Origin: Apophysomyces variabilis
Taxonomy: Eukaryota; Mucoromycota; Mucoromycetes; Mucorales; Mucoraceae
Length of the DNA: 64,000 nucleotides
Reading direction: 5' to 3'
Assembly (NCBI GenBank): GCA_002749535.1
Contig: MZZL01000376.1
Span: 372,001-436,000, forward strand
Of the stretch, positions 1 to 64,000 are shown one piece after another. The notes under the pieces are model-generated. The model was given only the letters and a program-made list of their open reading frames with translations. It was not told where the DNA came from and ran no database searches. Made by a program: the position numbers and the translations under genes. Positions within the stretch are counted from its first letter, which is position 1, and the number at the start of each line of letters is the position of its first letter.

Positions 1-1852
1 ATAGATAACACATGACCCGGAAAATCGGGAAAACACCGGATAAGGCTGTGTTCAGGACATCAAGAACTTTTGTCTTTTTCTCGAGATGATCCAAAGCGAT
101 GCAGGAACTGGAGCGCCATGTCGGGTTCCGACGTACGTTCGAAATAGCAGTGTTTGCATTGGCTCCGAAAAAGTTGGCTCATTCGCAAAAAAGCCTCATA
201 CATAAAGTGATGAGCGGCAAGAAAGCTATGACACTCAGATCAAAGCCCGATAAAGCTTAGTTCGTCGTGCATCAGGTAACACAGAAGCCAGGGAGACGAT
301 ATGAACCTGTTAGCGTTTCTTCGCTGTAACTTGTTTCCCCAAACAACCATAACTGATCATTTCATTGTGAAACAATTATTCGACTCGTTATTCCAGGCTT
401 TCTAAATGATCAATTGGTTTACAAACAAGTTTCTAGTTGGAATCTTCGATTTTTAGGATCGGATTATTCAAGATCACAACAAACCATATAAATGCTTATG
501 AACATCCATAGCCAGAATCAGACTTTCGTGAGTATATGCGACAGTATCTTTGCTTGGGGAACGAGCTTCATATAATCGAGCACTCTTGAACAAACACATT
601 ATGTATCGTCTTCCCGTAAATAACTATCTGTTGATGTTCTATACATAATATTGCATGCAGCAGTCATCTGTATCAATCTAGCACGTTCAATAGTGAACAG
701 TGCGCAAAAAAAAACCACCCGAGACTGGACCAAACCAATATGGAATACCCATTGGCGACACCTTGTTTGTTGATTATGTTGCTTTCTTGCACACCGGCCA
801 CGGTCATTGTTATGCGGAAAGATTGTATTAGTAATGCAGCACATAATTGTTTTCGAGGTCTGCTCTGGATGGACAAAGCCGGTTTGCTTATCGCAATTCA
901 TTTTAAGTCGCGAATACGGTATATCCAAAAAGGATGACAGTTTTCTTATCAAACCAATAACAAAACATAGCTTATTTTCTACTACTTTGATGGAAACAAT
1001 ATAAAACTTTGAGCCTACAGGGCAGCATAATCTTACCAAATCACGTTTGGATAAAGAAAGCAATTGTCCATACAGTACCTTTTGTAAAACAGTGTCTTAC
1101 ATCCGAGAAACTTCCTATAATGGATAATTTTATCGTCAAATCGTATAATGCACGTATGATATTGATTGCTCATTATTCATAATGAACTCTTATGAGAACA
1201 AAAATAACCACGGTATTTCACGATCAATAATCATACAATTTAGAGCTCTACTACAGATACTTATAGTCGGTCTAAATCATTTTATTCAAGTTTACGAGGG
1301 CTAGACGTCCGGATTGGCGATGCGTGCGCGGCGAAAGAAAAAATCGTCATTTCATCAAGAAAACATTTTGGCTTTCTTATCCACCACGAATTTAGAGCAT
1401 CTATTGACAACCACATTCCGATAGTCCCCTTTGCAAAGAAGTTCTTGCATGGAAACTCACTGTTGTACTATTTTTCATTAAGTAAGAAATAGTACATCAG
1501 GAGCCAAAGTTTCCGAATCCGCTGCAGAATACAACATTGGTTCTCAATGAACTATTTTTTAAATAGAAATAGTAGAATGGGCCACCCGAATTTCAATCAC
1601 TCCGTTTTGGCTCAGAAGGTTGAAAGTTATGAGGGTTGAACTTATCGAGGTATTGTGTATTGTGTAACCTTCAATTACTGAGTGTGAAACGTAACTCGTC
1701 TCTGTTAAGTATGAGTCACATTAAGCTATACACTGATCGTGAGTCATATAAGTGTAATTTTAGCATAGCTATAGTGAGTAACGTACAGTGATTTTCAATA
1801 AAATTATATAAATACCGAAAGAATTCAGTATTTGCTCGTTGTATTATCTACA
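1..1852. other. Intergenic, no gene recognised
   Basis: AT-rich DNA with only short open frames that have no recognisable motif. No RNA gene seen. The right part lies just 5' of the broken Tigger-type transposase and probably holds its left flank, but I could not define a terminal inverted repeat. Confidence 0.5.
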
Positions 1853-3591
1853 ATGTCTAAAAAGAACGTCTCTATGACAAATGAGCAACGCGACCGTATT
1901 TACATAAAGAGACAGGAGATGCCTAAAATGACCCTTACATAGCTTGCTACATGGGCCAAGCGTGCATTTCAACTTGAGAAAGAGCCTGACAGCACTACTA
2001 TCTCCAAAATTTTGAAGCGGAAACGAGAGGGTTCGCATGAGCCAACAAGATAACAGTATAAGAGAATAAAAGACTGCGCGATTCCAGTAAATCATAAATG
2101 TTGAGTCAGAATAAGAATAGTTAATTTACATTGACATTAGAAACTTGAAGAAGCCCTCGTCCTCTGGATCCAAACAGCAGAGAAGAATGGTATTCCGACT
2201 AATTGGGACAGTATCAAACTTGAAGCCAAGAGAATTTGCGACCGTCTTAAAATTCCTGAAGACCAGCGTATCAAATTCTCGAACGGCTGGCAACATCGTT
2301 TCCAGAAACGACATGGCATACGTATGCACAATATCCATGAGGAAGCAGGAGACGTAGACAGAGAAGCAATTGCCGAATCTATTGATTCTATACGGGCCAA
2401 GGTGAAACGATATGCGCCTTGCGATGTATACAATAAGGATGAAACGGCAATATTCTACCGAAACCCACCAAAAACAACTATCTCTAGACATTCAGTTGAT
2501 GGTGTCAAGCAGGATAAAAGACGATTAACTGTTGCACTAACGGTCAACGCTGATGGCAGCCATGTTTGTCTTCCGCTGATCATAGGAAACGCAAAAGTAC
2601 CACGTTGCTTTAAAAACAAACCAGGTAACATCAAACTTGTCTGTCGAAGAAAAACAGTTCTATCTAACAATTATCCTAGCACTTGTGCACGGGTACAGCC
2701 AGTACTTCAGTAATTCGACTGCTTGTATGACAAAGCAAATATTCAAGGAGTACCTAAAGGCTTTTGATTCCTCAATGAGATCCAAGGGACGCAAAATCCT
2801 GCTTCTTTTGGACTACTCTTCTGGGCATGTAGTTAGTTACAAGCCTACTAATATAGAGATATGCTATCCAGAGGGCAATACCACTTCAAAGCTTCAGCCA
2901 TTGAAGCAAGGCATTATTAGGACCTTTAAGGCTCATTATAGGTATAAGCTGCTAAGTCATCATATGTCTATAAATACTAAATCATTTTTATGTACTATAG
3001 AAATTATCAATATGAGTGGGCGTATAGAGAGGTCACATTGCGAAGCAGAGGGAAAACTGTGCTGAAGAACGTGTTTCAAGTTGACCAACTACAGGGCATG
3101 AGATGGATACGGCTATCTTTAAGGAAATTGAAGGCTGATACCATACAGAACTGCTGGGCCAAAACTGGAATTCTGGATAACGTCCTTTCTACTGAAGAGC
3201 ATACCTCCGAATGCGAGGAAATCTTGAACAACATCAATGAGCATCTACTCGAGATAGATGGATCAACAATGACAGTTGACGAATTTGAAGAAGAGTGCAA
3301 CGAGGAGACAAACCTGTTCGGCCATGCAATGAAGAAGATATACTTTCAGTTTTGCAAGAAGAGGATAGTGCCTGTGAGCAAACTGAGCCGGTCGAAGTAG
3401 CAGAAGAACACCCTCGCCTATCATTGAAGGAACAAGTGCTGTATCTCGATACAGTCATTGGTTTCTTGGATGAAGAAAAATATGGGCATGTCATGGATGG
3501 TTTACGCCAAATACGCAATGAACTTCGGAAGCAATGTAGAATGAAGCAGTCAGAAATCACATCATACTTTAGAACACAGTCAGGTGTATAA
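1853..3591 (+). pseudogene. Decayed pogo/Tigger-type (Tc1/mariner superfamily) transposase
   Basis: This is the remnant of a DDE transposase of the pogo/Tigger/jerky group (CENP-B-like DNA-binding N-terminus, DDE_1 catalytic core). The ATG at 1853 opens a CENP-B-type helix-turn-helix, but an in-frame TAG at 1940-1942 follows. The core then continues in pieces: frame 2 near 2324-2700, frame 3 near 2637-3065, frame 2 from 2990 and frame 1 at 3295-3591, so at least three frameshifts are present. The first catalytic block reads YNKDETAIFYR and the second LLLLDYSSGH. The third, expected as LQPLDQGI in the family, reads LQPLKQGI, so the acidic residue is lost. The C-terminal segment, ending ITSYF, is typical of fungal members. 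No terminal inverted repeats or target duplication could be fixed by eye. The element cannot encode an active transposase. Confidence 0.88.
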
Positions 3592-6500
3592 AGTTTTCCC
3601 CCGATGTAAGATTCCACCCTCATTTTAGGCTTGAAGTTGAAGATAGCGAGGATTTGAAAATCGACACTATGTTTTCTGGCCATCCTCTTCGATTTAGTTG
3701 AAAAATGTGTGGGGTGAAAATATCGGAAGTTGAAATTAGAGGAAGGCTGCTCTGCATCAGGAATCAGAAATAGCTCAATAGGAACCGATAGAGACCGGAA
3801 GAAACCCACATTTCCCATAGTATTGTATGAACTGCAGATCACCTTGTTTGGCTGAGCCGCAAGCGGGATAAAGCCCCCATTGTTGTATTTTGATTGCTGC
3901 AAATCCTTGTCTAGGTAGGTGGCCCAGTTAGTTCCGCAACGGATGTTCAAGCTTGTACTGTACACAATCACTTAATGTTCCTACCAAAAACAGCTCCGTA
4001 TTTGGGAGTCATTTTTCTTCCGACCCATTCCCTACCAAAACTTGCTTTCCCCTCTTATGTGCTTGTGCTAGTCACCACAGCTCGACAAGAGGAGTACCTT
4101 GATCTCGCAGAATGGCAAAAAGAGGAGTTATTCAAGCAAGAGGAAAAGGCACGTATCCTCGCAGCAAAGTAAACGAAGTCCATCTCTCCTTCTGGAAATC
4201 AAGATCAATGAACAGGTTGTTGTACATACCCTCCAATGCTTTGAGACTTTCTTACCAAAACAGTTCCCAGTATTGAAAGCTTTGGTACACTGAAGCGCGT
4301 ACATCCTTGTCTATGGACACCCAATGGCACGGATATCAAAGGTGCTAGTAATCCATTCCAAGGTTCTTAACGAAACAACATTCTTAAATGAACGACCGTA
4401 TCTTTGTTGATTGGACTGAACTTGATCTTTGTATTGTTTCAGGTCAACCAAGATGCAAGACGGGAAGCCAGGAGAAGTTTCTACCAAAGAGTGTCGAGAG
4501 GAACAACAGGGTGATAACAGACTTTTCCTGTGGCAACATGGAGCTCTTGGGTGCTAAGATCTCCCGAATTGAAGAAGCCGGATTTACATGTGCTATGATA
4601 ATCCATCATTTTATTACAGAGCTTGACGACTAGAACCCTGGCTTCAATAAACTTAGTTAGGAATAATTATCGATTCATAGTGTGGGTGAAGTAATTGAGT
4701 TGATGGAAGTATCCCAACACGAACTGATGTGTTTACCCGCCATGGGAACGCCTTCTTCAACCATGTCAAGCATACGTTTTCTAGTACGCGCCATTCGTAC
4801 AATGGGAGCGGTAAAAGGATAGAGAAAATCTCCCGGAAAGAAATGATATGCTTTTTGGCAACACAGTTGCCAGAGGAGATTAGCAAGGCTGGATAAGCCC
4901 TTCCATTGAGTACTTCTAAATGTGTCCAGTCAACAGGTATTGATATCGCTTTATTACATAATGCAGTAGAGAACTGTGCCTCAAGCATAACAGTCTCCTA
5001 AATTAACTTGGTCGCAGTCTGAAATCGAATTAAGAAATCGCACAAAGTCTATTTGTATTCCGGCAAGAGCTACCTCGTGTTCAAACCACTGATGAGAAAA
5101 TCATTGATAAGTGATCTTGGAAACAAGAATTTGGTGATATAATAATGCTACATAGGATGAATGCGTTAGTTCTTGATCTATGTCATTCCGCAAGTTGTGT
5201 CCATTAAATGCTATTTAATGCTAGTCTAAAATAAACTTTGTTTCCGTAAAAAGACTCGAGTTATTTTGTAACAGAGGGAATACAGGTGAAACGATAGACA
5301 TAAGAAATAAGCCAACCATTATGTATTACCGGCGGAGGTTGCTTGCTGGCTATGTCTTCAAAGAATAAAGTCAAACTATGAATCAGGAGTTGTCTTTTCA
5401 CTTAAGTTCTACCGTCAAACCAAACAATTCAGTCATCGATGAGAAAGGTCATTACATAACAATAACAAGAAAAGGGTTGGCGCGAATAGACGGTTTTACA
5501 GACGAGACATGGATAGCGTACATTCATACACAAGCGGACCGCGGGTAAAAGGAAGACGCGTGTTCGGATCGAAGAAAAAGGCAACAAGACCTTCCTGAAG
5601 TGGTGCTTGCTATCATTCAAGGGTGTTAGTTGTTTTTAATTGACGTACATGACGCATTGTCAGCCAAGGTAAAGTTGTCCCTTTTATCAGCGCAAACATC
5701 TGTTAAGATAGTTACACAGTGACGATCTTGTTTCTTCTACTTCTATTCCTCCGCATTTTCCAAACGATGGGACCATCGTACAGATTGCACACGTGCATTG
5801 AGACAGCGGGACATGTCCCACATGCGAAACGTCAGTCTTAGTTTTAGCTCTCCCGGTTTACTGGTAAACACAAGGGAAAGTATAACTGATATCGATGATT
5901 CTCATGCTTAATATAGGCATACCCTATCATATAGAAAGTAAGGTGATTGGAGCCAAAATACTTACCCGATCGATCAATGAACTCTGTGTATCAGTCCCAG
6001 ATGATAGATCTACCGGGAAAGATGGGGTTTCCGGCCTCTTTCCTACTAATCTGGGTTTTTGTGCTTTTTCAATGATTGCTTGATGGCTCTATGTTTAGGT
6101 TAGATAAGCAGTTACGGATGCTTTTTGGAAATGCAGTAAATGTGGCCTGTGGTTATTGGGATCGACAGATCTGATACTACTCTGACGAAAACAACGGTGC
6201 GTTCCCGGAAGACTGGGTATGCTCCAGTAGTTCTCTATCCGAGATAAACAACATGGGTAATTTGGACGCCGTCTCGGGGTAATTAAACCTTAGATTGATA
6301 GCAGCAAAAGATGGACGGAGGAAGAAAACGGAAAAACAGTTTTCGGAATAAGATACTGGATTTGCATGCGCCTCGCAGGGCAGCCCAATCCGAGGTACAA
6401 AGCTCAGCGGTTTTCCTTCCAAAGGTTTTTGGCTAGATTTGTTCCCACAGCGCTGCATGGTGTGGATAGTAGATAAAGACATAAGAGACTCTCACACGGA

Positions 6501-7391
6501 GATACTAGCACCAAATTTTGCTAGCTTTTCTTCATATCCCCCCCCCTGATGAAATGCTCCGACAGCAATGTGCAACAGTTCTACCTTACACAACAGAAAA
6601 AGGGTGCATACGTATTTTGTTGCAAAGATAATACCAAACATAAGGGAACAAGTGCCCGACATGATGCTACAATTGATCGTCATCCCTTATGTAACAAAAA
6701 CAAAGGGCATAGGAAATGCTTCGCTTTGACGTCGCTATAAATGAAATCAGTGGGGGAGTCATGTCATGTGTTGCTTAGTTCCAAACCTTAAAAACTTAGT
6801 AGCAGCACATCATTGGTTAAACCTCCATTTTGACATTTCCGACATTGTGTTTTTCCTAAACAACTTTGACTATACGATCATTTCGTCCATTCAACGACGG
6901 TCTAGTCTTTTGAGTTTTTTTTAATCAGGCCATCATGCAGCACCCTAATTGCAAACTGGGAACTCGTTCCGGTCGGACCTGGGTTAGCGGATCCTTGAAG
7001 GTGGTACTCATATACTGAAGTGACACTCAGACGGCGGTGCATGAGAAAAAGAGAAGCTAGGTGACTCGTCTCAATTGATACGCCGAAACACCGATAACGA
7101 ATCTTTTTAAAGTGAGGCACTTCGCAACCTTCTTATTAGCAAAGCACCGACCGTAGCATCGTAGCACTTAGCTTTTTTTGTAACTCAATCCTAAACTTTA
7201 TATTTCTAGCAGCCCCTCCGTTTTCCTTCTTCTTTATTCCTTCCCTTCAACACCAACATTCCTTGCTAAAAGCAATAAAAAAGTGAATCGCAAACCTTTT
7301 TGATTTTCCTTTTTTCTTTCTTTCTTCCTTCTCTCCCCCCGGTCATTTTCTCAAATCCTTCTCTTCCGTTTTCTTATTTTCTATCTAAAGA
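3592..7391. other. Intergenic, no gene supported
   Basis: Several short open frames occur on both strands (for example 3975-4172, 4388-4633 and 6177-6482). None has a recognisable domain or a convincing splice pattern. A charged stretch near 4081-4170 may be an unrelated coding fossil. The last 200 bases before 7392 are pyrimidine-rich, as expected for the promoter and leader of the bHLH gene. Confidence 0.45.
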
Positions 7392-8500
7392 ATGAACAAG
7401 CTTCTCCTATCCTCCGAATACATGAACGATTACGCAGTTCCTCAGTATCCTACAAAATTGGAATTAGTTGATCAATCCACCATGGTGTATCCTGGTAAAT
7501 ATTTAGAAAGTTAGAAGAAAAGATAAAAGAAACTAAAAGGCATGTCGGCGTTTGCCGTTGCAGGTTCGCCTTTCTATCAAGGTCATAGCAGCCGAGGCTC
7601 TGTCTACGATCATACTCTCGGTCATCAATTTACATCCTACCAGCCGGGAAGCCCTGATTCCTTTATGTCTGGCATGGGGCCCACAACGCCCCCGCCCCCT
7701 GCAATGGGTTTGGCTCAGGAACCACCTATGTTGGTCGCTTCGTCTTCATCATCCACCACCGCTTCGGCTAACTCAGCCGCGTACCTCAACGAGACAATCG
7801 CAAAGGCCTCTTCGTTGCCCGAGTCATTTTATCCTGAATTCCTTCAATATTCTAAGGAAACTTACGAGCAGTCGACCAGTACCAGCCCCCAACGAAAGAA
7901 GCGTCGTTGCACTGAAGACGATAGCAAAAATTCCTATGCTGAAACGCAACAGCAACTTTCCTCAGAGGAAGATTGCAGTGATGAAAAGAGCATGTTAGTA
8001 AAACAGAAAAAGAAATGCTTTCTATTGTTTCCATGTTGCTAACCAAATGTTTGCACTCTAGCCAAAGTGGTGCGGTCTCCACAGCAGAGATGCGTCGACA
8101 GATCCACATTCAGTCCGAACAGAAACGTAGAGCCCAAATCAAGGATGGATTTGAGGATCTCCGTAACGAACTGCCAGCTTGTCTCAACAAAAAAATGAGC
8201 AAGGTTGCTTTGCTACATCGAAGTAAGCAAATTGAACTTTCCTTTTAAATATAGTTTATTAATTGCTTGAGCATTAGCTGTCCAACATATTCAGCACCTT
8301 AAGAGTACGCAAATGACCATTCTGGCTGAGCTTGAACGTCTAGTGCACGAAAACGAACAACTTCGCGCGTAAGTTCACATCACTTGAGACATAGAAGCCA
8401 AAAAAAATACTTATGTACTTTCTGTTTATCACCCAGGTTCCAACAAAGTGTGTTGCAGAGACAAGCATTGGAAAACATGTATTCTGTGAATAATCTGTAA
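7392..8500 (+). CDS. bHLH-leucine zipper transcription factor
   Basis: Sequence-specific DNA-binding protein of the basic helix-loop-helix zipper class (Max/Mlx-like in layout), expected to act in the nucleus and bind E-box-type sites as a dimer. Five exons join in frame: 7392-7494, 7564-7993, 8062-8222, 8278-8368 and 8437-8500, giving 282 residues. Residues 1-175 are Ser/Pro/Thr-rich with a basic KKRR patch near 145. The basic region begins near residue 188 (MRRQIHIQSEQKRRAQIKD) with the His, Glu and Arg expected for E-box contact. Helix 1, loop and helix 2 follow across the exon 3/4 junction (KVALLHR, then TVQHIQHL), then a heptad-like Leu/Gln zipper to the C-terminus. Intron 2 uses a GTTAGT donor at 7994; the nearby GTAAAA would break phase. 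I cannot assign a named orthologue. The domain call is firm. Confidence 0.9.
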
Positions 8501-10454
8501 TTCCAATCTTTAGCAGCCTGAATTCTTCCCTTTTTCTATCTCCTTTGTAAGCACACTCTTCACTACATTTTTTTTGTTATCTTTCTCTATTTTTGCATCA
8601 TCTAAGCTTTGTGGATAACCATACCACGTAATACTGCCTCCCCTACATAGCTCGAAATATTCTTTTGTCTTCCTCTCCTCGGTTCTTCTTTTCAAGCCTC
8701 TAAGTACTTAATGCTCCCCTCCCCACATAGATTTCTCTTTTGTTTCTTTTTTCCTTTACTGCATTTGATCTCAACCTTCCCCCTTTAAACCTTTTTTTTT
8801 TGTTTCTCTTATATACCCCCGTGAAAGCCAGATTTGCTTTTCGCAACATTGCTTTAGCAGATCTTGCCCTTACTTTCTTCTTCCTTTGCTTTTTTTTCAC
8901 GTATGTTTGCATTTTTCACGTAAATAAAGCCACTAAAGTTTTCTATTTAATATTTTCGGATGGCATCGATAAAATAGGTATGAGCGTCGGTCCGCAGTTG
9001 ACCGCTCAGGTCCGTTCTGAACCCCGCGCGGAGTACTGATCAGGGGTATGCACATTCGAAGAAAAAAAAAAGAAGTATTCCGGATTATTGGGCAGATGTG
9101 GCACATTAAAAAGCCCTTAAACAATAACAAAAGAAAAAAAAATAGTGACAGGGAAGAGTAAACAAGGAAGCTTTTTTTCTTGGAGCTGGATACTATGAAA
9201 AAAAAGAACAGGATGATCATACAGATGTAGACCGTGGATGGCGTTCGCTTGTCGAATCGCGTGCGTAACAAGACCTGCTCGATTAAATCAGATAAAGGCT
9301 AGTAAGCTAGAGGATAAGAAATGTTATGTTTTTCTGCTTCTGAGCTGCTTCCATCGCCCTTCTAGGTGCGTGTAGTACATTTTCATGCTATCCGCAACCA
9401 AACATCTTTGGTCTGCACCTGTCGTTCTTTTTCAAGTACATCGGCGACAACTTGCAGACATTGTATGCCGCATCTCGACCTCATCTTATGCTATTCTCTC
9501 GTTTACCGCAATTTGTTGGGTTTTCTCACAGAAAACGACCAACGCCTCGTGCGGAAAGCCGCATCTAAAAGGTTAAGATATACGTCGAGCCTTGGGAACA
9601 ACTGCTCCAGCTTGCGTCTCTTTGTGTTTTCGGCGATTGTCCAAAACTGCTCTCTTTCATATCAAAGTAGAAAACAGGTTTAGTCAATGGTTTAATACGG
9701 TCATTGCAAGTCAAAATCAATTGTCTGGTAAGCCAAGGACATCGGAAACCTTTCGGTTGCCTCTTCATGGTGAGACCTCAGCGGTTTAGCACGCAGTGTG
9801 CAGATCATTGAACGGCTTATGGACTTGTTATAGCATAAAAGCGGCGGTTATTGTTGTGGTAGGCTTAAAGGAGCTTCATAGGTAATCTTCGCCAAGATTG
9901 GTAGGACCCCTTGCGGAACAGCTGGGGTATCAATTCTTCCAAATTTACTAGCGCTGCCAAAGAAAACTGAAGAAGTGTTTGTGGTATGGTGGAAACGGAG
10001 TGGTTGTATTTGCACCAAATAGATTCTGGAAAGAACAGAGTAAAAACGTGAGGAAGATGGCGTAGGAAGAGTGGAACGAAACATCGAATGAAATTCACTA
10101 GCTCTCACTCAGTTACATATTTTCGAAATAGGCTGTGCATGTTCATGGGATAATCATTTTTGTTCAACGAAATTTGAGACGCTTTTAATGTATCGGCCGC
10201 AGTCTCTTTCGAGAGTTGCATTTTATTTCTATCAATGCTTATGTGCACGAAGTCTAGAAAGTAGGTTCTGTGCAGCTGTGCCATACTCGATTCTTCTGAT
10301 TACGGTTACCGGTCACTCGATATACTTGTGCAGCAGGATAACGGGTACGTTCTCCGGGTCTCAGTGATCTTGATATACAAGTTTAGCAAGTTAATTCATT
10401 TATTTGTTTGATTGTGGATAAAACAAATATAGCGTATAAATTATACAGAAGTAC
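8501..10454. other. Intergenic and 3' UTRs, no gene supported
   Basis: Contains the 3' UTR of the bHLH gene, with long T-rich runs (8550-8900), and the downstream region of the syntaxin gene. Open frames on both strands overlap each other and show no family resemblance. Confidence 0.45.
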
Positions 10455-11435
10455 TTATGGGTGTTGTTGTTGTTGTTGTTGTGGTTGTTGTTGTTGTTGG
10501 TTTTGGCCGGGACGTGGTGCGAATTTCACAACCAGCACAATGATGATCACAATAATGATGACAGCGAAGATACCAAAACAGATCCACTTCTTTCTTCGAG
10601 TCGCTTTGGCAGATTTAATGGCATTTCCTATTTGTTTCTCTCCTTGTTCGAGATGATTTACCACCTCGTAGGAACTAGCCTCGATCGTGTTTAACACCTG
10701 AGCCTGGTTTTCCAAAAGGTACTGCATTTCCTGGAAAAGCTCTGAAAGCTCCTGAACGCTTTTAGCCAGTTTACGGATATCCTCATGTCGTTCCTGGACG
10801 GCATCCAATGTTTCCTGTGCATCATATCGTCTTTGTTCTGTGCTCATCGTCTGCATCAGTTGCTGAGCAAACACAGCAGGTCTGCCTTGTTCAGCTTGGG
10901 AAATGGCCTGTTCTATTTCATCAGGGGTGGCATTTGGATTGGCGATTTTGATCTGACGTTCGAGCTGTTTAGATTCGGCTCGTTGAAACTCGATGGCGAC
11001 CTGGCGATGACGCTCGATAGCGTCCATAAATGACTTGGTGACAGATGCGAATTGATTCTTGCGGATTGCCAGATCAGTGTGGCGCGAATTAGGTTCGATT
11101 TCCTTCAGCTTCTGCTTAATATGTGTCATGATCCGCTGTGTTTCGTCCGTCATATCTTCCATAGTGGCACGTTGTCGTGCAATCTCATTCGCATCACCCG
11201 TTTGAAGCATGGCGGACTGGGCTGCCTGGATACGTTGGACGTTGCTATTGATCGTCTTGATACTATCTTGGATATGCGATATCTCGTTCAAAAAACCATC
11301 CATCGAAGACGGATCCGTCTGGCTAGCCAACAACGGCCGCATTTCATAGCGTCCCGGTCCTGCACCTTGCCCTGATGAAGTTGAATGTGATTGCGAATCA
11401 GGTCGCGAAAGTTCTGCCAGTCTATCTACGTTCAT
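10455..11435 (-). CDS. Syntaxin, plasma-membrane type (Sso1-like Qa-SNARE)
   Basis: Tail-anchored Qa-SNARE that should pair with SNAP-25-type and R-SNARE partners to fuse secretory vesicles with the plasma membrane. The start ATG at 11435 gives 326 residues; the sequence just upstream (TTGCAG next to the ATG) looks like a 5'-UTR splice acceptor. Residues about 55-190 form the N-terminal helical bundle (Habc, DGFLNEISHIQDSI onward). The SNARE motif covers about 215-275 (KSVQELSELFQEMQ ... NTIEASSYEVV), followed by a basic KATRRKK stop and one hydrophobic helix rich in I and V at about 282-303. No introns are needed. What is odd is about 23 residues after the membrane helix, a proline- and glutamine-rich tail encoded by a CAA repeat; yeast Sso proteins end almost at the membrane. 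Assignment to the Sso/syntaxin-1 group rests on the N-terminus (MNVDRLAEL) and overall layout. Confidence 0.92.
   Translation of the reverse strand: MNVDRLAELSRPDSQSHSTSSGQGAGPGRYEMRPLLASQTDPSSMDGFLNEISHIQDSIKTINSNVQRIQAAQSAMLQTGDANEIARQRATMEDMTDETQRIMTHIKQKLKEIEPNSRHTDLAIRKNQFASVTKSFMDAIERHRQVAIEFQRAESKQLERQIKIANPNATPDEIEQAISQAEQGRPAVFAQQLMQTMSTEQRRYDAQETLDAVQERHEDIRKLAKSVQELSELFQEMQYLLENQAQVLNTIEASSYEVVNHLEQGEKQIGNAIKSAKATRRKKWICFGIFAVIIIVIIIVLVVKFAPRPGQNQQQQQPQQQQQQHP
10461..10500. repeat. GTT/CAA trinucleotide repeat in coding sequence
   Basis: An imperfect run of GTT on the plus strand (CAA on the coding minus strand), interrupted by one GTG. It encodes the polyglutamine tail of the syntaxin and ends just before its stop codon at 10455-10457. 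Repeat length may vary between strains. Confidence 0.85.
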
Positions 11436-14400
11436 GCTGCAATTGCAAAGTGAAACAAGCGAATGAGAAGCGTAGAGATGTTTGAATAACGGGGAAGGAG
11501 TAAGACGACCGAACAAGTGAAACGAGAGAGAAAAAAAAAAGAGGTGGTGTTTTGGGCGTTGCTATTTTTGTGTCGCTCCAACTGAGCCGAACGGAGATCC
11601 AATAGCATACATGAGCCTTGGCAAACATCTTTAAGTGTGTCTATCAACGCTCAGCATGAATATGCTCTGGGATCACAGAAATAGAAACAGTCATTCAAAT
11701 AGGATCTTCTGGAAATGTAACCTCTTGGTTGCATTTGTTGTTGTCACTCAAAGTGCACCTTATTCCTGGACAGTAACGGCCCGATCCTCCACAGCGGTAC
11801 CTGAAATAACCACATTTCAAACAGTAAAACCCGAACAATGTGTTGATCGTAAGCTTCTCTGACGGCCGTGCACCTAAAATCCGATAACTCGCTTTTGTCG
11901 AAAGGTATTTCATTTCATAATAACGCGCAGCTCTCCACTAGTACAAACGTTTACTTGTAAAGATAGAATTAGGCTTTTGTAATAGCACGATCTTCCAATC
12001 GTTCTGTGCTCTGAAAGGACATAAGCATTGATAAATAATTAGGTAATACACTTTCTTGTGTAGTATGTATCGCTAGTTCTAAGCAGTAGCTAGAGCAAAC
12101 AGGAACAATAGTATAAATTTACTTATTCAGTATTTTAACCGAGAAAACTCAACACACCTACCGTCATCGGTTACCCTATCGCGGGTGTTCCTGCAGATAG
12201 CGGAACTTTTTTCCACGCCTTGTGTGGCGTATGACATGGCATCGGCAAGCATCCGTTGAAGGATATATGCATGGCATTACTTGATAAACTTCCCGAGATC
12301 TTCTTCAAAAACTGGACTGAACAAAATGCATCTATATTGATTTTGGCCGGTAGAGGGGACAGAAACGGACATTATGGTGACAGCATGCGCCACGGTAGAT
12401 ATTACTAAACTTGGTAATTGCATAAACCCAGCCTTAAATCCCATTAGAACAATGCCTTTAATTTCATTGCTCGCTGAAAGCTCCATTTGCCAAATAGCAT
12501 AGTCAGTTGATAACATGACCGCAGCATACAAAATTGGGCAACTATAAGAAAGCCTTCTACACATCAGTCTACCAACTTGTAAAACTACATGTTGATTCTG
12601 TACTACAATTGTATTTTGGGTGTCAAGAGGTACTTCTTTCTATAGCTTGAGGCAAGGTTTGTAAAATAGTTCACTAAGAGCGTTCTATTTATACGAATAA
12701 ATAGTTTGTCATCATGCGCTCTCATGTTATGTCTTCCATACAATGCTTAAATGTGAGCTCCTGTTCTGAATATGCACGGCCCACTAGAAATGGGTCACAG
12801 TGCACGTTTTCTTTTACGAACAGCTACAAAAATATCCTGGCATTCTGTAGCTTGTCTGCTTGCCATTTCAAAGGCCTGCTTAGGGTAATAATAGTAGCTT
12901 CTTAAATTCTCCGATCAGCCCTGCATTACGCTTGGCAACTTGGATACGAGCATAACAAGAATTCTAACATGGTACGTTTATTTTAGAAACTTCTTGGCTC
13001 ATTCGGTACAAGAGCATTGAATGGTTTCTTTGCATCTTTAGGATCCATGGCGGTAAAATTGGTTAGTTCCCGGAACGCAGCATCCGTTTTTCCGTTGGCA
13101 TTCTTGGGATCAATTGTTCGTTTATGGACCAATGGCAGTATTTTGACAATTTCCTCGATCTCACAAGTTTTACTGAAGTTTTAGGCCAAAATCGAATTCC
13201 TTCGGTCAATGTTTTGTTTTCGGACATTTTTTTTCATGGTAATGTAACGAAATGGACAGACTTGCATGTCTGTCTATAAGGCCAAAGTTAGCGGATAAGG
13301 AAGAAATACATGGGTGACATCGATATATAGATGCTATAAAACGTAACGCTCGGATTAATTTTTGACTCTCTTCTCCGGTGGATGCAAATTCTATCAGATT
13401 CAGACTAACGCTCATACCATGTGAATACATGGACGGTATCTGCGCTATAGTCTTACTTCGGTATATAATAGTCCCGCGCTTCCAGTACAAGCAGGTACCC
13501 ATGTTAGGCCTACTGCCTATATGCACTGCAGAGAATATAAAACGCTAGAACAAAAACATAGACGAAAAATATGCAATCACATAATTAACGTTTGAAAATA
13601 TAAATTGCAGGAATACGGTTAAAATAGAACTTCATGTATAGTAGGTTGACGTTGCCACCCATGTGTCCCGGGCAGACTGGTTGTTACGGTCTGCTTGTGA
13701 TAACCATTGCTAAATATTGCATCTACTGATAGTTGTGTAAAGTGAAAGGCTAACTGCTTTTCTACTTTTTTGCGATGTTCCTCCTACAGACAGCCTTTGA
13801 TCAATTGGCTTGATTAACTAACATGGAATACACTCTGTGCTCCATGCCTATTTCTGTAATCTGTGCGGCGTTTGTCTGAAACAGCCAGCAAACTTAAGCT
13901 GAGCAAAGCAATAATATGAACTGTTTACGGCCAACCGCTCTCTCAGGAAACGTGGACCATCCTATGTTGGTGCTGCCTTCTGTCGCACGATGGGGATACG
14001 CTTCGGAGCTAACTAGCACGACACTATGCAATCATTCTGTCTACTAACCTTGAATGGATTTTGCGTTCACCAGAGCGCCAAGTTCATATAAACACAGTGT
14101 TTGTGGTATATATAATGGATATTCAGGCTTTCTTAGCATCAAATTGAGCCCATCCTAGACTAAGAAGATATCTGCCCGATGTAGTGTAAGAATGCATATG
14201 AAAGGCATCTTTGGTAATAAACGTTTCAACTCCTAATTTTTTCTCGTTGCTGGTGGACTTTGTTTCTCCTGCTTACCGTTGAGTGGCAAAGCAACCATTC
14301 CCCAACAACAACCAAGCATGTGATTTTCCAAGAGAGAACTGAATGGGCATGTGCCAGTGGCCAATGTGGGAACCTGTGTTTAACACGTAGAGGAAGTTGG

Positions 14401-14568
14401 ACAAGGTAGGTCTTCAGGTCATCACATTCGTGTATCTTATTGTCTTTTTTGTTTCATTGTATACAAGTTTTTTTTTAATTTCAATGCAGGATCATTGTTC
14501 ACATTACAATTATCGACCCCTTACTTGCTGCTTCTTTCTGACAAAAAGAAAAAAAATAAAATAAAACT
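11436..14568. other. Intergenic; one weak small Cys-rich frame
   Basis: No confident gene. The minus-strand frame 11695-11913 starts with a true ATG and would encode 72 residues with a Cys-rich middle (CLKCGYFRYRCGGSGRYCPG), which could be a small gene or a fossil. The frame 12277-12564 (minus) also starts with ATG but has no recognisable feature. The rest is AT-rich. Confidence 0.4.
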
Positions 14569-15629
14569 TTACCAAGATATAGTATAACGTTCGCCCTTCT
14601 CCAAAAGACCAATCACCAGCTTCAAGGCGCTCTCAACTCGGACGCCGAGAATTCCTTCTTGATTTGCGTGTTCCTTTTGTTTGGATTCGGCGTTAATCAT
14701 GATAGGTAGTTGTAAGAGTACTTTACAAATCGTGATCGATAGCTGCATCCGGCGCCAAACATTGAAGTACGACAAATCACGTAATTGCTGCTGGAGTTCA
14801 TATAATCGCATCAGTTCAAATTGGATGACCTTATAATATTGATGGGTCGATAGAAACAGTTGTCGCATCTTGCGGAAGGCCATTTCAATATGAATGATTG
14901 CATCCTCGCTGACCTGCATACCAGGATTGGTTTTGTTCAGGCCATTGAAAAACACTCGCATCGTAGAAAATTCTCCTTCCATCATTTCAATAAAGAGCTT
15001 TTTTTTTTTTTGAACCGAGAATTTGTTAGCCATCCCTCTGAACAAAGTTTCTTTTCTTCTTGTATATCTTTAGAGGGGAGACACCAACCTGGTGTAGTAC
15101 TCGTTGAAGAGTGTCGTTTGGATTTTCATCTTCGGTAGCAGCAAAGGGAGTCGAACCTTTGTGTTTCGACAGATCGTATACCAGTTTTGATGATGGATTA
15201 CTTAATGTTTCATAGGCTACAGACAGAACTAGATAGATAGATGAAATATTGCAGTGATTCATCCTTGTTTTTAGTTGAAACCAACTTAGAAGGGGGAACT
15301 GTGTGATATTCTTACGTTGAAAACTTTCCGTCGCTCGTGGGTATGGCGGAACAAATTTATCTGGGTGGCATACTCGACTTTTCTATAACAAAGTGGATGT
15401 TTAGCCTAGGAGCGAAAGTTTAAGTGGGTATAATTACCCCAATGTAAGCTCGTCTAATCTCTTCAGTTGTTGCTTCTTTCGGGACCCCCAATACATGGTA
15501 GTAATCAGGAGCCATCAAGATCTGCTCGACACATCTATACTTTTCCTCTTCATATTGTTGTTGTGGGTCTTTTGTGTATATATAGGATGACCTTGGTGTA
15601 TGACAAGTGGATGGGTTGATGAATGGCAT
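14569..15629 (-). CDS. DnaJ (J-domain) co-chaperone with a fungal-type C-terminal region
   Basis: J-domain protein, expected to stimulate the ATPase of an Hsp70 partner. Exons on the minus strand: 15629-15438, 15382-15316, 15228 to about 15084, then about 15031-14569. The J domain (residues about 40-110) starts DYYHVLGVPKEAT, carries the catalytic HPD tripeptide at residues 70-72 and ends AYETLSNPSSKLVYDL. The C-terminal 160 residues are helical and charged, with no membrane segment. The first in-frame ATG is at 15629, although the frame is open for about 70 bases further upstream. The last intron is unsettled: the donor after CAG near 15085 (GTTGGT) and the acceptor TTCAG near 15032 disagree in phase, while GTGTCT with TTCAGAG restores it. 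A run of 13 T (14999-15011) in the last exon is a possible site of sequence error. Confidence 0.8.
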
Positions 15630-16230
15630 GGTTCGGGTTGCCGGTTTGTCTTGCAAAGGGATTGGTTCTCCGCTTTCGGGTGGTAAGTGCGTTTTACAGG
15701 AAGAAGAAGAAAGGAAACTCTTTATTATTATTTCAGTTGCTTCCTATAGTTCACTGAGATAGTTATTTGTGTCTATCTCCTGATTGGAAAAAACGGAGAG
15801 GGAAAAAGTTGAGTGATTTGCATGTGAAAGACAAACACCTCTTAAGATACTGAAAGCCTCAAAAAAAAAAAATAGAATAAGAAAGTGAACTTTTGCTTAT
15901 CGTGCATTGCATCTCTTTTGACTGCTATCCCATGTGGCTAAACGCTTGGTTTGTTGGTATATATCTCATTGCCTCTTCCTTGTCTAAACTTGCTTATCAT
16001 ATCGGAACACTATTCATCCTATTCCCCAAACAACTCGAAAACCTGTCAGACTTGTTTCCACTCCTCATCTTAGATTATCACAAGCTATAGAATAATAATA
16101 AGCGCTACAAAGGAAAACAAAAGAAGAAAAGGAAAGCTATATTGTCTCGCAAATTTACTAACTATATCTTCATATCTTTTTTTCATAAGAGCAAAGGAAA
16201 TAGAATGAATAGGATATACGAAACTAAGTT
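15630..16230. other. Intergenic between J-protein and Argonaute genes
   Basis: Holds the upstream region of the J-protein gene and the 3' UTR of Argonaute. A 65-codon frame at 15893-16090 (+) is hydrophobic but has no supporting feature. Confidence 0.45.
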
Positions 16231-19200
16231 TTACATGAAGTACATAACTAAACAAACATATAAGTTCGATGGTCTTTCCTTTCATGACCTGCAGCAACTT
16301 ACCCTTCTGCAGATTTTGCTTTACAACACCGTAGCTAGCAAGCTGTTGCTCACTGTCCAAACTTTCACTGGTCGCTTCAATGTCGGACCAATTCTCGCCT
16401 TGACGATGATAACGTGCACGTTCAGCAACCAAATCAGCATAGTATGCTGGAGGCACAAGGGAAACAGAGCGCGTAGCTCTACCATAGGTAAAGCACAAAC
16501 GATAGGTTAATTCTTGTAAAGAATCAGAACTGAAATCGTTTTCGTCCTTCAACACATGGTAGTGCGTGGGGCGCGATGTGCCTTGTAATCCTGCATGGGA
16601 TTGCAAGTCTATCATAACATTGATAAGTATTAACTCCGCTAGCTATCATACTACGTACAAAAGTCAAATTCAAACGGGTGCACGATGCCGGTATCAACCA
16701 CCTAATTGTGATATGAACGTTTATCTTGACATAGGTATCCACAAATACGTACTGTGCCAGGCTGACAATTGCCGGATTTGTCCGCATCTCGATCGGTAAG
16801 AGGAAAGAATCTTGCATGGTGGCGTTTCTGGACGACAACAAACGTAAGCTTTGGGTTGTAGCCCTTCTCCAAAGAGTTACAGGCAGCTTAAAGAGGAACA
16901 AAGTGTGAGATAAATGTTAAACAAGCTTATAATCACATTGCCAACCTTCGATAGCATCGATTTCGGCCTTCTTCACAATCTTGAATTGACCTTCTGAAAC
17001 ACCATCACGATAAAACAGGATACGGGCGGGTTTTTGACCGCAGCTTTGATAGAAAATCTTCAAGAGCTCTTTCACCATGTTGGCCAAATCGGCAATGATC
17101 TCAGTACGGTGAGCCTGAACCCGGATGGCGCTTGCATATTTTGCTACGCGAGAATCCATGCTAGCAACAAGAGCGGCGATAGATGGGCGTGTGGTATCGC
17201 CTTCAGGACTATAAGTTCACAATTACAACAGAGGATGTAAACGCAACCTACCAGGAGCAGGATGTGTTACATCAGCACCAAAAACAATAGTTGGCTTTTC
17301 AGTAATAAAGGGAATCTGTGCTGGTGGCAATAGTATGTTCTGGCCACCCAATTTAAGATTCACCTTCAAACAGACATTGGCACAATATTGATGCTTAGCC
17401 TGCTGAACGTGCTTATATTGCAAGCATTGGGTTGGAATACCGAGGACTATGAACAAATATTGAGAAAAGCAAAGATCATCAAGCTAACGACGGTTACCAG
17501 TATCTGAAATACGCTTGATTTCAGCGTACAGATCAGTGATAAGACCAGGCAAGATGCAAACAATCAGCTGGGGCTGCAATTTAGCAGCATTGCCCGCCTT
17601 CATATAAGCATCTCTCAAAATGCCATCAATAGCTCCTTGAGGATTAGCATTTGCGAGGGGTGGCGCACGGTTCGTAACATTCTATTGCACGTTAAATACG
17701 AGCTGAATATCCAAGAAAATAATTACCAATCCAAGTTCGGTGAAAGTCTGAACCATCATACGGATAAACTTGTCGATCGCTTCTTTAGAGGCTCTGTGGT
17801 TGAAATTCACAACAGACCAGGACTTCAACTCTGCGCCTACCGAGACTTTCTTGCCTACCATGTTGTAGACGCCATTATTGGGAGTGAACGTGGAACCATA
17901 GGAAATAAGCTGCGGTAGAGGCAGCACTCGACCTTCGACCATAGCCATTTCGGGCTTGACAGTCATGTTGAATTGTTGCATATATGGATTTTTATAGTCG
18001 AGCAATTGGAAACCTTGCTTGATTTTGTTTGCACGGACGCTGGGCTTCTGACAAGTGAATTTAATGACCTCCGTAGTCTGGTTACCGTCCAGTTTCTTTG
18101 CGTAGCGTTGACCTGGGGTGATGTGGCACACTTCCATAGGGAGAAAAATGTTCTTCTTCACGACCACACAAGGTAAGAATGGATAAGCTAAGCGTTTGTT
18201 GTACTGCTTAGAGAAATAAGCGGCAACGCTCATCTCAGCGCCATTGGCATCCTGGAACATTGTGTTTTCTGCGGTGCCAGGGGTAATCTTGCTAATCATG
18301 AACGTAGGGCGCTTTTCGCCTCTATGAACACAGGTAATCTTGATCCCCTTGAGAAATCTAGCTATCTTGCTGCGCTCTCGTTCAGAAATGCCAGCGCGCA
18401 AATCATCCACAGAACGGCGTCCCAGCAGTTTTGCAACAATTTCCGAAAGTGGTCCGGATTCATAATACGTGGTGGCACTAACATCCACATTCACCATCAT
18501 TTTGCCTTTTTTTTTTCCATTACTGAATGTTTTTTGCGTTTTATCGGTATGGATTTACTTACCGAAAGTAGGACGAGCTGATTGATAATATCCTTGCCAG
18601 ATCTCTACACCTCCACCAATGGAGCGTTTATCGTTGGGAAGATAGAATGAACTGCCTTTGCTCGAGTGATTCAATGATGGCCAGTAACGGATCAAATGAT
18701 CCAAGACGGTGATGGCTAAAACAGATAATGAATGGAAAACGCTATACGCTGGAAGTGTTTACCGGAAATGCAGTTATTGGACAGACGAGCTTCGCGTCGT
18801 AGGAAAAGACGAAGCTCTTCCATGTTTACATGATTCACTTTTTTGATGTGAACTTTGAAGGTTTCTGCTCCTCTTTTGGTATCAGACTCAGGGACTGTAA
18901 CCTTCAAGGCGAGAAGTCATAAAGTGTGAATATACTCAATAAATTTATTTCTTTTATGCATACCTCAAAGACCTTCGAGTGATCTGCACCCAAAGGCAAG
19001 ATCTTTGGAGCATAAGCGTTCTTGCGTCCATCAAAGACCACTTTGGCGTCTCTGAAAATGTCTCCGTTGTCGTTCTTTTCTAAGGCGCACCAGACCAAAC
19101 GTTGGACCTTAACGGGGACGGCGGGATGAATAGCAACATCATAGTGAATGATGTCTTGAATGGGGAATGAGGTAACTTCAAAGAAGTTTGCGCGGAATTT

Positions 19201-19263
19201 GACGGGTCTTCCAACAGTTCCTGGTTTGCCACGAGGCACAAAGTCAGTGAGATTAACGGCCAT
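16231..19263 (-). CDS. ago1: Argonaute, slicer-competent
   Basis: Small-RNA-guided endonuclease of the eukaryotic Argonaute clade, the effector of RNA interference. Eleven exons: 19263-18964, 18901-18763, 18715-18563, 18505-17727, 17681-17498, 17446-17248, 17208-16946, 16886-16753, 16701-16659, 16608-16303 and 16247-16231, giving 838 residues with phase kept throughout. The order is N domain, linker ([20 protein letters not shown]), PAZ (from about residue 200), MID (about 400-520) and PIWI (about 520-838). The PIWI catalytic tetrad looks complete: D577 in GADVTHP, E621 in HRTEII, D653 in [10 protein letters not shown] and H747 in SRPTHYHVL. The final 17-base exon encodes the typical C-terminus VMYFM. 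Failure to splice the last intron would keep an open frame to 16085 with a hydrophobic tail. The intron after PAPG uses a weak donor (GTTGCG at 17247). The gene symbol is by family only; Mucorales carry several paralogues. Confidence 0.96.
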
Positions 19264-19471
19264 GAAGTAAAAGTCAAAAGAAAAAGAGAAAAGCAGATTT
19301 GTTGTTTTCCCTTTTTAAGTCGAAAGCGCGGTTTCTCATTTGCAATCAAAACGAATAAAGACAATAAGAGGCTTCTAAATCAGCACAAGAAACATGAAAC
19401 ATCTTAACACGCTGCTTTCAATTATGGAGGGAAACCAGTTATCACTGTTTATTATACACGTAGACAGATAC

Positions 19472-19892
19472 TTAACATTGTGGATGTAAACAAAGAATTG
19501 TAGAATCATAGAAAAGGTCCAAAAAGGAGCTCTGCAGTTGAATGATAGCGGATACGGAATGAATTCGGACTTCAAAGTGACTGACCACTGCAAATCGAGC
19601 CTGAGAAACCGCAGCATAATTCACTCCATCACATCAGTTGGATAAGATCACTCGAAAATAAACTCAATACTAAACAAGAAATCTCTTCTATAGCACTTAC
19701 TTTAATCCATTTTCTCTTTCTATTTTCCCAGACATGGAATATGGAGTGCGAGATCAATTTATCATTCTCTAAGTTAGCTTTGAAACAAGAATCGGTACGT
19801 TGATTCACATATGTCTTCAAGATCATCTCAGTGTGATCAGAGAGGACATTCAAAGTTTGGTTCAGGACAGCTTTTGGGTTGGTTAGCGACAA
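19472..19892 (-). CDS. Possible small two-exon gene, function unknown
   Basis: An open frame from about 19892 to 19702 ends at a consensus donor (AAA then GTAAGT, 19701/19700). It resumes in phase at 19600 after TTTCTCAG and stops at TAA 19472-19474. The product is short, charged and probably helical, and contains KRKWIKARFAVVSHFEVR across the junction. There is no in-frame ATG at the left edge; the first is at 19826, so an upstream exon or a start there is needed. I do not recognise the family. The splice pair is the only real support, and the stretch may be a fossil or part of a longer gene. Confidence 0.35.
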
Positions 19893-20642
19893 AAGCTCAT
19901 TGACTGTTGATTTATATTGCTTTGGAGGTTAATTCTTTTCTTTTTCTTATGTCGATATTGAAGCAATATATGACATCATAGAGAATCCTATTGACAAGTG
20001 CCGTCTCTATTGATTCATAAGAAAGTAGTCAGTCACTCCAAAGACATTAACAATCTTTGTTGTTGAAACTACGCAATCAAAGAGAACTATTTTTAGTTTT
20101 CGTACATCGTCATTGAGCAACTTTGGCAGACTGTAGATATCGGATGACTCATATTATTTGTCTGTCCTTCAGTCTACATAACCTGTTGCCCTGACCTACT
20201 TGGGTTGTTCCTATAACCCTATTTAATATTTGGTATTAGAGAATTTTCATCCTGTACACGGTGCCACACTGATTCAGATGTCCCTTAACTCCTCATTGAT
20301 TCATCAGCTCAGCAATGTTACACACAAATGGCCAATCATGGACAACTGACGAAGATGATTCGGGATATCATCCGGAGTTAAGTACGAACTTGCTGATACA
20401 AAGTGAATTCTATTTCATGTTTTCGTGTCATGTCAATAGGCTATGGATATGACGCTCTGACACCTCCAATCGCTATCCACGCCTATTGGATTCTTTCTCC
20501 GACAGACAAGTTTTCAACAGACACAAAGCTTTGCCTAGCGTAACACATCGTTGCATCAACAAAAGCAACATGCAAATCTAGTAGTTTTAATGGAACTTTT
20601 TTCTTTTTTACAAAGCAGAGCAGCACGGATAGTTCTAGGTAT
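19893..20642. other. Intergenic
   Basis: AT-rich, with no gene or structured RNA recognised. It lies 3' of threonine deaminase and 5' of the doubtful small gene at 19472-19892. Confidence 0.45.
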
Positions 20643-22525
20643 CTATTGGCATAAGAAGGTCTTATATACAACGTTTTCAGTTTCCTCTACATAGTGGTAA
20701 CCAAGGCGATCCAAAAATTCGTTAAATTCGTTGTTGTCTGTTGGTGGAACCTGCACACCGACAAAGACTCTTCCCATATCTAAATAGTTCATTAGGATAA
20801 AATAAGCTCTCGTCTACGTTACATACCATCACCGTGATTACGATAATGGAAAAGAGATACATTCCAAGTGGAATCTAATCCTTCCAGGAACTTCATCAAT
20901 GCTCCTGGTCTTTCCGGGAAGACTAAAAAGGCAGACACGTAAGTTCTTCATTCTTCAAACGCATTCATCTCATACCGAAGCGGAAAACTCGCTCATTTTC
21001 CGGTCGTCCTCGACCGCCAATCATGTACCGTGCGTGAGTCTTGGCCAATTCATTATGACTCACATCCCAGCCTTCCATATCATTTGCTCTCCATGCGTTC
21101 AACACTTCTTGCACCTCGTTTTCAAGATTCTGTACCTTGAAACTTATATAAATATGGGCCTTGTGGGGATCCGAGTAGCGATAGCTAAACTCAGTTACAG
21201 CTCTTGGATGCACTTGTGAGATCATTTTTATGAAGCTGCCAGGTCTCTCTGGGATGATCACGTTACAGAAGGCTTCTGTTTGTTCACCTAACTCTGCACG
21301 ATCACTGATAAACCGTAATCGATCAAAGTTGACATTGGCTCCAGATATGATCACCACATGAGCACCCTTTGTCTTCTCCTCTGGGTGAAGCTGCAGGTAT
21401 TTCTTCGCTGCTGCAAGGGCCAATGCCCCCGTCGGTTCGCAGATAGATCTTGTATCTTTTGCTCAACCATTAAAAACCCGGAAAATTGCTTTTTCTTTGC
21501 TTTTTGACTCTACCTTCAAAGACGTCCTTGATGGCTGCACAGATCTCGTCATTGCAGACGTTAACCATTTCATCCACCAAACCTTGGGTTAATCGGAATG
21601 TCTCCTCGCCGACAAGGCGTACAGAAGCACCATCTGCAAATAATCCGACTTCATTTAGTTCGATACGCTCTTTCTGTTTTAGACTTTGGGTCATGGCGTT
21701 TGCATCGCTAGCTTCGCAGCCAATGATTCTAATATGGGGGGCAATGCGTTTAACATAGCTGCCAATTCCCGAAATCAATCCACCACCGCCCACACAGATG
21801 TAGATAGCTGCTATGTCTTTTAAATCATGTTGTCTCAATATCTCCATGCCGATGGTGCCTTGGCCAGCAATAACATACGGATCATCGTAAGGCGGAATGT
21901 TTGTGAGACCTTCCTTTTCCATCAAACGTGCACATTCCTGTTTTGCTTCATCGAAATCGTTGCCGTACAACACAACATCGGCCCCAAGTCTTTGACAGTT
22001 CCGCCACTCAATTTAGGTAAAGCGTGAGTTTCAATTTTGACGTACTCTCATTTTACCTTGATAGCAGGACTAGCAATAGGCATGACAATTTTTGCTTTGA
22101 TACCCAACTTTTGGGCTGCCATAGCAACACCTTGCGCATGGTTTCCTATATGGCCGAGATTAGTTGACTTCAGACAAGGTTGTCAGCGATTTACCTGCTG
22201 AACATGCAATGACACCTGCTTTCTTTTCGGCATCGGTCAAATGAGCCATCTTATTATAAGCTCCTCGAATCTTAAATGAGAAGACAGGCTGCAGGTCTTC
22301 GCGCTTTAGGTAGATCTTCGCACCGCCTAGTTTGGCATTTAAATTGATGGCTTCTTGAAGTGGGGTCTCTTTGACGATATCATAGACCCGAGCTGTCAGA
22401 ATGAGTCGGAGATAATCTGGTTGATTGTCTTGGTCTTTATAGGTGAGATCCTCAGAGCGAGTATTGCTTGTTAAATGAGGTGTTGGGGATTTTGTAGTAG
22501 TTTCTACAAGTGCCTTATGAACCAT
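20643..22525 (-). CDS. ILV1: Threonine deaminase (biosynthetic L-threonine ammonia-lyase)
   Basis: PLP enzyme that converts L-threonine to 2-oxobutanoate and ammonia, the first committed step of isoleucine synthesis. Six exons join in frame: 22525-22195, 22145-22057, 22006-21514, 21455-20976, 20922-20827 and 20779-20643, giving 541 residues. The catalytic domain has the PLP lysine K85 in [11 protein letters not shown], the SAGNHAQG loop across exons 1 and 2, and the glycine-rich phosphate loop [10 protein letters not shown]. After about residue 330 come two ACT-like regulatory repeats, each marked by ERPG ([12 protein letters not shown] and [12 protein letters not shown]), the site of isoleucine and valine control in this family. 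The N-terminus is acidic and polar rather than an obvious mitochondrial targeting peptide, unlike yeast Ilv1, so either the start or the compartment may differ. The name follows yeast usage. Confidence 0.96.
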
Positions 22526-23502
22526 GGTTTTGGGAAAATAAGGAAAGGGAGGAGAGATTACTGATGCGGCAGGGAGTTATCGACATGTATTTGATCGCGG
22601 TGCTTTAAAAATGACTCAAAATGTGTAGACCAAATGAGTGGTGGAGAAACTCCATTGTGATAGATGATTACGAACACCTGCAAAAAAAAAGAGAGCACAC
22701 TTTCTTTTTTATTATCTCAGCAGTTCCCTCTACAAACGATGTGGCTTCCATAGTGATACCCTTTTCTGATAAACTGGGCATAACACCTTGGACTCAAGTA
22801 TATATTACGATGCTAAGTAGATAAAAACAAAGATGCCGTCCTCATGAGCTTCCTTATCAGCGCTTTCAGTAATTGATGATACACACTTGAAATAAATTCT
22901 TTGTTTTCAATTTTGTTTGACATCCTCGTTTTCTAACTTTATCCTATCGTTGATAAGATTAAGCAGATACTTGCAAAAACCTTCATACTAAAGCTGGTTT
23001 TGCGATTGCTGCATGTCTGTTTAGTGAGGAATCAAGTTACGCATCTATCAGCATTGGATATCTTATTTTTTCTTATTATCATTTACCAATCTTAAACGTG
23101 AAAGAGCAAGTTTAAGTCTTGTTTAAGCCCTTTATATAGCCAGCATTTTATTCTCGTTTGTCATGCCCAACAGATATATTGGATGAGACGCAGTGTCGCT
23201 ATGCTGCGGCGCCACATTTAAGCAATCTTTCTTCAAGCCAACGTGAACGCTTCCATTTATGGTAAAAAGCCATAGCGACAGATCATCCCGATGAAGTTTC
23301 CTTGATAGCAATGAAAGAAAATCCAAAGTAGAGGTCAAATAAGAAGCAGAGTGGTTTAGAAACTATACAGTAATTTCCTGTTGTGATTAGATAGGAGAGC
23401 CTGTCTCTTTGATTAAGTAATTTGTCTAGTCCATAGGGGTTTCTTCGAAACACGAAACCAGCAAGGATATACGTTGGTAAGGGGCGGGGAATACAGTGGA
23501 TG
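22526..23502. other. Intergenic
   Basis: Upstream region of threonine deaminase and downstream region of the gene at 23503-24780. No coding sequence or RNA recognised, including no clear Gcn4-type site that I could defend. Confidence 0.45.
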
Positions 23503-24780
23503 TCATGCGCACCGGTTATAGATGGGTTTTGCTAGCATCTTTTGTTTTCTTTTCCATTCGATGACATCCTGTGGCTCGTTTGGTTTAACCACGTTTGGAT
23601 CTGGTGCCTCAGATTGCTCTACTCCTGTGACCTCCAGATGAATCTCAAAACGACCTTTCCTGATCACCCGGCTGGATGTTGACTGAACTGTGAGCTGCTG
23701 TGCATCCTGATTGGACAACTTCTCGCTTGAGACGGTGTTCATCCTACGTAATTCATGCAGTATTGGGGGTTCGAGACCTGGTGAGGGTAACGGTGGAAGT
23801 TGGCCATGTACAGATGCACGACTCCGTCTTTTTCCAACTGTTTGTTTTGTATCATTGGGAGGTGCCAAAGTATCTTCGCCGGGCTTGCGCCAAAAGTCAT
23901 TATCCCAGATTTTGGGCTTGCGAACGCAAGATCGGGTATCGTGACTATGCATAGAACAATAGCTTTTTACCGACAGCTGGCTTTCCTCCTCGACCAGATC
24001 ATAACGCTGGGGCGTTGTACGTCCCGACCTGGATGATGCAGTACGATTGGCCACGTCGTCACCTTCACAACAACAACATTTATGGTCGTCGTGGTCATCA
24101 TCTAAATGGTCCTCATCCTCAGACAAGATCTTGATACCGGCAATATCAGCAAATTCCTTCGCTGTCAGATCCTCAGAATTCACTGTGATATTTGAAGATG
24201 AGATGTATGACACGTGAGAATAATGGCGAATATGGCTAGATAACTTCGATTTTTGGGTGAATGCAGGTGCTGAAAGTGCTGAACTGGTATGACGATGCTG
24301 ACGAGTGAAAACTGGTTCATCTGATGTTGGCTGCTGCCTGACCAAGATGCTCGGTAACGCTTGCTTCTTCGTATCTGACCATCCAGGTGTGGTACAGAGA
24401 GTAGGAAGGGTCTGTGCATTTTGGCTTATATTCGTTTCCTCAGTGCGTGGCTTCTTCAGGTCCAGTTTCGTTTGTGATAGTGATGATTTTTTGTATCGGG
24501 TTCTTTCGAAAAAGTCGTCACCTGCAAAGGCAGGTTTCGGTGGTGGTGGATGCAAATTTTCTTCACTGCGAAAACAATACGTAAAGACGCTCAATGAGTA
24601 ACGTCGCTGATCCCATCCTCGTTTGGACTTGTCATCCTGCCCACGTAGTCCTAGGCTAGTGAGTTTTGCCCAACCTGACTTCAACTTCGATAACTTGCTG
24701 ACGGGTTCGGGAGGAGGCGTTCTTGTTGTACTGGCAGAACGATTCCTCTTCAGAGACAAGGCAGAGAGGACACTGGCCAT
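23503..24780 (-). CDS. Low-complexity fungal protein of unknown function
   Basis: One uninterrupted frame of 425 codons from an ATG at 24780; the frame is open further upstream, but that part is a T-rich leader. The N-terminus is basic (SALSLKRNRSASTTRTPPP). Most of the protein is Ser/Thr/Pro-rich and probably disordered, typical of a phosphorylated regulatory or scaffold protein. Near residues 220-245 lies an acidic His/Asp run followed by four consecutive cysteines (HDDHKCCCCEGDD). A short ordered-looking piece at the C-terminus (GRFEIHLEVTGVEQ) may be a small domain. A GTTACT/TTCGCAG pair near 24564-24600 would remove 37 bases and break the frame, so I left it unspliced. No family recognised. 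Confidence 0.7.
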   Translation of the reverse strand: MASVLSALSLKRNRSASTTRTPPPEPVSKLSKLKSGWAKLTSLGLRGQDDKSKRGWDQRRYSLSVFTYCFRSEENLHPPPPKPAFAGDDFFERTRYKKSSLSQTKLDLKKPRTEETNISQNAQTLPTLCTTPGWSDTKKQALPSILVRQQPTSDEPVFTRQHRHTSSALSAPAFTQKSKLSSHIRHYSHVSYISSSNITVNSEDLTAKEFADIAGIKILSEDEDHLDDDHDDHKCCCCEGDDVANRTASSRSGRTTPQRYDLVEEESQLSVKSYCSMHSHDTRSCVRKPKIWDNDFWRKPGEDTLAPPNDTKQTVGKRRSRASVHGQLPPLPSPGLEPPILHELRRMNTVSSEKLSNQDAQQLTVQSTSSRVIRKGRFEIHLEVTGVEQSEAPDPNVVKPNEPQDVIEWKRKQKMLAKPIYNRCA

Positions 24781-27339
24781 TAAATAACTATAATAATAGA
24801 AGAGAAAAAAAAAGGAAAGGGGCAATCAAGCTAGAAATGTACAGGAGGAAAAGGAAAAAGGCAAAGTAGGGAATGGATAAATGAGTTAAAGGGGATGAAG
24901 GGGAAATGGGAAACGGAGCAAGATGGAGAGCAAGCAGCAAGTTTCAGGATATATGTATTAAAGGTAAATATTGCTCATGACAAAAGAGAATGGAGGCATG
25001 CGAGAGCAAACAGTGATAAACACAACTCCCCATCAAAAGGACCTCTTATAAATTGCTGAAGCTGATGAAGGTCACTTGCGCCGCTCAAAAATTGAAGGTT
25101 ATGGTTACCAGCGAATAGGAAAAGGATCATCTGAGAAGAAGGGAATCATTCCCTTCCACCTTTTTGCTTCCCTAGTTCGCTCAAATACGTACGGAAACAA
25201 ACTCTCTTTTGCAGTTAGCTCATAAATAGTGATTCCTTCTCTATAAGATAAATGCTTTTGGGTTACATGGATAACGCGAAGCATTGCTATGGAATGTAGA
25301 AGGATAACTCGGGATTATCTGATGCCTAAAACAGCTGAGTCCGATCAAAAAAAATAATAGTCAAGATGGTTTAGCCAGTTGTCTTTGTGTCATGGAAAAG
25401 GTCAGGTACCTATGTGATGCATATAAAGCCAACACCTGAAGTTGAGTCCATACTAAGCACACCATCCACAATAACCAAAACAAATCAGTTATAGCCATCA
25501 ATATAATGATTTGGATTACTAAGTTTTATCTTAAGATATACGATAAAGACGATTAAATGATTGTTGAAATGAAAGCCACGTTCCCCACTGACTGATCCTC
25601 ATTCACTGATATGCTAGCTAGAGAGTTTTCAAACGTTTCACCATATCAGCTTCAGTGTTGCTCGGAAATGTCATTGATAGCTGTCCCATCATGTTGTCTA
25701 GCGAGAAAAGTAGTTCGTATCTCGGAACGCAAAGAATTGTAGTCTCATAGCAGGAGGAAGTGGGAGACTATCAGAAGACGAAAGATCTCGCCGCTAAATA
25801 TACTCCCATTTTATTTATGAAGTGAAATTCGGTTTGCACATCGGAAATATTTGATGGTCATTTTGGCAATGACCGTGCAAATCATAAACATTGTTACCAT
25901 GGCTATGAAATATTCCGTATCATGTAGCCATCATAGATGCTTCGGTGGGGGATCACGCAAAAAGCAGCCTATTGTATTTAAAAAAAGCCAAAAAGGAAAC
26001 GCAAAATGAGCGCATGTTGCTGCATTGGCTGCAATTAAGTAAAAATAAACCGGCTATGTAAGTAATAGCATACAAAAGATACGATGAGAACAATAACAGC
26101 TGACGCTAGAGAAATACGAAATGCTAATAGTATTGTATGTTAGTAAGCCACAGTTAAAGTTTCATTTACACTTATTGCACACGATTGATAAACTTCTCAT
26201 AAAGAACGGGTTCCACGTTTGTATCGAGTCCATCTTTTGAAGTAAAAAGCTAAACAAACCGTTTCTTATCAGCAATACATGTACTAGCCAAGTCGATGAC
26301 GAACGTACGAAAGATAGTGGATACCTCTCTGCGGTTTGTAGAGCAGAGAAGCACACAATGACATTTCATGGCTGTACAAATGATATGCTGGATTAGTCAT
26401 ATCTCCTTGTATTGATGCTGCTCTATTTTTTTCGACGCAAAAACTCCACTAGCTAATTGCATAATCTCTCTATAAGTACACTGTATTTTCGAGAAAATTT
26501 TGCGCCCAAAAACGTGTTTGCCGGGATTACTGCCAGTCTTGTGAAATTGGTTCGACCGTAGTACTCTTCAGTTGATATATAGAAGTCTTTGGTTAGGAGA
26601 AAAGAGGACGTCCAGCAATGAAATAGAGGAATAGATTCGTTAGAAATCTTGTGTGACGCTTTCCAAGAAGGCCCAAAGGGTCAAGTTGCTCTCAGTAGTA
26701 TTTTGGTATGTGGGTGTAATCTTGATATGTGGGTCAAGAGAGTTGAGCTGCAATAAGTGGGTAGAAGAATATTAAGAAGGACAATTAAATAGGCAATGTG
26801 TAAAAACTTCAGCAGTAGTGGGAAGGGGTCAAGTGCTTTGCAAAGTGCAATGAGTAGTTGAATATATTGTCTAATTGGCCTACATCCGTTTTATATACGA
26901 TAAAAATGCTCAATGATAGGATCCTTATATGGAGGACTACTGCTTTTTTCCTGTAGACATGTGCCTTCAGTTAACACTGTCGATTTATCTCTGTTTTTCT
27001 ATATTCTATTGCCAACAGAAGCAACCATAACTATGCTAACTTTGTCCTTCGCTCTGTATTATTTAACGTAAGATCAAAGTCCAGAAGCTATGTTATTCAA
27101 GGCAGGTACTTAGGTTTCAAACATTCATTCTGCTCTTCTTTTGCCTATCTGAAATTGTTGCCCACAAGAGATACTGGCTTATTTACGTTCTTATATCTCC
27201 AGATCGTTTTTTGCGTTTTACACTATTTATCTTAATTGGTGCATCTTTATTTCACAACATCATATCATATCAGTCACTTTGGTACACCTCTTGAATATCT
27301 TACATAAAATGAGTGCTTCATTTTTAGCAATATTTTCTG
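24781..27339. other. Long intergenic stretch
   Basis: The first 250 bases are purine-rich and probably the leader of the minus-strand gene at 23503-24780. The remaining 2.3 kb is AT-rich. I see no gene, RNA or transposon motif in it. Confidence 0.45.
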
Positions 27340-27383
27340 TTACCGTAGACATATGCTAAAAATGGCCACAAATTCATTTCCTG

Positions 27384-27434
27384 CAGCCGCACGCGGCTGT
27401 AACGGAAGGAGCGAAGCGAGTGGAGAAGGACTAG
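27384..27434 (+). mobile_element. Possible Helitron-like 3' terminus
   Basis: A GC-rich inverted repeat (CAGCCGC / GCGGCTG, 27384-27399) is followed by GGAGCGAAGCGAG and then CTAG at 27431-27434 with a T next. This resembles the CTRR ends of Helitrons and shares the GAGCGAAGCG-like core with the better example at 48999-49025. It abuts and truncates a helix-turn-helix transposase fragment. The hairpin is further from CTAG than usual, so the call is weak. Confidence 0.3.
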
Positions 27435-27777
27435 TGCCATCTACTTGGTTTTGCAAGCTAATTGTTGACAGCTTTGGCTTTGAACCTCTCTTTTTCACAG
27501 GTGCAGACTTTGCTGGAGCCCTCTCCCTTTGGTTCTTGTAGTACAACTTAACGTAATTCTGAGCTGTTCTTTCTTTGATAACCATTTGTCTACTCGCAGC
27601 TGCTGCAGACTTTCCTTCATAAGTTGTTAGATTGAGCAACATAGCTAAACGTTCGTCAGTGTAATTCCGATATGCACTGCGCTTATTCTTGCGAAGTCGA
27701 ACTTTAATTGCCCTTCGAAAATTTTGTTGCGAGTCGCTTGCAAGCACGCTTATATAAAATTGCGATTGCACATTCAA
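27435..27777 (-). pseudogene. Fragment of a transposase helix-turn-helix domain
   Basis: An open frame on the minus strand encodes a basic leader (KVRLRKNKRSAYRNYTDE) and a helix-turn-helix region (GKSAAAASRQMVIKERTAQN, then YVKLYY). This is the arrangement found at the N-terminus of IS630/Tc1-like transposases in Mucorales. A basic proline-rich linker follows, and the homology stops where the GC-rich terminus-like sequence at 27384-27434 begins. No DDE catalytic core is present. The product would be a truncated DNA-binding fragment. Family placement is from memory of the motif layout. Confidence 0.5.
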
Positions 27778-28390
27778 CGAATTGTAACGGACTATAGCAA
27801 AAGTGATGGATGAAATAGTATATGAGGATGATCCATAACTTTCGATGCAAGGCGCAGTATTATACAGACAACTATCATGAACATGTCGATGGGCAAATCG
27901 TTCCTTATCTGACTTTAGCCTTGGGTAAGGTCAATGATAATCTGCTAATTTTATGTGAAACCTGTCTTTGGGCGATTGTTAGTTTACACTGTCCTGTAAG
28001 AAAAATGTTGTCATTACAAAGAAAAAAAAGAAATGGTTTAATGTGAGTACACCTTAGCGTTATCATCTTTTCTTCTTGTTATTTCTTCTTTTCCTGTTGA
28101 ATTCATCATGAATGATTTTGGGTATTATATGCGTTCACTTATCTGGTCTTTTTTCATGTTGTCTCAGATCGCCTTGACAGGCAAAGACTATATCCAGAAG
28201 AAAAAGGAAAAAAAAAGCCGCTGATGTGGAATTACAGAAGCAGCTGCAGGAGCAGGAAGGGTTGAAAAAAGGTACGTATACATCCTCATAAAAGATAGTT
28301 AACTGACAGCAACCAACCTCAGCAAATTAGTCGCAGTATAATTCTTGTGGACTCTGGGGGCATCAAAAGACGAAGTCGAAACTGTGTCCA
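27778..28390. other. Transposon flank, possible 5' part of the Fanzor relic
   Basis: Contains a lysine-rich coding-like piece near 28170-28275 that ends at a GTACGT donor-like site. It could be an upstream exon of the decayed Fanzor-type gene that follows. Not resolved. Confidence 0.35.
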
Positions 28391-28539
28391 ATGAGAGGTC
28401 AAATGTTTGCAATGCACACTGCTATACAGTGTATCACGCTTAAAGTATGCCCAATACCTGGTACTAAGCGGACGCGCCAGCCAGAAGTTCAGAGTGTGGC
28501 GCTCAAAGGCGCAAAGAAAACGGGTCGAGAGACTAAGCA

Positions 28540-30888
28540 AGCAAGTTCCAGTAATACAACCTTTATAGCAAATCCATGTCCTGCATGTGGTTCCATTGAA
28601 CATAGAAGTACTCGAGCGAAGAGTTGCCCGCAACACACCAAAGTGGACCGAGGAGATCTTAGAAGATCAGCTCGGGAAAGGTTTCGAAACATTCGCTCGA
28701 AAAGCTCCCCTACATTCCGTTGTCGTTGAGGTACATCGAGATCAGTTCAGAAGAAAAATTCAAGAGCTTTCACAATATACGAGAGAGGTGATTGCTAGAA
28801 CTCAACCAGTACATACTGGATCATCAAGTGATTCCACCTATCTGCTTCACTCAAGATTTTTTCTATTCGATCACACAAATTGTGCTCAACAAGTCAATGA
28901 CAACTAAAAACGATAAAATGCCAACAGATCTTAGCAGCTCGTGGAGAGAATTTCGTGACAAACACTCTCAGATGCAACAAGCGCCCAACACACAACTAAG
29001 ATCATCTGATATATTGTCGGAAGCTTGTGTATTGCTGGCCACATGCTATTCAAACAATATAGTCGAAAATTTCGAAACTCGAGTGCGTTCATTTGTTGAA
29101 CATAAGCTGTCAGTAGCGTTTGCGGTATGTATCGTGTTTTGGTATATCTGAACTAAGTTTCATCGTATACAGAGTATGAAGAAAACAGATACAAAATATT
29201 GCATCGGAATATGCCTTCGAACGCATTGTTAGTGTATCCCCTCAATGGCTTAATTCAATTGAACCGGATTTGCCGTTAGTGGCTATTGTCGATAAGATTT
29301 GTGATGATTTAGAGGCATTGATGCCCAAGCCTGCAACTCCGCCAGCCATATCGGCACCGCCTGGCGCGTATATTCCAACGTTAAAATACATCCTGTTTTC
29401 CTATGAAGAAGAGCATGAGATCGTTGCTGCTTCCGAAATAAATTCTAGTGATACAACTCTGCCTCGTCTTTTCTCGATTTCACCAAAACCAAGTTGCAAG
29501 TGGCGTTTTGTTTCAATAAACGCCAAACTTTTGGCAAATCTGTTATCCATTAAAGAACAAACACACCGAGCAAATACCCACGAGTATTTTTTGAAGCGCT
29601 TGACCTTACTGGTTTTGGATTTAATAGGTATGGAAAATAAGAATAATTACCATTTATTTGGAAATACTCACTCTGTGTTAATATATACGTACAGATTGGG
29701 AGATTTTACCGGGAATACAAATCATTGTTTCGCATGCAGTATTCTTTCTGATCGATTTGCAGCAAATCTAGTTTTCGCAAGAAAACAAAAGGAGAAGGTG
29801 CCGGCAACAGAAATTGATCTCGAGGACTATATACCATTGATGAAGTCGAGCAGTGGTTCGAACCGTGGGCCGTGGATCCGGGGTTGAATCGAATATACAC
29901 AGCTGCAGACGGTAGTGGCTCACAGAGGCACCAAGTACGCGGTGTGTCGACAAAAGAGTATTATGCTATGACTGGCTCTACGCGGAGAGCGAAACAACTC
30001 GGAAAACGGAAGGATGCGGCTGGTATCACTCGTATCGAGACCGGTTTAGAGACCTGTAAAACAGCATCATCAGAGCAACATCATCAGTTCGTGGAGTGCT
30101 TCGCCCAGAATTTTCCAGTATTGACAGCTTTTTACGGGCCCGGCATGGCTGAGAAACGTTTGCAGAGTACCAAGGAGCACAACGTCCTCGTGAAGAGCTC
30201 GTCAATGTGTTAGTCAATGATGGAAAAAGGTACTGCAAGCAGCGGCGAAGAAAGACTCAAAAGAATAGACGAAAGAGGAGGAAGAAGAGGTTGAAACGGC
30301 GAGAACAAAGAAGCTGAAATGGCGATCGTTTTCAGAGACTAAGTGCAAAATACTGAAATAAATGATATTAACCAAATTTTCTAACCTAGGCCACAAGAGT
30401 CTGTAATTAGGTCAACGTAAAATAAACCGCGCCCAAGCATAAAGAAATGGCATCCAAAGGCATTTCAAGCAAGCAAAAAAATACCATTAATTGTATTCGG
30501 ATCAGCAATGTTTGGTGCGAGTGAACATGCGTCAAGAAAGGACAGGCGTGCTGCGTTAGTCAACACCTGTTGGAAAATGCTACAGAGAAGAGAAAGGAGA
30601 GGGGAGTTGATTGCAACAACAGTCGATGAATTTTACACGCCTTAGGTTGTTGTCTTTTGCTTCATATGTACCCTCATGGTTTATCTACAGGTGTGCAACA
30701 GCTGCCTTCAGAAAGGGCTGGAGAAAGTCACCATATCCGATTATGCGTCCCATCATGGTGTAGTTGTTTGCAAACACTGCCGTACACTATGGCAACGGGA
30801 CATTAATTCGGCAAAAAACATGTTCTACATTGCAAACTCGGTTTGGCGCGGACAAGGTTCGCCCCATAGAATTCTGCCGTCCGGCTAA
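28540..30888 (+). pseudogene. Decayed Fanzor/TnpB-like RNA-guided nuclease
   Basis: Remains of a eukaryotic TnpB homologue (Fanzor). An N-terminal zinc-binding motif (CPACGSIEH ... CPQHT, 28577-28645) is followed by a helical region read in frame 3, then frame 2 (KWTEEILEDQLGKGFETFAR; SSDILSEACVLLATCYSNN). The RuvC-I block lies near 29870-29900 (AVDPGLNRIYTA), with its aspartate, in frame 1; a one-base frameshift near 29836 separates it from the preceding frame-2 segment. Further on are IPLIVFGSAMFG (near 30487) and a KRGELIATTVDEF block, then a TAG at 30643-30645. A probable intron at 30646-30690 precedes the treble-clef zinc finger (CNSC ... CKHC) and RuvC-III (WQRDINSAKNM), ending at 30888. 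At least three frameshifts and one nonsense codon make it inactive. The family call rests on the ordered RuvC-I / zinc / RuvC-III motifs. Confidence 0.8.
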
Positions 30889-31515
30889 AAACGATATCGC
30901 CACTACGAATGTGATTTCCTTGTAACGAGGATTTAGATCTATACGTCTTGAACGGTAAGTTCAATACTTTAGATTCACATTTTTCTAACGACTGCTCTTT
31001 TCACCTTGCCCAACTTTTTCTTGTGCATATTATCTGGATAAGTAAGAAAATGTTATCTGGGGGAAGCAACGTTCTCACAAGCCCTTTATCTATATCATTT
31101 CCAGTTGACGAAAATTGTTATGCAATAAAAAGTATGAATTTATCAGGGCTTGGAAGTTAATCGATCCGATGGCATACCTTAAGTGCGGGCCAAATCCGGT
31201 CGTGCTCCGGAATTGGAGTTGATCTGCCCCGACATAACCCGATTTGGCGCACGGGTCAATCACTGGCCTTGGTGTGTTAGGCCTACTGTGCCGGGCTCCA
31301 GGTAAGGTCTTCGCCCAGTCCAGTGGACGATGGGTCAATCGTTTGACCCGGTCCGGTTATGACTAGCCCGGTTAAGGCATGCCCGTTTCAAGCCATGGAA
31401 TTCATAGGCTAATACAACCAACCGGGATATATTTGCCTATCACAATATGCTCACGGGCCTATTTTCTGTTTCCCCACTGCAAACCCAGTTATGGAAAATT
31501 TTTATTTCGCCAAAT
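30889..31515. other. Intergenic with a GC-rich CCCGG-motif patch
   Basis: No gene. Positions about 31160-31400 are much richer in G and C than the surroundings and repeat CCCGG/CCGGG-type words (for example GACCCGGTCCGG and TAGCCCGG). This looks like low-complexity repeat DNA rather than coding sequence. Confidence 0.5.
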
Positions 31516-32979
31516 TTACATGTACATATTATAATTGTTCCCCTATAAGAAATAGAGATGGATGTCAAAGAAAACCTATATTGCGTACAATGAATTTAGT
31601 ATCTTACTGGTGGAAGAAATTCATCGTTATCCGGCTCACCGGAAAAGAATCCACCCTGGCTACCAGGACCACCGCGGCCACCAAAACCACCTCGACTACG
31701 AACGTTATGACCGCCTCTTCCAGGGATGCGCCCAAATGGTCCAATAGGGTCAAATCGGGCCCCAGGTGGTACAGATTGTCTGCATAAATTAAATATCGCT
31801 TGCTAACTGTTTCGTCTTAGCAATACCTTGGAATCGGCTCCGGGCCGCCATAAATCGAAGATGGATCAGCGTCCCCTTCGCCAAACATGGGGTGCCCAGG
31901 TCCAACATACATTCCATCACCACTATAAAGAATGATATTTTGTAAGCGTAACAAATACTAGAACATTTTACCCTGGCATGCGTGACCGTCCGCTCAGCGG
32001 GTCTAGATCAGTCCGGCCAACGCTCAACGGATTGTATCTTCTAAAACCGTTTTAAACATTGAGAAAAAAAAAGCCCAAGTTATGTCAGTTATTTACCCTG
32101 AGAATGGATCTTCTGGAGAAAAAGGTTCATCAAAGATTGGAGGCCGGCCAGAAGGCGCTTCTGGTCGTCTTGGTACTTCTGGAGAAGTGCCTTGTGCCGG
32201 TTGGTTGGATGTCGATGTTGTGCAAACGCTAAAGCAGAAATTATTACCTTATAGTAACATATAATCCATGAAAATACCCTGATGGCTCTTCTTGATAACC
32301 GGGTTTGTAAAGGCCAGGGATTAACTTTTGAAGAATGTTGATTTTGAATAACAGGATAAAATCATTGAACCGCTCGGTAGAAATGAATCCGTGCACTAAC
32401 GGTTTCTCTGCAGACTTTTCATAAGGAAAAAAGGAAGCCGATGTGTAGTCTGGAGCTGAAATGTCTAACGAAGCTGTCTTGTTGTCCTAATAGTACAGGA
32501 GGAATGAATGAAAGAACCGCTTTTGCGCGTTACTTACTTCAATTGCCAGTCCATGTACAATCCATCTTTCGCCCAGCTTTAAACTCTTAATTACAAATGT
32601 TAAGCTGGATTGAGGATGACTATATCGACATGCATAACTATGAGGCCCCTGTGCATTCCATGCCTCGGGCAGTACCCGAGTCGTGCCATCGCCTTCTACT
32701 AGATATTACATATCAAATCGACAACTTTATTTTCTTTTTTGCTCCTGCATAATGACACTCCATTGTGCGGATAATCATAACAAAAAGAAATAGTATGACA
32801 GCAGACAGCCTACCTTGTCGAGCGTCGTCTCCTAATCCCGCATATCTAAACCCTACACTTAACATGACAGCATGAGTCGCTGCAGCCAAAGCATCATAGG
32901 GGGATTGAAGCGTATTCGGCACTATCTGAATAATAGAGTGAAGAATTGACGATGGATCAAGCACGTTGCTTTCTGCCAT
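31516..32979 (-). CDS. PI31-type proteasome regulator
   Basis: Homologue of PI31 (PSMF1), a modulator of the 20S proteasome and Fbxo7-type partner. Eight exons join in frame: 32979-32814, 32698-32538, 32486-32278, 32228-32097, 32040-31972, 31922-31827, 31779-31608 and 31542-31516, giving 343 residues. The N-terminal PI31 fold runs from residue 1 to about 180 (SILHSIIQIVPNTLQSPYDA ... HPQSSLTFVIKSLKLGERW). The C-terminal half is proline- and glycine-rich and ends in the conserved proteasome-binding type tail: PPGARFDPIGPFG, an RGG-like stretch, then DEFLPPGNNYNMYM. The 27-base last exon is chosen because it restores this PPG...M-Y-M ending. Without that splice the frame stops three codons later at 31596. 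Confidence 0.93.
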
Positions 32980-33517
32980 TGCATAAAAAGAACTTGGTTA
33001 AGGGACTTGTGATGGTTTCGGATCCGCAGCTACAATGCCCGATACAAACCAGTCATTTTGCTATTGCGTCATGCAAAAATTTCATGGGGGCTGTGTGCAA
33101 GCTACTGCGCGCGAAAATCTTATAAATATTCACTCCTTCCATTCATAACAATAACGTGCAGTAGTACAACAAATCACCATGGAAATTGACATTTATTAAG
33201 GCAATAGACTGCTATCACTGTCAGACACGAAGTACTCGTGTTCTTCAAGCTGAATATCCGCAATAAGGAAAAAGTGTGCGTTATAGAGCGAGCAAGTAAT
33301 AGGGACAAACCACCGATATCAAGTCACCACTTGATACACGATTTCTTTGCGGCAAAACAACGATCAGAAATAAACCTTCGCACTAAGAAATAACTAGAAA
33401 CTTGGGACATCTCTATCCTTACGGATTACATCGAAATTACACATTTCCCCACAACGAGACTTTGTCTCTCACAAAGCTACAGCAAAAGACCATCATTATT
33501 TTGTTCCTCGCGACTAG
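32980..33517. other. Intergenic
   Basis: Upstream region of the PI31 gene, merging into the left flank of a tyrosine-recombinase relic. No reverse transcriptase or other element gene was recognised here. Confidence 0.4.
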
Positions 33518-34190
33518 ATGGCGACCACGTTCGGACATTGGCACCCTCCAGTTCCAAGACATACACTTCACCTGAACGAGCGCCGAGGAGATTTCAGGCG
33601 TTCTTCTTTTTATACGAGCACCAAAGAAGTCCCAGGTCAAACACTCACGATTCGGTCCGATCTACAACAACGCGTTGTGCCCCATCTGATCGTTACAAAT
33701 GTCCATAGAGTAAACAGCTTACCTGCAAAAAAATCTTCTGAAGATCACACACTTTTTCTCGCTTAGTTGATGGAACCTCGAAACAAAAGATCGATTAGCC
33801 CAGTCATGGTAGAAGGGTTGGTTAGAGGAATTATGACAGCCGCAGGCATTGACACGAAGGTTTTTTTTCACCACATTCTATCCGTGCCGCATCCAGTACA
33901 AAGGGGGTCAAATCTAGGCAGGGAAAAGATCGAGTAAAACTACATGCAAACTGGAGCCTTCGCTCAGACAATTTTAAAAAACACTACTTCAAGCCGGTCC
34001 ATAGAACTAGTGCAAGCTCCAAGATTTTAGCATCAAATTTTTCTTTACCTACGGAAAAGAATACCACATCAGAAGTCGGAGTGGAGTCAACCAGGGTTGG
34101 AGTAGGAACAAAATGCAATCCTATGGTTGACGGAACGTACACGATAGATGTGGTACGGCCCACCCCTTGGTATCGCAGATACTTTCAGTA
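33518..34190 (+). pseudogene. Tyrosine-recombinase relic (DIRS/Crypton-like)
   Basis: Translated pieces in different frames match the C-terminal half of a transposon-type tyrosine recombinase. These are a CPHLIVTNVHRVNSLPAKK block near 33680-33730 and a VEGLVRGIMTAAGIDTKVF helix near 33809-33870. Near 33875-34000 come SIRAASSTKGVK, with the HxxR-type arginine, then VKLHANWSLRSDNFKKHY, with the His/Trp and the nucleophile-position tyrosine. Frames change near 33770 and 33870, and the frame closes at TAA near 34190. Such enzymes insert DIRS retrotransposons or Cryptons. I saw no neighbouring reverse transcriptase, so which of the two it was remains open. Not functional as it stands. Confidence 0.6.
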
Positions 34191-35090
34191 AATTCCCTTC
34201 CCAAAAACAACAACCATTAGATAAAACTGATTTTTGGTTATTATAAAGTTATAAAATGTATAGAAATAGAAGTTAAAGCAAATTTATGAAAATAAAAAAT
34301 GGCTTTGAAAACTAGTACCATATCTATCGTCTTCGTTCCGTCAACCGTAGGATTTGCCCTAAAGAATAGACAATATGCGTCATTAGTGAATGAGTTATGC
34401 AGGCAGTACATTTTATTTACATCAAACTTAATCCTCCAGGGGACACACAATTCACTTGAGTAGCATAAAATATTATTCATGGTTAGTAAATAGGAATCAT
34501 ATGCTGGATATCTTCTACTTACCCCCGAAGGGTATCCCAGCACCCATCTGGGCGCCATATTGAAGAGTTCTGGTCAAAGGTGAAAGCGGGCGTTAGGAGG
34601 AACCCACCGAAGGCAGATGTAGTCTTAAAGGTCGAATCTGCCTTATTGCTTATTGTCAGATATGTCTTTTTTGTATCGGGTACTAGATGATACGGCAATC
34701 TTAGGCATTGGGATCGGCTATTGAAAGCCTATGTGATGTAGTACTGCTGTCTTCGTTCTGATACTTGTGCAATTCGATCTTTTTCCTTATTATGGTCCAG
34801 CCGATGACATGTCTGAGGCGAAACATGATAGATGGCCTTCAGAGTGGTTGGGCATAATTGGTACTCTGTTTCTACAAGCAAGTGTTCGCTTTAACTGGGA
34901 TTGATTTACAAGTGCACTTTATTTACCAGCTTTTGGTTGATCACATGATAGACTTGTTTGCGTCTCGCAGCCATGCTTATCCAGCATACCCGAATCATAA
35001 AGTGCAAACACTCGTTAGACCGGATTTATATCACGGTTGACGGTGGTACGGCAGTAGAAACCTGCCATTCAGCCCCATTTGTTCAAACAG
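34191..35090. other. Intergenic; probable first exon of the next gene not found
   Basis: The frame at 34858-35040 (+, 60 codons, true ATG) may be an upstream exon of the KH-like gene or of nothing. On the minus strand, 34512-34560 carries a hairpin-forming motif (TACCCTTCGGGGGTAAGTA) that recurs at 54153-54172. Confidence 0.35.
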
Positions 35091-38000
35091 ATTTGGGCCC
35101 TGGACCTTCTTTTTCTTCATCTGTTCAACACTGGGAGGCATCCACCTGCGGAAGTTCTAGGTAAGAAATTGATGCAGTTGATCTGATTGGTTAATGCTCT
35201 TATCCAAAAAATAGTGACGTGTTTGGTGCATATTACGCTGGCGCGAATACACGGTCCCATTTTTCTTTCGGACATACCATACATATTTGTGCTACTGCTT
35301 AAAACCAAGCCTGACGCGATCATGGTCCAACGTATATAATTAAGCAAACGTTTTCATCACGCTACATATATGCTAACACCGAAAATTAGCAAATGCGAAG
35401 ATATACGCCGTGCCTTATATCACGCCCTCCCTATACAAAGAGTTCCAACGTCAGTTAGAGTAAGTTATGAATAGGTCATCCAATCGATCTAAGATCCTGT
35501 AGACGCCTTGCCACTCATCATAAGTGCGAAGTGTCATTCAATTTTCAAAACCAGGTAAAGGCTACTTTTTTATGCTCTTAAAATGTTTACTCATACTGCA
35601 TCCCATAGTACTTTCATATCAAGGGACGTTCTCAAGAAGCCTGCGATAATGTGTAAGCTTTCGGTTAAAGTGACTTCATTACGAACTTTGTCTTCAATTA
35701 CAGGTCGGAAACGATTGTTAAAAGTCTACTTCCGCGGCTTGTAAGCGTAGCAAATCGTGCCAAAGCATAAGCTGATGTCTGATTCGACCAGAGCCAAACC
35801 GTCGACGAGAATAAGCTCAAGGGTGCTTGCCCCGATTATGCGGAAATATCTGCTGAACAAGAATCACCGAGCGGATCTTCAACCATGTCACGTGCTTCAT
35901 CACAGAGAGAGCTGTCATCTACTGAAATAACGCGTATCTCTGGCAGACCTTTGGATTTAGACGATGATAGCGATAAGAAACATAAAACGAGTTATTTCAA
36001 TTCAACCGAAAGCGAAGGGGACGACTCGGAACCGGAGGATTATCATGTCACTTTTACTTTTGCAAAGAATATCAGCAATCCGAAAGAAGTGATCACAGGA
36101 CACCCTACTGCAAATACTACCCAGAGTTCCGACTATTTACGAGTGATTGGTATGGAAACTGGGACTGAGTGTAGCCTAATCGACAGGGTAAGAATGTTCT
36201 ATAGCCGAATTTTGATCTAAACATTTTCTAGGACATACATATCATTGGCACAAATCAAGAAGACGTGCAAGAAGCTTTGCAACGCTTTCAAGTCATTCAA
36301 TCAGTCTATGTACGCTTCGCTAATTTAGCAACATAATTTCTCACTGTTGTTTGCAGAAACGACGACGCAGACCTACAAGCGTTACTCCTTGCATTCATTA
36401 TCCTACAGAATCTCCCCCATACGGTCTGTATTTCTGTGACCTCGATCGTTACGCACGGAAAGCTTACGTTGATCTACCGGGTAACTTGATTCGACCATTG
36501 TACGTACTTTTGCCAGTGTTTAAGGACGCAAAGGGGGTATATGCCAAACCGAAGGATTTGGTAGACGCTCAAGTGCCATGCGTTATGCCAGTAACAATGA
36601 TGCCAACCCCACAATGGGTGAGTCACCAGCAGCGACAGGCTGCTGAGAATCAGCGCGCATTGAACAAAGCGATGCAGAATGTGTCTATCCGACAGCAACA
36701 GCAGCAAACATCGCCACAGAAAGCCCGGCCCTCTTCAGTTATGGTAACGACACCACATCCTAGTGGACCTCAAAGAGACAACGAGATGCCGTTGTGGGGC
36801 GAGAATCGTGGTTTCGTGAATAACTTTGCTCTGACATCAGGCAACTTTTCGCCCGCACCGCCTACAACCCCTTTACCTACACAGCAGGCACATCTCCCGG
36901 AGGATGATTTCCCATCTTTGCCTGCCGCGCCTCCAAGGCCAACTATTGCTCCAACGCCACCACAAAAGGGACGGAGAGTACTACGATTGGCCCCGCAAAA
37001 GGCAAATTCCGCTGCTCCAAGTCCTTCAACACCATCTTCACAATCTCTTTTACAAATGTATGGGTGGTCAGCTTTAGCATCTATTAACGTTCCGTTCCCA
37101 ATTAGGGCTAGAGAATACAACCTTGGTAACATTAAAAGTGCATTAACGGACGGGTAAGCTAGCGTATATGAAACAACTGTAGTAGGCTGAAGTTATATAT
37201 TTGTAGGTTGGAAGGCGTACGTGGATACAGAGGGGAAATACGTTTAGGAGCAAAGTAAGTTCTGTGTTCTGATTCGTTAATTAAGTGAGCTTGTTAGATT
37301 CGGAAAAGTCTTGTGGTGCGATTTGCCCAGTGATGTTCAGAAGCGTATCTGGGAATTTTCGGATATAAAAGATATAGTTATGAAAGAACATGGTGCGAAA
37401 CCGAAATTTAACGATGTGTAAGTGCTTATAAATTATTTTATTGCAAAACTTAACGGTTTATATAGTACCACTACTTCCGCAGAAATTATCAAGCGTATCG
37501 AGGACATTCTGCCGAAATATTTTGGTAGAACTTCGTTTTTCGAAATTCATGCACAAGCTAGAAATCAGCCAATGCTGCCTTATAAACCCGTCATTCTCTA
37601 TATGAATGAGGGTATCGTGGATCTGCAAAAGGTTGTGCTGAAGAAAGACGTTGTGACAGAAATTGATTGGGTGTCTCTTGACAGGTAGGGTAGTAGATAA
37701 GAAGAATAGTTGACGGACTTTACGTAGAAAATACGACTTCCAGATGTCACTTACTGCCAAAGAGCTTGGGCGCATTGACGTGAAGCCCTACACTTCTTTC
37801 ATAAAGAAGGTGTCCATTTGGTAATGATTAAGGGCTGTACGAATGGATGTTAAGTACTAATCGGAAGGAATTAGTCCAACGACCAGACAAATGACTTATG
37901 AAAACGTGCCTGACTTTTTGGAAGTGTCATATATTCTTCATAAGCAGGTCACCCGATATAAGATCCACTTTCCATTTGTGGTTGAAATCACTCGGGTTGA

Positions 38001-38323
38001 ACGAGTACCTTTGCAACCGCAACGAACTATGGGTCATCTATCCGAAAAGATTATGGGCATGACAGGAAAAGGCCAAGTGTGGTACGATTGCGAGGTAAGT
38101 CTTGCAATTTCTTCCATTACAGTATTTCCTAAATTTGCACGTCGATTAGTTGTTCTATACCCTTCATGATGAACCCTTTAAGGCAAACCGAGAACTGCCA
38201 ATCGGAAAATTGGCAGATTGGACTGTGGACCAGATATTGAACGGCACCCCAGAGGAGACACACTTAGTCAAATTCATTAAAGCGATGCTCATCCTGATTG
38301 AAAAATTTGAGAAGTTGTTCTAA
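35091..38323 (+). CDS. KH-like RNA-binding-type protein with conserved fungal C-terminal domain (5' end unresolved)
   Basis: A long multi-exon gene: 35091-35160, 35390-35459, 35503-35554, 35609-35652, 35704-35740, 35792-36187, 36232-36309, 36357-37153, 37207-37254, 37298-37417, 37466-37684, 37728-37820, 37875-38094 and 38183-38323. All junctions keep phase, giving 794 residues without a start codon, so at least one upstream exon is missing. The N-terminal part holds KH-like repeats (KCEVSFNFQNQYFHIKGRSQ and, later, DYLRVIGMETGTECSLIDRD with HIIGTNQEDVQEA). The middle (about residues 260-480) is Gln/Pro/Ser-rich. The C-terminal 300 residues are ordered (EYNLGNIKSALTDGLEGVRG ... VWYDCEANRELPIGK) and, from memory, resemble the fungal DUF7905-type region. 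Role unknown; RNA binding is inferred from the KH-like pattern. It is convergent with the Cft2 gene. Confidence 0.8.
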
Positions 38324-39088
38324 ACGAAGGATATTTTATTCGTTGAATCAGAAACCAAAACTTAAATAAATAAAAGACTTGTATATTGACTTGAGCTAAA
38401 GAGCAACGTATAACCTTTTGAGGAATACCTGCACCAATAAAGTTTCTTTAGAGAAGCTAGGCACAACCATTCCTCAGCAAGTGGCTTCGGGCTTCCGGAA
38501 GCGTGCGAGCTATTGTTACGGAACTGCGGTACGCATATGTCTTCCTTTTGGAAAACCTCCCTCAGGGCGTCTACACTTGTTGAAAAAAAATACTAAACGT
38601 GGCAGTTACTGATCGTTCGCTTGCGTTGCGGCCAACACAGATTGTCAGCTCCAGGGTGGCTGTGCAATCGTATGGCGGCAACGCCCTGGTAGTGGATATG
38701 CGTAGATGTAGTGATCAATGTAGCGTACAATGAAGTTAGAAGATTTTAGTCTGCATAGCATGCCAGAATTGTTGCAGAAGAAGGACAGCATCAGTACACA
38801 GGAATGGATCAGTGACATAAAACAACCCTGCGTTATTGTTCAATAAATTTTGACGCCTTGGTTAGGATAATGTTAGAGATAGACATCCAATGTTAAAGAT
38901 CTGACAAAGCATTTTTCTTTCCACAAGAAGCGAATTATTTATCATTATGTGCTATTTTTATGGAATTTGTTGTTTGTAGATGTGGATAACTTTTTTTAAT
39001 ATTTCTTGCACGGGAGGCTAATTTGTGAAGTAAACCCTGATATGGAAGTGTTTGCGTGAATTACAGTAAGATGAGTCTCATACGTTGC
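38324..39088. other. Convergent intergenic region
   Basis: Shared 3' region of the KH-like gene (+) and the Cft2 gene (-). No coding sequence or RNA recognised. Confidence 0.5.
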
Positions 39089-41837
39089 TTAAAGAATGGC
39101 GTGTTGCGAATATAACAATGATCGGATCTTGTAGTAATCTGCGGATAATAACCCTTCTACTAACAGCTGACCAGTTCCCGTCTAATAGCATGATTGTTAT
39201 GATTAACTTTTTTGGCTTTCCATATCTGCCTACCTTTCGAACCGCTACTTGATCGTTGCAGACGAGTACTCCTTCACCCTTAAACTCCGCAGAGATGCCT
39301 TCCGTTTGAAGTATTCGCTTAAATTCTGTTAGCTTAACATCACCCACGAATACAGAGGGTTCCATTTTGGATGGCTCATCCGATACAGCCACATCCAAAG
39401 ATGGCGTTGTGGTATCCTCTGGAAAATGTATTTTCCCCGTCACTCGAGCCAGTTCGTAATCATCCAGCTATGAATGACGTCCAACGTGAGTATCTCGGTT
39501 TTGCTGATATAGGGACCGTTACCTTTGAGAACTGCAACGAGCTGACCATAGCATCTGTCAATTTTACTCGATATATATTGGTAGCGGCTGACACATTAAG
39601 TACTTCGCCCACAGAAGGTGTAAATATCTCCTTCGTGAAATGATCTATGCTTAAACAAGATTGCAGGAGATCCTCTGTCGAACTTTTCCTCCCGTGCACG
39701 ATGATCTGTTATAATGTCAGCTACATACACTCATTTTCTCAAAAACCTACAAGCTTCCTTGGCGCAATTTGAGGCAAGATCGTTTTGACAGATTTTCCAT
39801 CGGAAAGACCTTCCAAGTCGACATATCGCAGTAAACAGCTAATTTCGACATTATCCACTGTTGATATATATTTAGTTGGCGTTTCATCCCTCCCAGGAAG
39901 TATCGGCTCTCGGAGATCTACTTCCATCTCCTATTAAATGCATCATCGTTACAAGGGCACGATAAATATTCCCCAATACATTACATCTTCCTTGGCGAAA
40001 TTAGCACCTTCGCCTAATTGTTGCTTTCGCGACTGTGTCTGGTCCATGTCTGAAGCTTTCATATAATGTTCCACTTGGATAGCCTCGCCATAATCATCAA
40101 TCCTTTTCCTCCTCTCCAAGTAAGGAAACATACGATAGCTTTGTGCCTGTTTGAAAAAGCCACCAGATCTTCCGGCATCTTTCACGTATAGATCATATTG
40201 TGTCATTAACACATCGTCCATAGCATCATCTGCTTCATCAATATCCGATGTATCCGATTCATCCTCTTCCATAATGGTTTTGCTACGCGCGATCATGGCT
40301 GCCTGCGCCGCGTCCCGCTCTGCCTTTGCACGCTGTTCAGCCTCATAAGCTTGCAGTTCAGCACCTTCTAATGGAACCCTTCTAAACACCTGAAGGCTAT
40401 GTTGTGCATTGTATTCTATGGCTGGCTTCACAGGCGCTTTCGTGCTTCCAGGGGTTGATTGGACCATACTTTCCGATATAGTGTCCCATTCTTTATATAA
40501 CTGCCTTGCTAAAGATCCAGCAGCTGATCGATCAGTTAAGATCAATGTATTCTTCACGGATTGCGTTCCACTCATCCAGCGCAAGAACACTTGCCGCGCA
40601 AATCCAGTCTCCAGACTATGATTGCTAGCTATCACCACCTTAGGACCTGGATAGTTATCCAAATCTTCAATCTTATGACACAGTCGTAAATATTTAAACT
40701 CGTACGGATTCTCACGTGTTTGCGAAAACTTTTTCGTCAACTCGTCGCCCATCCATTCCAACATACTTTTAGCAAAATGTGCTGTGTGGTAACTGGTGTT
40801 TGTCAACATAATAAGCGGATAATTTAGTTGATAGAATGTCCAGTGTTGATCTAATAGATATGATAACTCGAGCACTCGTGCAGAGGAATCTGTTGGTAAA
40901 AGTACAGAAGCGCCTTTTTCCAGTGACGAGATCATAGTATCTAGCAACGCAATGAATACAAGACTTTCGCGCGTAGAGAAGTAACTCCTTACCAAACATA
41001 GCCGCGTATCGATCTTCTCTTCTCGGAGGATGCATGACGGAGGCATTTAACGCATCAGTAATAAGAAGTGAAGGACGTGTCAAGGCATCTAGCATGACAC
41101 CACCAGAATATAACGCTGTGCCATCTAGATGGCTTGTTCCATAAGTCAGCAATGACATAATTCCAAACCGTAACCACTTATTACCATTCCTTTCTGTGGT
41201 TAAAGTCAACGGCATAGACGATCTCATCTGTATCTTGCTTAATTTTCCATATTGTACCGCCGATTGTATGCGCTGCTGCATAGGCCGTAATAGTGATACC
41301 CTGACATTTACCTGCTCATAAATTTCGTTAACGGGGAACAAACAGGCGCAACTATTGCCCGTTAACAATACCCGGTAACGCGTATGGTTGTGAATAGCGA
41401 AGCGATATGATCTTGTCAAACGCGTTATCAACGTCTTCCAAAGTAAACGTCTCGAATTCCATTTCGTTTGTTTTTGATTGGTATAGATCGTACATGCACA
41501 TCTTGCCCAAGTTGACAACAGGTACAGTGGAATAGACAGGACATGCCAATCCTAGGTGACCTCGCGCATAAGGATATGCACCCAAGTGAGGAAGGTCGCA
41601 ATGAGAAAGCAGCACAACGTCGATCTGTTTTGCGACTCTAAATTACAGCTTACTTAGCATTTCTTTTATGTAGCAAAAAGCGCTTTACTTTTTTAAATTC
41701 GCCAGATCTTCGACGTTGAACTTATCTGACCAACCGCAATCAAGCAATATTTTCACTTCATCTATTTCCAATAAATAACAAAGCGCGTCTTCATTCTTGG
41801 CACCCGAGATAGGTGTGAATTTAATGTAACTTGTCAT
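39089..41837 (-). CDS. CFT2: Cleavage and polyadenylation factor subunit 2 (CPSF100/Cft2)
   Basis: Non-catalytic partner of the CPSF73/Ysh1 endonuclease in the pre-mRNA 3'-end processing complex, nuclear. Nine exons join in frame: 41837-41689, 41637-41372, 41311-41185, 41132-40993, 40940-39985, 39930-39751, 39705-39523, 39467-39234 and 39181-39089, giving 775 residues. The metallo-beta-lactamase fold opens [20 protein letters not shown]. The metal motif is degenerate, [10 protein letters not shown] (residues 61-70) in place of HxHxDH, as expected for Cft2 rather than Ysh1. The beta-CASP domain follows ([23 protein letters not shown]). A long acidic and Ala-rich insertion (about 440-500) precedes the C-terminal domain ([29 protein letters not shown]), which ends [20 protein letters not shown]. 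The name rests on strong similarity through all domains. Confidence 0.96.
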
Positions 41838-42184
41838 AAAATAAAGAGTTGTCTTTCCAAGCAAACGCCGCAAAGACCCTTATAGGGAGATAAAATAATT
41901 ACCCGGTCACTTGTGGAGGTAATTTTCGAGTGAAGCATTCTACAACGTAAGGGTATGCATGTTTCTTTTTGTTAAGCATCGATACCATTAGGGTGATAAC
42001 ATTCTGAAATACGCGGATATCATGCGACAATCAATTGAACACGGACAATATGGCGTGAAGTTGCTCCAGCAGAGGTTGATACCATTCTTTATTGAAGAGA
42101 GAAAAAAAACCGAAAGTGCGCGCTCAGACAAGTAGATACTTCAAATAAATCAGAGAAAATAGTCTGACAGTGTAGTTTTATTCA
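41838..42184. other. Intergenic between Kar5 3' end and Cft2 start
   Basis: Promoter and leader region of Cft2 and 3' end of the Kar5-like gene. Nothing else recognised. Confidence 0.45.
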
Positions 42185-44457
42185 TTACTTAGCTTTGATT
42201 AGATCAAAGTACATTTGTAACGCACGAATTTCGTTAGAGTGTTTATCGCATTGGGACGCATCTGCTGCGCTTGTGCTGTGTGATAGAGAACCATTGCAAT
42301 ATATAACCTGCTTGAATATGACATGTTTCCCGTCATAATAGCTTTGTGTTACCTTAATATATCTTTTTCTAGTTGATTCCAGGAAGTATGGGTCAAGGTA
42401 GGCTGTTTACATGCTTCTTTATAGGTTGCTAATTTTGTAGATAGCTAAGTTGAGCAGCTTCAGGTTATTTTACGGAATGCAGTTTATAAGGCATGTACTT
42501 ACCATTAACGGAATTGTGAGGTAGCTATAGATTGGAAACAGAAAAATACTGCATACGCAATAGAGAGATATGACTAGTAAAACGATGATTGGCGTTGTAA
42601 TCCGCTTGAATACTGTTTACCCGTCATAAATATTTTGGTACGGCATGATAGTGGATTATTTAGCGTAGTACGCATCCAGTAACCATATAATAGCAGTTTT
42701 AACAGAATGATCGAATACTTCGGGAAGCCTGTTGAACAATTACATAGCTCATATTTAAATTTGTTGCCTTACTAAGCTACTTACAGGCTAACCATATCAT
42801 CCAATAACGGATATTTTGAATCGGCTGCATAAGTGCAAGAAGATGCTCTTGTGCAATATCTAAGTTGCTTTGTATGGAGCGCGTATCTTCTTGTACGCCA
42901 GTTAAAAGATACGTCAGACTTTGATTAAGATCTACTACAGTGTTGTTCCACGTTGTTAAATGCTCCTGACAGTCAGCCTATAAAAGAGTCAAAAACATGC
43001 AAGTTCATGCTCAATTTAGAGAAACCTGCCAATTGTCCCACCAGCTGCGCGTTTGATTTTGAAGAACAATCGTTGTTTGTAGACCGATTTGTAAATGATG
43101 GATCTGCGTTTCAACTTCTGTAAAAGCCTTCGACCATAGTTGTTTCAATTTTGCAATTACAGGAAAATACAAGAACTACCGTTTGCAAATAGTGCCGGGA
43201 TTCACTGAGCATTTGAAACAAAAGATGTTTGTTGCTTTCCGCATAGCTAAGTATTGCATCTTCTTGGTCCGCTAAGGCTACGTCCACCTGTCGTTGCATG
43301 CTCACAATTGCGTCATACAAGTTTGCCGTTTCATCAGATGTGGACTTTTGCATATTCTGTGACACGATACAGAAATTACCCAAGTTGGCTTACTTTATGT
43401 ACTAATTTCAGTTAGATGTACCTGCATTATTTCTAAATGTTCCCGCAAGATTTGCTGCGTATGAAGCAGCTCGTGCAAATTTGTCATTTCCTCCTGTCGC
43501 CACTCAACGAGCTCATGTTGTTGCTCTTTCAGAAGTTCAAAGTATTTGAATTGACTAGCCGTCAAATCTTGATGCAGACTCTCTAGCAAGTCTATATGCA
43601 GCTTTAACAGGTCTTTTATTCAGCAACCAATAACCTTACCTCGCTCAATGGGATACCGAAGAGCCATACACATTGTCACTGTAAACCAAGAACAAAACAG
43701 TTTTTGATACAAATCCAGATGAATTTTCGTACCAACATCGCGAAAATATCCTGATCAATGGATATAAAGTCAATGATTAATATCTCATATTCAATACACA
43801 CTAACCGCTGTACGATGTCCACGTCTGCGGAGTGCTAGCCAATTTCCTATGAGTATTCGTTGTAAGCTCTAGGATCAATTTTAACGGCAAAATCCAACAT
43901 TAAGCAGGACTGAGTTTCATCCGTACGGAAGTCATCGTCTTTTAGATTATGACATTCTTCTGGAACAGGGATGTTGGCAGTGGAGAATTCACACAAGGTG
44001 AGTAGCAAGGAATCTACGAAAATCAGATTATATGATGAGTGAAGTTGATAGCAGCTTAGTACATTTCACTTTATCTTTTTGGGATACTGCGAGCAGGTGG
44101 CATCCATGACGTAAAGCACCTGTTGCTTTTTTGAAGCATTCTTCCTCTTTTGATTGCAACGTTTGAAATAGCTCTATAACGGGATAAATCTAAAGTAGCT
44201 TAAATGTATTCTTACGAAGACCGTGGTTTATATGTGCAGCCTCTTGTGGCGAATGGACAAATAGCTGATCTGGCCAACCTGCAAAAATTTTGCTTGCATA
44301 ACGTATAATCTTTAGGTCTCAATACCGTACCGGCTTTTTCTGTTCCACCTCGAGGTACAACATTCTGACTCCATAAGGGCAGTGGGCGAAACTTCCATGC
44401 TGCAACGAAAGAATGAAACATAGCTAGCATACAAAGAACACTTCCAGTCCGTTTCAT
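42185..44457 (-). CDS. KAR5: Nuclear fusion protein of the Kar5/Brambleberry (Tht1) family
   Basis: Membrane protein of the nuclear envelope/ER needed for fusion of nuclei after mating. The ATG at 44457 begins a signal peptide (MKRTGSVLCMLAMFHSFVAA). Splicing at 44317/GTACGG and TTTTGCAG 44267 leads into GWPDQLFVHSPQEAAHINHG. The family core follows with its cysteines: EEECFKKATGALRHGCHLL (44085-44150), then LTLCEFSTANIPVPEECHN, then TPQTWTSYSG joined to YFRDV and VTMCMALRYPIER. A long coiled coil covers about 43600-42780. Near 42650-42540 hydrophobic segments (IIVLLVISLYCVCSIFLF) give membrane anchors, and the protein ends QMYFDLIKAK at TAA 42185-42187. The gene has many short introns. The junctions from 43830 leftward were not all resolved, and one near 43640 would need an unusually short intron of 27 bases. 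The family call is good; the exact model is not. Confidence 0.78.
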
Positions 44458-45107
44458 TCTGAACACCTTTGCACCTTTGGATGGATCCAACGAGGAGAAG
44501 AACGATACTTTTACCCCAACGTATTTGTTGCATGTCGCAATTTTACGGTCACAGATGGATTTAGTAGGTTTTCGAGATCGCTTACGTCTGCTTCAGTTGT
44601 ATGAATAGGATCAAGCTGAAGTAAACTAAAAGAAGCTTCCGCATAATTTATGTCGTAAAAAGGTTAGTCTACCTGCTGCGCAAATCTTCCTTTATAGGGC
44701 GTACGTTCATATAACCTAAGTCGCACTGACGGAGATTAGTTGGATGATGTGCAGCTCTTTATATTGTTTCATTGATTAGGCAGGCAACGGCAGATCCTCA
44801 GTATGCCAGGACGGGACTTCGAACGTTTATTTTCCTGTTTCTTCTCATCCTTTGCTTAGGCCCCGTTGGATTGATTCCCAAAAGAAATAGCCCGCTTTAT
44901 CCAAATCCAATCTGTCATTATACCACAAATTCCGTTGGCTTCAGAGTATAGTACTCCTACTACAAACGTTTCGCTCCAGTTGGTTTACGTCGCACGTATT
45001 CATTCCCTATCCAGCGCTGTTTTTTTTTGCATTAACTTAACCGGACTGCTTTTAATTCATTCCTTTGCCAAAAATAACGCGAGAAAATCTGACGCGGATG
45101 GCGCATC
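44458..45107. promoter_or_regulatory. Divergent promoter between Kar5 and the F-box gene
   Basis: 650 bases separate the two divergent start codons. Alternative minus-strand starts exist at 44533 and 44710, but they lead into frames I could not connect to Kar5. No specific site was identified. Confidence 0.4.
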
Positions 45108-46936
45108 ATGCACAAACGTAGAGGACGATTTCCCGATCCTAACGGAGACAAAAAGAAACAAACTAAAATCAGCGAGACCGCGGCGAAAGACGACATATCA
45201 TCCGTTTCATTAAAGGATCCGACGTGGAAACACTATTTTGCAGATGCGAGAAAAGCATTCGATGAATCACGATACAAAGATGCCCTTATCCTGTTCACTC
45301 ATGCGCTTGACTTCAGCCCAGGAAACATTACAGTCCTCGACTGTCGTGCTGCAACTTATGAAAAGCTAGGCGATTTGCAAGCTGCGTTGAACGATGGCAG
45401 TACCATGGTTGGGCTGGCCCCAACAGCATCCAAAGGTTATCTCAGGCTGGGAAAGGTCCTGTCACTTCAAAACAAGGTTAAACCAGCCTATGCAATCTAT
45501 AAACGGGCGATGCAGAGAGTGGATCCGAAAGATGCGCGATATTCTATCATCATGAATTTAAAGGACGCTGCCGAGAGACAAGTAACACTAGAGAACAATC
45601 GTCGACGTTCGAGAGATTTTGTGTCCGTCTTACCATATGACATTCTCTGCTGTATTTTCAGCTACCTCTCGTTCCAACGACGGATACAATGCACAGCCGT
45701 CTGCAAAACCTGGCGTAATTTTACATTAACTTGGCCTCCCATGTGGCGCGATCTTGAATTTGGACCAAACGTTGTGTCTCCATACACTGTTAAGCAGTAT
45801 CTTTCTTATGCCAAAGGCAAACACATTCGCAGTATATCTCTTCACAGTGTCCGATCCGAAGAAAAGATGAGAAAGATACTCCAGCACTTGTTGGATCAAA
45901 ATTGTTGCTATTTGGAAAAGTTAGGTACGGCTATGAATTTGATTTAACCATCTGCTTACATATTGCAGAAATCAGCGAATCCTCAGTTCCAGTACCTGAA
46001 CTCTTCAGACTTTTAAAGATCACTAGCAATACGTTGACGCATCTACGGTTGGATGGCACGACACTTCCTTTCAAAATTATGATTTATAGCATAACGCAAC
46101 ACTTCCCTAATATCACGCATGTGTCGTTCCGCGAATTTCGACTTACAGATATATCTCCTCACAGCAGTACTATGTCCCCGTCAAACATTGTCCTGTTGGA
46201 TATATCACCCTCCGAAGGTGTATCGATCCCTGCGTTCGCCATAGACGATATTCTTAATGAATGTAAAAATTTGCGACACTTGCAAATGGTCTGCGACGAC
46301 GGCAGTACGCTGCATGTATTGCGAATAATCCGTACGATATGTCCTCACATCATCACTTTACGTTTATCAGAGACGCAATTCCCTCCACTGGAAATTGCAG
46401 ACACAGTAGATTTACAGCCCGGACTTCGTGAGTTCTGCATCCCATACGTTCACGGGTTTTCCGAGGCCGATGCGATCGATATGATTGCACTGAATCATGC
46501 GACATTGCAGACGTTGGATCTACGGGGATGTGGCACGTTAGCATGCGAATTTGCTGCTACATTGGCAACAAAACGATGTCCTCGGTTAAAGACGCTTTAT
46601 TTAGCGAGTAATGCAGGATTATCCGAACAGGACTTACTGGCCATCATTCGGGCCTGCCCTTCTTTACAGATCGCTGACCTAAGTTCGATTCTCAATGTCA
46701 GCAATGCCATACTTTGCGAATTAAGCGATCTGCAAAGTCTCAGACACATCGATATTTCATGCTGTATAAAGGTAACAGGGGCCGGCATACGTCGTCTGAT
46801 AGAAGCTAGAAAAGACACATTGGAAAGACTTGTGATCAACGACTGCACAGGTATTAGTGCGGACGCTGTTCATTTTGCTAGAGAGCAGCTAGGACGATAC
46901 AAGGTGGAATGCAGAATTCGCGGTTCCAAACGATAA
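45108..46936 (+). CDS. TPR / F-box / LRR protein, Pof3/Dia2-like SCF subunit
   Basis: Probable substrate receptor of an SCF ubiquitin ligase. Two exons, 45108-45924 and 45969-46936 (phase 1 intron), give 594 residues. A basic N-terminus (MHKRRGRFPDPNGDKKKQ) may be a nuclear signal. TPR-like helices cover about residues 40-150 (YFADARKAFDESRYKDALIL, GYLRLGKVLSLQNKVKPAYA). The F-box is at about 171-215 (FVSVLPYDILCCIFSYL ... CKTWRNF), and leucine-rich repeats fill the rest (LQTLDLRGCGTLACEFAATL, LRHIDISCCIKVTGAGIRRL). This TPR/F-box/LRR order is that of fission yeast Pof3 and budding yeast Dia2, which act at replication forks and in genome stability. Orthology is inferred from architecture. It is transcribed divergently from the Kar5-like gene. 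Confidence 0.9.
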
Positions 46937-48998
46937 TTTGGGCTGCTCTTAGCACAAGAATTAATGACGCATATCAGAAGTAATTGTTTAATATAACAAA
47001 TTGTTTGATACTGAGGATTGCCTTGAAGAAGATGCCAGTTAGGCTAAGGTTGGGAAATTGTTAAAACTTAGTCCGGATCGCTACACCGTTGTATGACAGG
47101 ATTGGGCTAATCAAACCAGCGATGCAAAGCTCTATACGTGTTTTGCTGTTTTACGACATCAAAGCTTCTACATGATTGCTTACAATATTGTCTGATAGGA
47201 CTTGATGCTTGTTTTTTTTATTTGAAAAGAGAGAGAAAGCGCTCAAAACTGCCAAAATTGATAAGAAGAGAAAACGCAGAATGGTCCGCCTGCATGACAA
47301 ATTCAGGAGAGAATAATCTAGCCATGTAGCATGACGCTGATGAATTGGGCGCCGGGTTATGCAATTCTCCGCAACGCTTGCCATTCGTTACGAAGAAGAA
47401 GTAAGCTGGAGATCTTCCACATGAATTCCATTTAATGAGTCGATGTTAAGAAGCGCAACTATAACGGTCTATAATTGATATTAGATGTTACAGTGGGAAG
47501 CCGATAATAAGATTGCGAGATGATAAAAATTGAAGTTATCAGACCCTGATGTCTTCCAACATGAATGCTTCCGTTAACGTTTGTCTAGAGTTATAGCAGT
47601 AAGTCTGATGTTGTATGCTGAGATGTTAACGCCAGTGGATATGGGAAGCATGACTTAAATGTGCATCACTCATATCTTTATCTCTTCATAGATTCTTCTT
47701 TTTCCTTCTGCCTCTATTTCTGTCTCCTTGTCTTCTTTTATTTTTGCTCCTCTTTCGTATTTTTTGTCATTTCACTTCTCCCTTATTTGTTTTGTTTGCA
47801 AGGGCTTTTTCTTCTCCTTGTCTTTTTTTCGAAGATGAAAGCAAAGCGGACATGTTGGACAACGCAGCAAACCCATGGTTCATTTAACAAGATTCAAATT
47901 CAGCCATCACAGATTATTCCTATTCGCCAGTGCATAATAGAACTAAGTAACTGATCGCTTCTTTTCAGCAGGAAGAGAATAAAGAAAAATCAGAGTGGTT
48001 TGCATTCGGCAGGGAATCATTGTTGTTTTGTCCCATTGTAAATGAAATATGAGAAATTAATAAGCACTAACTAGTGTTAAGAAATAGTACATAAATAAGA
48101 ACTTTTTCTCCTACAGAAATTCTCTTCTTGTTTCGTTTATAAAGCAAATCAATTAAGTTTTTTTAGATTGAACAAGCAAGTGATCCTATTAAACTTAGAA
48201 AAAAAAGAAAGCTATAGAATTTCCTTATTTACCTAATCTGCAATGATTAAGCTTAAGAGAAAATGGTTACGGTTTCAAATACATTCGTCGGTCGTCTTGG
48301 CTGTAAATACGCTATCCACACTTGGCTGCATGACTTTTTAAGGATAATGTCTGATGGTATGCGCTCTACTACATGTTTCGGGTTGCACCAAGTTGATAGT
48401 GTATTAGTAAGAAGGTAGTCAGGGATATGGAGTTTCCTTCTAATGTCGTTTCGTAGCATATATTTTCCATCGACATTTTTCGGTAAGTAAATTGCTGCGC
48501 GAGTAGTAAAATCCATTGTTTGAGCGTACTGTATGACATGGCACGCACAACAGTCGGATGGAACAAAGACGACTTTCCACACACATCCTTTACTATAGGA
48601 CGATCATCAACTCCATTCAGCCTTCTCATATGCCCTTTCGGCCTGTTTGGTGAGCAGCCACCTCTCCCTATTGCTTCATATTGTGGGGAGAGCACTGGAC
48701 AATAGACGAAAGTCGGTGTCAGGGAGCATGGTAGGCAGATTGCAGATGGCTATTGCAGCAATTCAAAGTGGACTTGCTTTGGCTTGAATCAAAAGGATAA
48801 ACCAGGTAAATATGTTGATGATCCTGTTAAACGTGTAGATGGATTCCATGTTAATAACGCTTATTAGATGATTACTTTGAAGTGACTCGGCGCAACATGA
48901 GAATGCTCCGTATGATAACCGAGCAAGCTGTTCATTGAGCCAAAAAGAATGCGTAGCTGAGTAACCAATAAGTTATTTCTTTAATAGAGAAAGGGTAA
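46937..48998. other. Intergenic, possible transposon debris
   Basis: T-rich DNA at 47690-47830 and overlapping minus-strand frames at 48253-48695 that look like fragments of one coding fossil with shifted frames (containing DFTTRAAIYLPKNVDGKYML). I do not recognise the family. The region adjoins the Helitron 3' end. Confidence 0.4.
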
Positions 48999-50110
48999 CT
49001 AGCCGTTTCGCGCTTCGCGCTCGAGGGGGGGAAGCCCCCAGGTATAGTAATAGTGGAATTGGATGTATATTTATGTGCTGCATAGTGTAATTGGGAATAA
49101 CTGGGAATAACTGGGAATAATAGTTGTACAAAAAAAGCTATTTTACAACGCTGGGAAAGCAATATGATATACAACGTTTTTGGTGATAGCTTGATGGGTA
49201 TCATTCCACTCACATGATTCTCAAGTTGAAGGCCTCAGTCACTCTTGGTAGAGCAACATATAGCTGAGCATGAGAAAACACAGATTGTAGGAGGTATAAA
49301 CCAACATGATTAAGGGTCTGACCTTGTGCTTTATTGATTGTCATGGCGAATGCAGGCTTCACTGGAAATTATCTTCTTGATATGCTGAAAGGCAAGTTGG
49401 TATCAGAAACAATGAGCTTGATTCGAGGTATAGAGACTTGTGATCCCACATATCTGCCAGTAGCAAGCTCAGCGTCAATGATACGCGGATGTCGAGCTCG
49501 AATAATCAAGCGCGTGCCATTGCAAAGGCCAGCCTTGGGATCCATATTGCGTAAGAGCATGATCGGCATGTTGATCTTGAGATTAAGGGCATGTGGTGGA
49601 AGAGCTAAGAAAAATAGGTTCATTGCCCGGGGTAGGTGAATAGTAGATAAAGTTACCTGCAAATGGTAGTGACTTTAAAAAGTCTACAGGGACTTGATTC
49701 TGATGTTCGCGTTCTACAACAGAATCTACGCTGTTGTAAGCGCGGCTCGTTCCTGGGAATAATTGGTGATAATATTGTTGATCATGTCTACGTGACGATT
49801 TTTCGGTGTGACGATAGCACGATCAGTAAGAAGTTGGGTATCAATGAGAGGGATAACGTTGAGTACTGGGTGGTATATAGCGGCAATAAGGTTATCGACG
49901 TTTGACCCGGGTATGCTCCACTAAGGGTTGAGGGGAATATAAGCGAAATTTCGAACTGCATAAATCAGTGAGAAAATGATGAGGCTCATATAATACAGGA
50001 GTACGTACCTGGTGGGACACGGCCATCACCAACATTCAAAAGGAACTCGGCAAAGTGACGTTGTTGCTGGGCATGCAGGTCAAAGCCATCAAGGTTCTGG
50101 TAAATACAAA
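48999..50110 (-). mobile_element. Helitron relic: 3' terminus and decayed Pif1-like helicase
   Basis: Rolling-circle transposon remains on the minus strand. The Rep-Helicase C-terminal part can be followed from about 50110 to 49200 in shifting frames. It runs HAQQQRHFAEFLLNVGDGR, LTDRAIVTPKNRHVDMINN, LNLKINMPIMLLRNMDP with GLCNGTRLI, then FAMTINKAQGQTLNHVGLYL and HAQLYVALPRVT. These are Pif1-family motifs of Helitron helicases. Downstream the sequence ends with a GC-rich inverted repeat (GGGGGCTTCCCCC), a second small hairpin core (GCGCGAAGCGCG) and CTAG at 49002-48999, followed by T. This matches the hairpin + CTRR end with A/T target. Stops and frameshifts near 49670-49740 and 49355 make it non-autonomous. 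The 5' (TC) end was not found. Confidence 0.78.
49092..49120. repeat. Three tandem copies of a 10-base unit
   Basis: TGGGAATAAC is repeated three times (the last copy ends TAAT), inside the non-coding 3' part of the Helitron relic. Confidence 0.9.
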
Positions 50111-50151
50111 TCAGAAATTAAAAATATAGTGTATGTGCATGTGCACGTGTC

Positions 50152-50270
50152 TCTCCAAGAATTAGGCTCAGCCCTTTGGGCCTCGCTTTCTTTTCAGCGA
50201 TTAACACAAAAAGACACAGTGTGTATATGTGTCCGCATGCGCACATGTTTCTCCAAGAATTAGGCTCAGC
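50152..50270. repeat. Direct repeat pair, 98 bases apart
   Basis: A 21-base sequence starting TCTCCAAGAATTAGG occurs at 50152-50172 and 50250-50270, each preceded by a similar GTGTATGTG / GCACATGT-like stretch. The pair lies at the distal side of the Helitron helicase remains and may be part of a small repeat unit or a partial duplication. Confidence 0.85.
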
Positions 50271-51159
50271 GCTAATAAATAGTATTACGTTACAGCCTGA
50301 GTTTGTACATGTATGCTTACCATAATGAAAAAAAAAATTACCCCAAGAGCAGCAAGGGGAAAGGCAGTTTTCGGAATGACAGAAAATGGAATACACGGAA
50401 TGGTGAGAACAATAGCTGGTACTTGGCAATACATGGTTCCAAGTGGCAAAATGATGTAAAGGCTTTCATATTAGGAGATCGTGTGTTCAACAGGTATATT
50501 TCGAGAAACTATAATTTACAGCGTGAACAAAGTTTATTTGAGTTTAAGCGTTAAAGATAAATAAAGAACAAAATGGAGAAAGGAAAGATTGCCACACTCG
50601 ATTCCCGTGGTACGGTGGCAATCCCATCAACGGCGTAGCAGGAAAAAAGCGCGGGCGGGTTATTGAATGCATGTCATTGCTACTTACTTATAGAATTCTC
50701 CCATGTCCCGTTCGATCTCCTAAGGAGACTTGTCCTGGTAAAAAGGAGGATAGATCGTTGATGATCATGTTGATGATCATTTGGCGTAATAAGAAAGAGT
50801 GGCTACCTGTAGTTTTACTCGAAAAATGTGTAACGTAGAGAATGCATGACTAGCATTGTTAAATGAAATCGGCCGGGAAAATCTTTGTAGCCACCCAATG
50901 TAAGAGAGGGAAGACAAAGGAAGAGAAGTGGGAGGGCTAGTCAATTAAGGGGTTATTGCATCAACCAAGTTTCATCTTGCAAAACAGGGGGTTCTTAAGG
51001 GCAAGAAAGGAGTCTAAGAGGAACTTTAAAATAGCGTCGCTAGGTTAGATTCGCCGCATACTCTTTATATAGCTTGGCTGTGTTTTTGCTTTCAAGAGCT
51101 TCTTCCTGTTTGTTTAATTATACCATACGCACACACACATAAATATATACATTATTCAA
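50271..51159. other. Intergenic upstream of the acidic repeat protein gene
   Basis: No coding sequence recognised. The last 60 bases contain ACACACACA and AT-rich leader sequence before the ATG at 51160. Confidence 0.45.
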
Positions 51160-53069
51160 ATGGCGACTCTCGAGAGACAACCGCGACAGAAGAAGGCCAA
51201 CAGACGCGTAAGTCATTCTGTTCATTCTTTCCTTAAATCTAACTTTTTCTTTTCCCGGTCATCCCAAGTCCGTTGCCATGGAAGAAGATGATGTCCCTGC
51301 CACAACCACTGCTATCACTACGGAAACAACTGATCCTATCTTAGAGTCGCTCATTCGGGAACCCGTCGAATACGATAATCTAGATGATGAAACCTCCAAA
51401 CCTGTTACCGATCCCACTTGCCAACTTTCACCAGAGGTATGTATTTCCCCTTTCACACTTTTTCCTCCACTCCCAACTACGGCGGACTAAGACAGATAAA
51501 GATATTGACAACAAGCAAGACTAATCGTGGATCCTCTAGGTTGTGCAATCCTTACAATCAGTAAAGCAAGTCTGCCTCATCGCTCTCGATTCTCTGTTGC
51601 GACAGATCGTCACCGATACCCCAGACCCTGCAAAAACTAAGGAGATACGCCGCTTATCGGATTCAACTTTAGAACATCGCCACTCACTCGTCCGCCACGG
51701 AAATCTGTTGGAATCCATTGCACGCCATACAAATCGCATAACTCATGCTACAAGCGGCATTTTATCCATGAAACGCAGCGAGTCATGGCCTGCGCTTGCA
51801 ACATTATCAGGAGTACAACGTCTGTTGCATTCCCACCAATTCTGGCTAGTTGATGTGAGCAATGAATACAACCTTTGCTGCGCATTAGCAGCCCTCCTCA
51901 ACGATGTTTATCGAATACTTGAATTAGCAGAACAGATACCGGAAGACGAGACGACAGAGCAAGACGCAGATGCATCTAACGTATATAACAAGCTGCGTGA
52001 AAGCGTTTCCACTTTTCAAAGAGATCGTGCTGCCGGTTTGATGACTATAGAATCAGATGCTTCCAGTGAAATGACCGAACTGTGGAGTGAGCTGGACCGA
52101 TTGATGGATGCCGTTCATCGACTTGTTCAAGACCGGTTGGAAACCCCTCCGCCCGCTTATGATGAGCCTAGTCATGCGACAACGGGCGAGAAACCGCCAC
52201 CAGGCTATGAATATACCGCAGAAAAGGAGAAGTCATTGTCCTATGCCCAATCTGAGAAAACACAGCGTGATCTGGACAATCTACTGTCAGCTATTGATCG
52301 GCTTTCTGATGTCGCTCCTCGCTTGAATAATCAACGGGTGGCATTAACAGATCGTCAAGCTAATGAACTCGCTGCAGCAGCAGTGGGCAAGGTTATTGAG
52401 CGTCTATCACGCGGTCGAATGGATGATCAGCGAGCAACGTTACCTTCTCTTTCAGAAAAGCAAGACACCTTGCGTAACCTTGTAGCTCAAATACAACAAG
52501 CGGCATCTCGCACTATGGATAACCAACGTGTTCCAATGAATGAACGACTTCAAAAGAAAATGGACGAAGCTTCTGTAAATGATCTCTTGGATAAGATCGA
52601 TCGCGGGCGATTGACCGATCAGGTAAATATAAAAGCTTAAACACCAACCAATACAACTTGCTAACAGCTCCCTATGCAGGATTGGAAATCGCCTGAACAA
52701 CATCTTCTTCAAGACCTAACGGCGATGACAGACTTGCTGGCCAAATCTTTACATCGTCCACGACTTAGCAAACAACGCTATAGCCTTTCGGCTTTGAAGG
52801 AACGCGATCTGTTCATCAACAGCTTATTTAAAAAGGTCGATCGCCTAGAAGGCAGACGTATGACCAACCAGGATGCTGAACGGCCAAAACCAAAAGGACT
52901 ACGAGGTAGAAGTGCTACATCGCCATCAAGCAGTCTAGCAAACAATCCTGAAGCCGAAGCAGAACTGTCTGACATCTTTGATCATATTCACAAATCGAAA
53001 TTGCAGTTGGATAATCAACGTGCTAGCTTTTCCGGTCCTTCCCCACTTGCATCATCCCGACTGGTCTAG
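51160..53069 (+). CDS. Conserved-looking fungal protein with NQR-type repeats, function unknown
   Basis: Four exons, 51160-51207, 51269-51436, 51540-52622 and 52680-53069, all with phase 0 introns, give 562 residues. A short basic N-terminus (MATLERQPRQKKANRR) is followed by an acidic Thr-rich segment, then a helical region (about 75-240; HRHSLVRHGNLLESIARHTN). A proline-rich PPPAYDEPS and PPPGYEY stretch comes next; these PPxY motifs could bind WW domains of Nedd4-type ligases. The C-terminal half repeats a pattern of a short helix followed by an NQR or DQR motif (LNNQRVALTDRQ, DDQRATLPSL, MDNQRVPMNERL, LDNQRASF), five or more times. No membrane segment. I do not recognise a named family. 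The PPxY motifs are seen directly; an arrestin-like adaptor role would be speculation. Confidence 0.82.
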
Positions 53070-54539
53070 ATACCCCTTTTTTCTTTACATACAAAATCCT
53101 TCTACATTCCCACTGTGTATAACCGAGTTCCAAAAAAAATACAAAAACAAATAAATCGAAGTCTATGGCCTACTGTCCACGGGACGTGCATCAAGAACAT
53201 TTACTGTGTTTTTCCCATTTGTCTGCGTGTTTCTATTTTTTATTTGCGGACTGGGATTCAAGTTTTTGCGGAATCCAAAAAATGATTTTTGCATGATTGG
53301 ATGAAAAATATTTGCGGTCGGACTACACTTCTTTGCATACAGTCGTGTCATTGCATTATCTATGACAAGATACTAAGCGTTCATTCCGTGGCAATCCAAT
53401 CTTTTGTGATTGTCTAATAGACAAAATTTAAGATATAATAGAAGAAAAGGAGTACATAACTACATTCAGGGAAAATAAAAGTGGAATATAAGGCAATACA
53501 ATTGAGCAGAACCGGAATTGGGTACCATTGTCCTGACAGCTCCTAACACCATAACTGACAGAAACGAAAATAATATAATCAATGACGTATAGAAACGAAC
53601 GAAGAGGGTTTATTTCCTCTACAGATGTTCCACACCTTCTATCAGATTGAATCCATTTTTTACTCTTGGGAAAACTATTGTCTTACCTCTGAATTGTTGT
53701 CATCCATAAGACATCCATCGATTACTTATCCATGACTGTGATTTTTTGGTTTCAGTGACCCGAGCAATATAAACGCGAAGGGACAACACCTTTTCAATTC
53801 TTTGGCTCTGTTCTCCAAAAACATCCCCGGTATGTACTTCGCATTGATCATATGTACAGAATGACTGATATCCCTCTTCTGTAACCTTTAGCCTGCATGA
53901 CCTCTGTCCCGAATCACCTTGTTTGTGTGAGTAAGCTCCCTGCACTCCACTAGGTAAGTGAAAAAGAAATCTTGTCTGTTTATGCACAGTGTCATTCATT
54001 ATCTTCTGCTTCCAAGTCCTCGCCAGGTGTTGCATCGCTTCAAGTCCTCTGCAGTGCGTTACACACGAACCGGCCACTCTCAGATGCCGTGCCTTTCTCT
54101 CGCCGCCCCCACCGATACAGGTGCGGGGCCGGCCCCTGTCTTTGGGCAGGATTACCCTTCGGGGCTAAGTAAAAAAAAAAAAATGTCAAGCTATCCTTCC
54201 ATTTACTAACCATGAACATTCTTTTACGCTGCTCGAATGAATTTTGTGTCCACGGAAGGACCAAATTGAGGTAAGTAAAATATATTTCCCGCATAATCCA
54301 TTAAAATGACGCATATTTCTATCCTTTTAGCGCAAACTTGATCCTTGCATGGACGCAAAATTTATTTAGAGTAGCGTAAAAAATTGTTCAATAAACAGTA
54401 TATCAGTTGCAACTTTGGGTGTAATGGATGTTTCCCGATTAGCTCATGAAAGTGCTTATGCAAGTTAAAAAGTTGATTGTGAATAGGCATTGTTGAGTCA
54501 CACAATGAGACTGAATTTAAAAAAGAAACCTGTTATATG
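53070..54539. other. Intergenic with a GC-rich palindromic patch
   Basis: AT-rich except about 54040-54172, where GC content rises sharply and the 12-base palindrome GGGGCCGGCCCC (54125-54136) is followed by CCCTTCGGGG (54156-54165) and a poly-A run. This is 3' of the Fanzor-like gene on its strand. No protein recognised. Confidence 0.5.
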
Positions 54540-54573
54540 TCCGTCATAGCGACGGATGCCGGCCTTCGCATCC
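54540..54573 (-). ncRNA. Candidate structured RNA 3' of the Fanzor-like gene
   Basis: Two adjacent perfect stems lie about 140 bases past the stop codon of the Fanzor-like gene, on the same strand. One is TCCGTC/GACGGA at 54540-54545 and 54551-54556 with a 5-base loop. The other is GGATGC/GCATCC at 54554-54559 and 54568-54573 with an 8-base loop. The stems share three bases, so they may be alternatives. TnpB and Fanzor guide RNAs come from structured DNA at the 3' end of the gene, so position and structure fit, but expression is unknown. Confidence 0.35.
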
Positions 54574-54712
54574 TGTTTATAAAATAAGCAAATTACTTGT
54601 GCAGATAACTAACAGTAACACCTACCAGTATGGTGGCTTTCTGAAGACGACTGTACGCACCTATAGTAAAGATATATTAGCTGTTAAAGCTGCCACACTT
54701 TAAATATGTCGG

Positions 54713-57700
54713 TTACCTTTGAACGGTGGTATCGGCAATATTGGATATTCCAGCGTCAAAATGGCTGGGATCAAATGGTGGCAACGTTATCCTCTCTGCA
54801 GAAAAAAGGTTGCTGATCGCCGCTAGTCCGATGGCCACGGCGGCTTGAACGTCCCGATTTTGAGTCGTACGCCCTGCTTTAAAAGTAACACACTTCGAGT
54901 TGACGCAGCGCGAGCTTCCATTCATAGTACGCCATTTAATTTCCTTGTAACGACGCCCTTTTGGGTGAATTATCTTCTGAAAACAGAATACGCATGTTTG
55001 CGAGCTACGATGCTCATCTGTCATTGCCACTGGGGTGTACCTACGGTGTCTCGCCCGTAACCATTTGCCTCCACGCTTAGGATGGCCTTTCAATCTGGAC
55101 CCAACACACGTCCCTTGGGTGCCAATCGCCATAACTGGTATTACCCTCCTTCCGCTATCATGTGGCCCCGCTTCCATCGCGATCTTTCTTCTCTCGTTTG
55201 CAGCCACTCTATCGTATATTCTCTCCTTGTAGAGATCTTGTATCACCTTTTCTTTGTGCCACCTGTTTGAATGGTAAAAATCCCTGAGCGTCTTTCTACA
55301 GCTCCGACCAATCTATAAATGTGTATGTTATCGATAGTTGTCCAAAAAAGACTAACGATTACCTTTTGACAACGAATAATATCTTGGACTGACATAGCTT
55401 TCTCCATCGAGGCTTCTTTCAATTGCTCTTCGGCTGCAAGAACCTCTGTATTCGACTGTGGCAATTATCACATAAGCACAACATATTGTAGCTGGCTTAT
55501 TTACCTTCTTTCGTCGCTCCCGTTTCTTGCGGAATGTCCTTGCAAGTGTTTTTTCATCGAGCGATTTTGCCGTGATACGTATCGGCTTTGGTAGCTGGAG
55601 CATGTTAGTAGGAGAGACATCGATATCATCATCGTGATCATTGACGTTATTGACACCCAGCATCGAATATCGATTGTAAAGCTGTAAATGGAAATCTGCT
55701 CTTTGTCTCGTAATAGGCACTGTAGTCGACAGCACTTGCAAACCGTAATCAGTGCCACTGAACGTTAGTACATTGTTCTGATCTTCTAAAAGTGGCCCAA
55801 GGTCTAGTCGGCCTACGCTGTCTTCACAGCCGGGGCGTCTCCCACTTTGGGGTCTGCACAGGCTATCCTCCTCCTCCTCCTCATCCTCCTCCTCATTTTC
55901 CTCGTCGTTATTGTCGTTGTGCTTGTCCTTCTTTTTCTCCTTTTCTTTTTTGTATTTGGTATCTTCTTCATCACCGTCTGCTTCCTCCATTTTCTCGTCT
56001 TCTCCTCCTTTGCTTTTTCTCTCTTTTCTGCCAGCAGGACTTTTACCTTTTTTCTTTTGATGCGCTTTCACCAACTGTACGATTCTGTATATTAATATAC
56101 GCTTTTATGTTGATGCAAGTTTGTATTCAACGTTACCTGTTCCAACTTGTACTTCTTCCGTCTTGCATTTGCTAACCGATCGTGTACTTGATTCAAAGCC
56201 ATTTGTTGGTTTGACCAGTTCAATTTTGCAGCTTTTAAAGCTTCATAGCTCAGTTTCTGCTGTTGATATGCTGCTTCCTTTTCAGTAACGTTTTCATGTT
56301 TGTCTGCCTTTCTTTTGTCCCTTATGCGCTTTTGACAAATAGCTTGATTTTCCTGATAGCTAGAGCGCAAACCTGCAACTAACTTCGTGGCTTCTTTCAC
56401 AAGCTTGGTGTGTTGACCTTTCAACGTTTCAAGAGTTTTTACATCCTTCTTTGTATCATCGAGAGTCTTTGCTAACTCAGGCGTGCTTTGTTGTTCGATG
56501 CTCGGCTCTTGGACGTAGGGTTCCTTTTTCCTATAATACTTCTTTCGTCTCGCCTCGTACCGTGATTCTATGGGTCTTCTTTGTTCACAAACGTTACCAT
56601 CAATAATTGCTGTTTTCTGCGGAGTTACTGTGATGCGCCAGCGTGGTACCAACCCACGCTCCTTGCATGTTTTTTCAATAGCCTCTACGTTGAAAAACGA
56701 TCCAATCACTGTTCGCTTTTCTGCTATTGCTTCGTCTCTGTTTGTGAACACTGAGCCGTCTGCCTTGTAAATATCAAGCTGGGCATAGCTTGACCCAAAC
56801 ATTTCATACATGGCTACTGCATCTAGTGGTAGTGCGTGAACAGAAGCAGGGCTGATTGTGGGACATATCGAAGCAGTGAACTCTTGATATCCAATCGAAC
56901 AGAGCAAAGCGTTCGCCAATACTACGAAATTGAGACGCAGCGGTATACAAGGAGCAATTTGTCCCCTAATGACGTACGGCCTTAATGCGTTTGCGATATT
57001 CACCACGGTATCGATTTCTTGAGGAGAAAATGCATCGTCCGCATGAGAGGTAGCTAGCACATCTTCCACTGTTACATGGCCGCTGATCTTATCTGACTGT
57101 AGGAGGGCTTTGGTAATAGCTTGCAGGATACCGAGCTTTCGCCTGCTTGGCTCACTTGTCTCCTCCTTCTCCTCCTCCTCCAGTTCTTCTTCTATTTGTT
57201 CGAACACACCGATGTGTGTTTCACCGAGGGATATCAAAATCTTCGCTTGCTGCTCCTATTTTGCCACGTAAGCATATATCCTAATCAATAATGAAGTTTA
57301 CCTCTTCTTTTGTAACCGACGCTCGGTTGTTCATTTGCTCTACTTTTATTGATTTTGGGTTGGACCTGGACTCCGATCGCGCCAGCAATTGGTTTTCGAG
57401 CCGTTCGATCGCCTCAGCACACGTCGCCGCACGCGTGGCTAGCCTTACCAAGATATCATCTTCTTCTTCCTGCTCGATCTGCTTCTTCAAGTTTCGCAAT
57501 TGCTTTTTCTCGTTTTTTAATTTCCTTTTGATAGCTTTTTTCCGATATTGGTACTTGATCACTTGTTGCTGCTCGATTTCTTTTTCTCTTGCTAGTTTTG
57601 CCTTCTCTCTGATTTCTCGTACTTTTTCTTCACGCCTTGGTGCAAGATTAACACGGAGTAGAACACGCAATAAGTGATTCATGCTTCTGTTGTAAAGAGA

Positions 57701-58783
57701 TCCTGCCCACATATTCTTTAAATTCGTCGAAAATTGCTTCATGTAAAAATGAGACGTCCTGCAAAGACCATCGGGAATTACAGGCTGATTGTCAAGAGTT
57801 TGATCATGGAACTGCATCCATAAGTAGTGTTTTTCTTTGCTCACGTTTCCTTTTGTGCCAAAATATAACCCGTGCAGAAATTGGATATGGTTCTCATTGA
57901 ACATGGAAAGTAGATCGTTGTTTCGCCTGCCTGGCATCTCGTCAAGAAACTGCGAAAGATTATCTGGCATTGGGGCTACAGGTACAAAATAGTCATCTAC
58001 CAGCATACTTTCGTCACGTAATTTTTCTTTGGGTACAACTGTACGGATATCGAAGCCAGTTGATGTTTGGTCCAATTCAGCTTTCACTGAACCTGATGCT
58101 GGGTCTAGAGACAAGGAAACTGACACGTATTTCAACATGGTAGCACGTACAACAGTTGCCAAGTCGGACACATAATCCGTCATTTGCACGGACGTCGACT
58201 CTACCGTGTGCATAAAAATCCTTTTCAGATTTTCGTCAAGATCCGGCCGCAGTACGGATTTCAAAGGAACTGTACATGTCCTGAAAAGGTTATCCGAGTC
58301 TTCATCTTTCTTTTTGGGTCTGTTCTGCTTTCCTTCAGCTTTGACCACAGCCAAGACATCATCGAAGTTATCGACCGCGCATTGTCTCCAAAATTCGCCT
58401 GTTTTATGGGACGACGAGAGTCTAGAACGTATCTGTTTCTCTATTGTCCCTTTAGGGACGCCCGCTTTTTTGTCTGCTTCCTCAAAACTTCCTCGAGGGA
58501 TTCTGTCTGCTTTTTCAAGAGCTTGTCGCAAACGATCCATCCTTTTTTCTTGAGCCTTCAGTCTCTTTTCTTTTGTTTTGGCAGACTGTTTTCCTTTCTT
58601 TGTTTTTCTAGAATTTTTTGTCTCATTTTTCCACAGTTCGTTTGCTATAGTACTCTTCAACTTCTGTAAAAGTACTCCAAGCAAGGTATTTTTGGCTTGA
58701 TCGTAGGATATCTGAGGCTCTGTTTGCCTTTTCCTTTTTCTTCTGGCGCTACCGCGTGGTGTAGGTAATTGTATTTCGTTCAT
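54713..58783 (-). CDS. Large intact Fanzor/TnpB-like RNA-guided nuclease candidate
   Basis: Five exons, 58783-57302, 57255-56137, 56074-55505, 55455-55363 and 55312-54713, give 1287 residues; all four introns are phase 0. Exon 1 encodes a lysine-rich region with a possible helix-turn-helix (near residues 90-120) and unknown folded parts (HYLWMQFHDQTLDNQPVIPD). Exon 2 adds more unknown sequence and a coiled coil. Exon 3 has a long Glu/Lys/Asp run, then RuvC-I (VLTFSGTDYGLQVLSTTVP, D976). Exon 5 holds a helical hairpin (KERIYDRVAANERRK), the RuvC-II strand (VIPVMAIGTQGT, lacking the usual Glu), SRLKGHPKRGGKWLR, then TDEHRSSQTC with E1188. The zinc ribbon uses C1195/C1198 and C1224/C1229, and RuvC-III is QNRDVQAA (D1242). 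The motif order is that of TnpB/Fanzor. The 870-residue N-terminal extension is far longer than in TnpB. Whether it is mobile or domesticated is open. Confidence 0.85.
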
Positions 58784-59238
58784 AAAAAATACAAGAAATG
58801 TTGGATCTAGTTCTCAAAAGTAGAACGGAAAGGTGATATGCGAATTGTTCTCTGAACTGTTGTCCAATTTTCACTTGACAGATTGGACTGCGAACTTTTC
58901 TGATAAAAAAAAAACTGAAACTTTATCACTTTATTTATCGTGGCTAGCTCTCATGTAGTTGAAAAGGAGAAAGAAGATAACGAGAAAAATTCGATTCGGA
59001 CAACAGAGAAAAAATGGACAAGTCTTTATAACGGTTGGCAAAGAAGGGAAAGACCAAGGATACAAAGTATAAAGAACCTAGGTTATAGTGATTGCTATTG
59101 AGAAAGAAGCGGCAATACGAATAAAGAAAATCACAGGGAAGCAAGGGATAAAGGTTAAGCTGACTTGAATATTCATGATCGCACTCCCACTTTTATTCCT
59201 TACCTTTTACTACCTTTATATCCAACCAATCTTGGTTC
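58784..59238. other. 5' flank of the Fanzor-like gene
   Basis: AT-rich. It contains a perfect 7-base inverted repeat (GTCCAAT 58862-58868 / ATTGGAC 58882-58888) that might be near an element end or be a regulatory hairpin. No terminal inverted repeat matching the 3' side was found. Confidence 0.4.
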
Positions 59239-59706
59239 ATGGAAAAAGATGGAAAAGGTTCGCTTGCAACGTATCAGCGAAAGAAGAAAACAAAGTACGA
59301 GAGCAGAAAAGGCACACAATTAAATGTCTTTGTGTCGGATACAGGCCGCATAATTGCTCCAGTTGGTTGGGTTGATTTAGCCTTGCATCAAAAGATCGAT
59401 AAAAGCCGGGCACTTGCTGTACCCTTCCATCTCAAAATCAAAGACCTGCATGCTCCAGAAATCGCGTGGCCTCTGTTCGCAGTAACATCGTACATTGCAA
59501 CAGAAATCTCATACAGTTGCGTAAACGCGCCTCCGTGTTTACATAAAGGTAATACATGGACAAATTGAGCGGTACTTCACCTGTATAATCTTTTTGGATT
59601 GCCCCCATCAACGGTCGATGTAATTGTATTTTTTCTCATAGACTTGTGGGTGATTTTTACTCTGCTGCCACATCTTCAAGTCCTTCCCATAAGAATGCCG
59701 ATGTGA
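59239..59706 (+). CDS. Possible small gene, function unknown
   Basis: The ATG at 59239 opens a basic N-terminus (MEKDGKGSLATYQRKKKTKY) followed by an ordered-looking stretch (DTGRIIAPVGWVDLALHQK, AVPFHLKIKDLHAPEIAWPL). Splicing at 59548 (GTAATA) and 59642 (after CTCATAG) keeps the frame and gives 124 residues; without splicing it stops at 59568. No family recognised. It is divergent from the Fanzor-like gene and could be part of the same element, or a fossil. Confidence 0.35.
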
Positions 59707-61686
59707 GTGTAATCTCAACGCTGTTTGAGTAAAGTAAAGACGGCAATCAACTTTTACGTACGAATCCCCCGTAAAATGTCCAAATTGCTAAGGTGTACCG
59801 TCGTTTTCTTTGGGATATCCTTGTATGGAAACCACTTCTTCAAGACTAAGTTTTGCCTTGATTACGATGTGACCATCTGCGTACTGCTGACCGCTACGAT
59901 AGACCTACAGAAAATTCAGCAAGAAAATGCGTCCTACGGTTTAAATAAAGAATGAAATAGTAAGCACGTTATCATGAATTGCTTTCTGTTTCGATTTATA
60001 TTGCGCTTTTGTGTTCGAGCTCTGCATCTCCGTTTTCAAACTCAATGCATGCACCACAACTTCATGGTCCCGCATACAGTTTTGAATCGACTCCTATAAT
60101 GCAGGCTCAATAGCATCAGCACTACTGCTTGCAACCGTTAGAGGGATATCTTCCTGCTGTTAGTCTGGGGTACATGCTTCGGAGGCACTGCTGTTGAACG
60201 ATAATATTTGGAACGTTCGATGTAGTGCTTCACTAGCCTTTTAAAGATCTAGTTATCAAAAACTTTTAAGGAAAAAGGAAAGGAAAAGAAGTACATTTAC
60301 AATCTTTATATAAAGAACAGCCATTTTGGGGAAAACGTACCCGGTTCGTTGATATATCCCCGCCATTACTACACTGTCTTATCTAAGTCAATAAAAACTT
60401 AACTTTAACTAGGAGATTTTCTCCAAGTTCAAAGAACCAAATACGGCCAGCTTCCAGATTTCTGATTATGTGAAGCTATGGTACTTTGTAAAAGGTATTT
60501 AAAAAGCTTAACACCTCGCTTATCAGTGTCAATGTATATGACTGAAAGCCCGAACTACTGATGATTTGATTCCATTTTGCGTTTAATAAGGGCAGCGATG
60601 TGTTGCAAATTCTTGCTGGCACACGACAATAGGCATGTGTGTGGAAGAAACGCTATACTACAGATTAACCGAATGCTAAATAGATAACCCATTCAAACAG
60701 AAGCTTACTATAGTTTGAATTCGATCTGTTCTTTCTCTTTATTTTTTAGCTTCCATTACTTTTTTTCTCCAAGAAGATTAAGAAGACAATGGTGAATGAA
60801 GCTCACATTATCATTAGTTTATCCACAGTTGTCTGCTTTGGATTCCTGTTGTTATGTTCCCTTTTCTTTATATATTTTTTAACCTTATACACCTAACCTT
60901 ATCTGAATTTAGATTTAGGTGGAAGTGACACACACAGAGATACTGTGAAGAGAGAGTTTTTGAAAATGTACGATCCCTGGATCATGGCCGGTCTTGTTGA
61001 GTATTTCAGTCTGGTCACAATTTGACTGGTGACCTAAGTCATGACCCACTCCTGTTATACCCTAATAGTACATTATTCTCGGTAGCTCATATCCTAGCCT
61101 CCTGATATGCAATGAAACTCTGTCTACTAACCCTTTGTCCTACAAAAGTCCTGCAGAATGATCGCAACCAGTCATGCAATTAACCATCCTTAGCTGCTTA
61201 GTAGGGATTTAGCAGATCGCATAACGATAGGAGCTATTTAATGAAGTCTGTTTTTGTTACATTATGTCTTTCCAATACTGTAATATAGCTTCTTTGCATA
61301 AGAAAGCTAAAGCGCTTTAAGTACTCTGGATTTCTAGAGCTTTTGCACATATGCAACTACAATGAATAGAGTAGAATATATAGATAATTCTGAGAAATAT
61401 ACATGTTGCTTTTCTGCTATTCATCAGCAGAACAGTTTGTTAACAGGGTAAAGCTATGCTTTGCATTCTATGCATCTTTAGCTAAAACAACTTTTGCAAA
61501 TGCTATGCATTCTTTGACCGCAATGACTGGGGAGATTATTGTATCGCACCGTTATCACAAACCGGGTCTGTGTGTGCTGCTTATGCAGTTTTTTTACTTC
61601 TTTTGGTATATGTGACTTTTTGCTGGTGGGTCGTAAATTGGATTTGGAACTGTTTCACAGCAGCGAACATCTTTTATCCATCCATC
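59707..61686. other. Long intergenic stretch
   Basis: A plus-strand frame at 59725-59955 and a minus-strand coding-like stretch near 59960-60230 (with stops) may be fossils. I cannot name either. From 60300 to 61680 I see only AT-rich DNA, ending in the eIF1 promoter. Confidence 0.4.
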
Positions 61687-62375
61687 ATGGCCGATCTTGA
61701 AGACCTCAACAAGCCTTTCGGTAATCCATCCGTCCGATGATTCATCCATCCAACCTGCGTTTGGGCTGTACAGGGCTCATTTCCTGGCTAAAAGGCTGAT
61801 TTCCCGTAGATCCCTTCGCTGATGTTGAAGAAGAACAGCAACAAGTGGGAGTGAAACAATCCAACTATCTGCGTACGTATTAAATGCGCCTTCCGAGAGA
61901 AAAAGAGAGAGAAGAAGGAACATTATATGAGATCAAGAGAGATGACGAATGAAGTACGTTAAAAAGCGAGTGCCAAAAGTGCATCATCCGTTTCGGATGA
62001 TCCGGCACAATGTGGGTTATGGAACCCTTGGATACACTGTACATTTAGACGAATTTGTGCTATTTTCCTGCTTCTCTTTCCTTTCTCATGCCCGTCTACA
62101 TATACATTCGCTGATGTTCTTTTCTAGATCTTCGCATCCAGCAACGCAATGGTCGTAAAACATTAACCACCTTACAAGGATTGTCCTCCGATGTCGATAC
62201 CAAGAAACTGCTCAAAGCTGTGAAGAAAGTATTTGCCTGCAATGGCACCGTTGTGGAAGATCCCGAGCACGGAGAAGTTTTGCAGTTGCAGGGTGATCAA
62301 CGCTTAAAGCTTGCCGAATTTTTGGTGACAGAGAAGATCGCAAAGAAGCAGGATATCAAGGTTCACGGTTTCTAA
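61687..62375 (+). CDS. SUI1: Translation initiation factor eIF1 (SUI1)
   Basis: Small ribosome-binding factor that guards start-codon selection in the 43S pre-initiation complex, cytosolic. Three exons join in frame: 61687-61720 (MADLEDLNKPF), 61810-61872 (DPFADVEEEQQQVGVKQSNY) and 62128-62375. They give 114 residues, the usual size. The SUI1 fold runs from LHLRIQQRNGRKTLTTLQGL through KLLKAVKKVFACNGTVV and LQLQGDQRLKLAEFL to the end KKQDIKVHGF. The Gly/Arg-rich ribosome-contact loop (RNGRKT) is present. Intron 2 is 255 bases, about five times the usual intron in this window, and could hold regulatory sequence. Confidence 0.97.
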
Positions 62376-63466
62376 AAAGAAGCAGAACAGCAGCATTTCA
62401 AATTGTACCGCAAGAATATAGTAATGAGAAGGCATTTTATATTCTTCCTTCTTTCCTTTTGAAAATCCTAAGGCTAGTTCTTATATCGCTTTAATGCAGC
62501 AGTTTTCTTCTTCCTTTTTGCATGTTATAAATAGTCCTTTAATAAGCGAAAAAAAAGCATTCCTTTGGAAAAGCAATAATATATAATGCCCGACCATGAA
62601 TAAAACAAATGATCTAACGGCTGCAGACATATTTCAGTAGATGACATTTCCTTGCTTAGACGATTCTTATTGTATGCCAGAATTCTACGGTCCCAGATGG
62701 AATCAAAAGAAAAGGGATCAAGCTAAGTAGATTAGAAGGAGGCGCTCTTACGACTGTGATGCAGAAGGACAAAATGTCTTATCAGTAATTGGTATGGAAA
62801 TGGAAAGGAAGAGCCATATAGAGGAAACCTAAACAGGTGAAAGTGCGAAAGCGAACTTGATATGGTCCTGCATGCAAGCAGGGGGAGGAAAGTGAGGGAA
62901 AAAAGGCGAAAAGACATGATGTATAAAGGAATGATGAGGAAACGACGAGCCAAAGCTGTACAGACCAGTAGTTTATAACGACAAGATCTGAGCAACTGGC
63001 TCGATTCCCCTGCTGCTATAAAGACCAGAAGATGTGATGGATATGGTCACAGATAAGACCAAGACATGGTATATGAATGGGAAGAAAGGTCTTAAGACGA
63101 AGCAAAAACTTTTGTTTGCCAAAGGAGTGTGAAGTGTTATCCTACGCACACTCCATCTTTAAATAAATGTGGAAGCTATCCCCAGATAGTTTAAGTTTCT
63201 CTCTCGTTCATGAGCGCAAAGGATACTGCAATATGGCGTAAACGATTGCTAAACGTTATTTTTATGGAAACGACAGTGTGAACAACAGGTTTCTCATTGC
63301 AACAAGCGGTTTCATAAAAAGGTACACTACTTATTTTCATACTCAGTTAAGGCAAAGTTGTGTCCCGTTCATTATTGCCAACAAATTTTAAAAGTGGCGC
63401 ATATTGACGTGCAAAAATCAATCGCAAAGCGCGTTTGTTTGCCATTCTCTCATTGTTTCTTTTGTC
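62376..63466. other. Intergenic
   Basis: 3' UTR of eIF1 and upstream region of the SNF2-type gene. No gene or RNA recognised. Confidence 0.45.
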
Positions 63467-64000
63467 ATGGATTCAACAGCGCGAGATGCTTTTTCTGAAG
63501 CGGAATCCTCGCAGTCGAACTCACCTGTAAGCCACCAAATAGTTTACTGATAGAAATGTTTGTTGAATGTGCTTTTGTCCAGATGTCACTCGCCACTTCA
63601 CAGACAACACCTGCTGTGAGCGATCAAGAAATTGATATATGCGATGACCTAGCGATGACCGATCCGAACGCTGGTTTGACTGCGTCCATGGTGGAAGAAG
63701 AAAAGAAATTAGCAGAAACTACCCAGATAGAAGATGACAAGCGCATTCAGGAAGAGGTGCGAACCGGAGAATGCAAAATCGAATGAACTAACTGTTTATA
63801 TCTGCATTTGTATAGGCCCAAGCGCAATTCGATACCACAGTTAAAGAACAGCGAATGAAACGTTTGAACTTTTTGATTGAAAAGTCGAGTGCGTATGCCA
63901 CGATCCTTGGACGTAAACTGCAGAAACAGCAGGAAGAAGCGCGGGAAAAGGCATCCAAATTGGACTCGGCTAAAGCGCAAGCCGCTGAATCTACCAAAAA
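63467..64000 (+). CDS. N-terminus of an Lsh/HELLS (Irc5)-type SNF2 remodeller, cut by window end
   Basis: Only the first 139 residues are in the window. Exon 1 is 63467-63526, exon 2 is 63583-63756, and exon 3 starts at 63816 and runs off the edge; all phases are 0. The start is acidic and Ser-rich (MDSTARDAFSEAESS; MVEEEKKLAETTQIEDDKRI). Exon 3 then reads KEQRMKRLNFLIEKSSAYAT ILGRKLQKQQEEA. This helical segment, with the pattern RLxFLIEKSxxYAxIL, precedes the helicase core in fungal Lsh/Irc5 proteins. The ATPase motifs would lie beyond the window, so the assignment depends on this one segment. Confidence 0.65.

Follow-up and report, generated by a model that had tools for sequence, protein, structure and literature searches.

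A probable giant member of the Fanzor/TnpB superfamily on a mobile element without terminal inverted repeats in Apophysomyces variabilis

A five-exon gene and its relatives

On the minus strand of the window (the whole stretch of 64,000 nucleotides of Apophysomyces variabilis DNA that was analysed), from position 58783 down to 54713, lies a gene of five exons that encodes a protein of 1287 residues and ends in the stop codon TAA. Its four introns (46, 62, 49 and 50 bp) all run from GT to AG and are all in phase 0, and because the length of every exon is also divisible by three, splicing of the minus-strand sequence yields the 1287 residues in one frame, which reproduces the gene model of an earlier note on this DNA. 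Exon 1 (57302..58783, residues 1-494) and exon 2 (56137..57255, residues 495-867) form an N-terminal region with no known domain, the former resting on the spliced translation and the copies in the genome and the latter in register with the relatives C79, P0001, P0002 and P0003. An acidic linker and then the RuvC-I block occupy exon 3 (55505..56074, residues 868-1057), exon 4 (55363..55455) adds residues 1058-1088, and exon 5 (54713..55312, residues 1089-1287 and the stop codon) carries the candidate alternative RuvC-II glutamate, the zinc ribbon and RuvC-III, all five exons being on the minus strand. The motif order that had been read from the letters is also borne out, namely GTDYG (residues 974-978, with D976; 55742..55756, minus strand), a zinc ribbon seen in the translation and in the profile alignment with SpuFz1 (C1195/C1198 and C1224/C1229; 54890..54994, minus strand) and NRD (residues 1240-1242). 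The earlier figure of about 870 residues before the RuvC core needs correction, as 973 residues precede GTDYG and 867 precede exon 3.

A second family in the same genome (family II, the gene of the window belonging to family I) repeats the exon structure and the frame at amino acid identities of 35-59% by segment (38% in exon 1, 44% in exon 2 and 59% in exon 5), and since both recur in this way the gene model is not a product of chance. Between the two families the third codon position is the most divergent in all five segments compared, and dS is saturated. The C79 relative splices to 1257 aa, and its introns, likewise four and all in phase 0, fall at matching alignment positions; the proteins from Mortierella alpina (P0001, 1346 aa) and Actinomortierella ambigua (P0002, 1467 aa) also align along the protein. 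The approximately 970 residues ahead of RuvC-I are kept in register in the second intact family and in Mortierellaceae. Among 8000 scored candidates per search, at least 11 outside homologues were found, of which 10 are from Mortierellaceae (Mortierella, Actinomortierella and Benniella) and one is a metagenome protein. The earlier suggestion of a distinct lineage with a very long N-terminus is supported; the outside homologues do not bear out its assignment to Mucorales, 10 of the 11 listed belonging to Mortierellaceae.

The C-terminal core and the long N-terminal region

The Fanzor/TnpB signature D-X(125,275)-[TS][TS]xx-C4-X(5,50)-RD (PMC3627910), in which C4 was written here as C..C.{10,60}C.{2,6}C, occurs in all four full-length proteins tested (the window protein, the C79 relative, P0001 and P0002) and in none of 2000 shuffled versions of the window protein. 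When a profile of four C-termini was compared with PDB, SpuFz1 was the sole match with E up to 10, although a weak one (E 0.044). In the resulting alignment (offset 394), E1188 of DEHRS (55013..55015, minus strand), the candidate alternative RuvC-II glutamate, falls on E541 of SpuFz1, and D1242 of the RuvC-III motif NRD (54851..54853, minus strand) falls on D606, both of which are named among the metal ligands of SpuFz1 (PMC10432273). With the 13-row profile A4, SpuFz1 (E 0.08) ranked second among five PDB matches, an SMC5 sequence being first (E 0.076). By hhalign, nine giant C-termini (P0003, P0004, P0005 and P0011 being left out) matched ordinary Fanzor C-termini of the same genome, represented by six of the eight loci L001-L008 (all but L005 and L008), with a probability of 77.5 and a P of 1.9e-5, compared with a probability of 0.9 and a P of 0.061 for the reversed profile as control.

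A further line of evidence comes from an open reading frame of a third family (family III) in the same genome, which shares 37% identity with exon 5 (E 7.7e-16) and contains the motifs VDPG, RIRGHARRG and NEYNTSKTC. Against the Pfam TNB domain PF07282 (cut-off 26.3 bits), it scores 24.4 bits alone (E 3.3e-5), just below the cut-off, and 26.6 bits, above it, when taken together with its neighbours, and family III appears to be a bridge between the giant exon 5 and this domain. Exon 5 of the window itself reaches 12.8 bits against PF07282, below the cut-off, and, as a single sequence, has no match in PDB.

The Fanzor clade (Fanzor1, Fanzor2 and pro-Fanzor TnpB) is described as having an alternative RuvC-II glutamate and DPG at RuvC-I (PMC10711439). 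Such a glutamate is found here, E1188 being invariant in alignment A1 and paired with E541 of SpuFz1; RuvC-I of the window reads DYG, not DPG. Compared by eye, the block corresponding to GTDYG is GGDPG in P0005 and VDPG in the family III locus L061. The Asp, the Glu, the four Cys and the last Asp are all invariant across the four aligned C-termini. Taken together, the signature, the alignment of E1188 and D1242 with SpuFz1, the hhalign result and the family III bridge support membership of the C-terminus in the Fanzor/TnpB superfamily, in agreement with the Fanzor/TnpB-like character first noticed from the letters.

No Pfam family scored above its cut-off against the N-terminus, for which four exons and their homologues were searched. 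The N-terminal alignment A6 had no convincing relative in PDB, the sole match with E up to 5 being ATPTB3 (E 0.31), which was taken as chance. When full profiles were compared by hhalign, no similarity to the N-termini of ordinary Fanzors was detected and the reversed control scored higher, and a likeness to the WED 'TDG' seen by eye accordingly had no support from hhalign. A tyrosine-recombinase-like H..Y pair, also seen by eye, was dropped because P0004, P0005 and P0007 do not have it. Among 78 pattern stretches from viral contigs and 57 from prokaryote genomes, no relative was confirmed. In the Pfam and PDB searches, no relative of the N-terminus was found beyond its own lineage, and it is probably a lineage-specific, selected region.

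The mobile element, its ends and a 3'-UTR hairpin

The gene lies on an element with defined ends that is present in many copies and was mobile recently. In the window this family I element spans 54482..61069 (minus strand), its right terminus ending in CCCTAATAGT, and its left terminus, on the 3' side of the gene, is without about 20 bp that are present in other copies. Family I has at least 15 copies of exon 1 that are 98-100% identical (36 of 262 candidates were scored). The integrity of the gene was checked in 14 family I copies that cover it almost whole, the first 16 coding bases being outside the loci used, and eight of these, including that of the window, look intact, with no frameshift or internal stop and with sound splice sites (one has one codon fewer); the remaining six are broken or truncated. 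Copy C39, whose exon 2 match contains stops, was left out of the 14. Family II is represented by 12 copies, given as 100% identical across about 4.96 kb, and in this element the giant Fanzor is the only gene recognised, with no open reading frame for a transposase or a tyrosine recombinase found. No two of the flanks compared are alike (12 right and 11 left in family I, 11 on each side in family II).

The 2.3-kb 5' region of the element in the window (58784..61069, minus strand) is without a convincing gene. Stretches about 70% similar to it occur elsewhere, one of which (C73) adjoins a decayed exon 1 of a giant Fanzor. A plus-strand open reading frame at 59179-59568 was not called a gene because its homologue in C73 contains internal stops and because it has no Pfam match.

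No terminal inverted repeats were found at the ends of either family. Instead, both ends carry a fixed core, AGT in family I, which at the right end in the window occupies 61067..61069 and is followed by the target ACAT, and GGTAT in family II, with GGTAA at one right end. As the core does not vary between the sites compared, it was not read as a simple TSD. On the target side next to the 5' end of the gene, the information content is 1.17, 1.17, 0.90 and 1.41 bits in family I (later positions at most 0.54) and 1.80, 1.80 and 0.86 bits in family II (later positions at most 0.81), and in the sense of the gene this conserved side reads ATGTACT in family I, with the variants AGGTACT and GTCACT, and (G/A)AAATACCG in family II. 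In contrast, the 3' side of the gene, which is the candidate guide side, is mostly variable, the exceptions being 1.36 bits at the base preceding the core of family II and 0.81 at one position of family I. Such conserved 5'-side and variable 3'-side flanks are the asymmetry that would be expected of a TAM and a guide.

One family I insertion sits in a repeat, and five paralogous empty sites are unbroken across the joined junction and have one core where the occupied site has two. At a distance of 17 bases from the junction, all five also contain 29 extra bases that are missing from the occupied copy, and the base beside GTA is T in all five and A in the occupied copy. A sixth paralogue (C86, in the long locus L082; 75% over the joined site) is more distant and was left out of this alignment.

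The 3' UTRs of both families share the hairpin sequence GTCGCTATGAC, with the hairpin core GUC-GCUAU-GAC, which in the window forms the hairpin UCCGUC-GCUAU-GACGGA (54540..54556, minus strand), a candidate scaffold element of a guide RNA. The pattern YGTCGCTATGACR has 43 sites in the genome, compared with one for the reversed pattern used as control. Downstream of an exon-5 homologue of a giant Fanzor, at 159-525 bp and on the same strand, lie 34 of the 43, and none lies within 800 bp upstream of such a homologue; the expectation is 0.0012 per random site. The other nine comprise two ends of family I elements that lie at the end of a contig, three apparent relatives of family II and four apparent chance occurrences. 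In an alignment of 10 sequences, two stem pairs of the hairpin carry compensatory changes in family I, both bases being replaced and the pairing kept. This covariation comes from no more than two independent lineages, and at the outer pair the search pattern itself allowed nothing but Y and R. Taken as a whole, the 277-nt 3' region has no greater folding stability than its shuffles (z 0.61), and a search of 54300-61200 against Rfam gave no match with E up to 1. The mobility of the element, its ends and the conserved 3' hairpin were absent from the earlier reading of the gene.

Possible mechanism, rival readings and known systems

We consider it rather probable, at about 0.7, that this is a giant Fanzor/TnpB-superfamily protein (1257-1467 aa in the four full-length proteins) on an RNA-guided mobile element that lacks terminal inverted repeats. 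In the mechanism proposed, the RuvC core and the zinc ribbon of the C-terminus would cut DNA. A transcript covering the 3'-UTR hairpin and extending across the end of the element would provide the scaffold of a guide RNA whose guide would be the flanking DNA, and the motif conserved in the sense of the gene, ATGTACT in family I and (G/A)AAATACCG in family II, would act as the TAM. The Fanzor would cut a matching empty site or allele at the TAM and guide, and repair that uses the occupied copy as template would then reinstate the element or spread it further. We infer the DNA cutting and the roles of the guide RNA and TAM from the sequence features described above.

How the element moves is a separate matter. 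Since all 18 tyrosine-recombinase (Phage_integrase) matches in the genome lie outside the mapped elements of families I and II and the serine recombinase model PF00239 has no match in it (the control was positive in 10 of 14 genomes), there are two main readings, a recombinase acting in trans or the N-terminus of the Fanzor itself. According to the former, to which we give somewhat less than an even chance, the giant Fanzor sits in a non-autonomous element that is moved in trans by a tyrosine recombinase of the Crypton or DIRS type, movement would occur via a circle with inverted arms around a spacer at its junction, and the Fanzor would aid retention only. The lack of terminal inverted repeats, and of any TSD beyond the fixed core, agrees with this, as does the lack of a transposase gene in the 4.96-kb element of family II, and at the circle junction inferred for family I, inverted arms of 8 bp match perfectly around a 7-nt spacer, a result that 17 of 5000 shuffles reach. 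The arms of family II, however, are 5 bp long and not significant (794 of 5000 shuffles). Of the 18 integrase matches, 10 are in open frames of 1272-1371 aa, but the mapped elements of families I and II contain none of the 18, of which the nearest is about 6 kb from one. There was no match to DUF3435 (PF11917), in a search that was also silent in the control.

It is unlikely, in our estimate, that the region of about 970 residues is instead a recombinase or transposase joined in one protein with an RNA-guided nuclease, although family II has 12 near-identical copies and no other recognised gene, the N-terminus is kept across families and Mortierellaceae with an excess of third-position changes, and the genome has no match to PF00239. 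Against this, the N-terminus matches no transposase in Pfam or PDB, and the H..Y pair seen by eye is missing in three of the relatives. Equally improbable is its extension to a one-protein RNA-guided transposon, in which the N-terminus would be a new recombinase or transposase that inserts at the TAM and a guide copied from the flank would home to the site or keep it. DYG in place of DPG and the low profile scores could also indicate a dead or domesticated relative whose RuvC core is inactive and whose element is spread by other enzymes only, but we regard this as quite improbable in view of the invariant Asp, Glu, four Cys and Asp of the four aligned C-termini and of the eight intact-looking copies among the 14 of family I that were checked.

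The reading that we prefer, an RNA-guided mobile element with a giant Fanzor, can be compared with several known systems. IS607 elements, like those described here, insert at a site with a short, unvarying core. IS607 TnpB and Fanzor2 also resemble the present system in their alternative glutamate (PMC10711439) and in having no terminal inverted repeats, but the serine recombinase associated with them was not found in this genome with PF00239. Cryptons likewise have no terminal inverted repeats and have short direct repeats at their ends (PMC3627910), and differ in their tyrosine recombinase gene, which was not found in the family II element, the N-terminus of the giant Fanzor having no Pfam match above cut-off. 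Fanzor1 (SpuFz1, GtFz1 and PpFz1) has the same order of RuvC-I Asp, alternative Glu in DE-x-x-S, C4 zinc ribbon and RD, SpuFz1 is a weak profile match, and both are carried by eukaryotic mobile elements (PMC3627910). Most Fanzor1 proteins, however, have 600-700 aa (PMC11423790), whereas those here have 1257-1467 aa, DYG rather than DPG, and about 970 residues ahead of RuvC-I in which no similarity was detected.

Also comparable are MCi-2 and MCi-5 of Mucor circinelloides, unclassified Fanzor elements that have no terminal inverted repeats, several copies (99% identical over 6 kb for MCi-2) and no clear transposase of their own (PMC3627910), all of which are likenesses to the giant-Fanzor elements. 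They are set apart by their TSDs, which are given as 11-12 bp ATAATTNNNN(N) or as 6 bp ATTTAT (PMC3627910), compared with the fixed core of 3-5 bp here, and the unclassified MCi-2 elements could be related to giant Fanzors. In the literature covered on Fanzors of Mortierella, Mucor, Parasitella and other fungi, no Fanzors of such size were found described, and the giant size may be new among Fanzors, the superfamily itself being known.

Although the biochemistry of Fanzors is known, their role for their elements in living eukaryotes is little understood. Here the ends of the elements have been mapped in a single genome, many copies of the gene for the giant enzyme look intact, and there are candidates for both the guide-RNA hairpin and the TAM. 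With these features in one apparently recent system, the role of a Fanzor in the retention or movement of its transposon would be directly testable.

Target sites and a motif near the element end

At the one insertion locus for which five empty paralogous sites (L090-L094) were aligned with the occupied copy (L047/L048), the base beside GTA is T in all five empty sites and A in the occupied copy, so that the empty paralogues represent sites that match the presumed guide of that copy and lack the exact TAM-like motif, the conserved target beside the 5′ end of the gene. By eye, the motif TGA[CG]TCA is seen close to the element end on the 3′ side of the gene in both giant-Fanzor families, at window 54494-54500 in family I and at about L060:730-745 in family II.

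Other genes in the window and the genome

The same genome (G000) is also rich in ordinary Fanzor-like genes and fragments, such as L001-L008, and contains 73 PF07282 matches in total, some of which are accounted for by family III, relatives of exon 5 with VDPG. Its 18 matches to Phage_integrase (tyrosine recombinase), 10 of which lie within open frames of 1272-1371 aa, possibly represent DIRS- or Crypton-type elements. The window itself carries a piece of an Argonaute gene (17682-18554, minus strand) with PAZ, linker and Mid domains.

Repeats beside the giant-Fanzor elements

A repeat of ∼1.2 kb occupies window 53198-54402, with the family I element beginning about 80 bp beyond its end, and recurs in at least ∼40 further genomic places (85-93% identity in the longer matches). 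A relative directly adjoins the family II copy at C79, and its open reading frame, judged by eye from sequence, looks like a DDE transposase. Another related repeat lies about 60 bp from the family I copy at C112. The repeats near these three copies may reflect an insertion preference in common with the giant-Fanzor elements.
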